From: Coriobacteriia bacterium
Lineage (GTDB): Bacteria > Actinomycetota > Coriobacteriia > Anaerosomatales > Kmv31
DNA length: 41,799 nt
Reading direction: 5' to 3'
NCBI GenBank assembly: GCA_014859305.1
Contig: JACUUM010000016.1
Span: 1 to 41,799 of the forward strand
In this document: positions 1 to 41,799 of the stretch, piece after piece
How the letters are laid out: every line of letters begins with the position of its first letter
How positions within the stretch are numbered: position 1 is the stretch's first letter
The notes under the pieces: model-generated
The model's input: only the letters and a program-made list of their open reading frames with translations
Database searches by the model: none
Told to the model about the DNA's origin: nothing
Program-made: the position numbers and the translations under genes

Positions 1-2
1 TC

Positions 3-467
3 ACCGACTTCGGCGCCGTGTTTGCGCCCGGCGGCGTGCTGGTACTGCACCTGCTCGACCACGACCGCCTGCTCTCGCAGCGGCTGCGCACGCTGCCCCC
101 GGTCTTCCGCGAGACGCCGGAGGGCGACAGGCTGTTCGTGAAGGTGCTCTCCTACCCCGAGGATGCCTCGTCGATCGTCTTCGACTTCCTCACCCTCACC
201 CGCTCGCCCGAGGCCGCCGGGGAGGCCCCTCGTCCCGAGGACGTGCGCGACTTCGGCGAACCGGGTCGCGACGCCGGCGGCTGGGAGGTGGCCTCCCGGC
301 GCTCGGTGCACACCGCGCTGCCGGTCTCGCTGCTCGCTCCCGAGCTCGCCTCCGCGCGCTTCATCGACGTGCGCGCCTACGGCGACCACTCCGGCAAGGC
401 GTTCGACCCGGAGGAGGACGAGAGCGTTATCCTCACCGCGACGTTCCTGCAGGACGAGAGGCCGTAG
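3..467 (+). CDS. Class I SAM-dependent methyltransferase, C-terminal part (5' truncated)
   Basis: The reading frame is already open at the window edge, so the start and the SAM-binding motif I lie outside. The visible part begins with TDFGAVFAPGGVLVLHLLDH, which matches the post-motif strand of class I methyltransferases (a 'LkPGGvLvl' segment followed by a D/N-Y/H-D-R turn). It then carries beta-strand-rich sequence and a family-typical ending in which the product is compared with a template (RFIDVRAYGDHSGKAF). The GTG at 18 is internal and not a credible start. Its stop lies 35 nt inside the 3' end of the convergent maf gene. The substrate cannot be told from this fragment; the family call is fairly secure, the reaction beyond methyl transfer is unknown. 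Confidence 0.7.
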   Translation, partial: TDFGAVFAPGGVLVLHLLDHDRLLSQRLRTLPPVFRETPEGDRLFVKVLSYPEDASSIVFDFLTLTRSPEAAGEAPRPEDVRDFGEPGRDAGGWEVASRRSVHTALPVSLLAPELASARFIDVRAYGDHSGKAFDPEEDESVILTATFLQDERP

Positions 468-1149
468 TCAGCGCCTCTCCCAGCAGGCAGCGCACGCCCC
501 GCTCGGTGTCGCAGCGCAGGTTCGGCGGGACGAGGCCCTCCGGCGCGCAGGGCGCCTCGCCGGAGGCGAGCACCGCGTAGAGGTGGCACAGCGGCAGGCC
601 CGCGACGTTCTGGAAGCACTCGTCCGCCTCGACCGACGCCAGGTGGCTCTCGATGTTGTACGCGCCGGCGCAGCCGAGCAGCTCGCCCTTCGCCACCCAC
701 GCCTCGACATCGTCCTCGGCCAGCTCCCTCATCCGCACCGGCGTGGTGACGGCGAACGCGCGGGGAGCGGCGTCCTCGGGGCACAGGAAGGCCACGCCCG
801 TGTGCACGAGGTGCTCTCGTCCGGACAGCTCGGCCAGCATGGCGCGCGCCTCGTCCAGGTCCTCCGGCTTGCCGAGCAGCCGCCCGTCGAGGTCGACGAT
901 CGTGTCGAACGCCGCGATCGGGCCCTCCACGCCCCCGTCGCGGGCGGCGCGCGCCTTGTCGGCGGCGAGGCGGGCGGCGAGGGCGGGCGGGTCGCCGGCC
1001 AGCTCTCCGGCGAGCTCCTCGGGGGTGTCGAACGCCACCGCCCGGAACGGGCTCCCGAGCCACGCCGCGAGCCGCCTGCGACGCGGCGAGGCGCTCGCGA
1101 GCGTGTAGGCCGGCCCCACACGGGAGCCCTTGTCCGGACGCGCGGTCAT
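433..1149 (-). CDS. maf: Maf-family nucleotide pyrophosphatase
   Basis: Maf/YhdE/YceF proteins hydrolyse non-canonical or modified nucleoside triphosphates to monophosphates in the cytoplasm (house-cleaning). The 238-aa product carries the family motifs in order: LASASPRRRRLAAWLG near the N-terminus (SxSPRR phosphate-binding segment), LAADKARAA (conserved Lys), IAAFDTIVDLDGRLLGKPED (the DT general-base Asp and the GKP turn), then LSGREHLVHTGVAF. The length is slightly above the usual 190-210 aa because of the N- and C-terminal tails. It starts at an ATG, and its 3' end overlaps the convergent methyltransferase by 35 nt. It is divergent from the HEAT-repeat gene, with a 72-nt gap that carries a TATAAT box for the other strand. 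dTTP/UTP versus m7GTP specificity cannot be assigned. Confidence 0.88.
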   Translation of the reverse strand: MTARPDKGSRVGPAYTLASASPRRRRLAAWLGSPFRAVAFDTPEELAGELAGDPPALAARLAADKARAARDGGVEGPIAAFDTIVDLDGRLLGKPEDLDEARAMLAELSGREHLVHTGVAFLCPEDAAPRAFAVTTPVRMRELAEDDVEAWVAKGELLGCAGAYNIESHLASVEADECFQNVAGLPLCHLYAVLASGEAPCAPEGLVPPNLRCDTERGVRCLLGEALTTASRPAGTSR

Positions 1150-1187
1150 CGCGCGGATGATACACCGGCGGAGCCGCCCTGCTCACG

Positions 1188-1193
1188 TATAAT
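1188..1193 (+). promoter_or_regulatory. Consensus -10 box upstream of the HEAT-repeat gene
   Basis: A perfect TATAAT sits in an otherwise GC-rich 72-nt divergent intergenic space, 29 nt before the TTG start at 1222. No convincing -35 hexamer lies 16-18 nt upstream, so this is a -10-dependent prediction. Confidence 0.45.
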
Positions 1194-1221
1194 CTGGAGG
1201 ACCGGCTCAGGGGAGGTCAGC

Positions 1222-3375
1222 TTGGCTGAGCGTCGCAGACAGGCGCGCAAGGTCCCTTCGTCCGTCGAGCGCTTCCTCAAGCAGCTCGTGGTGACGTACA
1301 AGGCCGTCGCCCTCTACCCGCCGCAGAGCAGCATCCCGCGAGAGAGCGCGGCCCGGGCCGTGGCGTTGCTGCGCCACGTGCTGCAGAGCAGACCCGACGT
1401 GCGCTTCGAGGTCGGCAAGGAAGGGCTGCTCCATCAGGGCCGCGTCGTGTTCCCGGGCCAATCCGCCTACCAGGCGTTCGCGCGCGAGCTCTACCATCGC
1501 AATCTCGCCGAGATGCGCTTCCACGCCGGCGCCGACGTCTCCGACATCCTCGGCGCGCTGTCACTCGCGCAGGTGCCTCCCGACGAGATCGCCGAAGCGG
1601 GGGGTTTCGAGGCCGGCCTGTGGGAGCGCCAGGTCGACGCGGTGACCGTCACCGAGGTGTCGGCTCGGGTCTACGACGCGGGGGCCGGGCCGGCCGAGGG
1701 GGCGGTATCCGGCGAGGAGTGGCCTCCGGGTCCGGCCGAGATCGAGCAGCTGCTCCTCGGCGCGTGGGCGAGGAAGGGGCGTGACCACGTCCTGCTCGAG
1801 CGGGTGCTCTCCGACCCGCGGGCGATCGGCCTCTACCTCGCCGAGGCCGGAGGAGGAGGCATGCGCCCGTCGGCCGCCGTCGCGGGCCGCCTCGACAGCC
1901 TTGCCCACGCCGTGGAGGAATCGGCCCCTGAGAAGAGGGCCGCGATGTTCCGCGCTATCGCCGAAGCGGTCCTGGGGCTGGAGCCCGACCTGCGGCGCGA
2001 GGTGCTGCGCGGCAGGATGCTCCCCGAGGCCCGCAACGACGAGCCGGTGGCACAGGTGCTTCGCCAGATGAGCGTCGACCAGGTCGCGGCGATACTCGTG
2101 GAGGGCTTCGCGTCCCGGGAGGAGACCCGGGAGGGCCTCGCGCGTGCCATCCGGAACCTCGTGCGGATCGGCCCCGCCGGCCTGGACGAGGTCGTCAACG
2201 CCGTCGGCGCGGCCATGCGGGGGCAGGGCGTTCCCGAGGACCGCTTGTCCGGTGCCCTCGAAGCGATCACGCCGAGCAGGCTGGAGGTCAGGGAGCGCGC
2301 CTCACGTGGAGGAGAGCGGCCCATCGAGAGCATCGTGCGCCTCGTCGATCTCACTCCCGCGGGGCACCTGCTCGAGCACGAGGACGACCCCGGCCTGAAG
2401 GCGCTGCGCGCCGAGGTGGCGCGCGGCTTCACCGACGGGGACGTGCTCATGGCGCTCGTCGGGCTCGTAGCGCTCGACGCGCCGCTGGATGCGTTCGGGT
2501 CAGTGATGTCGATGGTGGAGGACGGCACGGCGACGCTGTTGGAGCGCGGCGAGTTCGAGGTCGCGGCGGACGTCGCCGAAGCGCTGACCCGCGTGCAGGC
2601 GCAGGGATCGCTGGACGACGCCCAGCACGGACGCGTCGCCCGCACCGTCGGGGCGATGGCCACGGTCGAGCAGATGGCGATGCTCAACCACGCGTTCCGG
2701 GTCTTCCCCGAGGGCTCTGTCGAGCACGACGCGTGCGAGCGGCTCCTGGCCGTGCTGGGGGGCCACGTCCTGGAGCCGATGCTGGAGGTGCTCGCCGGCG
2801 AGCAGGACATGGCCGCGCGCAAGTCCGCGGTCGACCTGATGTCCACCATCGCCGGCGGCTTCGTGGAGGAGCTCGGCGCGCACGTGGGCGACGAGCGCTG
2901 GTACTTCGTGCGCAACGTGGTGAGCATCCTGGGCAGGACGCGCCGTCCGGAGGTCGTCCCCTATCTCGAGCGCACGCTGCGCCATCGCGACGCCCGAGTC
3001 CGCCGCGAGACGATCCGCGCCGCCGCCGGAGTGAGGGACCGCATGGCGGACGAGATGCTGATCGCGGCGCTGGCCGACGAGGACGCACAGAACGTGAGCA
3101 TCGCCGCGCGCTACCTCGGCCTGGGGATGGTGCGCGGTTCGGTCGGCGCGCTCCTGCAGGTCGCCAGGGGCGAGGGCTACGGCAACCGGGACCTCGGGGC
3201 GCGCGTCGAGGCGATCGAGGCGCTGGGACGCATCGCCGACCCCTCCGTCCTGCCGGCGCTCGAGGCGATGACCGGCAGGCGCGCGCTGCTGCGAGGCCGC
3301 GGGCGCGAACTGCGCACCGCGGCCCTGGCGGCGGTCACCGCGATCCGCGGTGAGAAGGCGGAGGGGGGCGCGTGA
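1222..3375 (+). CDS. HEAT-repeat protein with HD-GYP-partner-like N-terminal domain
   Basis: The 717-aa protein is not recognisable as a named family member. The N-terminal ~110 residues (VERFLKQLVVTYKAVALYPP, then FEVGKEGLLHQGRVVFPGQS) form a domain that resembles the N-terminus of the HD-GYP protein encoded next door. The rest is alpha-helical, and the C-terminal 200 residues contain recognisable HEAT/PBS-lyase-like repeats (for example VVPYLERTLRHRDARVRRET and IEALGRIADPSVLPALEAM), a protein-protein interaction scaffold. The open frame extends far upstream, but that part is antisense to maf. The TTG at 1222 is chosen because GGGGAGGT lies just before it and a TATAAT box precedes it. The stop overlaps the HD-GYP start, so the two are almost certainly co-translated and may act together. 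Confidence 0.75.
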   Translation: MAERRRQARKVPSSVERFLKQLVVTYKAVALYPPQSSIPRESAARAVALLRHVLQSRPDVRFEVGKEGLLHQGRVVFPGQSAYQAFARELYHRNLAEMRFHAGADVSDILGALSLAQVPPDEIAEAGGFEAGLWERQVDAVTVTEVSARVYDAGAGPAEGAVSGEEWPPGPAEIEQLLLGAWARKGRDHVLLERVLSDPRAIGLYLAEAGGGGMRPSAAVAGRLDSLAHAVEESAPEKRAAMFRAIAEAVLGLEPDLRREVLRGRMLPEARNDEPVAQVLRQMSVDQVAAILVEGFASREETREGLARAIRNLVRIGPAGLDEVVNAVGAAMRGQGVPEDRLSGALEAITPSRLEVRERASRGGERPIESIVRLVDLTPAGHLLEHEDDPGLKALRAEVARGFTDGDVLMALVGLVALDAPLDAFGSVMSMVEDGTATLLERGEFEVAADVAEALTRVQAQGSLDDAQHGRVARTVGAMATVEQMAMLNHAFRVFPEGSVEHDACERLLAVLGGHVLEPMLEVLAGEQDMAARKSAVDLMSTIAGGFVEELGAHVGDERWYFVRNVVSILGRTRRPEVVPYLERTLRHRDARVRRETIRAAAGVRDRMADEMLIAALADEDAQNVSIAARYLGLGMVRGSVGALLQVARGEGYGNRDLGARVEAIEALGRIADPSVLPALEAMTGRRALLRGRGRELRTAALAAVTAIRGEKAEGGA

Positions 3376-4877
3376 TGGGCGGCCGCGACGAGCGCGAGCA
3401 CCCTCTTGACGAGGGCGGAGCCGGTGCGGGACCGGGCGAGGCGTCCTCCTCCGTCTCGGACGGCGACCCCTCCGCGCCGCTGAACGTGCCGCCCCCTCCG
3501 ACCTCCCGGGTGTTCTCGGCCCGCCAGGTCGGCAGGGTCCGGGAGCTGCTGACCCGCCTCTACGCGCTGCGCCGGGCGGCGCGCTTCTACCCGGTGGGGC
3601 ATCCCGCCGTCGACGACGCGGTCTCGACGCTGCTCGACGCGATCTCGTCCTACCATGCCGAGGGCGTGGACGTGCCGCTCGTCTTCTACGAGGGCGAGGT
3701 GCTCCTCGGCGAGCAGTTCCTCCCGGAGGAGAGCCTGCTCTTCGACCAGCTCGTCCGCGATGTCGGCTCGATGGGGGCGGGGAGCATCACCTTCAAGCGA
3801 GGGCTGACCCGGGAGGAGCTCGAGCGCGCCGTGCCGGTGTTGGCTGCCGAGCCGGCGGCCGTCGAGGCGGCCGGGGGAGCGATCGCACTGGCGGAGGACG
3901 CCGGGCTGGACCGCATCGAGTTCGGGGCGGTACGCGTGACCAAGAGCCCGCCCCCTTCGGCAGGGGACGCCGAAGCGGCCCGTGCCGCCTACGCGGCGGC
4001 GATCGAGCTGATGCGGGAGCTCGAGCGCGTCATCAGGACGAACCAGGTGACCGGTGCCGGGCAGGTGAGGGGCGTCGTCCGCAGCCTCGTGGACAACGTG
4101 CTCGCCAACCGGCAAGCGATGCTCGAGCTGACGGGACTGAAGAGCTACGACGAGTACACGTTCTACCACTCCGTGAACGTGTCGATCCTCTCGCTCGCGC
4201 TGGGCTCCGTGGTGACCCGGGACCACCGGTTCCTGTCCTCCCTGGGCGTCGGCGCGCTCCTGCACGACATCGGGAAGATGACGATCGACCTGGACATCCT
4301 CAACAAGCCGGGATCCCTCACCCCCGAGGAGTGGGCGAGCGTGAGGATGCACCCGGTGTACGGCGCGGAGACCGCCGCGCGCATGCCGGGGCTGGACAAG
4401 GCCGCGGTCGTCACGATCCTCGAGCACCACATGCGGCACGACCTCACCGGCTACCCCCGTCCCGCCTCGGAGCGGCGGCAGCACGTCGCGAGCCGGATCG
4501 TGGCGGTGTGCGACGCCTATGACGCGATGACGTCGCGCCGCTCGTACAGCGCGGCGCGCCTCCAGGACGAGGCGATGTCGCTGCTGGCCAAGAACTCCGG
4601 AGCCGCCTTCGACCCCGCCCTGGTGAGGCTGTTCATCGGCGTCCTCGGGGTCTACCCGCCGCGCAGCGTCGTGCGATTCGAGAGCGGCGAGGTGGGCGTG
4701 GTGGTCGGCCCCAGCGTCTCCGACCCCTTGAGACCTCGGGTGAGGGTCATCGCGGGGATGGACGGCGGCATCGTGGAGCCGTTCGACGTGGACCTGTCGC
4801 GGGACGACTCGGGCCGCGCGATCCAGCGGTGCCTGGATCCCGAGGGGCTGAACGTGGACGTGGGCGAGTACCTCTAG
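3372..4877 (+). CDS. HD-GYP domain protein (possible c-di-GMP phosphodiesterase)
   Basis: HD-GYP proteins hydrolyse cyclic di-GMP to GMP through a di- or tri-iron centre. The 501-aa protein has a ~50-residue acidic, proline-rich start and an N-terminal input domain (VGRVRELLTRLYALRRAARF, then VFYEGEVLLGEQFLP) like that of its neighbour. The HD-GYP domain covers about residues 255-440: YHSVNVSILSLALG, LLHDIGKMTI (~298), MHPVYG, EHHMRHDLTGYPRP (~355-365) and VAVCDAYDAMTS. The usual HHE..DG.GYP signature is changed to HHM..DLTGYP, so catalysis is likely but not certain. A short C-terminal beta-rich tail follows. Start: GTG at 3372 or ATG at 3375, overlapping the upstream stop (the shared bases are GTGATG). 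UPF0182 follows after 34 nt. Confidence 0.85.
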   Translation: MMGGRDEREHPLDEGGAGAGPGEASSSVSDGDPSAPLNVPPPPTSRVFSARQVGRVRELLTRLYALRRAARFYPVGHPAVDDAVSTLLDAISSYHAEGVDVPLVFYEGEVLLGEQFLPEESLLFDQLVRDVGSMGAGSITFKRGLTREELERAVPVLAAEPAAVEAAGGAIALAEDAGLDRIEFGAVRVTKSPPPSAGDAEAARAAYAAAIELMRELERVIRTNQVTGAGQVRGVVRSLVDNVLANRQAMLELTGLKSYDEYTFYHSVNVSILSLALGSVVTRDHRFLSSLGVGALLHDIGKMTIDLDILNKPGSLTPEEWASVRMHPVYGAETAARMPGLDKAAVVTILEHHMRHDLTGYPRPASERRQHVASRIVAVCDAYDAMTSRRSYSAARLQDEAMSLLAKNSGAAFDPALVRLFIGVLGVYPPRSVVRFESGEVGVVVGPSVSDPLRPRVRVIAGMDGGIVEPFDVDLSRDDSGRAIQRCLDPEGLNVDVGEYL

Positions 4878-4911
4878 TGGGGGCGCGACGCCGCCGACCG
4901 AAGGGATCACC

Positions 4912-7641
4912 GTGAGCCGTACGGCCAGGACCGCATGGATACTCGCCGGCGCCCTCGCGGCGCTGCTCGCCCTCGCCGCCTCGCTGGCGGGCTTCTACAC
5001 CGATCTGCTGTGGTTCCGCGACGTGGGCCACGCGGGCGTCTTCCTCAGGACGCTGGCGTGGCGCTGGGGGACCGGCGCGGCGTTCACGGCGGTGGCGTTC
5101 GCCGTGCTGTACGTCAATGCGCGCGTCGCGCGGTCGATGACGCCCAGGGCGCGGATCAAGCTGGTCGGGGGCGTTCCTCCCCAGGTCGAAGAGGCTCTGC
5201 AGCGGCTGCGCGATGCGGTCGAGCCGAGGATCGGGTGGGTGCTGCTGGCCGTGACCGCGCTCGCCTCGGTGATGCTCGGCGCGGGTTTGAGCGGGTACTG
5301 GGAGCGCTTCGCGCTGGCGCTTCACGCCGTGCCGTTCGGGCGGATCGATCCGCAGTTCGGGCTCGACGCCGGGTTCTTCGTCTTCACGATGCCCGCGCTG
5401 CGCACCGCTCTCGACTGGCTGTTCGGTGCGCTCGCCGTCGCGCTGCTGCTCTCCGCCGCCGTGCACTTCGTCGGCGGCGCGATCCGTCCGTGGGAGCGCC
5501 TCGCCGGCTTCGCGCCGCACGTCAAGGGTCACCTCTCCGTCCTGCTGGGGCTCATGGCGCTCGTGAGAGCCTCCGACTACCTGCTGCGCATCTACGAGCT
5601 GGACCTCTCCCCCCGGGGGCAGGTGACCGGAGCCTCCTACACCGACGTCCACGCTCAGATCCCCGCGTACGGCATCCTCATCGGCATCGCGCTGGTGACC
5701 ACCGCGCTGCTGATCGTGAACATCCGCTTCAAGGGCTGGCGGCTGCCCGTCGCGGCGCTGGGGCTGTGGGTGGGCGCTTCGATCCTCGCGGGGACGGTCT
5801 ACCCGATGCTCGTGCAGCAGCTGCGCGTGGAGCCGAACGAGGTGGTCGTGGAGGCCCCCTACATCGAACGCAACCTCGAGGCTACGCGGCTGGCGTTCGG
5901 GTTGGACGGCATCGAGTCGCGCCAGTTCCCCGCCTCCGAGGACCTGACCGCCGCCGGCGTCCGCCGCAACCGCGACACGATAGAGGCGGTCCGCCTCTGG
6001 GACCCCGCGATCGTGGTTCGGTCCTACAGGCAGCTCCAGGCGCTCCGGCCCTACTACGAGTTCACCGACGTGGACGTCGACCGCTACGTCATCGACGGCG
6101 AGCGGCGCCAGGTCCTGGTCTCGGCCCGTGAGATGGACGTCGCCCAGCTGCCCGATCAGGCGAGGAACTGGGTGAACGAGCACGTGTTCTACACGCACGG
6201 GTTCGGGCTCGTGATGAGCCCGGTGAACGAGGCGACGACTCGCGGCCAGCCGCGCTTCGTCGTCGGCGACATCCCGCCCGAGGCCCCTCCGGAACTGACC
6301 GTGGCACGCAACGGCATCTACTTCGGCGAGCGGGACGCCTCCTACGCGATCGTGAACTCGGCCAAGCCGGAGTTCGACTACCCCGTCGGCGAGGAGAACG
6401 CGACCACCATCTACGAGGGCGAGACCGGCGTGCCCGTCGGCGGTCTGCTGCGCCGCGTGGCGTTCGCGCTGCGCTTCGGGTCCAAGGACCTGCTGTTCAG
6501 CCCGCTGATCACCCGGGAGAGCAAGGTGCTGTACGAGCGTTCGGTCGCCGGTCGCCTCGGCAAGCTCGCGCCCTGGCTGACGCTCGAGGACGACCCGTAC
6601 CCCGTTCTGGCCGAGGACGGCATCAAGTGGGTGGTCGACGGCTACACGACCTCGGCTCACTACCCGTACTCCGAGCGCTTCGGCGGGCTCAACTACATCC
6701 GCAACTCGGTGAAGGCCGTCGTTGACGCATACGACGGCAGCGTCACGCTGTACGCCTTCGACCCCGAGGACCCGGTGCTCGCCGCCTGGGGCACGATCCT
6801 TCCGGGATTGCTCACCGTGCGCGAGGAGATGCCGGAGAGCATCGCCGGGCATCTGCGCTACCCGGAGGGGCTGTTCCGCCTGCAGGCGGAGGTCTACAAG
6901 ACCTACCACATCCGAGACCCGCAGAGCTTCTACAACAAGGAGGACGCCTGGGGGATCCCGGGGGAGGGCGGCGCGGACGAGATGCGCCCCTTCTACGTGC
7001 TGATGCGCCTGCCTGGGGAGGAGCGCGAGGACTTCCTGATGATGCTGCCCTTCACCCCGCGCAACCGGACGAACATGATCGGATGGATGGCCGCCAAGTC
7101 CGACCCGGACACGTACGGAGAACGCGTCGTGTTCCGCTTCCCCAAACAGAGGGTCACCCTCGGGCCTCAGCAGGTGAGCGCGCGCGTGAATCAGGACGAG
7201 GTGATCTCACCGCAGCTCAGCCTGTGGAGCCAGCGCGGCAGTCAGGTGCTCTTCGGCAACATGCTGGTCATCCCCATCGAGGACTCGATCGTCTACATCC
7301 AGCCGCTCTACCTGCAGGCCGAGCAGACGGCGATCCCCGAGTTCACCAGGGTCATCGTGGTCTACGCGGACAAGATCGTGATGGAGTCGGACCTGGAGGC
7401 GGCGCTGTTGGCGGTCTTCGGCGAGGAGCCTCCCGAAGACGGGGCGCCCGGCCGGCCGGAGGGCCCGCCGGGCGAGGCGCCCGAGGCACCCCGCGTGTCG
7501 GAGGCGGTCGAGCTGTACCGGCGCGCGATCGAGGCGCAGCGGCGCGGGGACTGGGCCGAGTACGGGCGCCTCCTCGAGCGTCTCGGGGGCGTGCTGGAGG
7601 AGCTCGGGCAGGGCTCCGGCGAGTCCACGGCGGCACCGTAG
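4912..7641 (+). CDS. UPF0182 family integral membrane protein
   Basis: This is a 909-aa member of UPF0182 (COG1615), a family of unknown function common in Actinobacteria and Cyanobacteria. The N-terminal ~310 residues hold about seven hydrophobic helices (for example TAWILAGALAALLALAAS and IAYGILIG-type segments). They are followed by a large soluble, probably extracytoplasmic domain with family landmarks such as the EAPYIERNLEATRLAFGL segment, the YVNEHVFYTHGFG-like stretch, DYPVGEENATTIYEGETGV and LNYIRNSVKAVVDAYDGSVT. The C-terminus is a low-complexity E/P/G-rich linker (GEEPPEDGAPGRPEGPPGEA) and a short charged helix. The GTG start is supported by AAGGGA 5 nt upstream. A GC-rich hairpin follows the stop. 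The family identity is secure; no function is known. Confidence 0.92.
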   Translation: MSRTARTAWILAGALAALLALAASLAGFYTDLLWFRDVGHAGVFLRTLAWRWGTGAAFTAVAFAVLYVNARVARSMTPRARIKLVGGVPPQVEEALQRLRDAVEPRIGWVLLAVTALASVMLGAGLSGYWERFALALHAVPFGRIDPQFGLDAGFFVFTMPALRTALDWLFGALAVALLLSAAVHFVGGAIRPWERLAGFAPHVKGHLSVLLGLMALVRASDYLLRIYELDLSPRGQVTGASYTDVHAQIPAYGILIGIALVTTALLIVNIRFKGWRLPVAALGLWVGASILAGTVYPMLVQQLRVEPNEVVVEAPYIERNLEATRLAFGLDGIESRQFPASEDLTAAGVRRNRDTIEAVRLWDPAIVVRSYRQLQALRPYYEFTDVDVDRYVIDGERRQVLVSAREMDVAQLPDQARNWVNEHVFYTHGFGLVMSPVNEATTRGQPRFVVGDIPPEAPPELTVARNGIYFGERDASYAIVNSAKPEFDYPVGEENATTIYEGETGVPVGGLLRRVAFALRFGSKDLLFSPLITRESKVLYERSVAGRLGKLAPWLTLEDDPYPVLAEDGIKWVVDGYTTSAHYPYSERFGGLNYIRNSVKAVVDAYDGSVTLYAFDPEDPVLAAWGTILPGLLTVREEMPESIAGHLRYPEGLFRLQAEVYKTYHIRDPQSFYNKEDAWGIPGEGGADEMRPFYVLMRLPGEEREDFLMMLPFTPRNRTNMIGWMAAKSDPDTYGERVVFRFPKQRVTLGPQQVSARVNQDEVISPQLSLWSQRGSQVLFGNMLVIPIEDSIVYIQPLYLQAEQTAIPEFTRVIVVYADKIVMESDLEAALLAVFGEEPPEDGAPGRPEGPPGEAPEAPRVSEAVELYRRAIEAQRRGDWAEYGRLLERLGGVLEELGQGSGESTAAP

Positions 7642-7669
7642 GGGCTCCGTCCGCTCCGGCCGCCCGATG

Positions 7670-7690
7670 GTCCCGCCCGGTTGGCGGGAC
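7670..7690 (+). terminator. GC hairpin after UPF0182, possible terminator
   Basis: GTCCCGCC and GGCGGGAC form a perfect 8-bp stem around a 5-nt loop, 28 nt after the UPF0182 stop. There is no U-tract behind it, so termination is plausible but not proven by sequence. Confidence 0.4.
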
Positions 7691-8071
7691 GGAGAAGGTG
7701 GTAAGAAGCGCCTGGTATGTGGTAACATACGACTTTGTGCATCACTGAGCGCCTCGTGTGCGTTCGGCCGCCAGGAGACCGGGGGCGGCCGAGGACCGGC
7801 GCAGCGGGGCGACGACTCCCGGTCAGGACGCAGCCGCCGACACACGCTCTCCGAGCCGCTTGCGGCAGGGGTGGGAAGCCGGTGACGCGGCCCCCCGAGA
7901 TCACGGTCACGCCGAACCGCATACTCGCTCTTCGGCACGACGGCTCCCGCCGTCGCCGGTGATGCGAGGCAGCCACGGTTCCATCCGCACCCGTTCCATC
8001 TCCTGCTCTCCGCTGTCTTGTGCCGCGCGCGTCGGTCGCCGTCGGTCCTGTAACCGGACGTGGAGGTGTGC
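7691..8071 (+). other. Long untranslated leader/intergenic region before rlpA-like gene
   Basis: About 380 nt separate the hairpin after UPF0182 from the RlpA-like start. No coding frame here is credible. The only AT-rich stretch, at 7711-7740, is the best place for a promoter. If transcription begins there the leader would be over 300 nt long, with several GC-rich potential stems. RlpA-like and other wall-hydrolase genes of Gram-positive bacteria are often controlled by c-di-AMP (ydaO) riboswitches, but I could not match the conserved core of that aptamer. A structured regulatory RNA is therefore only a possibility. Confidence 0.3.
7715..7730. repeat. Inverted repeat GTATGT-N4-ACATAC
   Basis: The perfect 6-bp arms GTATGT and ACATAC flank GGTA inside the only AT-rich patch of this gap. 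The site could be an operator overlapping the promoter of the RlpA-like gene; no regulator is identified. Confidence 0.4.
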
Positions 8072-8671
8072 GTGCGCACCGTTTCGGACCTGTTCGACGT
8101 CGCGAGGCCCGGTCGCCTGCAACGGGCGTTCGCGGCCACCCCGGCCGTCCTCCTGGCCGCCGCTTTGGCGGTGGGCGTGCTGCCCGCTCAGGGGCGGGCG
8201 GCTCCGCCGGCGAGACGCACGTTCGCCTCGCTGGCCCTCTCGACGGCGTTCTCCGTACCCGACCTGGCACCGGGCACCTCGGCGGAGGCTCAGCCGCTCC
8301 CCAAGCGGCTCGTCGCCCCCAGGGCGCTCCCGCCCAGGGCCGCAGCGCCTGGTGTGGGCTCCCGTCTCGCTTCGCGCGGCCGCGCCGGCGGTTGGTCCAC
8401 CGCGACGGTCTCCTGGTACGGCCCGGGCTTCTACGGGAAGACGATGGCCGGCGGCGGTACCCTGCGGCGGGACAGCATGGTGGTCGCGCACCGCTCGCTG
8501 CCGTTCGGTACCCGCGTCATGTTCGAGTACCGTGGCCGGACCGCCGTCGCGGTCGTCCGGGACCGCGGTCCCTACGCCGGGGGCAGGACGTTCGACCTGG
8601 GCCCGGGGACGGCCCGGGCGCTCGGATTCAGCGGCGTGGGGCGGGTCCGCTACCGCGTCCTGGGCCGCTGA
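8072..8671 (+). CDS. RlpA-like double-psi beta-barrel protein
   Basis: RlpA proteins act outside the membrane on peptidoglycan (some are lytic transglycosylases on denuded glycan strands). The product of about 199 aa begins with a membrane segment or signal peptide (ATPAVLLAAALAVGVLPAQG), a proline/alanine-rich linker, then the RlpA/DPBB domain in the last 90 residues: TATVSWYGPGFYGKTMAGGG, VAHRSLPFGTRVMFEY, VVRDRGPYAGGRTFDLGPG and ARALGFSGVGRVRYRVL. The Asp of RDRGPY and the FDL segment match the conserved active-site region. GTG at 8072 is chosen because GGAGG (8062-8066) lies 5 nt upstream; GTG at 8060 or 8066 is possible. A long leader precedes it. Whether it cleaves or only binds glycan is unknown. 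Confidence 0.87.
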   Translation: MRTVSDLFDVARPGRLQRAFAATPAVLLAAALAVGVLPAQGRAAPPARRTFASLALSTAFSVPDLAPGTSAEAQPLPKRLVAPRALPPRAAAPGVGSRLASRGRAGGWSTATVSWYGPGFYGKTMAGGGTLRRDSMVVAHRSLPFGTRVMFEYRGRTAVAVVRDRGPYAGGRTFDLGPGTARALGFSGVGRVRYRVLGR

Positions 8672-8816
8672 GGGACACCCCGTTGCCGCTCCTGACCGGC
8701 CCGTTCCCGTTACCTGCGGGTTGGGGTAGGGTATGCGTGTAAGGGACCGGGCGCCGTGCCGGGCGCAGGTGCGATCCGCGGAGCCCGAGACGCGCGGCCG
8801 ACGGGGAGAGGTGGCG

Positions 8817-9158
8817 ATGGAGCGCGGGAACGACGTCGTCGAGCGGTGGAGCGAGCTCGTCGACTCCGTGGTCTCGCTCTTCGAGACGGCCGTCGCATGG
8901 TTCCAGCAGCAAGTCGAGGCGACCGTGCGCGACAAGGTGGCCAAGCCGCTCGTCGTCGCCGTGGTCGTCGCGCTCTCCGGCGGTGCCGCGCTCGCGTCCT
9001 TCACGTTCACATCGGTGGCACTCGTGCTCGTCGGCCTGTCGTGGGCGCTGGGCTACGTCGTGGGGCCGGCCTACGGCGCGCTCATCGTCGGCCTGGTCTT
9101 CGTGCTCGGGTCGGTCGGCGTGGTCTACGCCGTGGTGAGGACGGTGAGGTCGCGGTGA
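8817..9158 (+). CDS. Small two-helix membrane protein, holin-X-like
   Basis: This 113-aa protein has an amphipathic N-terminal third (residues 1-40) followed by two strongly hydrophobic segments (PLVVAVVVALSGGAALASF and YGALIVGLVFVLGSVGVVYA), with a third, weaker one between them. It ends in a basic tail (VRTVRSR). The layout resembles the Actinobacterial Holin-X / DUF1469 group of small stress-associated membrane proteins, but the match is by architecture only. ATG at 8817 is preferred to the upstream in-frame ATG at 8733 because GGGGAGAGG stands just in front of it and the intervening residues are Arg-rich junk-like. The stop overlaps the next start (GTGA). It is likely co-expressed with the next two small genes. 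Confidence 0.68.
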   Translation: MERGNDVVERWSELVDSVVSLFETAVAWFQQQVEATVRDKVAKPLVVAVVVALSGGAALASFTFTSVALVLVGLSWALGYVVGPAYGALIVGLVFVLGSVGVVYAVVRTVRSR

Positions 9159-9349
9159 AGCCGGATCTCTCGGCGGTGACGCTCGACGACGTCCGCAGGC
9201 GCGGGCGGCTGGTGGGCGAGCGTGCGGGGGACCTCGCGAGAGCCGTCGCGGAGACCCCTGCCGCCAGGCGTGCCGGCGTTGCCGCCGGCGTGCTCGCCGC
9301 AGCGGTCAGTACCGGCTACCTGCTCGGTTCTCGCCGCCGAAGGTCGTGA
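9155..9349 (+). CDS. Small basic single-pass protein of unknown function
   Basis: This is a 64-aa product. It begins MKPDLSAVTLDDVRRRGRLV, continues with a charged helix, and ends in one hydrophobic segment (AGVAAGVLAAAVSTGYLLG) and an Arg-rich tail (SRRRRS), suggesting an inner-membrane anchor with the positive end inside. The GTG start overlaps the upstream stop in a GTGA junction, which is the main evidence that this short frame is translated. Small helix-anchor proteins of this kind often accompany holin-X-like proteins in actinobacterial operons, as in DUF3618-type genes, but sequence similarity to that family is not evident. The next gene starts 4 nt after its stop. Confidence 0.6.
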   Translation: MKPDLSAVTLDDVRRRGRLVGERAGDLARAVAETPAARRAGVAAGVLAAAVSTGYLLGSRRRRS

Positions 9350-9353
9350 GCGG

Positions 9354-9827
9354 GTGCCCGAGGACGTCCCCCGGCCGCTGACCGTCCTGGAAGTGACGGT
9401 GACCGGGCAGCGCGCCGAGGCGCTCGTCGAGGTCCGTCCCGACGCCGCGCGCACCGGCGCGTTCCCCTCCTTCACGGCCAACCTGCTGCTGGCGCTGCCG
9501 GGCCTGGCCTCGCACGAGTGTCACAACGGGAGGGGGCGGACCTTCATCGAGGAGCTGCGCGACACCGAGACCGCTCATGCGTTCGAGCACGTCGCGCTGC
9601 AACTGATGCGGCTCGCCGGCTCCCCGGCGACCGGCGAGACGACCTGGGACTTCCAGCGAGACGGGCGAGGCCGGTACCGCGTGGCGCTCCGATTCGAGGA
9701 CGACCTGCTGTGCTTCGGCGCGTTGCGCCTTGCGGAGCAGGTGATCGCCGCGGCCGCCGGCGAGGGCGAGATGCACGTGCTCGTCGACGAGGTGGCACGG
9801 TTGCGCGGTCTCGCCGGCCAGGGGTAG
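9354..9827 (+). CDS. Stand-alone cyanophycin-synthetase N-domain-like protein
   Basis: This 157-aa soluble protein has a core that resembles the N-terminal domain of cyanophycin synthetase (CphA). Landmarks are LLLALPGLASHECHNGRGRT, FIEELRDTETAHAFEHVALQ, LMRLAGS, then YRVALRFEDDLLCFGALRLA. These correspond to the CphA pattern 'LPGL..H.C', 'GGF..RL..GT...HV.EHVALELQ' and the following 'Y.VV.EY.de..g..A...A' strand-helix. No ATP-grasp or Mur-ligase domain follows, so it cannot make polymer by itself. In CphA this domain contributes to polymer handling, so a binding or editing role for a related peptide is an inference. Start: GTG at 9354, 4 nt after the preceding gene, no strong ribosome site. 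It is the last gene of a three-gene cluster. Confidence 0.68.
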   Translation: MPEDVPRPLTVLEVTVTGQRAEALVEVRPDAARTGAFPSFTANLLLALPGLASHECHNGRGRTFIEELRDTETAHAFEHVALQLMRLAGSPATGETTWDFQRDGRGRYRVALRFEDDLLCFGALRLAEQVIAAAAGEGEMHVLVDEVARLRGLAGQG

Positions 9828-9828
9828 G

Positions 9829-9852
9829 CCGCCCGTCCGGGGCCGACGGCGG
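9829..9852 (+). terminator. Hairpin directly after the CphA-N-like gene
   Basis: CCGCC-c-GTC pairs with GAC-GGCGG around a 7-nt loop, beginning two bases past the stop codon. There is no U-tract. It would separate the three-gene cluster from the T-box operon. Confidence 0.35.
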
Positions 9853-9890
9853 AACGCTCCCCTGCCGCCGCTCTCCCATGTCCGTCGTCA

Positions 9891-9920
9891 TTGACCCGCG
9901 CCGCCGCAGGGTGCTACCCT
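9891..9920 (+). promoter_or_regulatory. Promoter of the T-box/aminotransferase operon
   Basis: TTGACC (9891-9896) and TACCCT (9915-9920) are separated by 18 nt, and the -10 is extended by TGC. This places transcription start near 9926-9928, about 210 nt before the T-box sequence, as expected for a T-box leader. Confidence 0.65.
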
Positions 9921-9926
9921 CGCGGG

Positions 9927-10190
9927 CAACCAGCCTCGAAGGCTGGGCATACAGCCAGCATGGACGTGAGGGAAGAGGGCGCCATCAGCCCGGCCACCCC
10001 TCCCAGGTCCCCCGCCAGGGTCGAGCCGGAGAGGCGCGGCCGGAAGCGGGACGGCGCCGGACCGTTACCGCACCGGCCATGAGGCTCCCCCGAGGGCCGG
10101 TTCCAGCGCTGGGCCGGTCTCGCCCGGGAGCGAAGATAGGTGGTACCGCGACGGCCCCTCGCCCTATCAGGCAGGGGTCGTTCTGTTTCT
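9927..10190 (+). promoter_or_regulatory. T-box leader (tRNA-sensing riboswitch) with terminator
   Basis: The T-box sequence AGGTGGTACCGCGA (10138-10151) matches the conserved antiterminator bulge that pairs with the tRNA acceptor end. It runs straight into an intrinsic terminator: a stem using GACGGCCCCT (10150-10159) and AGGGGTCGTT (10173-10182), then the U-rich TTCTGTTTCT. Upstream, CCGTTACCG and CATGAGG around 10058-10084 look like the stem III region. T-boxes let uncharged tRNA switch on amino-acid genes. The specifier codon is not assigned: a small hairpin at 9968-10002 exposes a loop CGCCATCAG with possible GCC (Ala) or ATC (Ile) triplets, but a canonical stem I could not be drawn with confidence. 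Confidence 0.85.
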
Positions 10191-10231
10191 CGCGATTGCC
10201 GCCTGGCGCGGCGGCGGATGCGGAGGCCGAG

Positions 10232-11494
10232 ATGGGCACCTCGAGGGTCGTCTTCGACCGATGGGAAGGGCGGTACGCGTCGCGCATGGGCGACATCCGC
10301 TCCTCGGCCGTGAGGGACCTCTTCGCCGCCGCCTCGCGCCCGGACGTCATCTCCTTCTCGGGTGGCATGCCCGAGGTCCGCAAGGTACCCGGCGACGCGG
10401 TCGCGGGTGCCGTGGCCGCCGCGATGCGCGAGGACGGGGCCCAGGCGCTGCAGTACGGCTCCTCGGAAGGGCGGCCGGCGCTCCGGCGGCTGATCTCGCA
10501 GCTGATGGGCGAGACCGGCGTGCGCGTCTCGCCCGAGGACGTCGTCGTGACCGCGGGCGCCCAGCAGGGCCTCGACCTGCTGGCCAAGACGTTCCTGGAC
10601 CCCGGTGACGTCGTGCTGACCGAGGGGCCCACCTACGTCGGCGCGCTGCAGGCGTTCTCGGCGTGCCAGCCCGAGGTGCGGTGCGTGCCGATGGACGACG
10701 AGGGCATGCGGATGGACCTCCTCGCCGAGGAGCTCGATCGTCTCGGGCCGCGCGGCGCCAAGTTCGTCTACACCATCCCGAACTTCCAGAACCCGGCCGG
10801 CGTCACGATGTCGGCGCCGCGCCGCCGCCGGCTCCTGGAGCTCGCGCGCGAGTACGACGTCGTGGTCGTGGAGGACGACCCCTACGGGCGGTTGCGCTTC
10901 GAGGGCGGGCACCTGCTGCCGCTGCGCGCCCTGGACGAGGACGTGGTCTACCTCGGCACGTTCAGCAAGATCTTCGCGCCGGGGCTGCGGCTGGGCTGGA
11001 TGGCGGCACCCCGTCCGATACTCGCCAAGGTGCTGCTCACCAAGCAGGCCGCCGACCTGTGCGGGTCGGCCTTCGCGCAGACCGCGGCGGAGCGCTACTT
11101 CCTCGGCTCGAGGTGGCGCAGGACGCTGCGCGACCTCACGGACACGTACCGCGCGCGGCGCGACGCGATGCTGGCGGCGCTGGCGGAGCACTTCCCTCCC
11201 GAGGCCCGATGGACCCACCCCGAAGGCGGCTTCTTCGTGTGGGCGACCCTGCCCGAGTTCCTGGACACCACGTCGCTTCTGGCCGAGGCGGTCGAGCACG
11301 GCGTGACCTTCGTCCCGGGAGACGGCTTCTTCCCGGACGGCCGAGGACGCAACAGCATGCGTCTGGCCTTCTGCTACGCTGAGCCGGACCGCATCGAGGA
11401 GGGCATCCGGCGCTTGGCCGAGGTGCTGGAGGACCGCTTGGAGCTGTACCGGGCGTTCATGTCGGCCGGGGCGCTGACCCCCGCGACGGGGTAG
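10232..11494 (+). CDS. PLP-dependent class I/II aminotransferase (LysN/2-aminoadipate type)
   Basis: This 420-aa fold-type I aminotransferase belongs to the MocR-related, stand-alone COG1167 group that includes LysN and aromatic or 2-aminoadipate transaminases. Landmarks: ISFSGGMPEVRKVP near the N-terminus, LQYGSSEGRPALRRLI, VVVTAGAQQGLDLLAKTFLD, YTIPNFQNPAGVTMS (substrate and PLP contacts), EDDPYGRLRFEG, and GTFSKIFAPGLRLGWM, where the Lys forms the Schiff base. There is no N-terminal HTH. ATG at 10232 is chosen because GGAGG is 5 nt upstream. It is the first gene behind a T-box leader, so its expression should respond to an uncharged tRNA. ddl follows after 35 nt in the same direction. The substrate is not determined; control by a T-box suggests amino-acid synthesis rather than breakdown. 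Confidence 0.87.
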   Translation: MGTSRVVFDRWEGRYASRMGDIRSSAVRDLFAAASRPDVISFSGGMPEVRKVPGDAVAGAVAAAMREDGAQALQYGSSEGRPALRRLISQLMGETGVRVSPEDVVVTAGAQQGLDLLAKTFLDPGDVVLTEGPTYVGALQAFSACQPEVRCVPMDDEGMRMDLLAEELDRLGPRGAKFVYTIPNFQNPAGVTMSAPRRRRLLELAREYDVVVVEDDPYGRLRFEGGHLLPLRALDEDVVYLGTFSKIFAPGLRLGWMAAPRPILAKVLLTKQAADLCGSAFAQTAAERYFLGSRWRRTLRDLTDTYRARRDAMLAALAEHFPPEARWTHPEGGFFVWATLPEFLDTTSLLAEAVEHGVTFVPGDGFFPDGRGRNSMRLAFCYAEPDRIEEGIRRLAEVLEDRLELYRAFMSAGALTPATG

Positions 11495-11529
11495 CGCGGC
11501 GGCCACCGGCGCGAGGCGAGGGGGCGGAC

Positions 11530-12480
11530 GTGAAGGAGAAGATAGCGGTCCTCATGGGCGGGCGCTCGCTGGAGCGCGAGGTGTCGCTGGCCAGCGGCAG
11601 GCGCGTCGTGGCCGCGCTCACGGAGATGGGCCACAAGACGCTCGCGCTGGACGTGACGGCGGACCTGGTCGACACGCTGCGCTCGGAGCGCCCGGACGTC
11701 GTCTACATCGCCCTGCACGGCAAGTACGGCGAGGACGGGACGATCCAGGAGATCCTCGAGTTCCTCGACATCCCGTACACGGGGCCGGGCGTGACGGCCT
11801 CGGCGCTCGCCTGGGACAAGACGCTCTCCAAGCGCCTCTTCGCCCAGAACGGCATCCCGACGCCCCCCTGGGTGGCCTTCACGACCGCCGCGTTCAAGGA
11901 GATGGGAGCGGCCACGGCGCTGGATCTCGTGCCCGAGGCGGTCGGGGGTCTTCCGGTGGTGGTCAAGCCGGCGGAGCAGGGCTCGGCCCTCGGTCTGACC
12001 AGGGTCGCTGCGCCCGAGGACCTTCCCCAGGCGCTGCTGTCCGCGTTGTCCTACGGCGACAAGGCGCTGGTGGAGAAGTGGGTCGAAGGCGCGGAGCTCG
12101 CCGTGTCGGTCGTCGGCGGGACAGAGGATCGCCGCGTGCTGCCGCCGGTGGAGATAGAGGCGCACTCCGGCCTCTTCGACTTCACGGCGATGTACACGCC
12201 CGGCGAGACCGACTACTTCGTGCCGGCACGGCTGCCGGAGCCCGTGCTCGCCACCGTCGAGGAGCTGGCGCTGTCGGTGCAGCGCCTGCTCGGCTGCCGC
12301 GACGTGTGCCGCGTGGACATGGTGGTCGACCGCGAGGGGCGGCCCTGGGTGCTGGAGTGCAACACCTCTCCGGGCATGACGGAGACGTCGCTGCTCCCCA
12401 TGGCCGCCGAGGCCGCCGGCATCGGTTTCGGGGAGCTCGTGGAGCTCATGGTCCGGGCCGCGGCCGATAGGATAAAGTAG
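11530..12480 (+). CDS. ddl: D-alanine--D-alanine ligase
   Basis: Ddl joins two D-alanines with ATP to give the dipeptide used by MurF for peptidoglycan precursors. The 316-aa ATP-grasp protein shows all the family marks: VLMGGRSLEREVSLASGR (substrate loop), LHGKYGEDGTIQ, GPGVTASALAWDKTLSKRLF, VVVKPAEQGSALGLTRV (ATP-grasp lid), MYTPGETDYFVPA and WVLECNTSPGMTETSLLPMA (metal and D-Ala2 site). The length is normal for the family. GTG start with a purine-rich GAGGGGGCGG just upstream. It lies 35 nt behind the T-box-controlled aminotransferase with no terminator seen between, so it is probably under the same leader. That would link precursor synthesis to an amino-acid supply signal. Confidence 0.93.
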   Translation: MKEKIAVLMGGRSLEREVSLASGRRVVAALTEMGHKTLALDVTADLVDTLRSERPDVVYIALHGKYGEDGTIQEILEFLDIPYTGPGVTASALAWDKTLSKRLFAQNGIPTPPWVAFTTAAFKEMGAATALDLVPEAVGGLPVVVKPAEQGSALGLTRVAAPEDLPQALLSALSYGDKALVEKWVEGAELAVSVVGGTEDRRVLPPVEIEAHSGLFDFTAMYTPGETDYFVPARLPEPVLATVEELALSVQRLLGCRDVCRVDMVVDREGRPWVLECNTSPGMTETSLLPMAAEAAGIGFGELVELMVRAAADRIK

Positions 12481-12507
12481 GGTACAAACCGCTGTACCAG
12501 CCGGTAC
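12481..12507. repeat. Cluster of three GTAC sites with a short inverted repeat
   Basis: GTAC occurs at 12482, 12494 and 12504 within 27 nt, and GTACC/GGTAC (12494-12507) form a 5-bp inverted repeat with a 4-nt spacer. It lies between ddl and the YtxH gene and may be an operator; no regulator is suggested by the sequence. Confidence 0.35.
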
Positions 12508-12549
12508 TGGATCAAGGATCGTCCGACCGCGATGCGGAGGTGTTCGCGT

Positions 12550-12984
12550 ATGTACGACGACTACGGCAGGCGCGGAGGGAGCGTCTTCGGCGCCTTCCTC
12601 CTCGGCGGACTCGTCGGGGCCGTTCTCGGGCTGCTCTTCTCGCCGCGCTCCGGCAAGGAGAACCGGGAGCTCGTCGCGGCCAGGGCGCAGGAGTACTGGG
12701 ACCAGGGCCGGGAGATGTACGACACCGGACGCGAGCGGGCCGGCGACATCTACGAGAGCGGGCGCGAGACCGCGGCGGTCAAGACCGAGGAGCTCAAGAC
12801 CCGAATCGACGAGGCACGCGACCGCCTGAAGGAGCAGGTCGCCACGGCCAGCCGGTCGGCGAAGTCGGCGGTGTCGCGCGCCGGCTCCAAGACCGAGGAG
12901 GCCGTCGAGGCGGGCGCGGAGAGCGCGCAAGAGAAGCTGGACATCGTCCAGGAGAAGGCCGAGGAGGGCGGCAAGCCCTCGTAA
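12550..12984 (+). CDS. YtxH-domain general stress protein
   Basis: The 144-aa protein starts with a short polar stretch (MYDDYGRRGGS), one glycine-rich membrane helix (FGAFLLGGLVGAVLGLLFSP) followed by RSGKENR, the classic YtxH signature, and then ~100 residues of highly charged, heptad-like helix (EELKTRIDEARDRLKEQVAT and similar) likely to form a coiled coil on the cytoplasmic side. YtxH proteins are stress-induced in Bacillus, but their mechanism is unknown. ATG at 12550 is preferred to the upstream GTG/ATG because GGAGG (12536-12540) lies 9 nt before it. A strong hairpin terminator follows 26 nt after the stop. Confidence 0.82.
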   Translation: MYDDYGRRGGSVFGAFLLGGLVGAVLGLLFSPRSGKENRELVAARAQEYWDQGREMYDTGRERAGDIYESGRETAAVKTEELKTRIDEARDRLKEQVATASRSAKSAVSRAGSKTEEAVEAGAESAQEKLDIVQEKAEEGGKPS

Positions 12985-13010
12985 GCGCGCCGAGGAGAAG
13001 GTAGCATCGG

Positions 13011-13038
13011 GGGGCCGGGCGCAGCCGCGCTCGGCCCC
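13011..13038 (+). terminator. Strong intrinsic-type terminator after the YtxH gene
   Basis: GGGGCCGGGCGC pairs with GCGCTCGGCCCC (12 bp, one G-U) around the tetraloop AGCC, then TTCGTGT. The U-tract is short. It ends only 18 nt before the start of the PRC-barrel gene. Confidence 0.65.
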
Positions 13039-13056
13039 TTCGTGTGGAGGCGGCGG

Positions 13057-13758
13057 ATGCCCCGGTTGTCGGAGATGGAAGGCGCGCCCGTGCGTGACGT
13101 GCGCGGCCGGAGGGCCGGGCGGGTCGCGCACGTGCTGTTCCACGCCTACGAGCCGCGTCCCGTGGGGATCGAGCTCGAGCGTCCGCGGCTGCTGTACGTG
13201 GTGCCCCGGCCGCCGGCGTACGTGCCTGTGACCGCGCTGGCGGTGGAGGGCGGCGAGTTTCGGCTCACCCGCGCGGTCCCGTCGCGCGCCGCCGGCGAGC
13301 GCGAGATCGGCCACACCTGGGACGACAGCGTCATCTGGCGCGGGATGCCGGCACGGTCGTCCTCGGGCGGCCGCCTCGGCGTGGTCCGCGACGCGCGGCT
13401 GTCCGTCAAGACTGCGAGACTCGTCGAGGTCGAGCTCACCGAAGGGACCGTGGCCGACGCGGCCGTGGGGCGGCGGACCGTCGCGGCGGAGAACGTGGAG
13501 GGCTTCGACGGCTCCGCCGTGGTCGTCACGCAGACGGCGACGGAGGAGGGTGTCCCCGGCGGCCTCGCCGCCAGGGCGGGGACCGGCGCCGCGTACGCCA
13601 AGGTCGGCGCGGAGCAGCTCGCGTCCAAGGCGGCGGTCTCCGCGGCGGCGGCGGCGCGGCTGGTGCGCCGCTCCGAGGCCGGGCGCAGAGCCGGGCGGTT
13701 CCTCGGCGCGCTGAAGAAGTCGGTGCTTGACGCGATGCGCGACGACGAAGAAGAGTAG
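13057..13758 (+). CDS. PRC-barrel domain protein
   Basis: The 233-aa protein begins with a PRC-barrel-like beta domain (MPRLSEMEGAPVRDVRGRRA, GRVAHVLFHAYEPRPVGIEL) and appears to hold a second copy in the middle (GGRLGVVRDARLSVKTARLV, with a following VGRRTVAAENVEGFDGSAVV). The C-terminal third is Ala- and Lys/Arg-rich helix with no clear transmembrane span (KAAVSAAAAARLVRRSEAGR). PRC barrels are small ligand- or RNA-binding modules, known from RimM and the photosynthetic reaction centre H subunit. ATG at 13057 is taken because GGAGG (13046-13050) lies 6 nt before it; GTG at 13042 would use the ribosome site as codons. The molecular role is unknown. It may belong with the YtxH gene as an envelope-stress or sorting pair. 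Confidence 0.65.
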   Translation: MPRLSEMEGAPVRDVRGRRAGRVAHVLFHAYEPRPVGIELERPRLLYVVPRPPAYVPVTALAVEGGEFRLTRAVPSRAAGEREIGHTWDDSVIWRGMPARSSSGGRLGVVRDARLSVKTARLVEVELTEGTVADAAVGRRTVAAENVEGFDGSAVVVTQTATEEGVPGGLAARAGTGAAYAKVGAEQLASKAAVSAAAAARLVRRSEAGRRAGRFLGALKKSVLDAMRDDEEE

Positions 13759-13794
13759 TAGGCACGGACCGGGACGCGGAAGACCGGAGGACCC

Positions 13795-14436
13795 TTGGCA
13801 CGCCGCTTCTCTCCACTGACGCCGGAGCGCGTCGGCGAGCTGCCCTCGAACTGCCCGGGGTGCGTGTTCTGGGAGTCCCCGGAACGTCTGGAGCCACGGT
13901 GCGGGGTGCGCTGCGACGCCGAGCTGCTCTCCGGCTGGATGGACTACGTGGGGGCGCAGTGGGGGGAGTGCGGGCGCATCGCGACCGAGGACGGGCACGT
14001 GCTCGGCTTCGTGAAGTACGCTCCGGCGGTGTTCTTCCCGCAGGCGCGCAACTTCGCGGTGGGACCGCCCTCCGAGGGGGCGATCCTCATCGCCTGCCTG
14101 CACATCTCGAGGGAGGCCCGGCAGCGGGGGCTGGGCAAGGTGCTGCTGCAGGCCGCGTTGCGCGACCTCGTGTCGCGCAACGAGCGCACCGTCGAGGCCT
14201 ACGCCGCCGCCGCACGGCCGGAGGACTTCGCGGCGTCGCCGGTCGTCGGACAGGAGTTCCTGGAACGCCAGGGCTTCTCCGTGCTGCGGCCGCATCCGGT
14301 CAACCCCCTGATGCGGCTGGACCTGCGCTCGCTGGCGGCCTGGACCGAGAACCTCGAGGCGGTGCTCGAATCGCTGCGCATCCCCGTCCGGCCCGCGCGC
14401 CGGGTGCCGACCCCGTACATCGAGGGCCGCCGGTGA
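13795..14436 (+). CDS. GNAT-family N-acetyltransferase
   Basis: This 213-aa protein has a GCN5-type fold. The N-terminal 50 residues contain a four-cysteine cluster (SNCPGCVFWES, RCGVRCDAEL) that could bind a metal. The acetyl-CoA site is ILIACLHISREARQRGLGKV, in which RQRGLGKV is the Q/RxxGxG/A pyrophosphate loop, followed by LLQAALRDLVSR, and ends with the usual 'FLERQGFSVLR' strand. The TTG start is supported by GGAGG 4 nt upstream. The stop overlaps the start of the YbaK-type gene (GTGA), so they form one operon with the deacetylase. The substrate is unknown. The Cys cluster plus GNAT arrangement is seen in many uncharacterised actinobacterial and Firmicute proteins. Confidence 0.82.
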   Translation: MARRFSPLTPERVGELPSNCPGCVFWESPERLEPRCGVRCDAELLSGWMDYVGAQWGECGRIATEDGHVLGFVKYAPAVFFPQARNFAVGPPSEGAILIACLHISREARQRGLGKVLLQAALRDLVSRNERTVEAYAAAARPEDFAASPVVGQEFLERQGFSVLRPHPVNPLMRLDLRSLAAWTENLEAVLESLRIPVRPARRVPTPYIEGRR

Positions 14437-14927
14437 CGGCGGACGGCGCACCGGGAGGCTCCCTGGAGCGCGTGCGGGCCGTCCTGCGGGAGCACGGGCT
14501 GGAGGAGGGGCTGGTCACGTTCCCCACCTCCACGGCCACCGCGGCTCTGGCCGCCGAGGCGGTGGGATGCGAGCTGGGGCAGATCGTCAAGTCGCTCGTC
14601 TTCGAAGTGGACGGCCGGCCGGTGCTGGCGCTGGTGGCCGGGGACCGGCGCGGCGACGCCGAGGCGATCGCGCGCGAAAGCGGCGGGTCGGGGGCCACGA
14701 TGGCCGACGCGGGGATGGTGCGCGAAGCGACGGGGTACGCGATCGGGGGCGTGTCGCCCTTCGGCCTCCCGGCCGGCCTGCCGGTCCTCGTGGACGCCTC
14801 GCTGCTGCGCTTCGAGGTGGTCTACCCGGCCGCCGGAACGCCCTCCTCGGCCGCGCGCGTGCCGCTGCCGAAGCTGCTGGCCCTCGTCGGCGGCCGCCTC
14901 GCGCCGATCTCGTCCTCACCGGTATGA
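14433..14927 (+). CDS. YbaK/EbsC-type aminoacyl-tRNA deacylase
   Basis: YbaK-family proteins hydrolyse mischarged aminoacyl-tRNA in trans, for example Cys-tRNA(Pro). The 164-aa product shows the family pattern: VRAVLREHGLEEGLVTFPTS, TAALAAEAVGCELGQIVKSL (the conserved Lys of 'qiVKtLvf'), VFEVDGRPVLALVAGDRRGD, and TGYAIGGVSPFGLPAGLPVL with the GGVSPFG loop, then VDASLLRFEVVYPAAGTPSS. The GTG start overlaps the GNAT stop, and the stop overlaps the deacetylase start. The chain of GTGA/ATGA overlaps means tight co-translation, although the three activities have no obvious common pathway. The exact tRNA target is not assigned. Confidence 0.88.
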   Translation: MTADGAPGGSLERVRAVLREHGLEEGLVTFPTSTATAALAAEAVGCELGQIVKSLVFEVDGRPVLALVAGDRRGDAEAIARESGGSGATMADAGMVREATGYAIGGVSPFGLPAGLPVLVDASLLRFEVVYPAAGTPSSAARVPLPKLLALVGGRLAPISSSPV

Positions 14928-16084
14928 GCCGGTACGAGGTCCAGCGCCCACGCAGGGCGCGCGTCGCGCTGCCGGAGGCGGCCGCGGCGGCGCTGGTGGC
15001 CCTCGCCGCGCTCGCACTTGTCTGGCAGGCCTTCATGCGCGTCGGCGTCACCGTGGACGGGGCGCGCAGGACGGTCACGGTCGGGATGGCCGTCGCCGAT
15101 CTCCTCGCCTCCGGGCTCTCCGAGGCGCGGCCCGGTGACCTCGTCGCGCTCGACGGCACGGTCCTGCTGCCCGGCGGCGGCGGCCGGCCGCTCGCGGAGG
15201 TCGACGGCGCGCCCGCCCCGCCCGGGCACAGGCTCAGGGGCGGCGAACGCGTGCGTCTCATCGACGGGGCCGACGTCACGGAGCGCGTCATCAGCGCGGA
15301 GCGGCCCATCCCGATACCGGTGAGCGTGACCGGTACCGGACCGCTCGTGCGTCTCGCGTCCACGGGGGCGGTCGGTGTCGAGGCGGTCCGGCTCGGCGAG
15401 CTGTCCGGCCAGGTCGTCGCCTCGGAGACCCTACAGCCCGCCGTGCCGATGACCGTGGTGCGCGTCACACCTCCGCCCACGGGAGGGAAGCTCGTCGCGC
15501 TCACCTTCGACGACGGCCCGTGGCCGGAGAGCACGGAGCGGATCCTCGACATCCTCGCCAAGGAGAAGGTGCCTGCCACGTTCTTCGTCGTGGGGAAGCG
15601 GGTCGCCAAGCAGCCGGGGCTCGTGCGCAGGATGGTGCGTGAGGGGCACCTCGTGGCCAACCACACGGAGGACCACCGCGTGCTCACGCTCGCCGACCGC
15701 AACACGGTGAGACGGCAGATACGGCAGGGGGCGAACAGCATCAAGGCCGTCACGGGGAAGTGGCCTCGGTGGTTCCGGCCTCCGGGTGGGTACCTCGACC
15801 CCGTCGTGCTCGACGAGGCGCGCAAGGCGAACGAGCGCCTCGTGCTGTGGTCGGTCGACCCGCAGGACTGGCGCCGTCCTCGATGGAAGAAGCTGGCGGC
15901 GCAGGTGATCGAGGAGACGGAGCCGGGCGGCGTCGTCCTCCTGCACGACGGCGGGGGAGACCGCACGGCCACCGTCAAGGCACTGCTGCGCATCGTCCCG
16001 CGGCTGAAGCGCAAGGGCTACCGGTTCGTGACGCTCGACGGGCTCGAAGCGGCCGAGCGGCGCGCGGCGGCGGGAGAGGGGTAG
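14924..16084 (+). CDS. Membrane-anchored polysaccharide deacetylase (NodB domain)
   Basis: The 386-aa protein has a cytoplasmic basic start, one membrane helix (AAAAALVALAALALVWQAF), a ubiquitin-like/DUF348-type beta domain (VTVDGARRTVTVGMAVADLL) and a C-terminal carbohydrate esterase 4 domain (residues ~185-380). The catalytic marks are LTFDDGPWPESTERI (Asp base and metal ligand), NHTEDHRVLTL (metal His), RPPGGYLDPVV, VLWSVDPQDWRRP and GGVVLLHDGGGD. Such enzymes remove acetyl groups from N-acetylglucosamine of peptidoglycan or other wall polymers outside the membrane. The ATG overlaps the YbaK stop (ATGA). It is convergent with the folate-ligase gene 9 nt away. Confidence 0.9.
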   Translation: MSRYEVQRPRRARVALPEAAAAALVALAALALVWQAFMRVGVTVDGARRTVTVGMAVADLLASGLSEARPGDLVALDGTVLLPGGGGRPLAEVDGAPAPPGHRLRGGERVRLIDGADVTERVISAERPIPIPVSVTGTGPLVRLASTGAVGVEAVRLGELSGQVVASETLQPAVPMTVVRVTPPPTGGKLVALTFDDGPWPESTERILDILAKEKVPATFFVVGKRVAKQPGLVRRMVREGHLVANHTEDHRVLTLADRNTVRRQIRQGANSIKAVTGKWPRWFRPPGGYLDPVVLDEARKANERLVLWSVDPQDWRRPRWKKLAAQVIEETEPGGVVLLHDGGGDRTATVKALLRIVPRLKRKGYRFVTLDGLEAAERRAAAGEG

Positions 16085-16093
16085 GCGCGCCGG

Positions 16094-16666
16094 CTACCGC
16101 ACGATCGCGCTGGGAGTGATCACGGCGTCGAGCGGGACGTCGTGGGCCTCGTGGGGGACCGTGTCGAAGAGCTGCACCTCGTAGGCCAGGCCGACCTTGA
16201 AAGCATCCGGGACCGTGGGCAGGAAGCGGTCGTAGTAGCCGGCGCCGAAGCCCAGGCGGTAGCCGTCGCGGCCGAACGCGATGCCGGGCACGAGCACCAC
16301 GTCGATCCCGGAGGGCTCCGCGCACGCGCACGTGCCGGCGGGCTCTCTGATACCCAATGCGCCCACCTGCAGCTCCTCGGCCGAGGAGACCCAGTGCAGC
16401 GCGAGACACCCCTCGCCGGCGATGCGCGGGTAGGCGATGCGGACCCCGCGCTCGCGCAGAGCGTCGACAGCCGGCCGGGGATCGGCCTCCTCCTCGCTGG
16501 CGCCGTAGGCCAGGACGGCGCCGGCCGCGGCGACCTCGGGAAGCCCGAGCAGCCTCTCGGCGATGGCGAGGGCCTGCTCCCCGCGCCGCCGGGCGGGCAG
16601 CATCGCGCGCAGCGCGCGGGCGTGCGCGCGCAGTTCCGCTTTTCTCATGGACACGGAGTCACCCAT
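16094..16666 (-). CDS. 5-formyltetrahydrofolate cyclo-ligase
   Basis: The enzyme converts 5-formyl-THF to 5,10-methenyl-THF with ATP. The 190-aa product is of typical length and carries MRKAELRAHARALRAMLPA at the start, VLAYGASEEEADPRPAVDAL, RIAYPRIAGEGCLALHWVSS, the folate/ATP region IDVVLVPGIAFGRDGYRLGF followed by GAGYYDRFLP, and the closing VPLDAVITPSAIVR. ATG at 16666 is used; an internal ATG at 16648 (MRKAEL) is a possible alternative. It is convergent with the deacetylase gene. The lower-GC restriction-modification genes begin just upstream of it. Confidence 0.92.
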   Translation of the reverse strand: MGDSVSMRKAELRAHARALRAMLPARRRGEQALAIAERLLGLPEVAAAGAVLAYGASEEEADPRPAVDALRERGVRIAYPRIAGEGCLALHWVSSAEELQVGALGIREPAGTCACAEPSGIDVVLVPGIAFGRDGYRLGFGAGYYDRFLPTVPDAFKVGLAYEVQLFDTVPHEAHDVPLDAVITPSAIVR

Positions 16667-16727
16667 GGCCTCAAGTTCCCCTCTGCGACACCTGCATAAG
16701 GAGAGAGAGCGGGGACGAGCTCTTCGA

Positions 16728-17658
16728 TCAGCCGCTGATCGTTCCGCGGGTTCGATAGGTTGCCCTGGACTCGCCAGCCCTCCACTCGCCGGGTTCGTCG
16801 TCTCTTAGCTCGCCTACGTCCACAGCACGCTGCGGCGGCAATTCCGGTGACGGCGGCTCCTCTCCGGGCTTGGCAATCCGATTGATGTCAGCCGCGACAC
16901 GGTGGAGAACATCGTCAATGGCAGAAACGCGGTCCTCCTGGCGCACGGCCATTGACTCGTAGCGGCCGTCGCTCTCTGCCCAAGCGACCACGCCTGCACC
17001 TTCGAGGTAGGTCCGCACGAGAGCTTGGCTCTCCTTCAGCATCCTCTCCAAGTCTTCGCTTCAGCCTTGCTGCCCAAATGAAGTAGCAGCGGGGGAACTC
17101 GCTCTCTCGCCAGACGTCCCAGTGGTCGATCGTGGTGAACTGCTGCCTCCTGAAGAGCTTGAGATCCGTTGCCGCAAACTTCAGCTCCTTGCGTCGATTG
17201 CTCCAGTCGTTCAACGGGCCTCGAGATGGGTTTCCTGTGACCTTCGTCTCGAGGCATACCAGCGGATCGACCTGCCGGACTGGCCACGCGACATCTATCT
17301 GATGCAGCTGCGAGAAACCTTGAACCCTGGCGCGAGGCGCCAGGCGATGGCTCGTCCAGTTCTCGAGTAGCAATGCGATTGCCGTGGCGAACCACTGCCC
17401 CTTGCCCTTGTTGACAGCCTCGAGACGCTTCCGGTCGGTGTGCTCCGGGTTGCCCATGCCGCGCGGAGGAACCCCGGCGACGATGTACCTGTCAAGCGAC
17501 CACATCAAGTCAAGCCAGTCGGGTAGTATCGAATTGAACGACTTCAGACTCTCGTTCTGAATCCGCGCCTGGAGGACATCCCATCTATCGCCCGGGTGTC
17601 CTACCAGTCGCTCGATTCTGCGCGATTCACTTACTGCCCCCACTCGTTCCCCGCTCAC
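16728..17658 (-). pseudogene. Type II restriction endonuclease, frameshifted
   Basis: The intact N-terminal part starts at a GTG that overlaps the methyltransferase stop (GTGA). It contains RWDVLQARIQNESLKSFNSI, then VDPLVCLETKVTGNPSRGPL, a PD-(D/E)XK nuclease core with Asp ~131 and E-T-K ~137-139. After AARLK the frame turns Arg-rich and loses protein-like character. The expected continuation (SEDLERMLKESQALVRTYLE, then GAGVVAWAESDGRYESMAVR) runs in another frame to 16728. Removing one base near 17061 restores a continuous product of about 309 aa. Either the gene is inactivated or the base is an assembly error. The specificity is not recognised. Base composition is visibly less GC-rich than its neighbours, suggesting acquisition. 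Confidence 0.72.
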
Positions 17659-19370
17659 TTCTTCAGCCGTCGTCGTCTGAGGTGGGTGACCGCACTCTGG
17701 ATCAGTTCACACTGCTCGACCCCTGATCCCAGAGTATCCCTTAAGAGCACCTCATCCACTCGCTTCACCACGGGGGCCCACCTGCCGTCTCGCAGTGACG
17801 TATCGAGCCTGTCCCTCTCCTTGCGCAGGGTGAGCCAGGCGGCCGCCAGGTGCTCGGGGGTCGGGACGGGCAGCCGAGCTGCTTCCCTGGGCTCCATCTT
17901 CAGAACCCCACCCCCGTAGTAGCGCCCGTTGATCTCGGCGCCAAGCATAGACACAGAGTTCAGCATCAGCAGGGGCAAGGCCTCTTTCGCAATCGCCCGG
18001 TTCCCGGAGCCGTTCAGCCTCACCCCGTGCATGGAGTTCAAGTACGTGACCCCGGCTGAGTTCTTGATCAGGCGAGGATAGTGGTGGCTCATGTAGGTGA
18101 AGAAGAGGTCGGGTGCGGGAACGGCCGACGGCTTCCACCACCGAGTCCTTACGCGGCACTTGTAGGCCTTGTCCACCTGCGCTAGTGCCCCAAGCCGAAT
18201 GTACTTCTGCAGGCCGCCTGAGTGGCTGTCGGACCCGGGCTGAAGCATCCACACGCGTGCGTCCGATTCCCGGAGCAGATTCCAGTCACGCCTTGTGAAA
18301 CGCAGTCCCTTCAGGTGGCGCGTTCCTGGCGGCGATATCCGCAGAAGATCCGACTCATCCACACCGAACCGGAGCCGCGTGCTTTCCGAGAGCGTGAAGA
18401 ATGCGTTGGCCCCCGTGACCGTACCCAGCTCCGGCCTACCGTAGTGGGAGAGCGACACGAAGTGAGAAGCGACTGCCTCCCGATAGCAGCGCCGCTGTTC
18501 CGAGGACAAGAGCAAGTCCAGCCACTTGCCCGCCTCAGGAGACCGAGGGACGGACATACGTTCCAAGTTGAAGCGCCCCAGTTCGTCGGCATCGCGGACG
18601 TAGGCGAGCCGGAAATCGGTGCATGTGCCCCGGCCGCGTGCGAGCAACAGTACGACACGCTCAACGGCATCGGAGAAGTGAAAGCCTTCCAGGCAGACGA
18701 TCGTGACTTCCTGAAACCTGGTCTTCAGCCACTGTCGCACTGGTTGGGCGTAGTTGACGGATATGAGTTCACTGGGAAGCACCATGGCGAGTCGCCCGGC
18801 ATCCGACAGCAGCGAGGCGGAATGGACGAGAACGGGCGCCCATGACGAGGAGAGTCCGGACAGTCTGACACCCTGCCGCAAGCACTGCTCGAGGCCTTTG
18901 CTTCGCGCGCTGCCGTTGAAGAGTTGATATCGCACGAACGGGGGATTGCCGACCACGGCGTCTATCGCATCGACGCCCAGGTCGGCAGGCGATGAGACAT
19001 CGAAGATGTCGAGATGGAGCAGCCGGGCCTGAGTCCCCTCCGCCCGAAGCATCCTAGCCGCATCCTCGAGCGACTGGCTCTCGATATCCACACCATGAAG
19101 TTGCTCGTCGTGTGGGGCGCCGCCGCCGAGGAGGCGGAGTCGTCGGGAAGCGGATCTGAGAAAGGCACCGTCGCCACATGTAGGGTCCAGGATTCTGGCG
19201 CCGACCCGCCCGGCTAGTGCCCAGCGCGTAAGGAAGTCGGCGATGTAGTCAGGAGTGAAGAAGGCGCCACGAGCGTGTCGATCGGCTCGTTCGCATCGCC
19301 CTGTGCCTGCCCGCTGCTCAAGCAAGAGATCCCCCTTCGGCTGCTTCAATCGTAGCGCGCCGTCTGACAT
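17655..19370 (-). CDS. Type II N6-adenine DNA methyltransferase
   Basis: This 571-aa SAM-dependent methyltransferase shows motif X/I GAFFTPDYIADFLTRWAL and ARILDPTCGDGAFLRSASRR (SAM-binding, ~residues 50-70), HGVDIESQSLED (motif II), LLHLDIFD (motif III) and the catalytic motif IV NPPFVRYQLF (~139), the Eco57I-like/gamma N6-adenine form. The C-terminal half is a target-recognition region with TaqI-type features (LGTVTGANAFFTLSE, TYLNSMHGVRLNGSGN). ATG at 19370 has no good ribosome site. The nuclease gene overlaps its stop. The frame is open far upstream but that part is antisense or off-frame of other genes. It sits 26 nt behind the transporter gene, with lower GC, pointing to insertion of an R-M cassette. 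Confidence 0.9.
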   Translation of the reverse strand: MSDGALRLKQPKGDLLLEQRAGTGRCERADRHARGAFFTPDYIADFLTRWALAGRVGARILDPTCGDGAFLRSASRRLRLLGGGAPHDEQLHGVDIESQSLEDAARMLRAEGTQARLLHLDIFDVSSPADLGVDAIDAVVGNPPFVRYQLFNGSARSKGLEQCLRQGVRLSGLSSSWAPVLVHSASLLSDAGRLAMVLPSELISVNYAQPVRQWLKTRFQEVTIVCLEGFHFSDAVERVVLLLARGRGTCTDFRLAYVRDADELGRFNLERMSVPRSPEAGKWLDLLLSSEQRRCYREAVASHFVSLSHYGRPELGTVTGANAFFTLSESTRLRFGVDESDLLRISPPGTRHLKGLRFTRRDWNLLRESDARVWMLQPGSDSHSGGLQKYIRLGALAQVDKAYKCRVRTRWWKPSAVPAPDLFFTYMSHHYPRLIKNSAGVTYLNSMHGVRLNGSGNRAIAKEALPLLMLNSVSMLGAEINGRYYGGGVLKMEPREAARLPVPTPEHLAAAWLTLRKERDRLDTSLRDGRWAPVVKRVDEVLLRDTLGSGVEQCELIQSAVTHLRRRRLKK

Positions 19371-19396
19371 TCGTACATACGTTCGTCTCTCGGCCG

Positions 19397-20641
19397 CTAC
19401 CCCACTCCCAGTGCCGTCATGCCGAGCAGGACCGCCGTCAACGAGACGACCACGACGATCGTCGCCCAGGACAGCACGTTGTAGACCGGGCCGTTCACGT
19501 GCCGCCCCATGATCCTGCGGTCGTTCACGATGCGGATCATGAAGAAGAGCAGGAACGGCAGGAGGATGCCGTTGACCACCTGGGACAGGATCAGGACCGT
19601 GATGAGGTGAAGCCCGGGGATGAGGATGAACGCGGCGCCGAAGAGGATCAGCAGCGTGTACAGCCAGTTGAAGACCGGGGCCTCCGACCACGCGCGGTCC
19701 AGCCCGGCCTCCAGCCCGAAGGCCTCGCACACGGCGTAGGCGGCCGTGAGCGGGAGCACCGCGGCGGAGAGCACCGCGGCGGAGAGGAACCCCAAGGAGA
19801 ACAGGAGGGTCGCGTACTGCCCCGCGAGCGGCGTGAGGGCTCGGGCGGCCTGCCCGGCGTCGGTGACCGTGATGCCGGCGGGGTGCAGGACGGTGGCCGT
19901 CGTGACGATGATGAAGGCTGCGACGATGTTGGCCGAGATCGCGCCCACGATCACGTCGAGCCGCGCGATGCGCCATTCCTTGATGGAGATGCCCTTGTCG
20001 ACGATGTTGCTCTGCAGCAGGAACTGCATCCAGGGGGCGATCGTCGTGCCCGTCATCCCGATGGCGATCGTGACGAACTCCGTGGACGGGACGACCCTCG
20101 GCACGGTGAGGCCGCGGAGCACCTGCCCCCAATCGGGACCGGCGAGGAACGCCGCGACCACGTACGCCACGAACACGGTCGACATCGCCAGGAGCACCTT
20201 CTCGACGCTGCGGTAGGAGCCTCGGACGACGAGCAGCCACACCACGGCCGCGGCCACCGGAACCGCCACGTACTTGCTGACGCCGAAGAGCTGCATGGCG
20301 GCCGCGATGCCGGCGAACTCCGCGACGGAGGTGGCCGCCGTGGAGGACAGCAGGCACGCCATGGCGAAGAACGACGGCCTCATGCCGAACTTCTCCCGGA
20401 TGAGGCCGGCGAACCCCTTGCCGGTCACCGCGCCCATGCGGCCCGCCATCTCCTGGACGAACACGAAGGACGGCGTCATGGCCAGCAGCGCCCACAGCAG
20501 CATGTAGCCGTATCGGGCCCCGGCCACGGAGTACGTCGAGATGCCGCCCGGGTCGTTGCCCGCCGACGCGGCGACGATCCCCGGCCCGAGCACGCCGAGG
20601 AAGAGGAGGAGCCGGCCGCGCTGACGGGGGGTACGCGCCAT
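19397..20641 (-). CDS. NRAMP-related divalent cation transporter, NRMT (Mg2+) type
   Basis: The 414-aa protein has the SLC11/NRAMP fold with about 11 membrane helices. In helix 1, classical NRAMPs have DPGN; here GNDPGGISTY has Asp30-Pro-Gly-Gly33. In helix 6, the metal-binding Ala-x-x-Met-Pro-His is replaced by GMTGTTIAPW (~residues 192-201), so the sulphur ligand that selects transition metals is missing. These changes are the signature of NRAMP-related magnesium transporters described from Eggerthella lenta. The gene lies 12 nt behind the MgtE-like gene in an operon under an M-box Mg2+ riboswitch, which independently supports Mg2+. A role in manganese uptake as well cannot be excluded. The ribosome site is weak. 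Confidence 0.88.
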   Translation of the reverse strand: MARTPRQRGRLLLFLGVLGPGIVAASAGNDPGGISTYSVAGARYGYMLLWALLAMTPSFVFVQEMAGRMGAVTGKGFAGLIREKFGMRPSFFAMACLLSSTAATSVAEFAGIAAAMQLFGVSKYVAVPVAAAVVWLLVVRGSYRSVEKVLLAMSTVFVAYVVAAFLAGPDWGQVLRGLTVPRVVPSTEFVTIAIGMTGTTIAPWMQFLLQSNIVDKGISIKEWRIARLDVIVGAISANIVAAFIIVTTATVLHPAGITVTDAGQAARALTPLAGQYATLLFSLGFLSAAVLSAAVLPLTAAYAVCEAFGLEAGLDRAWSEAPVFNWLYTLLILFGAAFILIPGLHLITVLILSQVVNGILLPFLLFFMIRIVNDRRIMGRHVNGPVYNVLSWATIVVVVSLTAVLLGMTALGVG

Positions 20642-20653
20642 CGCCCGACGCGC

Positions 20654-22462
20654 CTAGAACCGCACCAGCTGGCGCAGCACCGTGACCAGCAGCAGGTAGA
20701 CGGCCAGTCCCGCTGCGGCGATGCCCGTCGAGACCAGCGTCGAGGGCGCGCGCCAGCCCCCGCCGCCGGGCTTGAGCGCGAGGTAGGGCACCGCTCCGGC
20801 GACGGCCGCCACGAACAGCACCGTGAGGCCGACGGCCGCCGCGAGCGTCACCGCCGCCTCGAGCGGTTCTCCGAGCAGCTCGAGCAAGCCGAAGACGACC
20901 AGCGCGCTCACGGCTCCCAGGCCGATGCCGACCACGGCGTCCACGAGCATCTGGCGCGCGAAGCGCGGACGCTCCTCGGGGGCGCCCGCCTCGATGAGCA
21001 CGGCGAGTGAGTGCGACGAGATGTCCTCGGCGAGGCGCAGCACGAGCGGGATGAAGAGCACGGAGGCCACGAACGCCGAGATCGTGGCCGAGAACGCCCA
21101 CAGCACCAGGGCGGCGCCCACCCCGAGGACGGCCCACACGATGAGCCAGCCGCTCTTGCGGCCGAGCCAGCTCCACGCGCCCACGCCGACCTGGCGGGGC
21201 GAGCCGGTGGCCAGCGCGAGGTCCTCGGCGGACTCCGCCTCGAGCACGTCCAGCGCGTCGTCCACCGTGACGATGCCCAGGATGCGGCCGCTCTCGTCCA
21301 CCACGGGGATCGCGAGCAGGTCGTACTTGGACATGGTCTCGGCCACGTCCTCCTGGTCGTCGTCGGGCTCCACGGTGATGAGGTCGCGCTCCAGGATGTC
21401 GGCCACCCGCGTCTCGGGGGAGCTGACCAGCAGGTCGCGCAGGGACACGACGCCGATCAGCCGCCGGTCGCCCTCCACGACGTAGACGTAGTAGATGCTC
21501 TCGTTCTCCGCGGCGGCGCCGCGCAGGTGCTCGATGACCTGCTGGACTGTCATGTCCTCGGTCACGGTGGTCACCTCGGGCGTCATGATGCCGCCCGCCG
21601 TGTTCTCTCGGTAGCCCAGCAGCTTGCGGATCTGGCGGGCCTCGCGCATGCCCATCAGGCGCAGGAGCGTCTCGGCCTTGTCGTAGGGCAGGTCGCCGAT
21701 GATGTCCGCGGCGTCGTCGGGGTCCATCATCTCGAGGATGTCGGAGGCGCGCTGGTCGGTGAGGTCGGCGAAGACCTGCGCCTGGTACTCCTCCTCCAGC
21801 TCGGCGACGGCGAGTGCCGCCTGGGCGTTGTCGAGGTGCTCGAACACGCGGCCGCGCTGGCTCGGCGAGAGCGTCTCGAGGATGTCGGCGACGTCCGCGG
21901 GGTGCAGCTCGTGCAGGCGCTTGTGCGTGACCGAGAGCTGCACGTGGCTCAAGTCCCGGTCGAGCAGGTCCATGTAGTTCCAGGCGATCAAGGACTCGGG
22001 CAGCCTGCGGCCCACGAGCCGTGCGGCCGCGCCGGCCGCATGCTCCAGCACCGGGGAGATGCCGCGGAGGATCCCACGGATCCCGACCTCGGCTCCGAGC
22101 AGCCGCAGCGCCTTGGCCGACTCGGAGAGCTTCAGGTCGTTCACGCGCACGACCTTCATGCCCTGCGTGTCGACGATCTGCTTGTTCAGCAGGTCGCGGG
22201 CGAGCAGGACCTCGTCGGGCTGAAGGTAGGAGAAGCGCAGCTGCGAGCGGGGCGCGTCCAGGAGCACGCGTTCCTCGTCGAACTCGGCCACGTACTTCCG
22301 CCACGAGAGCATGAACGGCGTCCTGTCCGGGCCGACGAAGGCCAGCGACGTGACGCGCGGGAAGATCTCGCCGGTGGCGATGGCGACGTCGTTGATCGCA
22401 CCGATCGTCTCGCCCGCGGCGTCGACGACCGGCCGGCCGAGCATCCGCGTCAGATAGATCAT
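20654..22462 (-). CDS. MgtE-like protein: PRC-barrel, MgtE-N, CBS pair, divergent membrane domain
   Basis: MgtE forms Mg2+ channels gated by cytosolic N and CBS domains. The 602-aa product starts with a PRC-barrel-like region (MIYLTRMLGRPVVDAAGETI), then the MgtE-N superhelix (~190-300: LHELHPADVADILETLSPSQ, DPDDAADIIGDL, KLLGYRENTAGGIMTPEVTT), a CBS pair (~300-430) and five hydrophobic helices. The canonical MgtE pore marks, a GGN-x-G-x-Q segment and a helix-5 Asp, are not visible: the corresponding stretch is VLFIPLVLRLAEDISSHSLA. It may thus act as a Mg2+ sensor or accessory to the NRMT partner rather than as the pore. ATG at 22462 has GGAGGG 8 nt upstream. First gene of the riboswitch operon. 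Confidence 0.87.
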   Translation of the reverse strand: MIYLTRMLGRPVVDAAGETIGAINDVAIATGEIFPRVTSLAFVGPDRTPFMLSWRKYVAEFDEERVLLDAPRSQLRFSYLQPDEVLLARDLLNKQIVDTQGMKVVRVNDLKLSESAKALRLLGAEVGIRGILRGISPVLEHAAGAAARLVGRRLPESLIAWNYMDLLDRDLSHVQLSVTHKRLHELHPADVADILETLSPSQRGRVFEHLDNAQAALAVAELEEEYQAQVFADLTDQRASDILEMMDPDDAADIIGDLPYDKAETLLRLMGMREARQIRKLLGYRENTAGGIMTPEVTTVTEDMTVQQVIEHLRGAAAENESIYYVYVVEGDRRLIGVVSLRDLLVSSPETRVADILERDLITVEPDDDQEDVAETMSKYDLLAIPVVDESGRILGIVTVDDALDVLEAESAEDLALATGSPRQVGVGAWSWLGRKSGWLIVWAVLGVGAALVLWAFSATISAFVASVLFIPLVLRLAEDISSHSLAVLIEAGAPEERPRFARQMLVDAVVGIGLGAVSALVVFGLLELLGEPLEAAVTLAAAVGLTVLFVAAVAGAVPYLALKPGGGGWRAPSTLVSTGIAAAGLAVYLLLVTVLRQLVRF

Positions 22463-22604
22463 GCGCGCTCCCTCCCTTCCGAACTCGGGGTCCGGCGAAG
22501 TCGCGTATCGGGCCCCGGCCCGTCCGCGGGGGAGGGAGCCGGGACCTAGTGACTCACGAGCCTCACTCAGGTCCTCTTCTTCCGACGACAGGACGACACC
22601 ACGC

Positions 22605-22638
22605 AAAAGGCCCCTCTCCGAGGACGGACGAGGGGCCG
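22605..22638 (-). terminator. Riboswitch terminator in front of the mgtE-like gene
   Basis: On the minus strand GGCCCCTC (22637-22630) pairs with GAGGGGCC (22616-22609), with an inner TCCG/CGGA extension and an AGGA-type loop, followed by TTTT. It lies 60-70 nt after the M-box aptamer and 140 nt before the coding start, the expected place for the expression platform. Confidence 0.82.
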
Positions 22639-22699
22639 GCGGGCGCGCGCTCGTGCACGCGCAGGGGACAGGGCCGCGCGGCGGCCGAGTCCCGCCCCG

Positions 22700-22872
22700 T
22701 CCCTCGTTGGAGGTTTTGGCACTGCCCGACGTAGTGCCCGCAGGCCTTGCGGCGAGCGGACCAGCCACCTTAGCCGTCGCCTTAAGCCGGCGAAAGCTGT
22801 TCTACCCATTGGCGTCTCTCGACATTTCCGGGCAGTGGCCTGTGTTCGGACAGGAGCCGCACCTTAACGGAA
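22700..22872 (-). promoter_or_regulatory. M-box (ykoK) Mg2+ riboswitch aptamer
   Basis: Read on the minus strand the sequence contains the M-box core in order: CCGTTAAGGTGCGGCTCC, CACTGCCCGGAAATGTCGAG, AGACGCCAATGGGT, CTAAGGTGGCT, and GTGCCAAAACCTCCAACG. These match the conserved segments of the ykoK leader (CGTTAGGTGAGGCTCC, CTGCCCA.AAATGTC, AGACGCCAATGGGT, TAAGGTG, AGTGC..A..CTC). M-box RNAs fold when Mg2+ binds and then allow termination, shutting off Mg2+ uptake genes. The downstream terminator and the MgtE-like and NRMT genes fit that role exactly. Confidence 0.95.
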
Positions 22873-22919
22873 AGGGCTTCTCCGTGCTGTCAACGCTCCT
22901 AGTGAACCGGAGCACGAAG

Positions 22920-22948
22920 ATTCTAGTCCAAGCTGGTAGAAGGCGCAA
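22920..22948 (-). promoter_or_regulatory. Promoter of the M-box/mgtE/NRMT operon
   Basis: On the minus strand TTGCGC (22948-22943) and TAGAAT (22925-22920) are exactly 17 nt apart. Transcription should start near 22913, about 45 nt before the aptamer. Confidence 0.65.
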
Positions 22949-22953
22949 CGCGA

Positions 22954-22993
22954 GCCGCCAGCCACGCGTCGGCCGGCTCCGCGCGGCGCTCGG
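22954..22993. repeat. Direct repeat copy A (remnant of HAD gene 3' end)
   Basis: This shows 35/40 identity to 24149-24188, including 21 consecutive identical bases (22954-22974 and 24149-24169). On the minus strand both encode a version of AE-x-ADAWLAAR, the C-terminus of the HAD phosphatase. In this copy the frame runs only a few codons further to a stop. It lies just upstream of the -35 box of the Mg2+ operon. Confidence 0.8.
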
Positions 22994-23070
22994 GGCTCGG
23001 CGCGCGCCTGCGCAGCCGTGCCGAGAGGAGCTTGCAACGCAGCTCTCTTCCTGTAGATTCCAGTAGCTGC

Positions 23071-23076
23071 TATCAT
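23071..23076 (+). promoter_or_regulatory. Extended -10 for a probable leaderless transcript
   Basis: TGC-TATCAT ends 6 nt before the ATG at 23083, so RNA synthesis should begin at the start codon itself. No ribosome-binding site is present, which agrees with a leaderless mRNA. A weak -35 (TTCCTG) lies 17 nt upstream. Confidence 0.45.
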
Positions 23077-23082
23077 CATCGC

Positions 23083-23895
23083 ATGGAAGAGCTCTTCAGC
23101 ATCGCGCGGGTCGCGGAGTACCTCGGCGTGAGCGAGCGCACGGTCTACGATAAGGTGCGCACGGGGGAGTTGCCGGCGCTCAAGGTGGGACGGCTGTGGC
23201 GCGTCCGCAGGGGTGACCTCGAGGAGTGGCTCTCGCAGCGGTCCGGACACGAGCGGCCCTCAGGCGAGGAGAGGCGCGGTCCGTATCCGCACTCCGCCCT
23301 GGACGTGCCGCTCCCCATGGCGCGGGAAGGCGCCGGGGTGCCGACGCGCGGGGAGCTGTCCGCGTTGCTCGAGCCCATCTCCGACACCCTCGGGCGGCGG
23401 CTCGCGTTCGTCGGCCTCCTGGTCCGGGGAGTCGAGGCGCTGGGGTGGCCCGCCCCGGTCGTCGTAGGCGGCAACGCTGTCGAGTTCTACACCGCCGGGG
23501 ACTACCCGACCGTCGACGTCGACCTGGCCGGGGCGTCCGAGCCCGTGGCCGAGGTGCTTGACTCCTGGGGCTTCGAGCGAGAGGGGCGCCACTTCTACGA
23601 CGAAGAGCTCAACCTCCTGGTCGAGGTACCCGGCGGCACCCTGCCCCCCGACCGGCTCGGACACGTGGCGGAGGTGAGGATCGCGGGGGTGACGGCCTAC
23701 ATCCTGGGGATAGAGGATCTGATCATCGACAGGCTCGCGGCGTGCGCGTTCCGGCAGGACGCGGAGTCGTGCCGCTGGGCAGCCGTGCTCCTGGCCGGAG
23801 CACCCGAGCTCGACCTCGCCTACCTGAAGCGGCGTGCCGCCGAGGAAGACCTGGAGGGGCCTCTGATGCGGCTGCGCGAGGAGGGGCCGGCGTGA
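23083..23895 (+). CDS. HTH (excisionase-type) domain fused to nucleotidyltransferase-like domain
   Basis: This 270-aa protein has two modules. Residues 1-50 (FSIARVAEYLGVSERTVYDK, LPALKVGRLWRVRRGDLEEW) are a winged HTH of the excisionase/MerR-like group 17 type. Residues ~125-265 look like a nucleotidyltransferase-fold domain: VVVGGNAVEFYTAGDYPTVD followed by VDL, where GG-N and the D-x-D (DVD) match the metal and nucleotide site, with LGIEDLIIDRLAACAFRQDA later, as in DUF6036/AbiEii-like proteins. Such combinations can be toxin, antitoxin or regulator components. The start has a -10 box 6 nt upstream and no ribosome site. The stop overlaps the 73-aa gene (GTGA). The pair is enclosed by direct repeats. 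Confidence 0.78.
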   Translation: MEELFSIARVAEYLGVSERTVYDKVRTGELPALKVGRLWRVRRGDLEEWLSQRSGHERPSGEERRGPYPHSALDVPLPMAREGAGVPTRGELSALLEPISDTLGRRLAFVGLLVRGVEALGWPAPVVVGGNAVEFYTAGDYPTVDVDLAGASEPVAEVLDSWGFEREGRHFYDEELNLLVEVPGGTLPPDRLGHVAEVRIAGVTAYILGIEDLIIDRLAACAFRQDAESCRWAAVLLAGAPELDLAYLKRRAAEEDLEGPLMRLREEGPA

Positions 23896-24113
23896 CTCGC
23901 GTGTACGACTACGACCGGTGGATGGCCGAGCGCGGCCGCATGCTGCCGCTGATCGCAAGGCTCGCCGGGCAGCCTCGTGCGACACGGCGGCGGCCGCGGA
24001 GCCCCGAGGAGTCCAGGATGCTCGCCCGCGCGGCGCTCGACGCGATCCGGCGACGCGAGCGGGAGGGGCGCCTGAGGCGCCTGGGCCCCCGCCGCTACGA
24101 GCTGAGGAACTGA
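23892..24113 (+). CDS. Small basic protein, partner of the HTH-nucleotidyltransferase
   Basis: The 73-aa, very basic product (RVYDYDRWMAERGRMLPLIA at the N-terminus, RRREREGRLRRLGPRRYELR at the end) is predicted mostly helical and has no recognised family. The GTG start overlaps the upstream stop (GTGA), which argues that it is a real second cistron. The length, charge and tight coupling would fit the small member of a toxin-antitoxin-like or regulator pair, but this is inference from layout only. The stop lies 4 nt before the convergent HAD stop. Confidence 0.6.
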   Translation: MTRVYDYDRWMAERGRMLPLIARLAGQPRATRRRPRSPEESRMLARAALDAIRRREREGRLRRLGPRRYELRN

Positions 24114-24117
24114 CGCC

Positions 24118-25032
24118 CTACGGCGGGCCCGTCCTCCCGCCTCCGCGCGCCGCCAGCCACGCGTCGGCCAGCTCCGCCCAGCCCTCGCCGCGCGCGCCGC
24201 GCGTCACGTACACGTTCTCCCGCCCGCGCACCGCGGCGCGCACGCGCTCGTCGGCGAGCGCGTTGGCGACCAGGACGAGCATCACGCACTCGTCGGCCAT
24301 CTCGACGTCGGTCTCCGAGTCGCCGATCGCGCAGGCCTGCCGCCGCTCCAGTCCCCGGCCGGTCAGGTCGCGCAGGACGGCGCCGCTCTTGGTGACGCCG
24401 CTGGGGACGAGGTGGTAGACGTGCACCCGCTCGACGCCGACGAGCGTGGTCGAGGGCGGGCGGATGATGCCGTTGTCCACGACGCGCACGGGCAGACCGA
24501 TGCCCTCGAGCACGACCGTCGCGGCCTCGAGGTCCAGCTCGCCGCGCAGCACGTGCGTGGCCTCGCGGTTCAGGTGCCACGGCGTGTGGTTCTCGATGCG
24601 CCCCGGGAACGCGCGCACCAGCGCATCGAGCACGCCCGCCCGCTCGATCAGCTCGTAGGGGGTCACGCCGTCGGGCAGGGTCCCGTCGGGCCAGTCGCCC
24701 AGGTAGTACTCCTGCTGCCCGCCGCGGTCGCGGACGAGCACGCAGCCGAGCTCGGCGATGAAGCCGCTCCACCCGCAGACCCGCGCGACCTCTGTGAGCT
24801 GCACGCGGTTGCGTCCCGAGGACAGCACGACGGGCAGCCCGGCGGCGTTGAGCCGCACGATCGCCTGAGCGGTCGCGGCCGAGGGACGGCCGTCGGCGTC
24901 GGCCAGCAGCGTCCCTCCCGGGCCGAGGAGCGTGCCGTCAAGGTCGGTGTAGAGCACCTCGACGCCGGCGAGCGCGGCCCGCGCCTCCGGCGACTCGTCG
25001 AGCAAGGGCAGGCCGTGAACGGGGGCGGGCAT
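24118..25032 (-). CDS. HAD-superfamily phosphatase (Cof/SPP/MPGP-like)
   Basis: The 304-aa protein has the four HAD motifs: I, LYTDLDGTLLG (~28-38); II, VVLSSGRNRVQ; III, SGVTKSGAVLRDL (Lys); IV, CAIGDSETDVEMADE. A C2-type cap between motifs II and III includes ENHTPWHLNREATHVLRGEL. This places it among the Cof-type phosphatases of sugar phosphates (sucrose-, trehalose- or mannosyl-phosphoglycerate phosphatase relatives); the substrate is not known. ATG with GAGGAG 7 nt upstream. The last ~30 codons (GEGWAELADAWLAAR) are the source or target of the duplicated segment found at 22954-22993. Confidence 0.86.
   Translation of the reverse strand: MPAPVHGLPLLDESPEARAALAGVEVLYTDLDGTLLGPGGTLLADADGRPSAATAQAIVRLNAAGLPVVLSSGRNRVQLTEVARVCGWSGFIAELGCVLVRDRGGQQEYYLGDWPDGTLPDGVTPYELIERAGVLDALVRAFPGRIENHTPWHLNREATHVLRGELDLEAATVVLEGIGLPVRVVDNGIIRPPSTTLVGVERVHVYHLVPSGVTKSGAVLRDLTGRGLERRQACAIGDSETDVEMADECVMLVLVANALADERVRAAVRGRENVYVTRGARGEGWAELADAWLAARGGGRTGPP
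24149..24188. repeat. Direct repeat copy B (3' end of HAD gene)
   Basis: This is the copy inside the intact HAD coding region, in the same orientation as copy A at 22954-22993. About 1.15 kb lies between the copies, filled almost entirely by the HTH-nucleotidyltransferase pair. Confidence 0.8.
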
Positions 25033-25131
25033 CGGTACTCCTCACGGAGCGGTCGGGGTACCCGTATCCTACCCGAACCACCTGCGGACGGACGCGGGCC
25101 GCGGGGCGTGGCGCTGCCGCTCCGGGCGCGG

Positions 25132-25137
25132 TATAAC
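25132..25137 (+). promoter_or_regulatory. Possible -10 box before the zinc-ribbon GNAT gene
   Basis: TATAAC lies in the 166-nt divergent gap between the HAD and GNAT genes, 61 nt before the GTG start. No clear -35 is seen. Confidence 0.3.
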
Positions 25138-25198
25138 CGTATGGCACGCCACGCCCCTCCGGGCGGACGTGGCGGTGGCCGGACGAAAGGACCGCATC

Positions 25199-25819
25199 GT
25201 GGAGACCGAGGAGCGAGAGGACCTCGAGGTCCCGTACCCGCAGTACCGCTGCCCGATCTGCGGCAAGGACCTGCCGCTGAACGACGCGCGGATGACGGTG
25301 ACCTGCGCCGAGCACCTCCCCCGCAAGGAGGCGCCGGGGTTCACCGTGCGCCGCGCGACGGCGGGCGACCGCCGCGAGATCGAGGAGATCTGCGACCAGG
25401 CACTGGGCGAGACCGACGTGGATGTCTTCGGACGCACCTTCGACGTGCTCATCGGCATCAACCTCGTCGCCGAGAGCGAGGGGCGCCTCGCCGGCTTGCT
25501 CTCGCTGGCCGTCCACGCCGGCGAGCTCGCGGTCGTGCTGCTCTCGGTGTACCCCGCCTACCAGGGGCGCGGTGTCGGCTCGTCCCTCGTCGCGGCCGCC
25601 GTGGCCTACGCGGAGGAGAAGGGGCTGCCGGGGGTGGTCGTGGCGGTCACGAACGACGACATACCGCAGCTCTACTTCTACCAACGGCACGGTTTCCGCA
25701 TCTACGGCTGCGCAGTGGGCCAGCTCGTGCTGGAGGACGGCTCCACGCCCGGCGGCTTCTCCGACATCCCCGTCCGCGACGAGATCCGCATGCGGCGCAG
25801 CATCAGCCCGCGCCGCTGA
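25199..25819 (+). CDS. Zinc-ribbon-containing GNAT acetyltransferase
   Basis: The 206-aa protein starts with an acidic stretch and a half zinc ribbon (YRCPICGKDLPLNDARMTVT followed by a further Cys and a His), then a GNAT domain from about residue 45: FTVRRATAGDRREIEEICDQ, LLSVYPAYQGRGVGSSLVAA, where QGRGVG is the acetyl-CoA loop, and YFYQRHGFRIYGCA. GTG at 25199 is chosen because AAAGGA lies 7 nt upstream; an in-frame GTG at 25169 has no such site. The metal-binding N-terminus may recognise nucleic acid or protein. The substrate is unknown. The ABC transporter genes follow 50 nt later in the same direction. Confidence 0.82.
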   Translation: METEEREDLEVPYPQYRCPICGKDLPLNDARMTVTCAEHLPRKEAPGFTVRRATAGDRREIEEICDQALGETDVDVFGRTFDVLIGINLVAESEGRLAGLLSLAVHAGELAVVLLSVYPAYQGRGVGSSLVAAAVAYAEEKGLPGVVVAVTNDDIPQLYFYQRHGFRIYGCAVGQLVLEDGSTPGGFSDIPVRDEIRMRRSISPRR

Positions 25820-25869
25820 GAACCGAACAGGCGCGGCACACGCGCAACGACCCGAGGAGGCACCTCCCG

Positions 25870-26874
25870 ATGACCCCCCGCACTCTCCGGCGCCCGCTCT
25901 CGATGGCGCTCGCCGCCGCTCTCACCCTCGCGCTCGCCGGCTGCGCCCGGGGGGCCGAGCCGAACGCCGGCGGCGGGGCGGCCGTCGAGCCGAGGACGGT
26001 CCGTGTCGGCACGCTGCCCACCGAGGACGCGCTGCCGTTGTGGGCGGCCGAGGCCGAAGGCGTCTTCGAAGAGGTCGGACTGCCCTCGGTCGAGATCGTG
26101 ACGTTCCAGTCGGCCCAGGAGCGCGACGCGGCGCTGGTGGCCGGCGAGATCGACGCGTTCATGGGAGACATGATCGCGGCCGCCCAGCTCGAGGCCGGCG
26201 GCACGCCGGTGGCCGTCGAGTTCGTCATGCTGGGCGCCACGCCGGAAGAGGGGCGCTTCGGCATCCTTGCCGCGCCCGGGTCGGAGGTGGACGGCCTTCA
26301 AGACCTGGCAGGAGTGCCGGTGGGCACCTCCTCGGGCACCATCCAGGAGTACGTGCTCGACGGGCTGATGCGCCAGGCGGGCGTTCCCGCGGAGCGGGTC
26401 GTCAAAGAAGAGGTCAAGAAGGTGCCGGTGCGCTTCGAGCTGCTGATGAACGGCAAGCTCGCCGCGGCGGCGCTGCCCGAGCCGCTGCTCTCGCTCGGCG
26501 AGATGCAGGGCGCCAAGCTCATCGCCGACGACACCTCCGGCGAGAACCTCTCGCAGACGGTGCTGGTGGCCTCCGAGGCGTTCCTGCGCGCCGAGGGCGG
26601 GCTCGAGGCCATGGAGCTGCTGGTGCGGGCGTGGGACGCCGGCGCGGAGCTGGTGAACGGCGACCCGGACGCCTGGCGCGAGACGCTCGTGGACAAGGCG
26701 CGGCTGCCCGAGCCGCTCAGGGACACCTACCGCGTGAACGCGTACCCCGCCGCGCAGCCGCCCACCGAGGAGCAGGTCGCGGCCGTGCTGGAGTGGATGC
26801 GCGCGGAGGGGACGCTGAAGGCCGACCTCACGCCGCTGGACCTCTCGGGCGTGGTGACGCCGGGCGACCGGTGA
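25870..26874 (+). CDS. ABC transporter substrate-binding lipoprotein (SsuA/NMT1-like)
   Basis: This is a 334-aa extracytoplasmic solute-binding protein. The signal peptide ends in the lipobox LALAGC (Cys ~25), so it is lipid-anchored. The mature part shows the NMT1/SsuA-like pattern: TVRVGTLPTEDALPLWAAEA, EGVFEEVGL, DAALVAGEIDAFMGDMIAAA, GVPVGTSSGTIQEYVLDGLM and LPEPLLSLGE. Proteins of this family carry sulfonates, taurine, nitrate or thiamine precursors; the ligand cannot be read from the sequence and no riboswitch is visible upstream. It starts at an ATG behind GAGGAGGCACC, and is followed by the ATPase and permease genes. Confidence 0.88.
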   Translation: MTPRTLRRPLSMALAAALTLALAGCARGAEPNAGGGAAVEPRTVRVGTLPTEDALPLWAAEAEGVFEEVGLPSVEIVTFQSAQERDAALVAGEIDAFMGDMIAAAQLEAGGTPVAVEFVMLGATPEEGRFGILAAPGSEVDGLQDLAGVPVGTSSGTIQEYVLDGLMRQAGVPAERVVKEEVKKVPVRFELLMNGKLAAAALPEPLLSLGEMQGAKLIADDTSGENLSQTVLVASEAFLRAEGGLEAMELLVRAWDAGAELVNGDPDAWRETLVDKARLPEPLRDTYRVNAYPAAQPPTEEQVAAVLEWMRAEGTLKADLTPLDLSGVVTPGDR

Positions 26875-26907
26875 TGCCGGGCGGCCGGGGGAAGGCGCTG
26901 TAGCGCG

Positions 26908-27696
26908 ATGGCCGCGGTGGGCATCGAGGCCCTGGCCGTGACCTACCACGGCGTCCGGCGCGCCCTCGAGGCGCTCGGACCGCTCGACCTCTCGCTGCGC
27001 GACGGCGAGCCCGTGGCGGTGATAGGCCCGTCGGGCTCGGGCAAGTCCACCCTGCTGCTGGCGCTGGCGGGTCTCGTGCCCGCGACCGCCGGCCGGGTGC
27101 TCGTCGGCGGGGAGCCGCTCGCCGGACCCCGGCGCCGCACGGCTCTGATCCTGCAGGACTTCGGGTTGCTGCCCTGGAAGACGGTCGCGCGCAACGCCGC
27201 GCTCGGCCTGCAGGTGCGGCGCGTGAAGCGCGGGGAGTCCGCCCGCCGCACCCGCGACGCGCTCGAGCGGCTGGGGCTGGCCGAGTTCGCCGGCGCGTAC
27301 CCCGGCGAGCTCTCCGGCGGGATGAGGCAGCGGGTGGCCGTCGCCAGGGCGCTCGCCCTGGAGGCCGACCTGCTGCTGATGGACGAGCCGCTCTCCGCCC
27401 TGGACGCTCTCACCCGCGAGGACCTGCAGGACCTGCTGCTCGCCCTGTGGCGCCAGCGGGGCCACACCTCGGTGCTCGTGACGCACTCCATCGAGGAGGC
27501 GGTCTTCCTCGGGCGGCGGGTGGTCGTGCTGACGACGCGGCCCGGGCGCGTGGCGGCGATCGTGGACAACCCCGGGATGGGCTCCGAGGGGTACCGGCAG
27601 ACCGAGGCGTTCTACGCTCGCTGCGCGAGGCTGAGGGCGCTGCTCGCCGAGGAGGGGGCGCTGCACCCCGCCGGGCTGCGGGAGGGAGCCCCGTGA
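26908..27696 (+). CDS. ABC transporter ATP-binding protein (SsuB/TauB-like)
   Basis: The 262-aa ATPase has Walker A GPSGSGKST, Q-loop LILQDFGLLPWKTV, the signature LSGGMRQRVAVARAL, Walker B LLLMDEPLSALD and the switch His in VTHSIEEAV. The 'LLPWKTV' and 'SIEEAVFLGRRVVVL' segments are those of the nitrate/sulfonate/taurine group. It supplies the energy for the permease and binding protein on either side. The gap to the upstream gene is 33 nt, and its stop overlaps the permease start (GTGA). Confidence 0.92.
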   Translation: MAAVGIEALAVTYHGVRRALEALGPLDLSLRDGEPVAVIGPSGSGKSTLLLALAGLVPATAGRVLVGGEPLAGPRRRTALILQDFGLLPWKTVARNAALGLQVRRVKRGESARRTRDALERLGLAEFAGAYPGELSGGMRQRVAVARALALEADLLLMDEPLSALDALTREDLQDLLLALWRQRGHTSVLVTHSIEEAVFLGRRVVVLTTRPGRVAAIVDNPGMGSEGYRQTEAFYARCARLRALLAEEGALHPAGLREGAP

Positions 27697-28451
27697 GGGG
27701 GGCCCCGCTGCTGCGCCGCGTGCTCGGCTACGCCGGCGCCTTCGTCGCGCTGCTCGCCGGATGGGAGCTCGTCGCGCTGGCCGTGGACTCGCCCGCGCTG
27801 CCCGCGCCGGGCCCCGCGCTGGCGTCCTTCGCCTCCGAGGTGCCGGCGCTGGCGCCGCACTTCGCGGTCAGCGCCTGGCGGGTGCTGGCCGCGGTCGCGC
27901 TCGGGGTCGCGCTGGGCGCTCCGCTCGGGCTGCTGCTGGGCCGCTCGCCGCGGCTGGACGCGGTGGCCGCGCCGCTGGTGTTCCTGACCTACCCCATCCC
28001 GAAGGTCGTCTTCCTGCCCGTCCTGCTCGTGCTGCTCGGACTCGGTGACTCCTCCAAGATCGCGCTCATCACGCTGATCGTGTCCTTCCAGATCCTCGTG
28101 ACCGCGCGCGACGCCTCCCGCGCCGTGCCGCCTGCCTCCGTCCTGTCGGTGCGATCCCTTGGCGCGACTCGCGCGCAGGTCTTCCGGCACGTCATCGTGC
28201 CGGCGACCCTGCCGGAGGTCTTCACCGCGCTGCGGATCGGAGCGGGGACGGCGGTGGCGGTGCTCTTCCTGGCCGAGTCCATCGCCGGGACCAACGGCCT
28301 GGGCTACTACATCGTGGACGCCTGGAGCCGCATCGACTACGAGGGGATGTTCGCGGGCATCATCGCCATGGCGCTCCTCGGCGTGCTGCTCTACGAGGGG
28401 CTGGACGCGGCCGAGGGGCGGAGTTGCCGATGGACGAGGGCGGCGCGGTGA
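27693..28451 (+). CDS. ABC transporter permease (SsuC/TauC-like)
   Basis: This is a 252-aa integral membrane protein with about six helices and the cytoplasmic coupling (EAA) loop SLGATRAQVFRHVIVPATLP followed by EVFTALRIGAG. Other landmarks are LTYPIPKVVFLPVLLVLLGL and IAGTNGLGYYIVDAWSRIDY. GTG at 27693 overlaps the ATPase stop and has GGAGGGA upstream. Together with the preceding two genes it forms a complete importer. The end overlaps the next small gene. Confidence 0.92.
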   Translation: MRGAPLLRRVLGYAGAFVALLAGWELVALAVDSPALPAPGPALASFASEVPALAPHFAVSAWRVLAAVALGVALGAPLGLLLGRSPRLDAVAAPLVFLTYPIPKVVFLPVLLVLLGLGDSSKIALITLIVSFQILVTARDASRAVPPASVLSVRSLGATRAQVFRHVIVPATLPEVFTALRIGAGTAVAVLFLAESIAGTNGLGYYIVDAWSRIDYEGMFAGIIAMALLGVLLYEGLDAAEGRSCRWTRAAR

Positions 28452-28987
28452 GGGGGCGGGCGCTCGCGGGCGTGCTGGCGGTCGCGGCGCTCCTGGGCGC
28501 GCTCGGGTGGCTCGGGTGGCGGACGCTGGGAGGCGAGCCGCGGTGGAGCGTGGCTCGCATGGGTCACGCGTACACCTCCCACGACTGGGAGCGGTTCGAG
28601 CGCTACGTGGATGTCGAGGCGGTCATGGCCGCCGGGATCGACGAGCTGGTCGAGGAGCTGCGCGGCGAGGGGCCGCCGGGGCGGCTGGGGCAGGAGCTGG
28701 TCGAGTCGCAGCGGGCGCTGATCGTCGAGCGGGCGCGCGAGGGTCTGCGCGCGGCGGTGGAGCGCGGGGAGGCCGAGGAGGGCTGGCTTCGACGGCAGCG
28801 CGGCATCCTCGCGCCGCTGCGCATGCGGGTCCTCGAGCGTACCGGGGACGAGGCGCTCGTCCTGCTCGACACAGACGCGCGGTACGGCGATGTCGAGGCG
28901 CGCATGGTGCCGCGCGAGGGGCGATGGGTGGTGGTCGAGGTGCCGAACCTGGGCGGGCTCCTGTCGCGGGGCGCCCCGGCGCCGTGA
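28448..28987 (+). CDS. Membrane-anchored DUF2939-like protein
   Basis: The 179-aa product has an N-terminal membrane helix (RALAGVLAVAALLGALGWLG) and a soluble domain with RMGHAYTSHDWERFERYVDV, which resembles DUF2939 ('a..arD...l...vD...l'), followed by alternating charged helices and a beta hairpin (VLERTGDEALVLLDTDARYG). GTG at 28448 overlaps the permease stop in the same manner as the two upstream junctions; an ATG at 28430 is also possible. It may be an accessory of the transporter or simply co-transcribed. No function is known. Confidence 0.6.
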   Translation: MRGRALAGVLAVAALLGALGWLGWRTLGGEPRWSVARMGHAYTSHDWERFERYVDVEAVMAAGIDELVEELRGEGPPGRLGQELVESQRALIVERAREGLRAAVERGEAEEGWLRRQRGILAPLRMRVLERTGDEALVLLDTDARYGDVEARMVPREGRWVVVEVPNLGGLLSRGAPAP

Positions 28988-29021
28988 TGCGGGGCGCCCA
29001 GGGGCGGTGAGGCGGACCGCG

Positions 29022-31502
29022 CTATCGCGCGCGGCCGCCGTGCGAGGCCGACGGCAGGCCCGAGGGGTCCAGCGCGAGCGGCAGCAGCGCGAGGTCGTCG
29101 GCCAGGCGGCCGGAGGCGAACGCGGACACGGCGGCGAACAGAGAGCGGCACACCTCCTCCATGCCGGCGCCCAGGTCGGCGGACAGCAGCGCCTGCCCGA
29201 GGCGCTCCTCGCCGAACATCTCGCCGTCGGGGCGGCGGGCCTCGATCGCGCCGTCGGTGTAGAGCAGCAGCACGTCGCCCTCGCCGACATGCTCGAACGA
29301 CTCGGCATAGGCCGAGTCGGGCAGCGCCCCGACGATCGGCGAGACCGCACCCAGCAGGTCCAGGCGGCCGCCGCGCCGCCGCACCATCGCCGGCGGATGA
29401 CCTCCGCTGCAGTACGCCAGCCACCCCGACCTCGGGTCGAGGACGCCGAGGAAGACCGTGACGAACATGTCGTGCGCGGTCTCCCGATCCACCGCGCGGT
29501 TCAGGCGCTCCATGACTCGCGCGGGAGAAGCGTCCTCGTGGGCGTAGGCGCGCACGACGTTCTTGACCAGCGAGGTGAGGGCCGCGGCGTCGACCCCCTT
29601 GCCCGAGACGTCGCCGATGAGCACGCCGACCCGCCCGCCGGCCAGCTCGAAGAGGTCCATGAAGTCGCCGCCGACCCGGCTCGCCTCGGTCGCGGAGCCG
29701 TACAGCGAGCAGAAGTCCAGGCCCGGCATCCGTTCGGGCATCCGGATGATCGCGTCCTGCAGGGTGTCGGCCACGCGGTGCTGCGCGTCGTAGAGCCTCG
29801 CGTTCTCCAGGGCGAGCGTGACCGAGGACGCGATGCGGTCGGCGAAGGAGACCTCGGCCGGGGTGAAGCGGATGGTGCGGTCGTGGTAGGAGAAGCTCAT
29901 CACGCCGATCACCTCGTCGCGCGAGACGAGCGGCACCACCAGGGATGAGCACTCGCCCAGCCGCTCCATGGCCCCGCGGTCCAACCTCGCGTCCGAGAGC
30001 GCGTCGTCGACCGCGATGACGGCCCGCTCGCGCGCCGCGAGCGCGAAGTGCGGCGCCTCCTCGTCCGTGTACGAGACGGCTTCGGTCCCCGCCGGCAGGC
30101 GGTGGCCGTAGCGGGTCGCCCAGCGCCCCTCCTCCAGCAGCGCCACCCGCCCCGTCTCGACGCCGAGTGCGTCCACCGCCTCGACGACGACACGCTGCAC
30201 GGTGTCGCCGAATTCGAGCGTGGAGTGGAGCGCCGCGTCGATACGATGCATCGCCAGCGCCAGCTCCTCGCCGCGCTTGCGCTCGCCGATGTCCTGGGCG
30301 ACACCGACGAGGTACTCCACGCCGCCCTCGGCGTCCCGCACCCCCGCGACCGCCACGAGCGTCCACACCTCGCCGCCGTCGGCGCGGACGAAGCGCTTCT
30401 CCATCACGCAGCGGTCGGCCTCGCCGGAGAGCAGCGTCCCGATCTCGCGCAGGTCGGCTTCCAGGTCGTCCGGATGCGTGACCTCCGAGAACGACATGCG
30501 CTCCAGCTGCTGGGGCGCGTAGCCCAGCATCTCGGCGAGACTGCGGTTCACCTTCAGGAAGCGGCCTTCGGCGTCGAGCTGTCCGATACCCGCCGAGGAC
30601 AGCTCGAAGATCGTGCGGAAGAGGCTCTCGCTCTCGCCGAGCTCCCGCTCGGCCTCGTCGCGTTCCGTGACGTCGCTCGCCACCGCCAGCACCAGGTCGT
30701 TGCCGTCGAGCCGGAAGGGTGAGGCCGAGAGGCGGAGCATCCTCCGCTCCCCGTCCTCGCGCGTGAGCGGGATCTCCTCGGCGGCGCTCTCGCCGAGCAG
30801 CGCGCGTCGCAGGACCGAAGCCGCGCGGTCCCTCTCGCGGGAGTCGGTGAAGGCGACCTCCAGCCAGTCCTTCTCGCCGATCCCCGCAAGGTCCCGGCCC
30901 GCGATCCGCCGCATCGCCGGGTTGCACAGGACGGCGCGGCCATCGACACGCGCCACCACGATCCCGTCGGCCGAGTGCTTCACGACGGTTCGGAGCAGCT
31001 CGAGCTCGCGCCGCAGCCCGCGCTGCAGCTCGCGCGCCTCCGCCAGCTCCCCGGCGAGCCGCCTGGCGAACGCCGCCGACTCGCCGGCCCCCTCCTCGAG
31101 CCGCCGCGAGCCGCTCTCCGACATCGTGACGATCAGCCCGAGGAGCCTTCCGCGGGCGTCGATGTCCGGCGTGCAGGTGACCGACACGACCGCACCGCCG
31201 CCGCCGGCGTCGCCCGGGAGGAGGTGGGTGACCGGCTGCAGGGTGTGCACCGCGGCCGCGGCCGCTGCCAGCAGGGGCGAGTCGCGGCCGACGAGGTCCT
31301 CCAGGCGCCGCCCCAGCAGCCGATCGGCGGGGCCGCCGAGCTGCCGCGCGGCGGCGGCGTTGCATTGCAGCACGACGAGCCCGGCGCTCACGTACGCGAC
31401 AGGTACCGGCGCGATCTCGAGGATGCGCGCGCCCAGACGGAAGGCGTTCTCGTCGCCCGCCGCACGCAGCACTCCGCCGGGTCCGTCCACCTCCTCGGGC
31501 AT
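29022..31502 (-). CDS. PAS-GAF-SpoIIE serine phosphatase
   Basis: This 826-aa cytoplasmic regulator has three PAS-like domains in the first ~410 residues (for example FELSSAGIGQLDAEGRFLKV and VEYLVGVAQDIGERKRGEEL closing a PAC motif), a GAF domain ~425-575 (VVEAVDALGVETGRVALLEE, SSLVVPLVSRDEVIGVMSFS) and a PP2C-type SpoIIE domain ~600-815 with the metal ligands VGGDFMDLFEL, VLIGDVSGKGVDAA and a final GRLADDLALLPL. Such phosphatases dephosphorylate anti-anti-sigma STAS proteins in response to signals sensed by the PAS and GAF domains. ATG at 31502 has GGAGG 9 nt upstream. No STAS or sigma gene is visible in this window, so its target is elsewhere. Confidence 0.88.
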   Translation of the reverse strand: MPEEVDGPGGVLRAAGDENAFRLGARILEIAPVPVAYVSAGLVVLQCNAAAARQLGGPADRLLGRRLEDLVGRDSPLLAAAAAAVHTLQPVTHLLPGDAGGGGAVVSVTCTPDIDARGRLLGLIVTMSESGSRRLEEGAGESAAFARRLAGELAEARELQRGLRRELELLRTVVKHSADGIVVARVDGRAVLCNPAMRRIAGRDLAGIGEKDWLEVAFTDSRERDRAASVLRRALLGESAAEEIPLTREDGERRMLRLSASPFRLDGNDLVLAVASDVTERDEAERELGESESLFRTIFELSSAGIGQLDAEGRFLKVNRSLAEMLGYAPQQLERMSFSEVTHPDDLEADLREIGTLLSGEADRCVMEKRFVRADGGEVWTLVAVAGVRDAEGGVEYLVGVAQDIGERKRGEELALAMHRIDAALHSTLEFGDTVQRVVVEAVDALGVETGRVALLEEGRWATRYGHRLPAGTEAVSYTDEEAPHFALAARERAVIAVDDALSDARLDRGAMERLGECSSLVVPLVSRDEVIGVMSFSYHDRTIRFTPAEVSFADRIASSVTLALENARLYDAQHRVADTLQDAIIRMPERMPGLDFCSLYGSATEASRVGGDFMDLFELAGGRVGVLIGDVSGKGVDAAALTSLVKNVVRAYAHEDASPARVMERLNRAVDRETAHDMFVTVFLGVLDPRSGWLAYCSGGHPPAMVRRRGGRLDLLGAVSPIVGALPDSAYAESFEHVGEGDVLLLYTDGAIEARRPDGEMFGEERLGQALLSADLGAGMEEVCRSLFAAVSAFASGRLADDLALLPLALDPSGLPSASHGGRAR

Positions 31503-31729
31503 CCGCTCGTACCTCCGTCCTTCGCGACCGACCGTTTGCGTCAGAGGACGACTCCAGCCGCCGCTTCGCCGGCAGGGCCGCAAGGTGAACGCGTCGTCCC
31601 CCATATCGTACACGCCCGGGCGCGGAGCCAGCGTTCCCGCCGTCACAACTGCGGCGCTTCCCCGCCGGTGTCGCCGGGTATGAAGCCCGGAGGTCCGGCG
31701 GGCGCGGGCGCGAGGGGAGGCGGGAACGG

Positions 31730-32248
31730 GTGGAGTGCTGCGGTGAGATCCGCGAGGAGCACGCGCTGATCGAGGACGCGGCGGCCGTCGCGATGGCGAT
31801 GGCCGTCCTGCTCGTGCAGGGGCGCGAGGTGGCCGACGAGGACGTCGGGCGGCTCGTGGGCTTCGGCCGCGACTTCGTGGACGAACGGCACTACCGCAAG
31901 GAGGAGAGGGCGCTGTTCCCCGCGCTGGTCGCCTCGGCGCCGCACCCCGTCTCCATCAGGCTGCGGCACCTCCGGGCCGACCACGCCGCCTCGCGGCCCT
32001 ACATGGAACGCATGCCGCGCCGGGACGCCCCGGAGGCGGCGGCCGAGGCGCTCGCGGGGTGGTCGAGGCTGATGCGCGCGCACGTCGCCGAGGAGGACGA
32101 GGCGCTGCTCCCCCTCGCGGAGAGGACGCTCTCCGACGAGGCCAAGCGCGCGGTGGTGTCGGTCTTCCACGACGTGGACGAGTCGACGCCGGCGCCGGTG
32201 GCGGTCGGCGACCTCGTCGACAGGTACGCCGCGGTGCCGGTCGGGTAG
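31730..32248 (+). CDS. Hemerythrin-like (HHE) domain protein
   Basis: The 172-aa protein is a four-helix hemerythrin-type fold. Putative di-iron ligands are the EH in CGEIREEHALIEDAAA, DERHYRKEERALFPALV (H..EE), RHLRADHAAS and RAHVAEEDEALLPLAE (H..EE). Such proteins bind oxygen, NO or iron, or store iron in signalling or detoxification. GTG start behind GAGGGGAGG. It is divergent from the SpoIIE gene with a 227-nt gap. Confidence 0.83.
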   Translation: MECCGEIREEHALIEDAAAVAMAMAVLLVQGREVADEDVGRLVGFGRDFVDERHYRKEERALFPALVASAPHPVSIRLRHLRADHAASRPYMERMPRRDAPEAAAEALAGWSRLMRAHVAEEDEALLPLAERTLSDEAKRAVVSVFHDVDESTPAPVAVGDLVDRYAAVPVG

Positions 32249-32258
32249 GGCGCCGGGG

Positions 32259-32531
32259 CTATCCGACCGCCTCTCGCAGGTCGAAGCCCTCGACGAACGG
32301 GTTCGCGAAGCGGATGCCTGCGAGCGCCGGCGAAGCGATGTCCTCAGTGAGCACGGCACCGCAACCGTTGAGGCGGGCCGTGGCAAGGATCTGGGCATCC
32401 CGGTAGTGGACCCCGTGTGCCGCATGCAGCTCCACTCCACGGAAGCCCACGTATTGAGCGCAGTTCCGAGGCACCCGACGAGGCACCTCCGTGAGGTCGT
32501 GTTCCCGCATGGCTGAGTCCGTGTCCAACAC
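32259..32531 (-). pseudogene. Truncated PIN-domain (VapC-like) gene
   Basis: The 90-codon frame contains only the second half of a PIN domain: VELHAAHGVHYRDAQILATA with the catalytic D-A, then GCGAVLTEDIASPALAGIRF and NPFVEGFDL, the standard VapC ending. The N-terminal strand with the first catalytic Asp is absent, and an in-frame stop lies just upstream of the only near start (GTG at 32531). No VapB partner is visible. It is probably a relic of a toxin-antitoxin pair. Confidence 0.65.
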
Positions 32532-32576
32532 CGTTGGACCGTTTCGTCACCGGCAAGCATTCCACCGGATCCTGTC

Positions 32577-32606
32577 TTGCTGTCAACCTTACAGTTACGT
32601 TAGAGT
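32577..32606 (+). promoter_or_regulatory. Predicted promoter of the zinc-ribbon gene
   Basis: TTGCTG (32577-32582) and TAGAGT (32601-32606) are spaced by 18 nt in an AT-rich patch. The CTTACAGTTACGTTAG sequence between them could be a regulator site; a MerR gene lies 0.8 kb downstream. Confidence 0.4.
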
Positions 32607-32682
32607 AGGGTCAGCCGCTGGCCGTCGTGCCTGAGCGCACACAACGGCTTGGGTCGAACGAAAACCAAAGGTCAGGGATTCA

Positions 32683-33060
32683 ATGAGCAAGGAGATCATC
32701 TGTCGCACCTGCGGAGAGACGGAAGAGCTCAGAGGGCAGCCGTCTCCAGAAGGCATCGTCATCCACTGCGGAAGCTGCGGTGCCTCCTGGCTGCGGGACA
32801 GCGAACCGGACAAGTGCGCGACTTGCGGAAGGACCGACCTGGTGCAGCGTGCCCAGGCGCTCACGCAGTACTCGCGAGGCACGCAGCTCTCGATCGTCGG
32901 CCTCGGCTCGATCCTGCTGTGCGCTATCTGCGATCGCCAGATGCTCGAGTGGTCGGAGGGGAGAGCCGTGCCGTTCACGTACAGGTCCTCTGCTCTGGAT
33001 TCGGAGGCTGCCGCCACCAGGAGCGGGTCCGGCGGAAGCGACGTCCGCATCACGCCATAG
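32683..33060 (+). CDS. Multi-zinc-ribbon hypothetical protein
   Basis: The 125-aa product contains four CxxC pairs (CRTC ~7, CGSC ~29, CATC ~45, CAIC ~80), spaced as two zinc ribbons, and a variable tail (RSSALDSEAAATRSGSGGSD). It matches no family that I recognise. It might be a nucleic-acid or protein-binding adaptor. The ATG has only a weak purine stretch upstream. Lower GC and lone position next to a PIN relic suggest an accessory gene. Confidence 0.65.
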   Translation: MSKEIICRTCGETEELRGQPSPEGIVIHCGSCGASWLRDSEPDKCATCGRTDLVQRAQALTQYSRGTQLSIVGLGSILLCAICDRQMLEWSEGRAVPFTYRSSALDSEAAATRSGSGGSDVRITP

Positions 33061-33149
33061 GGGAGACGGACTCACACGATGTGCGAAGCCGGGGCGGACC
33101 ACCTCGCCGGTGTAGACCGCATGGAAGCTAGGTAGCGCTAGGAGGTACA

Positions 33150-33377
33150 GTGCCGAACCGCCCTGTCACACGAGTCGAGATCGCAGATGCCGTCGAAGAG
33201 GCGTTCATTCCTCACGGAGCCACGAGAAGCGAGCTCATAGAGCACGCCGCCAATGCGGACGCCAGGCCGCAGGTGCTCTCGGTGCTCGAGAGGCTGCCGG
33301 ATCGCCGGTACGGGAGGCTTCGCGAGCTTTGGGATCACTTGTTCGATGTGCCGGTGGAAGTAGTGCCCACGGCATGA
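33150..33377 (+). CDS. DUF2795 domain protein
   Basis: This 75-aa protein shows the DUF2795 pattern: GATRSELIEHAANADARPQV followed by LSVLERLPDRRYGRL, similar to 'yPa.r.eLv..A...ga...vl..L..LPd..y.s'. The function of DUF2795 is unknown. The GTG start has GGAGG 4 nt upstream. The stop overlaps the MerR start (ATGA). Confidence 0.75.
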   Translation: MPNRPVTRVEIADAVEEAFIPHGATRSELIEHAANADARPQVLSVLERLPDRRYGRLRELWDHLFDVPVEVVPTA

Positions 33378-33862
33378 TCAAGGGATCCGATGCCGCAACT
33401 GGTCGGCGTAGGCGGGCCACCGGCGCGGAGGAACACGCGCTCCCCCTCCCGGGCGCCGGCGATCCCCTCCAGATCGGCGAGGTTGCCGAGCGCGTCGGCC
33501 TGTCGCTGCGCACCATCCGCTACTACGAGGAAGCGGACCTGGTGACCCCCAGCACGCGGACGCCCGGCGGTTTCCGTCTCTATGGGGAGACGGACATCGA
33601 GCGCCTCGAACTGGTCAAGCGGATGAAGCCGCTGGGCTTCAGCCTCGACGAGATGCGGGACCTGCTGCAGGCGCTCGACGCGGTCAGCGGCGAACCCGGT
33701 TCGGACGCCGAGCGTGCGACGCTCGACCGGCTGCACGACTTCGCGAGTATCGCCCAGGAGCGGTGCCTTCAGCTCCGCGAGCAGTACGAGAGCGCTTTGC
33801 AGTTCGCCGCGATGCTTCGGGACCGGCTGGCCTCACTGTCGACCGGCGCCGACGGCGAGTGA
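33374..33862 (+). CDS. MerR-family transcriptional regulator
   Basis: The 162-aa protein has a 35-residue basic N-terminal extension and a MerR winged HTH: LQIGEVAERVGLSLRTIRYY, EEADLVTPSTRTPGGFRLYG, ETDIERLELVKRMKPLGFSL and DEMRDLLQALD. A C-terminal coiled coil (FASIAQERCLQLREQYESAL) makes the dimer. There are no metal-binding Cys residues near the C-terminus, so the inducer is unlikely to be a thiophilic metal. ATG overlaps the DUF2795 stop; prfC starts 10 nt later. A role in controlling prfC or the zinc-ribbon gene is inference. Confidence 0.86.
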   Translation: MIKGSDAATGRRRRATGAEEHALPLPGAGDPLQIGEVAERVGLSLRTIRYYEEADLVTPSTRTPGGFRLYGETDIERLELVKRMKPLGFSLDEMRDLLQALDAVSGEPGSDAERATLDRLHDFASIAQERCLQLREQYESALQFAAMLRDRLASLSTGADGE

Positions 33863-33872
33863 AGCACCCGCC

Positions 33873-35447
33873 GTGTCAGTACTCGAAGAGGCGGCTCGCC
33901 GCCGCACGTTCGCCATCATCAGCCACCCCGACGCCGGGAAGTCGACACTGACCGAGGCTCTGGCGCTGCACGCTAGCGCGATCTCCGAGGCCGGTGCGGT
34001 ACACGGCAAGGCAGGGCGCCGAGGGGTGACGAGTGACTGGATGGAGATGGAGCGACAGCGCGGGATCTCCGTCACCTCGGCGGCTCTGCAGTTCGAGTAC
34101 CGCGACGCGGTCATGAACCTGCTCGACACCCCCGGGCACGCCGACTTCTCCGAGGACACGTACCGCGTGCTCTCCGCTGTCGACTGCGCCGTGATGCTGC
34201 TCGACGCCGCGAAGGGCCTGGAGGCCCAGACCCTCAAGCTCTTCGAGGTGTGCCGGTATCGCCGTCTGCCGGTGATCACCTTCGTGAACAAGTGGGACCG
34301 CCCCGGCCGAGAGGCGCTCGAGATCCTCGATGAGATCGAAAGCCGGCTGGGCTTGAGGCCGACGCCCGTCACGTGGCCCATCGGCGTCGCGGGCGACTTC
34401 CAGGGCCTCGTGGACCGGCGCGAGCCGGATCGGGTGATCCGCTTCACCCGCACCCCCGGCGGGGCCACCGCTGTCGCCGAGCGGCCGGAGCGACTGGAAG
34501 ACGCCGGCGGAATAGCTGGCCTTTCCGCTGCCCGAGATGAGATCGAACTGCTCGAGGGCGTGGATGCCTGGCACGATACGGAGGACTTCCGGTTCGGGCG
34601 TTCGACGCCGGTCTTCTTCGGTGCCGCCGTATCGAACGTAGGCGTCCGGCTGCTGCTCGACGCCATCGTCGATACGGCGCCGGCGCCCTACGCGAGGGCC
34701 ACTCGCACCGGTGGCGAAAGGAATCTCGAGGCGCCGTTCTCGGGGCTGGTGTTCAAGGTCCAGGCCAACATGGACCCGATGCACAGGGACCGCGTCGCGT
34801 TCGTTCGCGTGTGCTCCGGTGTCTTCGAGCGAGGCGAGGTCCTCACTCACTCGGCGACGGGACGGTCCTTCACCACGAAGTACGCGCACGCGATGTTCGG
34901 ACGGGAGCGCACCACGGTCGAGCGGGCGTATCCGGGCGACATCGTGGGGCTGGTCAATGCCGGGTCGATGAGACCGGGTGACACGCTCTATCAGAAGGAT
35001 GTCGTCGAGTTTCCAGGGATGCCGACGTTCGCGCCGGAGCACTTCGCCGCCGTACGGGTGAAAGACGCTGGCAAGTCGAAGCAGTTCAGGCGCGGTATCG
35101 AGCAGCTCGATGCCGAAGGCGTCGTCCAAGTGCTGAGATCCGACAGGCGCGGCGGTCAGTCACCCGTGCTCGCCGCAGTCGGCCCGATGCAGTTCGAGGT
35201 CGTGCTCCACAGACTCGAGCACGAGTTCTCGGCGCCCGGCGCCCTCGAGCGGTTGCCCTACCGGACTGTCCGCCGAACGAACGCGGAGAGCCGGAAGCGT
35301 CTTGAGCGCTCGCATGGTATCGAGGTTCTCGAGCGAAGCCGCGACGGCGAGTTGCTCGCGCTGTTCGCCGACGATTGGAGGCTCGCCTTTGTGAGTCGGG
35401 ACATGCCGGAGGTGACACTGGAGCCACTCGTGGCTGCGGTCGAGTGA
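33873..35447 (+). CDS. prfC: Peptide chain release factor 3
   Basis: RF3 is a GTPase that removes RF1/RF2 from the ribosome after termination. The 524-aa protein has G1 AIISHPDAGKSTLTEALALH, the switch RGISVTSAALQFEY, G3 LLDTPGHADFSEDTYRVL, G4 TFVNKWDRPGREAL, then domain II (SGLVFKVQANMDPMHRDRVA, FVRVCSGVFERGEVLTHSAT) and a C-terminal RF3 domain (VGPMQFEVVLHRLEHEFSAP, LALFADDWRLAFV). The length is typical. GTG at 33873 is chosen from the alignment start (SVLEEAARRRTFAIISHPDA). It is the last gene of the DUF2795-MerR-prfC operon and is followed by a hairpin terminator. Confidence 0.95.
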   Translation: MSVLEEAARRRTFAIISHPDAGKSTLTEALALHASAISEAGAVHGKAGRRGVTSDWMEMERQRGISVTSAALQFEYRDAVMNLLDTPGHADFSEDTYRVLSAVDCAVMLLDAAKGLEAQTLKLFEVCRYRRLPVITFVNKWDRPGREALEILDEIESRLGLRPTPVTWPIGVAGDFQGLVDRREPDRVIRFTRTPGGATAVAERPERLEDAGGIAGLSAARDEIELLEGVDAWHDTEDFRFGRSTPVFFGAAVSNVGVRLLLDAIVDTAPAPYARATRTGGERNLEAPFSGLVFKVQANMDPMHRDRVAFVRVCSGVFERGEVLTHSATGRSFTTKYAHAMFGRERTTVERAYPGDIVGLVNAGSMRPGDTLYQKDVVEFPGMPTFAPEHFAAVRVKDAGKSKQFRRGIEQLDAEGVVQVLRSDRRGGQSPVLAAVGPMQFEVVLHRLEHEFSAPGALERLPYRTVRRTNAESRKRLERSHGIEVLERSRDGELLALFADDWRLAFVSRDMPEVTLEPLVAAVE

Positions 35448-35585
35448 CTGTCCGTAGTCCGAAGGCCAGACCCGAGAAGGCCACCCATGTCCTCCAAGGG
35501 CGGGCTTCGTGTTCTTGATGGACGATTCTGCCACGAAAGGGGAGACCTAGGTGCGGGGAACTCAGCAAGGACGCTGAGAAGCGAT

Positions 35586-35626
35586 GGTGAGCGAGGGACA
35601 AGACCCTCGCCCACCTGCTGTTTCGT
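35586..35626 (+). terminator. Terminator after prfC, possibly bidirectional
   Basis: GGTGaGCGAGGG pairs with CCCTCGCcCACC (11 bp with one mismatch) around ACAAGA, followed by TGCTGTTTCGT. On the minus strand it would also stop transcription from the tRNA gene, which ends 2 nt beyond. Confidence 0.6.
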
Positions 35627-35627
35627 A

Positions 35628-35703
35628 TGGTGCCCCCGGCAGGATTCGAACCTGCGACACCAGGTTTAGGAAACCTGTGCTCTATCCCCTGAGCTACGAG
35701 GGC
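35628..35703 (-). tRNA. tRNA-Arg (anticodon CCU)
   Basis: The 76-nt gene is read on the minus strand and folds into a full cloverleaf: acceptor GCCCTCG/CGGGGGC, D-arm with AGCTCAGGGGATAGAGC, anticodon arm CAGGT-TTCCTAA-ACCTG (anticodon CCT, reading AGG), T-arm GCAGG-TTCGAAT-CCTGC and an encoded CCA end. It lies between the prfC terminator and the SpoIIE gene, with its 3' end towards the prfC block. Confidence 0.97.
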
Positions 35704-35790
35704 GCGCCGAAGAGGCAGCCGCCATTGTACCGCGCGACGCACGGGCGGCAAGGGCGCCGCCGTGTCGAGGGCGCCCCGCCCCGCGCCCCC

Positions 35791-38700
35791 TCAGCCGGCC
35801 GGCCGCGGGCGGATCGCCAGCACCGCCAGGTCGTCGGTCAGCCGCCCTCCGCCGAAGGCGAGCACCTCGTCGGCCGCGCGGCGCACCGCCTCGGCGGCGC
35901 TCACGCCACCCATGTGGGCGAGCAGCTCGAAGAGCCGTTCCTCGCCGTAGAGCTCGCCGTCGGCCGACCGCGCCTCGATGAGCCCGTCGGTGTAGAGGAA
36001 CAGCAGGTCGTCCTCGGCCATCCCGGTCTCGGACTCCCTGAACTCGACGTCCGGCAGCGCGCCGATCAGCGGGGAGTCGGCTTCGAGCCTCTCCACCCCG
36101 CCGCGGCACACCAGCGCCGCGGTCGTGTGCCCGGCGTTGCAGTACAGGAGGCGGCCGTCGGGGCGGATCACGCCGAAGAAGACCGTCGCGAAGATCTCCG
36201 GCGGCGACCACCTGTAGAGCACGTCGTCGGCCAGGCGAAGCACCTCGGCGGGGTTCCCCTCCCTCTCGGCCGCGTGCGCGCGGATCGTGTTCTTGACCAG
36301 CGAGGTCAGCACCGCGGCGTCGATGCCCTTTCCCGAGATGTCTCCCACCGTGACGCCCACGAGCCCGTGCCCGAGCTCGAAGAGGTCGTAGAAGTCGCCG
36401 CCGACGCGCGCCATCTCGGTGGCGGAGTGGTACAGGGGCGCGAACTCGAGGCCGTGGATGCTCTCGGGCAGCGCCAGCAGGGTCTCCTGGAGCGTCTCGG
36501 AGACGTGGCGCTCGTTCTCGTAGAGGCGGGCGTTCTCGAGCGCGAGCGACACCGAGGAGGCGACCTTGCGGGCGAAGTCCACCTCGCCCTGGGAGAAGCG
36601 GTGCGGCGAGTGGTAGTTGAAGAAGAGCGCGCCCTCCACCCGCTCGCGGCGCGTCAGCGGCGCTACGACCACGGAGGGGATGTTGTAGCGCTCTTGCACC
36701 TCGCGCGAGGTGCGCGGGTCGTGCAGTGCGTCCTCCACGGCCACGGGGGCCTTCGTCGCCGCGGCGATGTCGACGAAGGGGACGTCGCGAGGCTCGAACC
36801 GCCGGCCGAGGATCTCCGCCGGCAGGTGCCATATGTGCGTCGGGACCCAGGCGCCGTCTTCCACTAGGTCCAGCGCCGAGGAGTCGCATCCGATGCTGGT
36901 GGCGGCGACCTCGAGCACCTCGGAGAAGACCTCCTCGGGGCGCAACGTGGAGTGTACCAGGTCGTCGACGAGGTTGAGGGCGTCGCCGAGGCGGGCCGCC
37001 TCCTGCGCCCGCTCGAACAGCGACGCGTTCTGCAGCCCAGTGGTGAAGGTGTCGGCCAGAGAGGCGACGAACGCGCGCTCCTCCTCGCCGAAGATGCGCG
37101 GGCGCGGCCATGCCAGGGTCAGGCTTCCGATCGTCTCCTCCTTGGCGAGCAGCGGCACCACGACCAGGGACCCGAGCTCGATGCCGTAGCGGCGGTACGC
37201 GTCGCGGACCCGGGTCGAGACGTCCGAGGTCGCGGCGTCCTCGTGCACCACCATGTTCCCCTCCCTGATCGCGCGCACGACCTCGTAGGGCTCGTCGAGG
37301 GCGACCCCGTCGGCGAAATCCTCGAAGAACGCCGGTGGGAAGCCGAGGCCGCCGACCAGAGCGAGCCGGCGGCGCCCCTGGAGCATCCACACCGACGCGG
37401 CCGTCACGCCCAGGTGCCGGATGACGGACTCGAGAGCCCGCTCGACCACGGCCTTCGAGTCGAGAGAGGAGGTCACGAGGCTGGCGACGTCGCGAAGGGT
37501 GCTCAGGCGCGCGCTGCGCTCGCGCTCGCTCTCGAACAGGCGCACGTTGTCGATGGCCACGGCGACCTGTCCGGCGAACGCGCGCAGGAGCTGGAGCGCC
37601 CGCCCGCTCTCCCGCGCGTCCTCCTCGCGGAAGGCGATCCCGAGCACCCCGAAGCGCCGGCCCTTCGAACCGAGCGGGAGCACGGCCAACGAGCGGAACC
37701 CCAGGTAGCGCGCGAGTTCACCGTCGAGCACGCACTCGTCGTGGGACGCGTCGGCTATCAGCGCCTCTTCGCCGGTGCGCATCACACGTCCGGTCGCCCC
37801 CTCGTCTGGGCTCAGGCGGAAGGACGCGAGCTCCTTGGGCACTGTCCTCCCGGGCACGTCCCAGAGGTATGGGGCCGTAGGCGCGCCTCCTTCCTCGAAC
37901 ACGTAGACCCAGACCGCGACCGGGTCGAACAGGCTGCGCGCCCCCTGGGCCACGGCGCGCTTGACGACGTCGGCCTCGGTGGCGCCGGCGAGCTCGCGTC
38001 CGACCTCTCCCAGCCGAGTCAGGCCCTCCACGTGGCTCCGGAGGCTCGTCCGGGCGTCCTCGAGCGAGCGCGCCACATCGCCGATCTCGTCGGTGCGCTC
38101 GGAACGGACCGGACGCCCCAGCTCGCCCGACCCGATGCGCCGGGCGTCGTCGGCGACGACGGTCAGCGAGCGCCGGATGCTGGAGGAGAGCAGCACGCTG
38201 GCGAGGAGCGCGAGCCCGACGACGGCTGCGGTCAGCGGCAAGCCGACCAGCAGGCTGCGGTAGAAGGGGCCGAGCGCCTCGCGGTGGGGTACGGAGGCGC
38301 CCGCGGCCCAGCCCAGCCGCTCGATGGGGACGAAGGCGGCGACGCGCTCCTCGCCCGAGGGGGTCGGCCCGGACCAGTGGCGCAGCACGACCGTCTCCCC
38401 CCGGATAGCGCTCTCCACGGACGGGTGACGCGGCGTCCAGTCCTCGAGCCGACGCGCGAGCCCGGGGTCCTCGTTCTGGAAGACGAGCCGTCCCCGGGAA
38501 TCGATGATGCTCATGCCCCCGCGCTCCATGCCGACCACGTCCTCCAGCGCCTCCGGGAGCGCTGTGACGTCGACCAGCACCATCATGACCCCGACCGTGT
38601 CACCGTCGGCGTCATCGATCCGGCGGGCCAGGTGGAAGCCGACGCCGTCGTGCTCGTGCCTCGCGCTCGGTTCGATGCCTTCGCCCGAGGCGCTTCTAAG

Positions 38701-39093
38701 GCACGCGCCGAAGGCCGGGTCGCCGGAGAGGTCCTCGCCTTCGGGCACGGTGCCCGACGAGCTCAGCACCCGTCCCCGCGGGTCCGTCACCGCGGCGTAC
38801 CGGACGGGGTACGCCTCCTGGAAGCGCTGGAGCGCTTGGACGGACTCCGGGGAGCCCGGGTCCCGGGCCACCTGACTCTGCCCGAGGGCACCGGCGGTGC
38901 CGAGCATGTCCTTGACGAGCAGCTCGAACGCGGTGCCGGCCAGCCGGGCCACGCCCAAGCGCTCTTGCTCGACCTGCGCTACGCGCGTGTCGTACCACTG
39001 CCGATACACCACCGCGAGGATCGTGACGAGCGGTACGGCGACCACCATGTAGATGGCCGCGAGCTTCCATGCGATCCGTGCGCGCTTGACCAC
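35791..39093 (-). CDS. Membrane sensor-HAMP-GAF3-SpoIIE phosphatase
   Basis: In this 1100-aa protein, helix 1 (~9-30) and helix 2 (~282-305, SLLVGLPLTAAVVGLALLAS) bracket an extracytoplasmic double-Cache-like sensor (VRYAAVTDPRGRVLSSSGTV, GMSIIDSRGRLVFQNED). A HAMP linker (~306-360, GELGRPVRSERTDEIGDVAR) leads to three GAF domains (~375-525, 545-700, 715-865) and a SpoIIE/PP2C domain (~885-1098) with VGGDFYDLFELG, VTVGDISGKGIDAA, VFFGVIRPDGRLLYCNAGHT and TDDLAVLAI. It should dephosphorylate a STAS-type partner when the outer sensor and the GAF domains permit. GTG start with GGGGGAG upstream. It lies 12 nt behind the HATPase gene in one operon, on the same strand. Confidence 0.9.
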   Translation of the reverse strand: MVKRARIAWKLAAIYMVVAVPLVTILAVVYRQWYDTRVAQVEQERLGVARLAGTAFELLVKDMLGTAGALGQSQVARDPGSPESVQALQRFQEAYPVRYAAVTDPRGRVLSSSGTVPEGEDLSGDPAFGACLRSASGEGIEPSARHEHDGVGFHLARRIDDADGDTVGVMMVLVDVTALPEALEDVVGMERGGMSIIDSRGRLVFQNEDPGLARRLEDWTPRHPSVESAIRGETVVLRHWSGPTPSGEERVAAFVPIERLGWAAGASVPHREALGPFYRSLLVGLPLTAAVVGLALLASVLLSSSIRRSLTVVADDARRIGSGELGRPVRSERTDEIGDVARSLEDARTSLRSHVEGLTRLGEVGRELAGATEADVVKRAVAQGARSLFDPVAVWVYVFEEGGAPTAPYLWDVPGRTVPKELASFRLSPDEGATGRVMRTGEEALIADASHDECVLDGELARYLGFRSLAVLPLGSKGRRFGVLGIAFREEDARESGRALQLLRAFAGQVAVAIDNVRLFESERERSARLSTLRDVASLVTSSLDSKAVVERALESVIRHLGVTAASVWMLQGRRRLALVGGLGFPPAFFEDFADGVALDEPYEVVRAIREGNMVVHEDAATSDVSTRVRDAYRRYGIELGSLVVVPLLAKEETIGSLTLAWPRPRIFGEEERAFVASLADTFTTGLQNASLFERAQEAARLGDALNLVDDLVHSTLRPEEVFSEVLEVAATSIGCDSSALDLVEDGAWVPTHIWHLPAEILGRRFEPRDVPFVDIAAATKAPVAVEDALHDPRTSREVQERYNIPSVVVAPLTRRERVEGALFFNYHSPHRFSQGEVDFARKVASSVSLALENARLYENERHVSETLQETLLALPESIHGLEFAPLYHSATEMARVGGDFYDLFELGHGLVGVTVGDISGKGIDAAVLTSLVKNTIRAHAAEREGNPAEVLRLADDVLYRWSPPEIFATVFFGVIRPDGRLLYCNAGHTTAALVCRGGVERLEADSPLIGALPDVEFRESETGMAEDDLLFLYTDGLIEARSADGELYGEERLFELLAHMGGVSAAEAVRRAADEVLAFGGGRLTDDLAVLAIRPRPAG

Positions 39094-39105
39094 CGGGGAC
39101 TCCCC

Positions 39106-41052
39106 CTATCCGCGCCGAAGAAGGCTCGCGAGGTATCCGCTACCGGACCGCATCCCGGGCGGCGCGGCGACGCGGGCGGTGACGGCGTCGCCCCGCCCGG
39201 CCGGGTGCCGCTCCTCGCCGGTGCCCGCCGCGACAGGGCGCTTCCCGTGGGCGAGGTCCTTCTCCAGCAGCAGGGTGGTCCCCCCGGGATCGCTGCTCAG
39301 CAGCAGCCGGTCGGTCAGCTCCATCATCAGCGTGAAGCCCATACCGAGGGTCTGGCCCGTCGAGAAGCCGGGCACGAGCGTGGCCTTCGGCAGGTTCCGG
39401 AAGTCGATCCCTGGTCCCTCGTCGGCGAGGATGAACTGCACGCGGTGTCCTTCCCTGCATATCCGGTATGTCCCTCCCCCCGCGTGCTTGAGCATGTTCG
39501 TGGCGCCCTCGGAGAAGGCCACCAGCAGGTCGCCGACCTCGGGGATCTCTCCGAGGGCGGCGCGGACGCGCGTCCTGGCCTCGGCCAGCTGTGACGGTTC
39601 GCGGAGCTCATGCGGTGCGCCGGCCCGGGCGATGATCGACGAGTCGATCTCGTCCCTGCCGAGCAGGATGAGCCTGCCGCCCGTCACGGCGTCGATCACG
39701 TCGCTGTACGCCTGGCGGATGGCGCGGTCCTTGTCCTTGAGGACGCGCAGCGACCTCCTCTGCTCCTCGTGGAGCCGCGCATTCTCGACCGCGACGCCCG
39801 CCTGCCCGGCTATCGCGGCAGCGAGCCGCATGTCGTGGTCGGTGTACTCCCGGCGTTCGCCGGGGCTGTCGACGTAGATGTATCCGATGAGCCGCTCACC
39901 GTGGACGATCGGGACGTAGAGCGTGAGTCCGAGGCGGAGGCTCGCAGTGGCTCGCCTCTCGGCCTCGGGCACGGATCCGAAGTCGACGACATCCATGCGC
40001 CTGGAGGAGATGATCCTCTTGCCCGGCTCGGAGAGCCTGTCGAACGGGATCGCCAACCCCGGGGGCGGCGCGTCCTCCCCCAGCGTCGCGGCGAACCGCA
40101 TCTCGTGGCGCTGCTCGTCCCATAGGGCGACGAGTGCGCGCTCGCGGTCGAGCGCGTGCATGATCACGTCGGCCAGCGAGTCGAGCAGCGGCTCGAGGTC
40201 CGTCTGCCGCGAGAGCGCCTCGGCGGCGCTCAGCAGCAGGCGCGTCGTCTCGAGCTCCTGTGCCAGGGCTTCCTCGGCACGCTTGCGCTCGGTGATGTCG
40301 TCGAAGACGGCGACGAATCGCCCCTCCCCCGGCCTGTAGGCCGAGACGGCGTACCACTTCTCGAGCGGCTGCGCGTACTGCTCGAACCGGATCGGCTCGC
40401 CGGTCAGGGCGACGCGGCCGTAGCGGCCGATCCAGTCGGCGGGGTCGTGCTCTACCCCGGGCAGCACCTCGGTCACGCGCTTGCCGACGATCTCGCTCGC
40501 CTTGAGCCCGCTGAGCCTCTCGAAGGCTTCGTTCACCTCGAGGAAGACGTAGTCCACCGGCTCCCCCCGCTCGTTGACGACGATCTCGTGCAGCGCGAAG
40601 CCGTCGATGAGGTTGGTGAAGAGGTTGCGGTACTTCGCCTCGCTCTCGCGCAGGGCCTCGCGCGTCTCTACCTCGGCCGTCACGTCGGTCTTCGTGTCGA
40701 GGATCAGCTTCCCCGCGGCGGCCTCCAGGCGCGAGGTCTCGAAGGTGTAGTAACGCGTCCGCGTGATCCCGGGCTCGACCTCCACCTCGAGCGGCAGGTC
40801 CTGCGCCCGCCAGGGCACGCCCGTCTCGAGCACTTCGTGGAAACGCGGGATCGCCAAGGCTGCGAGCTCGGGCCAGACCTCGGAGAAGGTGCGCTCGAGC
40901 ATCGGGCGGAACGGCTTGAGCGCCTGGAACGCGGGGTTCACGTACGCGTGCACGAAGTCGGCGCCGTCCGTGGGCTGGTAGAGGCAGACCCCGACGGGCT
41001 CGCGGTCGAGTATCGACCGGAGAAGATCGGAGCGCAGCGCCTCACGCGGCAT
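39106..41052 (-). CDS. PAS-PAS-GAF-HATPase (anti-sigma-type serine kinase)
   Basis: This 648-aa protein has two PAS domains in the first ~250 residues (LLRSILDREPVGVCLYQPTD, and FLEVNEAFERLSGLKASEIV with a PAC ending DDITERKRAE), a GAF domain ~265-425 (LYVPIVHGERLIGYIYVDSP) and an RsbT/SpoIIAB-type HATPase ~495-615: N-box EGATNMLKHAGGG (~514), G1 DEGPGIDFRNL and G2 TGQTLGMGFTLMMELTD. There is no His-phosphorylation domain, so it is more like an anti-sigma factor kinase than a classic two-component sensor. ATG at 41052 has GAGGGG 8 nt upstream. It is the first gene of an operon with the SpoIIE phosphatase, suggesting opposing kinase and phosphatase activities. Confidence 0.88.
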   Translation of the reverse strand: MPREALRSDLLRSILDREPVGVCLYQPTDGADFVHAYVNPAFQALKPFRPMLERTFSEVWPELAALAIPRFHEVLETGVPWRAQDLPLEVEVEPGITRTRYYTFETSRLEAAAGKLILDTKTDVTAEVETREALRESEAKYRNLFTNLIDGFALHEIVVNERGEPVDYVFLEVNEAFERLSGLKASEIVGKRVTEVLPGVEHDPADWIGRYGRVALTGEPIRFEQYAQPLEKWYAVSAYRPGEGRFVAVFDDITERKRAEEALAQELETTRLLLSAAEALSRQTDLEPLLDSLADVIMHALDRERALVALWDEQRHEMRFAATLGEDAPPPGLAIPFDRLSEPGKRIISSRRMDVVDFGSVPEAERRATASLRLGLTLYVPIVHGERLIGYIYVDSPGERREYTDHDMRLAAAIAGQAGVAVENARLHEEQRRSLRVLKDKDRAIRQAYSDVIDAVTGGRLILLGRDEIDSSIIARAGAPHELREPSQLAEARTRVRAALGEIPEVGDLLVAFSEGATNMLKHAGGGTYRICREGHRVQFILADEGPGIDFRNLPKATLVPGFSTGQTLGMGFTLMMELTDRLLLSSDPGGTTLLLEKDLAHGKRPVAAGTGEERHPAGRGDAVTARVAAPPGMRSGSGYLASLLRRG

Positions 41053-41328
41053 GTCGATGTCCCCTCGTCGCCGGCCGAGCCGGTTCGGCCAAGGTAAGTC
41101 ATTCATTCCCACCGTTGCCGTCCCCGCACTGCGGGTAGTACCCCGCGGCGCGCAGGGCGGGACGGCGGGTAGCCCGGGCGGATGACGGGGAAGAACCCCA
41201 GTGCCCCGGGCGCCGCAGGGCGCGGCCGCCGGCGTCCGCCCCGGCGGGGGACGGACTGCCGCGGGCGGTACTCGCCGTCCGCCGGAGGGAGCGGGGCGCG
41301 GGAGCACCGGAGGATCGGAGGCGTCGAG

Positions 41329-41745
41329 ATGCAGGACACGCTCATCGGCACGCTGAACGAGCTGCGCGCGCGCGAGCTGGCGGTCATCGTGCAGTACATG
41401 CGGCACCACTACATGGTCACGGGCCCGGAGACGCTGGCGGCCGCCGACGAGTTCAAGGAGATCGCCATCGTCGAGATGGGGCATGCCGAGGAGCTCGGCG
41501 AGCGCATCGACTTCCTCGGCGGGGACCCGACGACCGAGCCCTACAAGGTCGAGACGGGCGCCAAGAGCCTGCAGCAGATGGCGTCGGTGGACCTGGCCGC
41601 CGAGAACGAGGCCGTCGAGATGTACCGGGCCGCGATCGGGCAGGCCGACCAGGCCGGGGACGTGACGACCCGGCGGCTGCTGGAGAGCATCCTCGGCGAC
41701 GAGGAGGAGCACGTGAAGTCGTTCCGGATGATGCTGGGCAGGTAG
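41329..41745 (+). CDS. bfr: Bacterioferritin-like iron-storage protein
   Basis: The 138-aa ferritin-like protein is slightly short for a bacterioferritin (about 155-160 aa). Ferroxidase ligands fit at E16 (RARELAVIVQYM), E49-x-x-H52 (VEMGHAEELGERID), E in AAENEAVEMYRAAI and E-x-x-H in LGDEEEHVKSFRMML. It would oxidise and store Fe2+ in a 24-mer shell. ATG at 41329 has GGAGGCG 5 nt upstream. It is divergent from the HATPase gene with a 276-nt gap in which I see no convincing promoter or iron box. After its stop 54 nt remain to the window edge with no feature. Confidence 0.83.
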   Translation: MQDTLIGTLNELRARELAVIVQYMRHHYMVTGPETLAAADEFKEIAIVEMGHAEELGERIDFLGGDPTTEPYKVETGAKSLQQMASVDLAAENEAVEMYRAAIGQADQAGDVTTRRLLESILGDEEEHVKSFRMMLGR

Positions 41746-41799
41746 CGGCGGGAAGTGCGGTGGGCCCGGGAGCGGAAGCCCAAGCAGCCATCGGCAAGG

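Follow-up and report, generated by a model that had tools for sequence, protein, structure and literature searches.

A free-standing relative of the cyanophycin synthetase N-terminal domain, with a conserved putative metallopeptidase site, in Coriobacteriia

A small gene cluster around the target

The window analyzed here is a 41,799-nucleotide stretch of DNA from a member of the Coriobacteriia. On its forward strand, positions 9354–9827 hold the target, an open reading frame that starts with GTG, stops with TAG, and encodes a 157-aa protein for which no signal peptide is evident by eye. Four motifs are found in this protein (LPGL, residues 48–51; HEC, 54–56; EHVALQ, 78–83; LRFEDD, 112–117), as is an HxCx18HxxEH site composed of H54, C56, H75, E78, and H79. 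The sole domain encoded resembles the N-terminal domain of cyanophycin synthetase (CphA). As the original prediction had it, no ATP-grasp or Mur-ligase part follows: the frame ends at 9827, and the next gene on the same strand (10232–11494) encodes a class I/II aminotransferase (PF00155, 119.5 bits) that is syntenic in part of the class. Further downstream, also on the forward strand, are genes for a D-Ala-D-Ala ligase, an ATP-grasp enzyme that does not belong to a CphA (11530–12480; PF07478, 177 bits), a YtxH-domain protein (12532–12984; PF12732, 64 bits), and a PRC-barrel protein (13042–13758; PF05239, 33 bits). Upstream of the aminotransferase gene, positions 10138–10190 contain a GTGGTACCGCG stretch and, after it, a GC hairpin and Ts, which together resemble the end of a T-box. 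A search against Rfam returned nothing, even at E values up to 1.

Two small forward-strand genes precede the target. The first (8817–9158) encodes a small membrane protein resembling the holin-X family PF07332 (E 4.5e-4), and its score of 20.7 bits lies below the cut-off of 28.4; a relative at another locus (L042) passes that cut-off with 30.6 bits. The second (9155–9349) overlaps the stop of the first by 4 nt and encodes a 64-aa protein that ends in LGSRR and has one apparent membrane helix by eye. In 25 of 43 loci, the window included, a similar frame immediately precedes the target, according to an ad hoc test of the end motif from whose 26 script matches one evident false match (L126) was removed; the relative at L110 has no Pfam family. 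These relatives indicate that both small upstream proteins, which had been part of the original prediction, are real. The GTG of the target begins five bases past the end of the 64-aa frame, and the layout of the three genes looks like that of a translationally coupled trio. An RlpA-like double-psi beta-barrel protein, also syntenic, is encoded farther upstream on the same strand (8060–8671; PF03330, 41.5 bits).

Family membership and predicted fold

The target had been proposed, from the order of its four motifs, to be related to the CphA N-terminal domain. All four motifs are present, and a Pfam search returned a single match, to PF18921 (Cyanophycin synthase-like N-terminal domain), at 53.3 bits (E 3.1e-14), well above the gathering cut-off of 27. 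The '-like' in the name of this family suggests that its curators were aware of members outside CphA. Matches to the two CphA models of NCBIfam were confined to the N-terminal 150 positions and scored far under the whole-protein cut-offs. When the single sequence was searched against the PDB, three cyanophycin synthetase sequences were the sole matches with E below 0.1 (best 1.7e-5); a cystatin followed at the chance level of E 0.62. A profile of 55 stand-alone homologues retrieved the same three cyanophycin synthetases alone at E of 1 or lower, with a best value of 1.1e-17. Given the PF18921 E value, the PDB matches, and the occurrence of homologues in hundreds of genomes, this open reading frame is not a chance one.

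An AlphaFold2 model of the target built from 55 sequences (pLDDT 94.0, pTM 0.90) gave eight PDB matches at E of 0.001 or lower in Foldseek, all of them CphA1 chains. VIA-align, applied to chains picked by Foldseek, superposed the model on the N domain of SuCphA1 in its E82Q complex (PDB 7txv; see also 7lg5) with a Z-score of 20.3 and a deviation of 2.0 A over 145 residues at 26% identity. The predicted fold is therefore that of the CphA1 N domain, as had been anticipated. The N domain of CphA2 (PDB 7ta5, 8fxh, 8fxi) shares this fold more distantly (Z about 13), and among entries other than CphA enzymes Z did not exceed 7.2; rows at or below this value were treated as background. Taken with the Pfam match and the sequence comparison against the PDB, the predicted fold supports membership of the target in the CphA N-domain family.

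The structural search also bears on whether the protein might instead use a Cys-His-His site to act on a small molecule, as a hydrolase or lyase other than a peptidase. LuxS has an HxxEH-type His-His-Cys metal site, and LuxS chains were the first PDB entries listed by Foldseek after the cyanophycin synthetases. This resemblance is very weak: the TM-scores of 0.22–0.26 (probability 0.12–0.20) are at noise level, and all the strong matches are CphA. We therefore regard a small-molecule enzyme as quite improbable.

A putative metal site and its conservation

In 2022 the N domain of CphA1 was described as a peptidase whose site lies cryptically within a polymerase (PMC9262961). According to that paper, many CphA1 N domains are cryptic zinc metallopeptidases that bear the motif Cx19HxxEH and cut cyanophycin into primers. 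In SuCphA1 the metal ligands are given there as C59, H79, and H83, with E82 as general base and H57 and E87 in the second shell, and cleavage of cyanophycin is called slow. The same paper states that N domains also bind the polymer non-catalytically, that certain CphA1 N domains are without the site, and that CphA2 is without the active-site motif (PMC9262961), which the target has.

In the PDB-search alignment, C59, H79, H83, E82, H57, and E87 of SuCphA1 correspond to C56, H75, H79, E78, H54, and Q83 of the target. The motif is thus kept with a spacing of 18 instead of 19 before HxxEH, and its four residues all align. The original prediction had listed HEC and EH, and both are present; it had not recognized that they form part of the site at which a known metallopeptidase binds its metal. 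Beyond the Cys, the two His, the Glu, and the second-shell His, the target and the CphA1 N domain have in common an invariant Pro49 and Thr96 and a conserved Gly94. The two differ in that the target is free-standing, has the shorter spacing, and carries a replacement at a polymer contact of SuCphA1, R70, which corresponds to E67. At this position all 20 CphAs sampled have R, and the stand-alone proteins mostly have E or V. Judged by alignment, then, the target retains the catalytic residues but not the R70 substrate contact.

An HxxEH motif on a helix, as found in the target, is also characteristic of the M16 'inverzincin' peptidases, such as pitrilysin and insulin-degrading enzyme. No M16 match to the target was obtained with Pfam at E values up to 1. 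As described in PMC9262961, M16 enzymes run to about 1000 aa, compared with the 157 aa of the target, and take their third ligand from a downstream acidic residue or His, whereas the candidate third ligand here is an upstream Cys, C56.

Conservation was assessed in 55 distinct, aligned stand-alone sequences that had been gathered through the Pfam profile or by genomic place, with no motif pattern involved. C56, H75, E78, and H79 are each present in 55 of 55, and H54 in 54 (a looser regular expression for HxC gave 53/55; the aligned count is used here). Only eight of 121 well-filled columns have at most one exception (P49, H54, C56, H75, E78, H79, G94, and T96), and the probability that the four named residues would all fall among them is about 8e-6 if columns are exchangeable, a value to be taken as a guide only, given the relatedness of the sequences and the bias of profile searches toward the consensus. 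All 20 full CphAs sampled likewise have the Cys, both His, and the Glu. A further set of 80 related loci was chosen by a pattern containing HxxEH, so that conservation of HxxEH in it is circular and was left uncounted; Cys and HxC, neither of which belonged to the selecting pattern, occur in 80/80 and 78/80. Two Armatimonadota metagenome-assembled genomes (MAGs; L119 and L123) have QxC in place of HxC. In a low-GC genome outside the class (G744), a 183-aa PF18921 protein (L069, 51.8 bits) keeps the C and HxxEH with a spacing of 20, and a Gln replaces the second-shell His.

Such a site could also serve folding, or the binding of a peptide tail, in a protein that holds a metal and acts as an adaptor or sensor without catalysis. 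The non-catalytic polymer binding and the siteless CphA1 N domains described in PMC9262961 are in line with this view, as is the variability of second-shell position 83 (43 E, 10 D, 1 G, and, in the target, the only Q among the 55). For E78, however, no structural reason for invariance is evident, and yet all 55 sequences have it. An adaptor or sensor role is therefore unlikely in our judgment, though it deserves to be kept in mind. Q83, which takes the place of second-shell E87, also counts against a peptidase reading, as does the change from R70 to E67; a Q at the equivalent position is found in 30% of the 20 CphAs.

Distribution, gene order, and proposed function

The 2.13-Mb genome (98% complete, 76 contigs) contains a single PF18921 match, the target gene itself. 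A search of the whole genome for CphA with TIGR02068 reached no more than 72 bits (cut-off 850), and the sub-cut-off loci read as Mur ligases and ATP-grasp enzymes. For cyanophycinase (TIGR02069), the best score genome-wide was 21.5 bits against a cut-off of 126.6; at 98% completeness, a cyanophycinase gene could have been missed in a gap. The check for CphA elsewhere in the genome, suggested with the original prediction, thus found none above the cut-offs, a further difference from the CphA1 N domain. A CphA split over two genes was also considered and rejected: TIGR02068 found only those sub-cut-off Mur-ligase and ATP-grasp loci, and the downstream D-Ala-D-Ala ligase is a standard one by Pfam. 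In Olsenella and Collinsella-type loci, the D-Ala-D-Ala ligase gene lies away from the target.

The family's own profile matched 186 of 197 Coriobacteriia genomes, including 165 of the 170 of good quality (completeness of 90% or more, contamination of 5% or less), and each matching genome has one copy except G091, with two matches. The target family is a core gene of Coriobacteriia. The original prediction was right about a free domain and missed this class-wide status. PF18921 itself matched 332 of 396 class genomes, with a best E value anywhere in the class of 1.9e-17, compared with about 1e-33 to 1e-43 for full CphAs elsewhere in the phylum. Because the family profile also recognizes CphA N domains (20/20 tested), a second copy of CphA type in the class would probably have been seen; neither the PF18921 nor the family-profile survey detected a CphA-type match among the class members covered. 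In a sample of 396 genomes from the phylum, PF18921 matched 56, of which 32 belong to the class (the target's genome included) and 22 others have CphA-like scores; 20 of these 22 matches lie in open frames of at least 900 aa, one in a frame of 235 aa, and one in a frame with an internal stop. The remaining two, G675 and G744, lie outside the class and have stand-alone matches. Stand-alone homologues also occur at seven loci from Armatimonadota MAGs (L114, L116, L119, L123, L124, L125, and L129).

A tree of N domains (128 rows and 139 columns, with L069, L130, and duplicates left out before the combined alignment) grouped the 20 CphAs, all from one phylum, together (100/100), their branch being 1.74 changes per column long. 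Eight Armatimonadota-type rows, L122 included, form another group (100/100 in the group table). As long branches meet in this unrooted tree, only the separateness of the sampled CphAs was used; it argues against recent, repeated fission from these CphAs and does not indicate which form is older. These results also bear on whether the target is a decaying fragment of a lost CphA, as the absence of the other two CphA domains might suggest. Presence in 186 of the 197 genomes of the class, a conserved order of genes, the invariant site, and the separate, long-branched CphA group all speak against this, and distribution, gene order, and site conservation lead us to reject a CphA fragment or pseudogene. 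A phage origin was likewise rejected: the one weak viral-contig match (L160, 36% over 47 residues) has no open reading frame found by the family profile.

Gene order was compared with clusters named from Pfam results on representatives, and eight loci (the seven from Armatimonadota and L122) were left out of the counts. Within the target's own taxonomic order (probably Anaerosomatales), UPF0182, RlpA-like, holin-like, and small membrane protein genes typically precede the target, and aminotransferase, D-Ala-D-Ala ligase, YtxH, PRC-barrel, GNAT, and polysaccharide deacetylase genes follow it. In more distant class members (Olsenella, Thermophilibacter, Collinsella, and relatives), the arrangement is CNNM/CorC, target, YtxH, PRC-barrel; YtxH lies directly 3' of the target there, and in most of these loci no more than about 90 bases separate the end of the target from the beginning of the YtxH match. 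Where 4.5 kb or more of downstream sequence was available (55 class loci), YtxH and PRC-barrel genes follow on the same strand in 45 and not in the other 10; where 1.5 kb or more of upstream sequence was available (67 class loci), RlpA, holin-like, or CorC genes precede the target in 66. None of the target-adjacent neighbors common to the class was seen in the seven Armatimonadota loci; at L119, the homologue is followed by an opposite-strand gene for a Poly_export/SLBB polysaccharide export protein. The neighbors suggest a job at the cell envelope, gene order being weak evidence of function.

By sequence comparison, the target belongs to a branch of the CphA N-domain peptidase family that is free-standing, spans the class, and has an intact site. 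We propose, with a probability of about 0.6, that it is a small cytoplasmic zinc endopeptidase of the Cys-His-His type whose substrate is something other than cyanophycin. C56, H75, and H79 would hold zinc or another divalent metal, E78 would act as general base, and H54 would sit in the second shell. By the chemistry of the primer-making endo-cyanophycinase of CphA, the enzyme would then cut a peptide or isopeptide bond in a substrate that may be supplied near the membrane. Because the cutting site is kept although CphA is absent, a peptidase with another target is probable, and a different substrate is suggested by the changed polymer-contacting residues and the lack of detected cyanophycin genes. 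Since cleavage by SuCphA1 is itself slow, activity of the target could be weak or nil.

Could cyanophycin made elsewhere, or imported, nevertheless be the substrate? The fold and catalytic residues are the same as those of SuCphA1, which cuts cyanophycin. Against a true endo-cyanophycinase stand a genome with no CphA or cyanophycinase above cut-off, the altered polymer-contact positions, and near-universality in the class beside envelope genes, which does not point to a scavenging gene; we give this explanation little credence. A non-cyanophycin endopeptidase would instead represent, as we infer, a new use of the CphA-N fold.

A broader possibility, advanced tentatively and with more doubt than confidence, is a new metallopeptidase family, stand-alone and core to Coriobacteriia, with a rare Cys-His-His site, that would work at the envelope with a holin-like or CNNM/CorC-type membrane protein, YtxH, and PRC-barrel proteins and cut a dedicated non-cyanophycin peptide or polymer. 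If so, an older peptidase family would have the CphA N domain as one of its branches, recruited into a polymerase. We found no paper on a stand-alone CphA N domain in the open-licence PMC literature. The cryptic site of CphA1 is now found free, conserved, and near-universal in a class that includes Collinsella and Olsenella, which makes the target a candidate for a new family of peptidases and offers a lead on the origin of the CphA N domain. Olsenella and Collinsella-type members (L047, L048, L051–L055, and L070) carry long, acidic, low-complexity C-terminal tails, which, speculatively, might be regulatory or even substrate.

Follow-up and report, generated by a model that had tools for sequence, protein, structure and literature searches.

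Which signal controls a unit that combines an aminotransferase with ddl, the gene for D-alanine–D-alanine ligase? This question is raised by positions 9891–12480 of the window, i.e., the whole analysed stretch of 41,799 nt from a bacterium of the class Coriobacteriia. The gene ddl is an essential wall gene and an antibiotic target. A preliminary description had placed a promoter, a T-box sequence and a terminator upstream of a COG1167 aminotransferase and ddl, with 35 nt between the two genes. Each of these parts could be located in the sequence:

9891–9920, + strand: promoter-like pair, TTGACC (9891–9896), 18 nt, TACCCT (9915–9920)
9928–9950, + strand: 5′ hairpin of variable sequence upstream of Stem I, CCAGCC/GGCTGG pairing (sequence and fold)
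9962–10010, + strand: short Stem I of 49 nt, with GGAC/GUCC (9962–9965 with 10007–10010), GGG/CCC, a side bulge and an apical hairpin
9993–9995, + strand: proposed specifier GCC (Ala), followed by the purine A9996, identical in 27/27 leaders
10011–10050, + strand: Stem II with internal loop CAG/GGAA; outer helix 99% paired, with compensatory changes
10051–10078, + strand: Stem IIA/B pseudoknot region with F-box-like CCGTTA (10062–10067); sequence conservation, pairing by eye
10084–10131, + strand: Stem III; compensatory changes in 4/4 pairs, 88% paired
10135–10168, + strand: antiterminator with T-box bulge UGGUACC (10141–10147); 99–100% paired
10150–10189, + strand: intrinsic terminator, hairpin 10150–10182 followed by the T-rich tail CTGTTTC
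10232–11494, + strand: COG1167-type PLP aminotransferase, 420 aa, ATG start at 10232 (profile models)
11530–12480, + strand: ddl, D-alanine–D-alanine ligase, 316 aa, GTG start at 11530 (NF002378)

The end of the aminotransferase gene (11494) and the start of ddl (11530) agree with the described gap of 35 nt, and a small gap is kept throughout the host order, the Anaerosomatales. In the profile search, the best models for the aminotransferase were COG1167/MocR-type aminotransferase domains, every one of them below its cut-off, and its relatives of solved structure are broad-specificity enzymes. The ligase reached 339 bits against the D-Ala-D-Ala ligase family NF002378 (cut-off 243). Judged from sequence, the leader of this unit very probably acts as a T-box riboswitch responsive to tRNA-Ala(GGC), controlling the aminotransferase and ddl by termination and read-through.

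The leader is a T-box that escapes the Rfam model

The check that had been suggested for this leader, the Rfam T-box covariance model RF00230, gave no support: in the leader region it reported nothing at the gathering cut-off nor at E ≤ 10. The same model did recognise T-boxes elsewhere in the host genome, three of them full-length and some partial, and independent proof was therefore needed for the leader. The gathering cut-off is strict, as the other T-boxes of the genome also score below it, and represents a detection threshold rather than a defining biological feature.

Such proof came from the T-box core, the competing 3′ hairpins and covariation, which together bear out the T-box that had been described. 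The core AGGTGGTACCGCG lies at 10138–10150. It is part of an antiterminator whose 5′ arm reads GATAGG (10135–10140), TGGTACC and GCGA (10148–10151) and whose 3′ arm consists of TCGC (10159–10162) and CCTATC (10163–10168); this element and Stem III are both canonical in form. For covariation, 27 distinct leaders of the host order were aligned to a hand-drawn structure of 35 pairs in 8 helices, with the pairs of the IIA/B region left out of the count due to ambiguous alignment. Standard pairs were found in 96.1% of the cells, both sides had changed in 17 pairs, and the covariation score amounted to 0.277, compared to 0.130 after shuffling and 0.024–0.067 with partners slid. When the changes were placed by eye on the tree of the aminotransferase, a U-A/C-G exchange in the antiterminator fell on three or more branches and a C-G/U-A exchange in Stem II on several. 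The minimum-energy fold of the whole leader has a z of only –1.6 and differs from the conserved structure. On these sequence comparisons, the leader in front of the aminotransferase and ddl is assigned as a real T-box.

Stem I of this T-box is short and unusual. Its lower helix, GGAC/GUCC, varies among the leaders as GGAU/AUCC, GAAC/GUUC and AGAC/GUCU, its apical hairpin has the form GGGC-7nt-GCCC (9977–9991), and in the side bulge AAGA stands opposite (G/A)-GCC-(A/G). At the base, an invariant GUGA faces a loop with a conserved A, which resembles a K-turn, the match being a rough one. Neither an AGAGA/UGxRA pair nor an AGUA S-turn was found in Stem I of the aligned leaders, and the missing AGAGA/UGxRA pair indicates that the elbow-binding IDTM is absent. 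In Stem II, the CAG/GGAA loop is invariant among the leaders, at a place where canonical T-boxes have GAA/AGUA, and a CCGUUA/CCGGUA element resembling the IIA/B pseudoknot follows. At the site equivalent to 9928–9950, hairpins of differing sequence were seen by eye in the relatives; in most of them such a variable hairpin, often followed by CGAATA (9928–9961 in the window), precedes Stem I.

The specifier is likely an alanine codon

The position of the specifier was calibrated with the other T-boxes of the host genome, using the pattern N-XXX-R-CC. At the same offset, these carry TGG (trpE), ATC (ileS), TTC (pheS), CTG (ilvD) and, before a homocysteine-biosynthesis-like (HcyBio-like) gene, ATG, with gene names taken from reading the translations. 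Placed in this way, the specifier is likely the GCC (Ala) at 9993–9995 in the side bulge, which is followed by a purine in all 27 leaders. The host tRNA-Ala(GGC) has A73 and ends in ACCA, matching the bulge UGGU. Alanine, one of the two options left open in the preliminary description, was thus borne out, although through the triplet of the side bulge and not through the GCC of the apical loop. A glycine reading (GGC, one base earlier) was rejected; here a C follows, and tRNA-Gly with U73 ends in UCCA, which mismatches UGGU.

The isoleucine triplet ATC, previously regarded as equally visible, did not hold up to this comparison, as it sits, together with the other GCC, in the variable apical loop (9981–9987, GCCATCA). 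We consider it very unlikely that the same T-box reads tRNA-Ile via AUC (9984–9986) in this loop, as class III ileS T-boxes do. Class III T-boxes indeed carry their specifier in the apical loop (PMC10482949), the ATC is followed by an A, 18 of the 27 leaders have an ATC within this loop or next to it, and the discriminator does not separate the two amino acids, since tRNA-Ile(GAU) also ends in ACCA and would fit as well. However, the apical loop varies in sequence and length in several families (e.g., CTCGC, CTTCC, GTACACG and 9-nt loops), class III is characterized by a loop of 5–6 nt without a side bulge, the host ileS has a canonical T-box with ATC of its own, and a related leader of Candidatus Aquicultor reads GCC. 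It is the position of the bulge GCC and its invariance that favour alanine over isoleucine.

The leader is spread across the host order and decays in one family

The relatives compared include Anaerosomatales and other Coriobacteriia. Of 61 sampled genomes, 55 contain a match to the aminotransferase, in most cases at 71–79% identity, and a T-box core precedes it by 73–145 nt at almost every locus examined. Genomes were also searched with a covariance model (R1) built on Stem I and Stem II, which scores the leader of the window with 82 bits. It gave one strong match (60–103 bits) per genome in 56 of the 69 sampled genomes of the host order; in genomes common to both searches this match lies directly upstream of the aminotransferase. 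Since the same leader precedes the same gene throughout the order, chance can hardly account for it.

Outside the order, R1 gave no convincing match among 177 further sampled members of the class or among 396 genomes sampled from the phylum. Two of the weak matches (G189 and G210) were checked and lie inside coding genes, and these were thus dismissed as chance. In Eggerthellales and other Actinobacteria, the neighbourhood of aminotransferase and ddl is kept without this leader. Among loci L081–L137, the two genes adjoin in e.g., Eggerthellales, Pseudonocardiales and Propionibacteriales, with no recognisable T-box.

Within the host order, the T-box is decaying in one family, represented by G006, G019 and G034 (loci L178–L180). 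In G006 the promoter is retained, as is Stem I as far as GCCACC, with the terminator following directly, and in G019 and G034 promoter and terminator alone precede the aminotransferase. In a fourth member of this family (G028, locus L046) the T-box is intact; at another locus (L073) the leader is wholly lost. Immediately 5′ of the promoter, the window encodes a small protein whose N-terminal domain is cyanophycin synthase-like (9222–9827, + strand; PF18921), and a similar coding sequence is also found upstream in G006, G019 and G034.

Control is predicted to act on transcription

All but one of the 27 aligned leaders have a promoter of the form TTGACC-17/18-TAnnnT; a sigma-70 consensus scan left the TTGACC/TACCCT pair of the window unscored. 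At the other end of the leader, the terminator hairpin was calculated at –22 kcal/mol, and a terminator scan returned one site, compared to 0.0 ± 0.2 in shuffled sequences. A strong hairpin stands at this position in all relatives and is followed by a T-rich sequence in nearly all. The terminator overlaps the 3′ arm of the antiterminator, and the two consequently compete; averaged over the leaders, they amount to about –21 and –9 kcal/mol, respectively, a difference of about 12. About 40 nt separate the terminator hairpin from the Shine-Dalgarno site 3′ of it, which the hairpin therefore does not mask. Moreover, the retention of terminators where the T-box has decayed supports a role of the 3′ hairpin as transcription terminator.

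These features also bear on two other modes of control. Where Stem I is short or intermediate, the T-boxes known so far have translation as their usual target (PMC7583486, PMC10482949), and the leader could likewise hide a ribosome-binding site instead of terminating transcription. We regard this as very unlikely, as the switching hairpin ends well ahead of the Shine-Dalgarno site, with the T-rich stretch behind it in nearly all relatives, and as the remnant of promoter and terminator persists even where the T-box is lost. An attenuator based on a leader peptide (GTG AGG GAA GAG GGC …, with GCC in frame) finds some backing in a reading frame that starts from a GTG 27 nt upstream of the GCC in most relatives. 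Yet this frame ranges from 13 to 115 codons, is broken by indels of the apical loop in several relatives and absent in some, and shows no ribosome-binding site, and the helices covary, all of which makes a leader peptide extremely improbable. A terminating T-box remains the reading that we prefer.

A class IV architecture with predicted class I output

T-boxes fall into four classes (PMC10482949). In classes I and II, Stem I is long and has the IDTM, and control is generally by transcription termination; classes III and IV lack the IDTM and are mostly translational, the examples given being ileS, for class IV that of actinobacteria (PMC10482949). In transcriptional T-boxes, the IDTM and the S-turn in Stem I are generally required (PMC7583486), and reviews link the elbow-binding IDTM to this mode, in which the time for tRNA binding ends once the polymerase arrives at the terminator. 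By its sequence features, the leader described here combines the anatomy of class IV with the predicted output of class I.

With class IV (Actinomyces odontolyticus ileS type; PMC10482949) it shares an intermediate Stem I without IDTM, the presence of Stem II and a side bulge, flanked by two helices, that holds the specifier. It differs in the amino acid (Ala, not Ile), in the genes downstream (aminotransferase and ddl, not ileS), in the terminator recognized from sequence instead of a hidden ribosome-binding site, and in the Stem II loop CAG/GGAA. With class I (B. subtilis tyrS type) and RF00230, it has in common the antiterminator/terminator switch, the UGGN-ACC bulge, Stem III and the IIA/B region with CCGUUA. 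In contrast to these, it has no IDTM, Stems I and II are both without an AGUA/GAA S-turn, and a 7-nt apical loop and an AAGA/G-GCC-A bulge take the place of a long Stem I.

A further comparison is offered by Candidatus Aquicultor (loci L112–L114), where a T-box precedes an orthologous aminotransferase and carries a GCC specifier by Rfam alignment. This leader scores 92.7 bits against the Rfam T-box model (cut-off 93) and differs in its canonical long Stem I with AGAGA, UGGAA and AGUA elements, in ddl lying about 200 nt away and in its bulge UGGC, which is not the match expected for a tRNA with A73. Whether the leader of the host order constitutes a distinct class appears evenly balanced to us; this would be a terminating tRNA-Ala T-box with a short Stem I without IDTM or canonical S-turns and a new Stem II loop, CAG/GGAA, bracing the codon-anticodon contact, which arose in the order when a canonical Ala T-box lost its distal half.

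Proposed mechanism and significance

Binding of the tRNA, the direction of control and the substrate of the aminotransferase are what we infer from these features. In the nascent leader, the GCC specifier in the side bulge of the short Stem I would pair with the anticodon of tRNA-Ala, a contact probably braced by Stem II and the IIA/B pseudoknot, which would replace the missing elbow-binding module. With uncharged tRNA, the ACCA end could pair with the bulge UGGU and thereby promote the antiterminator, allowing the polymerase to read into the aminotransferase and ddl; with charged tRNA, the more stable terminator would form. Shortage of alanine might thus lead to more aminotransferase, a possible alanine maker, and to more of the wall-precursor ligase that uses D-alanine. 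In one reading, raising ddl under these conditions could hold wall synthesis steady.

From the identity of the specifier we infer that the aminotransferase may supply alanine, which offers a functional hint for a broad-specificity family. An alanine dehydrogenase homologue is present in nearly all relatives and in most of the host order, and the aminotransferase therefore need not be the source of alanine; a role as the only one was discarded.

In the literature searched, subscription journals excepted, no T-box before a D-Ala-D-Ala ligase was found. The proposed switch would represent a control point that ties a unit containing ddl to the charging of a tRNA. A natural, order-wide T-box with a terminator and without IDTM could further serve as a direct test of the IDTM rule, and it shows that whole T-box lineages can escape the usual T-box model.

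Apart from this unit, a tRNA-Arg(CCT) at 35628–35703 (– strand) overlaps the start of a listed open reading frame (35584–36867, + strand) that matched no NCBIfam family. The window also contains a second riboswitch, an M-box (magnesium, ykoK leader) at 22693–22878 on the – strand, which scores 120.5 bits, far above the Rfam cut-off.

Follow-up and report, generated by a model that had tools for sequence, protein, structure and literature searches.

Nucleotidyltransferases that form a two-gene unit with a short (~70 aa) partner protein are known from the MenAT1 and DUF1814 (AbiEii) toxin-antitoxin systems (PMC10435456, PMC11375011). New two-gene modules positioned at the 3' end of a gene, with the displaced old 3' end still present, are known from Vibrio T6SS modules, whose scars have been discussed in terms of one-sided-homology or homology-facilitated illegitimate recombination (PMC5361080). 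Regulators of the BldC and excisionase type carry a wHTH domain, and direct repeats of ~9 bp are bound by BldC in a head-to-tail arrangement (PMC5859096). Here we compare these systems, together with the HEPN-MNT (type VII) toxin-antitoxin systems, with a locus found in a 41,799-nucleotide stretch of a Coriobacteriia genome (contig JACUUM010000016.1), hereafter called the window; the genome is a draft of 76 contigs that is 98% complete. In the window, a gene for an HTH_17-nucleotidyltransferase fusion and a gene for a 73-aa partner are located between a HAD-family hydrolase gene and the M-box preceding mgtE, and both genes are flanked by a direct repeat of the HAD gene 3' end (Table 1). In our view the likely explanation is a lineage-specific insertion of a toxin-antitoxin-type module into the HAD tail by illegitimate recombination, in the course of which the HAD tail was duplicated.

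Table 1. Features of the HAD-mgtE region; positions refer to the window.
Feature	Position	Strand	Details
mgtE magnesium transporter gene	20654..22462	-	TIGR00400 above cut-off
M-box Mg2+ riboswitch	22693..22878	-	Rfam RF00380, 120.5 bits
mgtE promoter	22920..22948	-	-35 TTGCGC (22943-22948), 17-nt spacer, -10 TAGAAT (22920-22925); directly adjoins copy A
Copy A of the repeat	22949..23013	-	former HAD 3' end, now decayed; still contiguous with the mgtE promoter
Inserted DNA, ~1.13 kb (predicted extent)	23014..24143		empty site in 31/37 order genomes
Module promoter/operator	23048..23076	+	direct repeats TTCCTGT and TTCCAGT (10 nt from start to start), followed by an extended -10, TGCTATCAT
HTH_17-nucleotidyltransferase fusion gene	23083..23895	+	HTH_17 at residues 4-54, E 6.6e-17; DUF6036 E 8e-5, just under the curated cut-off
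73-aa partner gene	23892..24113	+	4-bp overlap with the nucleotidyltransferase gene; adjacent homologues; model pLDDT 81
HAD-IIB family hydrolase gene, insertion target	24118..25032	-	Pfam Hydrolase_3 E 9e-13; C-termini of 29 relatives
Copy B of the repeat	24144..24202	-	functional HAD 3' coding end; GARGEGWAELADAWLAAR

It is useful to look at the two proteins of the module in the light of the MenAT1 and DUF1814 systems. Apart from the two-gene organisation, the S/T-x-DxD active-site motif is common to both sides. In the fusion protein it appears as TxDxD at 143-147, preceded by GG at 129-130, and in the nucleotidyltransferase family (n=51) D145, D216 and R217 are invariant, S/T is found at position 143 in all members and D147 in 50 of them, GG129-130 being also among the invariant or nearly invariant residues. 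The predicted model of the fusion protein (pLDDT 88) may point in the same direction: MenT1 and TglT (MenT3) are among its best fold matches, even if the Foldseek matches, i.e. ANT(2''), TM1012, MenT1, the MenAT1 complex and TglT, are weak (E 2e-3 to 1e-2, TM 0.3-0.5; MenT1 and TglT, among the top PDB matches, E 5e-3 to 1e-2). A sequence search of the PDB with profile A1 gave no match. On the other hand, there are differences in several respects. Firstly, the module is in sequence near DUF6036 (matched by 46 of the 51 family members) and not near DUF1814; DUF1814/AbiEii is not among the 18 Pfam families listed for the nucleotidyltransferase, where the matches are DUF6036, DUF2204 and NTP_transf_5. 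Secondly, MenT toxins have a lysine at what we infer to be the position of the invariant R217 that follows D216 in the module. Thirdly, the module nucleotidyltransferase carries an HTH_17 head in Actinomycetota, and the Pfam search with the 73-aa partner of the window gave no match, just as a fold search with its model, which predicts two helices followed by a C-terminal beta hairpin, returned nothing significant.

The complete module, i.e. the HTH_17-nucleotidyltransferase plus the partner, is present in about 13 of the 69 genomes of the order, mostly at other loci. Its neighbours vary and include a pafC-like gene, selB, a cytochrome gene, purH and bioY, or else it lies between leuB and ilvE (gene names are from reading the translations, with tblastn in addition for leuB and ilvE), and in at least one genome (G046) the nucleotidyltransferase gene is frame-shifted. 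A sample of 400 genomes from the whole class gave strong matches within this order only, and on plasmids we found only partial, distant relatives of the module (28-46% identity). The comparison of the nucleotidyltransferase tree with the HAD tree revealed no clear conflict with vertical descent and hence gives no proof that the module was transferred horizontally. The pairing of the two genes reaches much further. Homologues of the partner adjoin a nucleotidyltransferase in Coriobacteriia, in other Actinomycetota and in about 30 of 47 distant loci, and the distant pairs come from archaea (including Methanoperedens), Nitrospirota and Bacillota. The order of the two genes varies: among 32 distant loci there are 13 with the partner gene first, and the downstream position occurs as well. 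In Methanoperedens and a related archaeon (L070, L077, L069, L071, L110) the upstream partner has a longer N-terminal leader that is MazE/AbrB-like.

The function of the module can be approached from several sides. An N-terminal MazE_antitoxin domain was detected in 2 of the 36 partners scanned, both of them archaeal (best E 4e-6), and a MazE-type leader is also visible in other Methanoperedens partners. Given the putative MenT-like fold, an ancient partner with a MazE domain in two archaea, the direct-repeat promoter and the parallel to HEPN-MNT systems, both described below, a toxin-antitoxin function of the module is probable. The putative MenT-like fold and the motif, along with the MazE-tagged partners, favour the nucleotidyltransferase as the toxin, and we propose that it would be a MenT-like RNA-modifying enzyme neutralised by the small partner. 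The reverse polarity, with the 73-aa protein as toxin and the HTH-nucleotidyltransferase as antitoxin, like MNT in type VII, is favoured by the HTH fusion and by the parallel to MNT: antitoxins are the usual carriers of DNA-binding domains, and the same head is found on a true MNT beside HEPN in G036, G042, G055 and G057. However, the MazE antitoxin domain of the archaeal members is on the partner, the partner is often the upstream gene in the distant loci, as counted above, and the predicted nucleotidyltransferase fold is closer to the MenT toxins, with the S/T-x-D motif kept. We consider the reversed polarity unlikely, though worth bearing in mind, and prefer the nucleotidyltransferase as the toxin.

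The regulatory region of the module is conserved. In the upstream alignment of the 13 Coriobacteriia copies the conserved element is TTCCTAT-N3-TTCCTAT-N3-TGCTAnnAT, close variants included, and it stops 6 nt short of the ATG. The promoter element of the window ends at the same distance, which suggests that the transcript is probably leaderless. A strict version of the operator pattern has 10 matches in the 69 genomes, all of them directly before HTH_17 genes, and none in the reversed control; the window operator deviates from the strict pattern and is not one of the 10. In structural superposition the HTH head fits both BldC (rmsd 1.2-1.9) and Pukovnik Xis, and it resembles the NCBIfam family 'excise'. 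The overall arrangement is similar to that of the BldC and excisionase-type regulators in as much as a wHTH-type head is combined with two direct repeats in the operator of the window (PMC5859096). The module differs from BldC in that its repeat starts are 10 nt apart, as opposed to 9 bp, and in that its head is fused to an enzyme. We propose that the head would bind the TTCCTAT direct repeats, which overlap the promoter, and would in this way repress its own, leaderless operon.

A further parallel comes from the leuB-ilvE site of the relatives. In four genomes (G036, G042, G055 and G057; loci L048, L047, L046 and L049, respectively, with Pfam run on the G055 and G036 proteins) this site contains the HTH_17 head fused to an MNT, followed by a HEPN gene, and the exact operator pattern is present at three of the four loci. 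The same site is occupied by the DUF6036-type module in G018, G027, G046, G062 and G063, and in the genome of the window leuB and ilvE are adjacent, the site being empty with a gap of 57 bp. HEPN-MNT type VII systems share with the module the HTH_17 head and, in three genomes, also the operator pattern; the window module is set apart by its DUF6036-type nucleotidyltransferase with a 73-aa partner, and it has no HEPN gene. This points to regulator heads common to unrelated toxin-antitoxin bodies; the gene pair itself is conserved from archaea to bacteria, and its small partner is without a matching family. A broader reading, on which we lean neither way, is that DUF6036-like nucleotidyltransferases and their ~70-aa partners make up an undescribed, widespread toxin-antitoxin-like family, to which in Coriobacteriia a regulator was fused. 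Together with its direct-repeat operator, this HTH_17 regulator would be an exchangeable head, able to carry either the DUF6036-type body or a HEPN-MNT body at one chromosomal site.

The insertion becomes apparent when the HAD-mgtE junction is compared in the order, the relatives being at family distance or more. The HAD gene and the M-box are on one contig and on the same strand in 37 order genomes, the window included. The initial annotation had pointed to an uninterrupted HAD-M-box junction in relatives as the check for an insertion, and such an empty version of the site is present in 31 of the 37 genomes, with a gap of 63-202 bp. A complete lack of empty sites, which it had named as evidence against an insertion, is thus not what the relatives show. 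Longer gaps are found in G031 (381 bp), the window (1242 bp), G024 (1335 bp), G003 (3470 bp), G059 (4614 bp) and G036 (8134 bp). There are also genomes (G025, G009 and G022) in which the junction is empty and the module is at another locus. In the uninterrupted relatives the mgtE promoter (e.g. TTGCGC...TACAAT) is closely behind the HAD stop. Since this layout matches that of copy A and the promoter in the window, copy A together with the mgtE promoter is, judged by the arrangement of the sequences, the original HAD junction. The inserted DNA supplied the last codons of the present HAD gene (GGGRTGPP) together with the stop.

The two copies of the HAD tail can be aligned without gaps from 22949 to 23007 and from 24144 to 24202, in the same orientation (59 nt, 81% identity), and a gapped alignment, in which 53 of 59 bases are identical (gaps of 5 nt and 1 nt), extends copy A to 23013. 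The direct repeat reported at 22954 and 24149 in the initial annotation is thus real, its starts falling 5 bp inside the repeat, and its anatomy was also described correctly: copy B belongs to the intact HAD gene as its 3' coding end, copy A is a remnant in which the frame is preserved (AEPADAWLAARVAPSTSLD, then a stop), and the space between them is filled by the two-gene unit. Besides the two overlapping genes, the insert contains ~33 bp and the promoter ahead of them and ~30 bp behind them. In agreement with the earlier reading there is no integrase between the repeats, where only the two genes are present; nor is there a transposase in the module region, and the duplication is ~60 bp long, with no short target duplication. 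Copy A has a score of 70 against the HAD end of its own genome and of at most 44 against that of any relative, from which it follows that the duplication arose in this lineage. Conserved codons have been lost from copy A, so the event is not recent.

How the module was joined to the HAD gene can be pictured as follows. In the ancestral state the end of the HAD gene would have directly met the promoter of mgtE, a gene under M-box control. A fragment of ~1.1 kb, with little beyond the module and its own promoter, would have been joined into the last ~20 HAD codons, most likely by illegitimate, repair-type joining, either end joining or capture through one-sided homology, and the HAD tail would have been doubled in the process. 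On the HAD side the copy would have gained a new C-terminal tail and a stop from the inserted DNA, while the copy on the mgtE side would have retained the promoter and decayed later. Ordinary transposon target duplications are far shorter than ~60 bp. The imperfect duplication of ~60 bp, the cargo of ~1.1 kb and the lack of a recombinase seem to fit illegitimate joining with partial duplication best. As opposed to the Vibrio T6SS scars mentioned at the outset (PMC5361080), the HAD reading frame is intact here and only ~60 bp are duplicated, and the mechanism is one that we propose from the final anatomy. The locus is a clear before-and-after case in which a small chromosomal toxin-antitoxin-like unit has entered a compact gene junction with neither neighbour broken, the HAD end and the mgtE promoter both being kept because the tail was duplicated.

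An identical final anatomy would be produced in two steps, with a tandem duplication of the HAD 3' end, arising by slippage or unequal repair, coming first and the module entering between the repeats at a later time; that the copies have already diverged shows that the events are old and would suit this sequence of events as well. Such a course requires two independent events at one 60-bp place, however, and no tandem HAD tail is found in the empty junctions inspected, which makes it unlikely. The initial annotation had spoken of a target or att-like duplication at a gene 3' end. Insertion and duplication at the 3' end are borne out by the 31 empty junctions; the att-like part is not. An insertion at a 3' end, a direct repeat and a rebuilt 3' end are the usual anatomy of att sites, and one could think of the repeats as attL and attR of a small element whose integrase was lost or acted in trans, with the HTH head, given its likeness to the phage Xis structure and to 'excise', as an excisionase relic. 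But the search for the module between similar repeats, also proposed earlier, revealed no comparable flanking repeats at the 12 other Coriobacteriia copies, most of them with both sides sequenced, and no module relatives were found in viral contigs or phage records. Both results make an att or integrase mechanism unlikely, and the fusion of the HTH to a nucleotidyltransferase behind a conserved operator is better explained by autoregulation. Chance similarity of GC-rich sequences can practically be dismissed, in spite of the GC-rich region and a chance match within the own genome at E 3.6e-4, because the local score of 70 is above the maximum of 49 (mean 27) of 2000 dinucleotide-preserving shuffles, the copies are in the same frame and copy A is placed exactly at the HAD end of the relatives. 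In the rest of the window the best match to the same 60 nt scores 34-36, and blastn of one flank of the module against the other gives E = 9e-13. An own-genome match at C4:31792 (77% over 66 nt) is inside a pseudouridine-synthase-like gene, as identified by eye, and was treated as chance.

Insertion by illegitimate joining at this place can also be viewed against the other interrupted junctions. None of them (G024, G031, G059, G003, G036) has HAD-tail repeats that score above shuffles, and the HAD-mgtE intergenic site seems to be permissive for insertions. In G024 the interval (L113:1235-2200, G024:C2) contains a YoeB-YefM toxin-antitoxin pair and a DUF1801 gene, an independent interruption without flanking repeats. 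As read from the translations, the junction is interrupted by two large genes in G059 (L112:1000-5337), by a PAS/kinase-like gene in G003 (L115:1021-3975) and by kdp-like potassium transport genes in G036 (L116:1025-7997). On the other side of the junction, downstream of mgtE in the window, there is an ORF at 17655-19300 (-) with an NPPF-type motif, which on reading of its translation is apparently an N6-adenine DNA methyltransferase and which adjoins an Nramp-like transporter gene.
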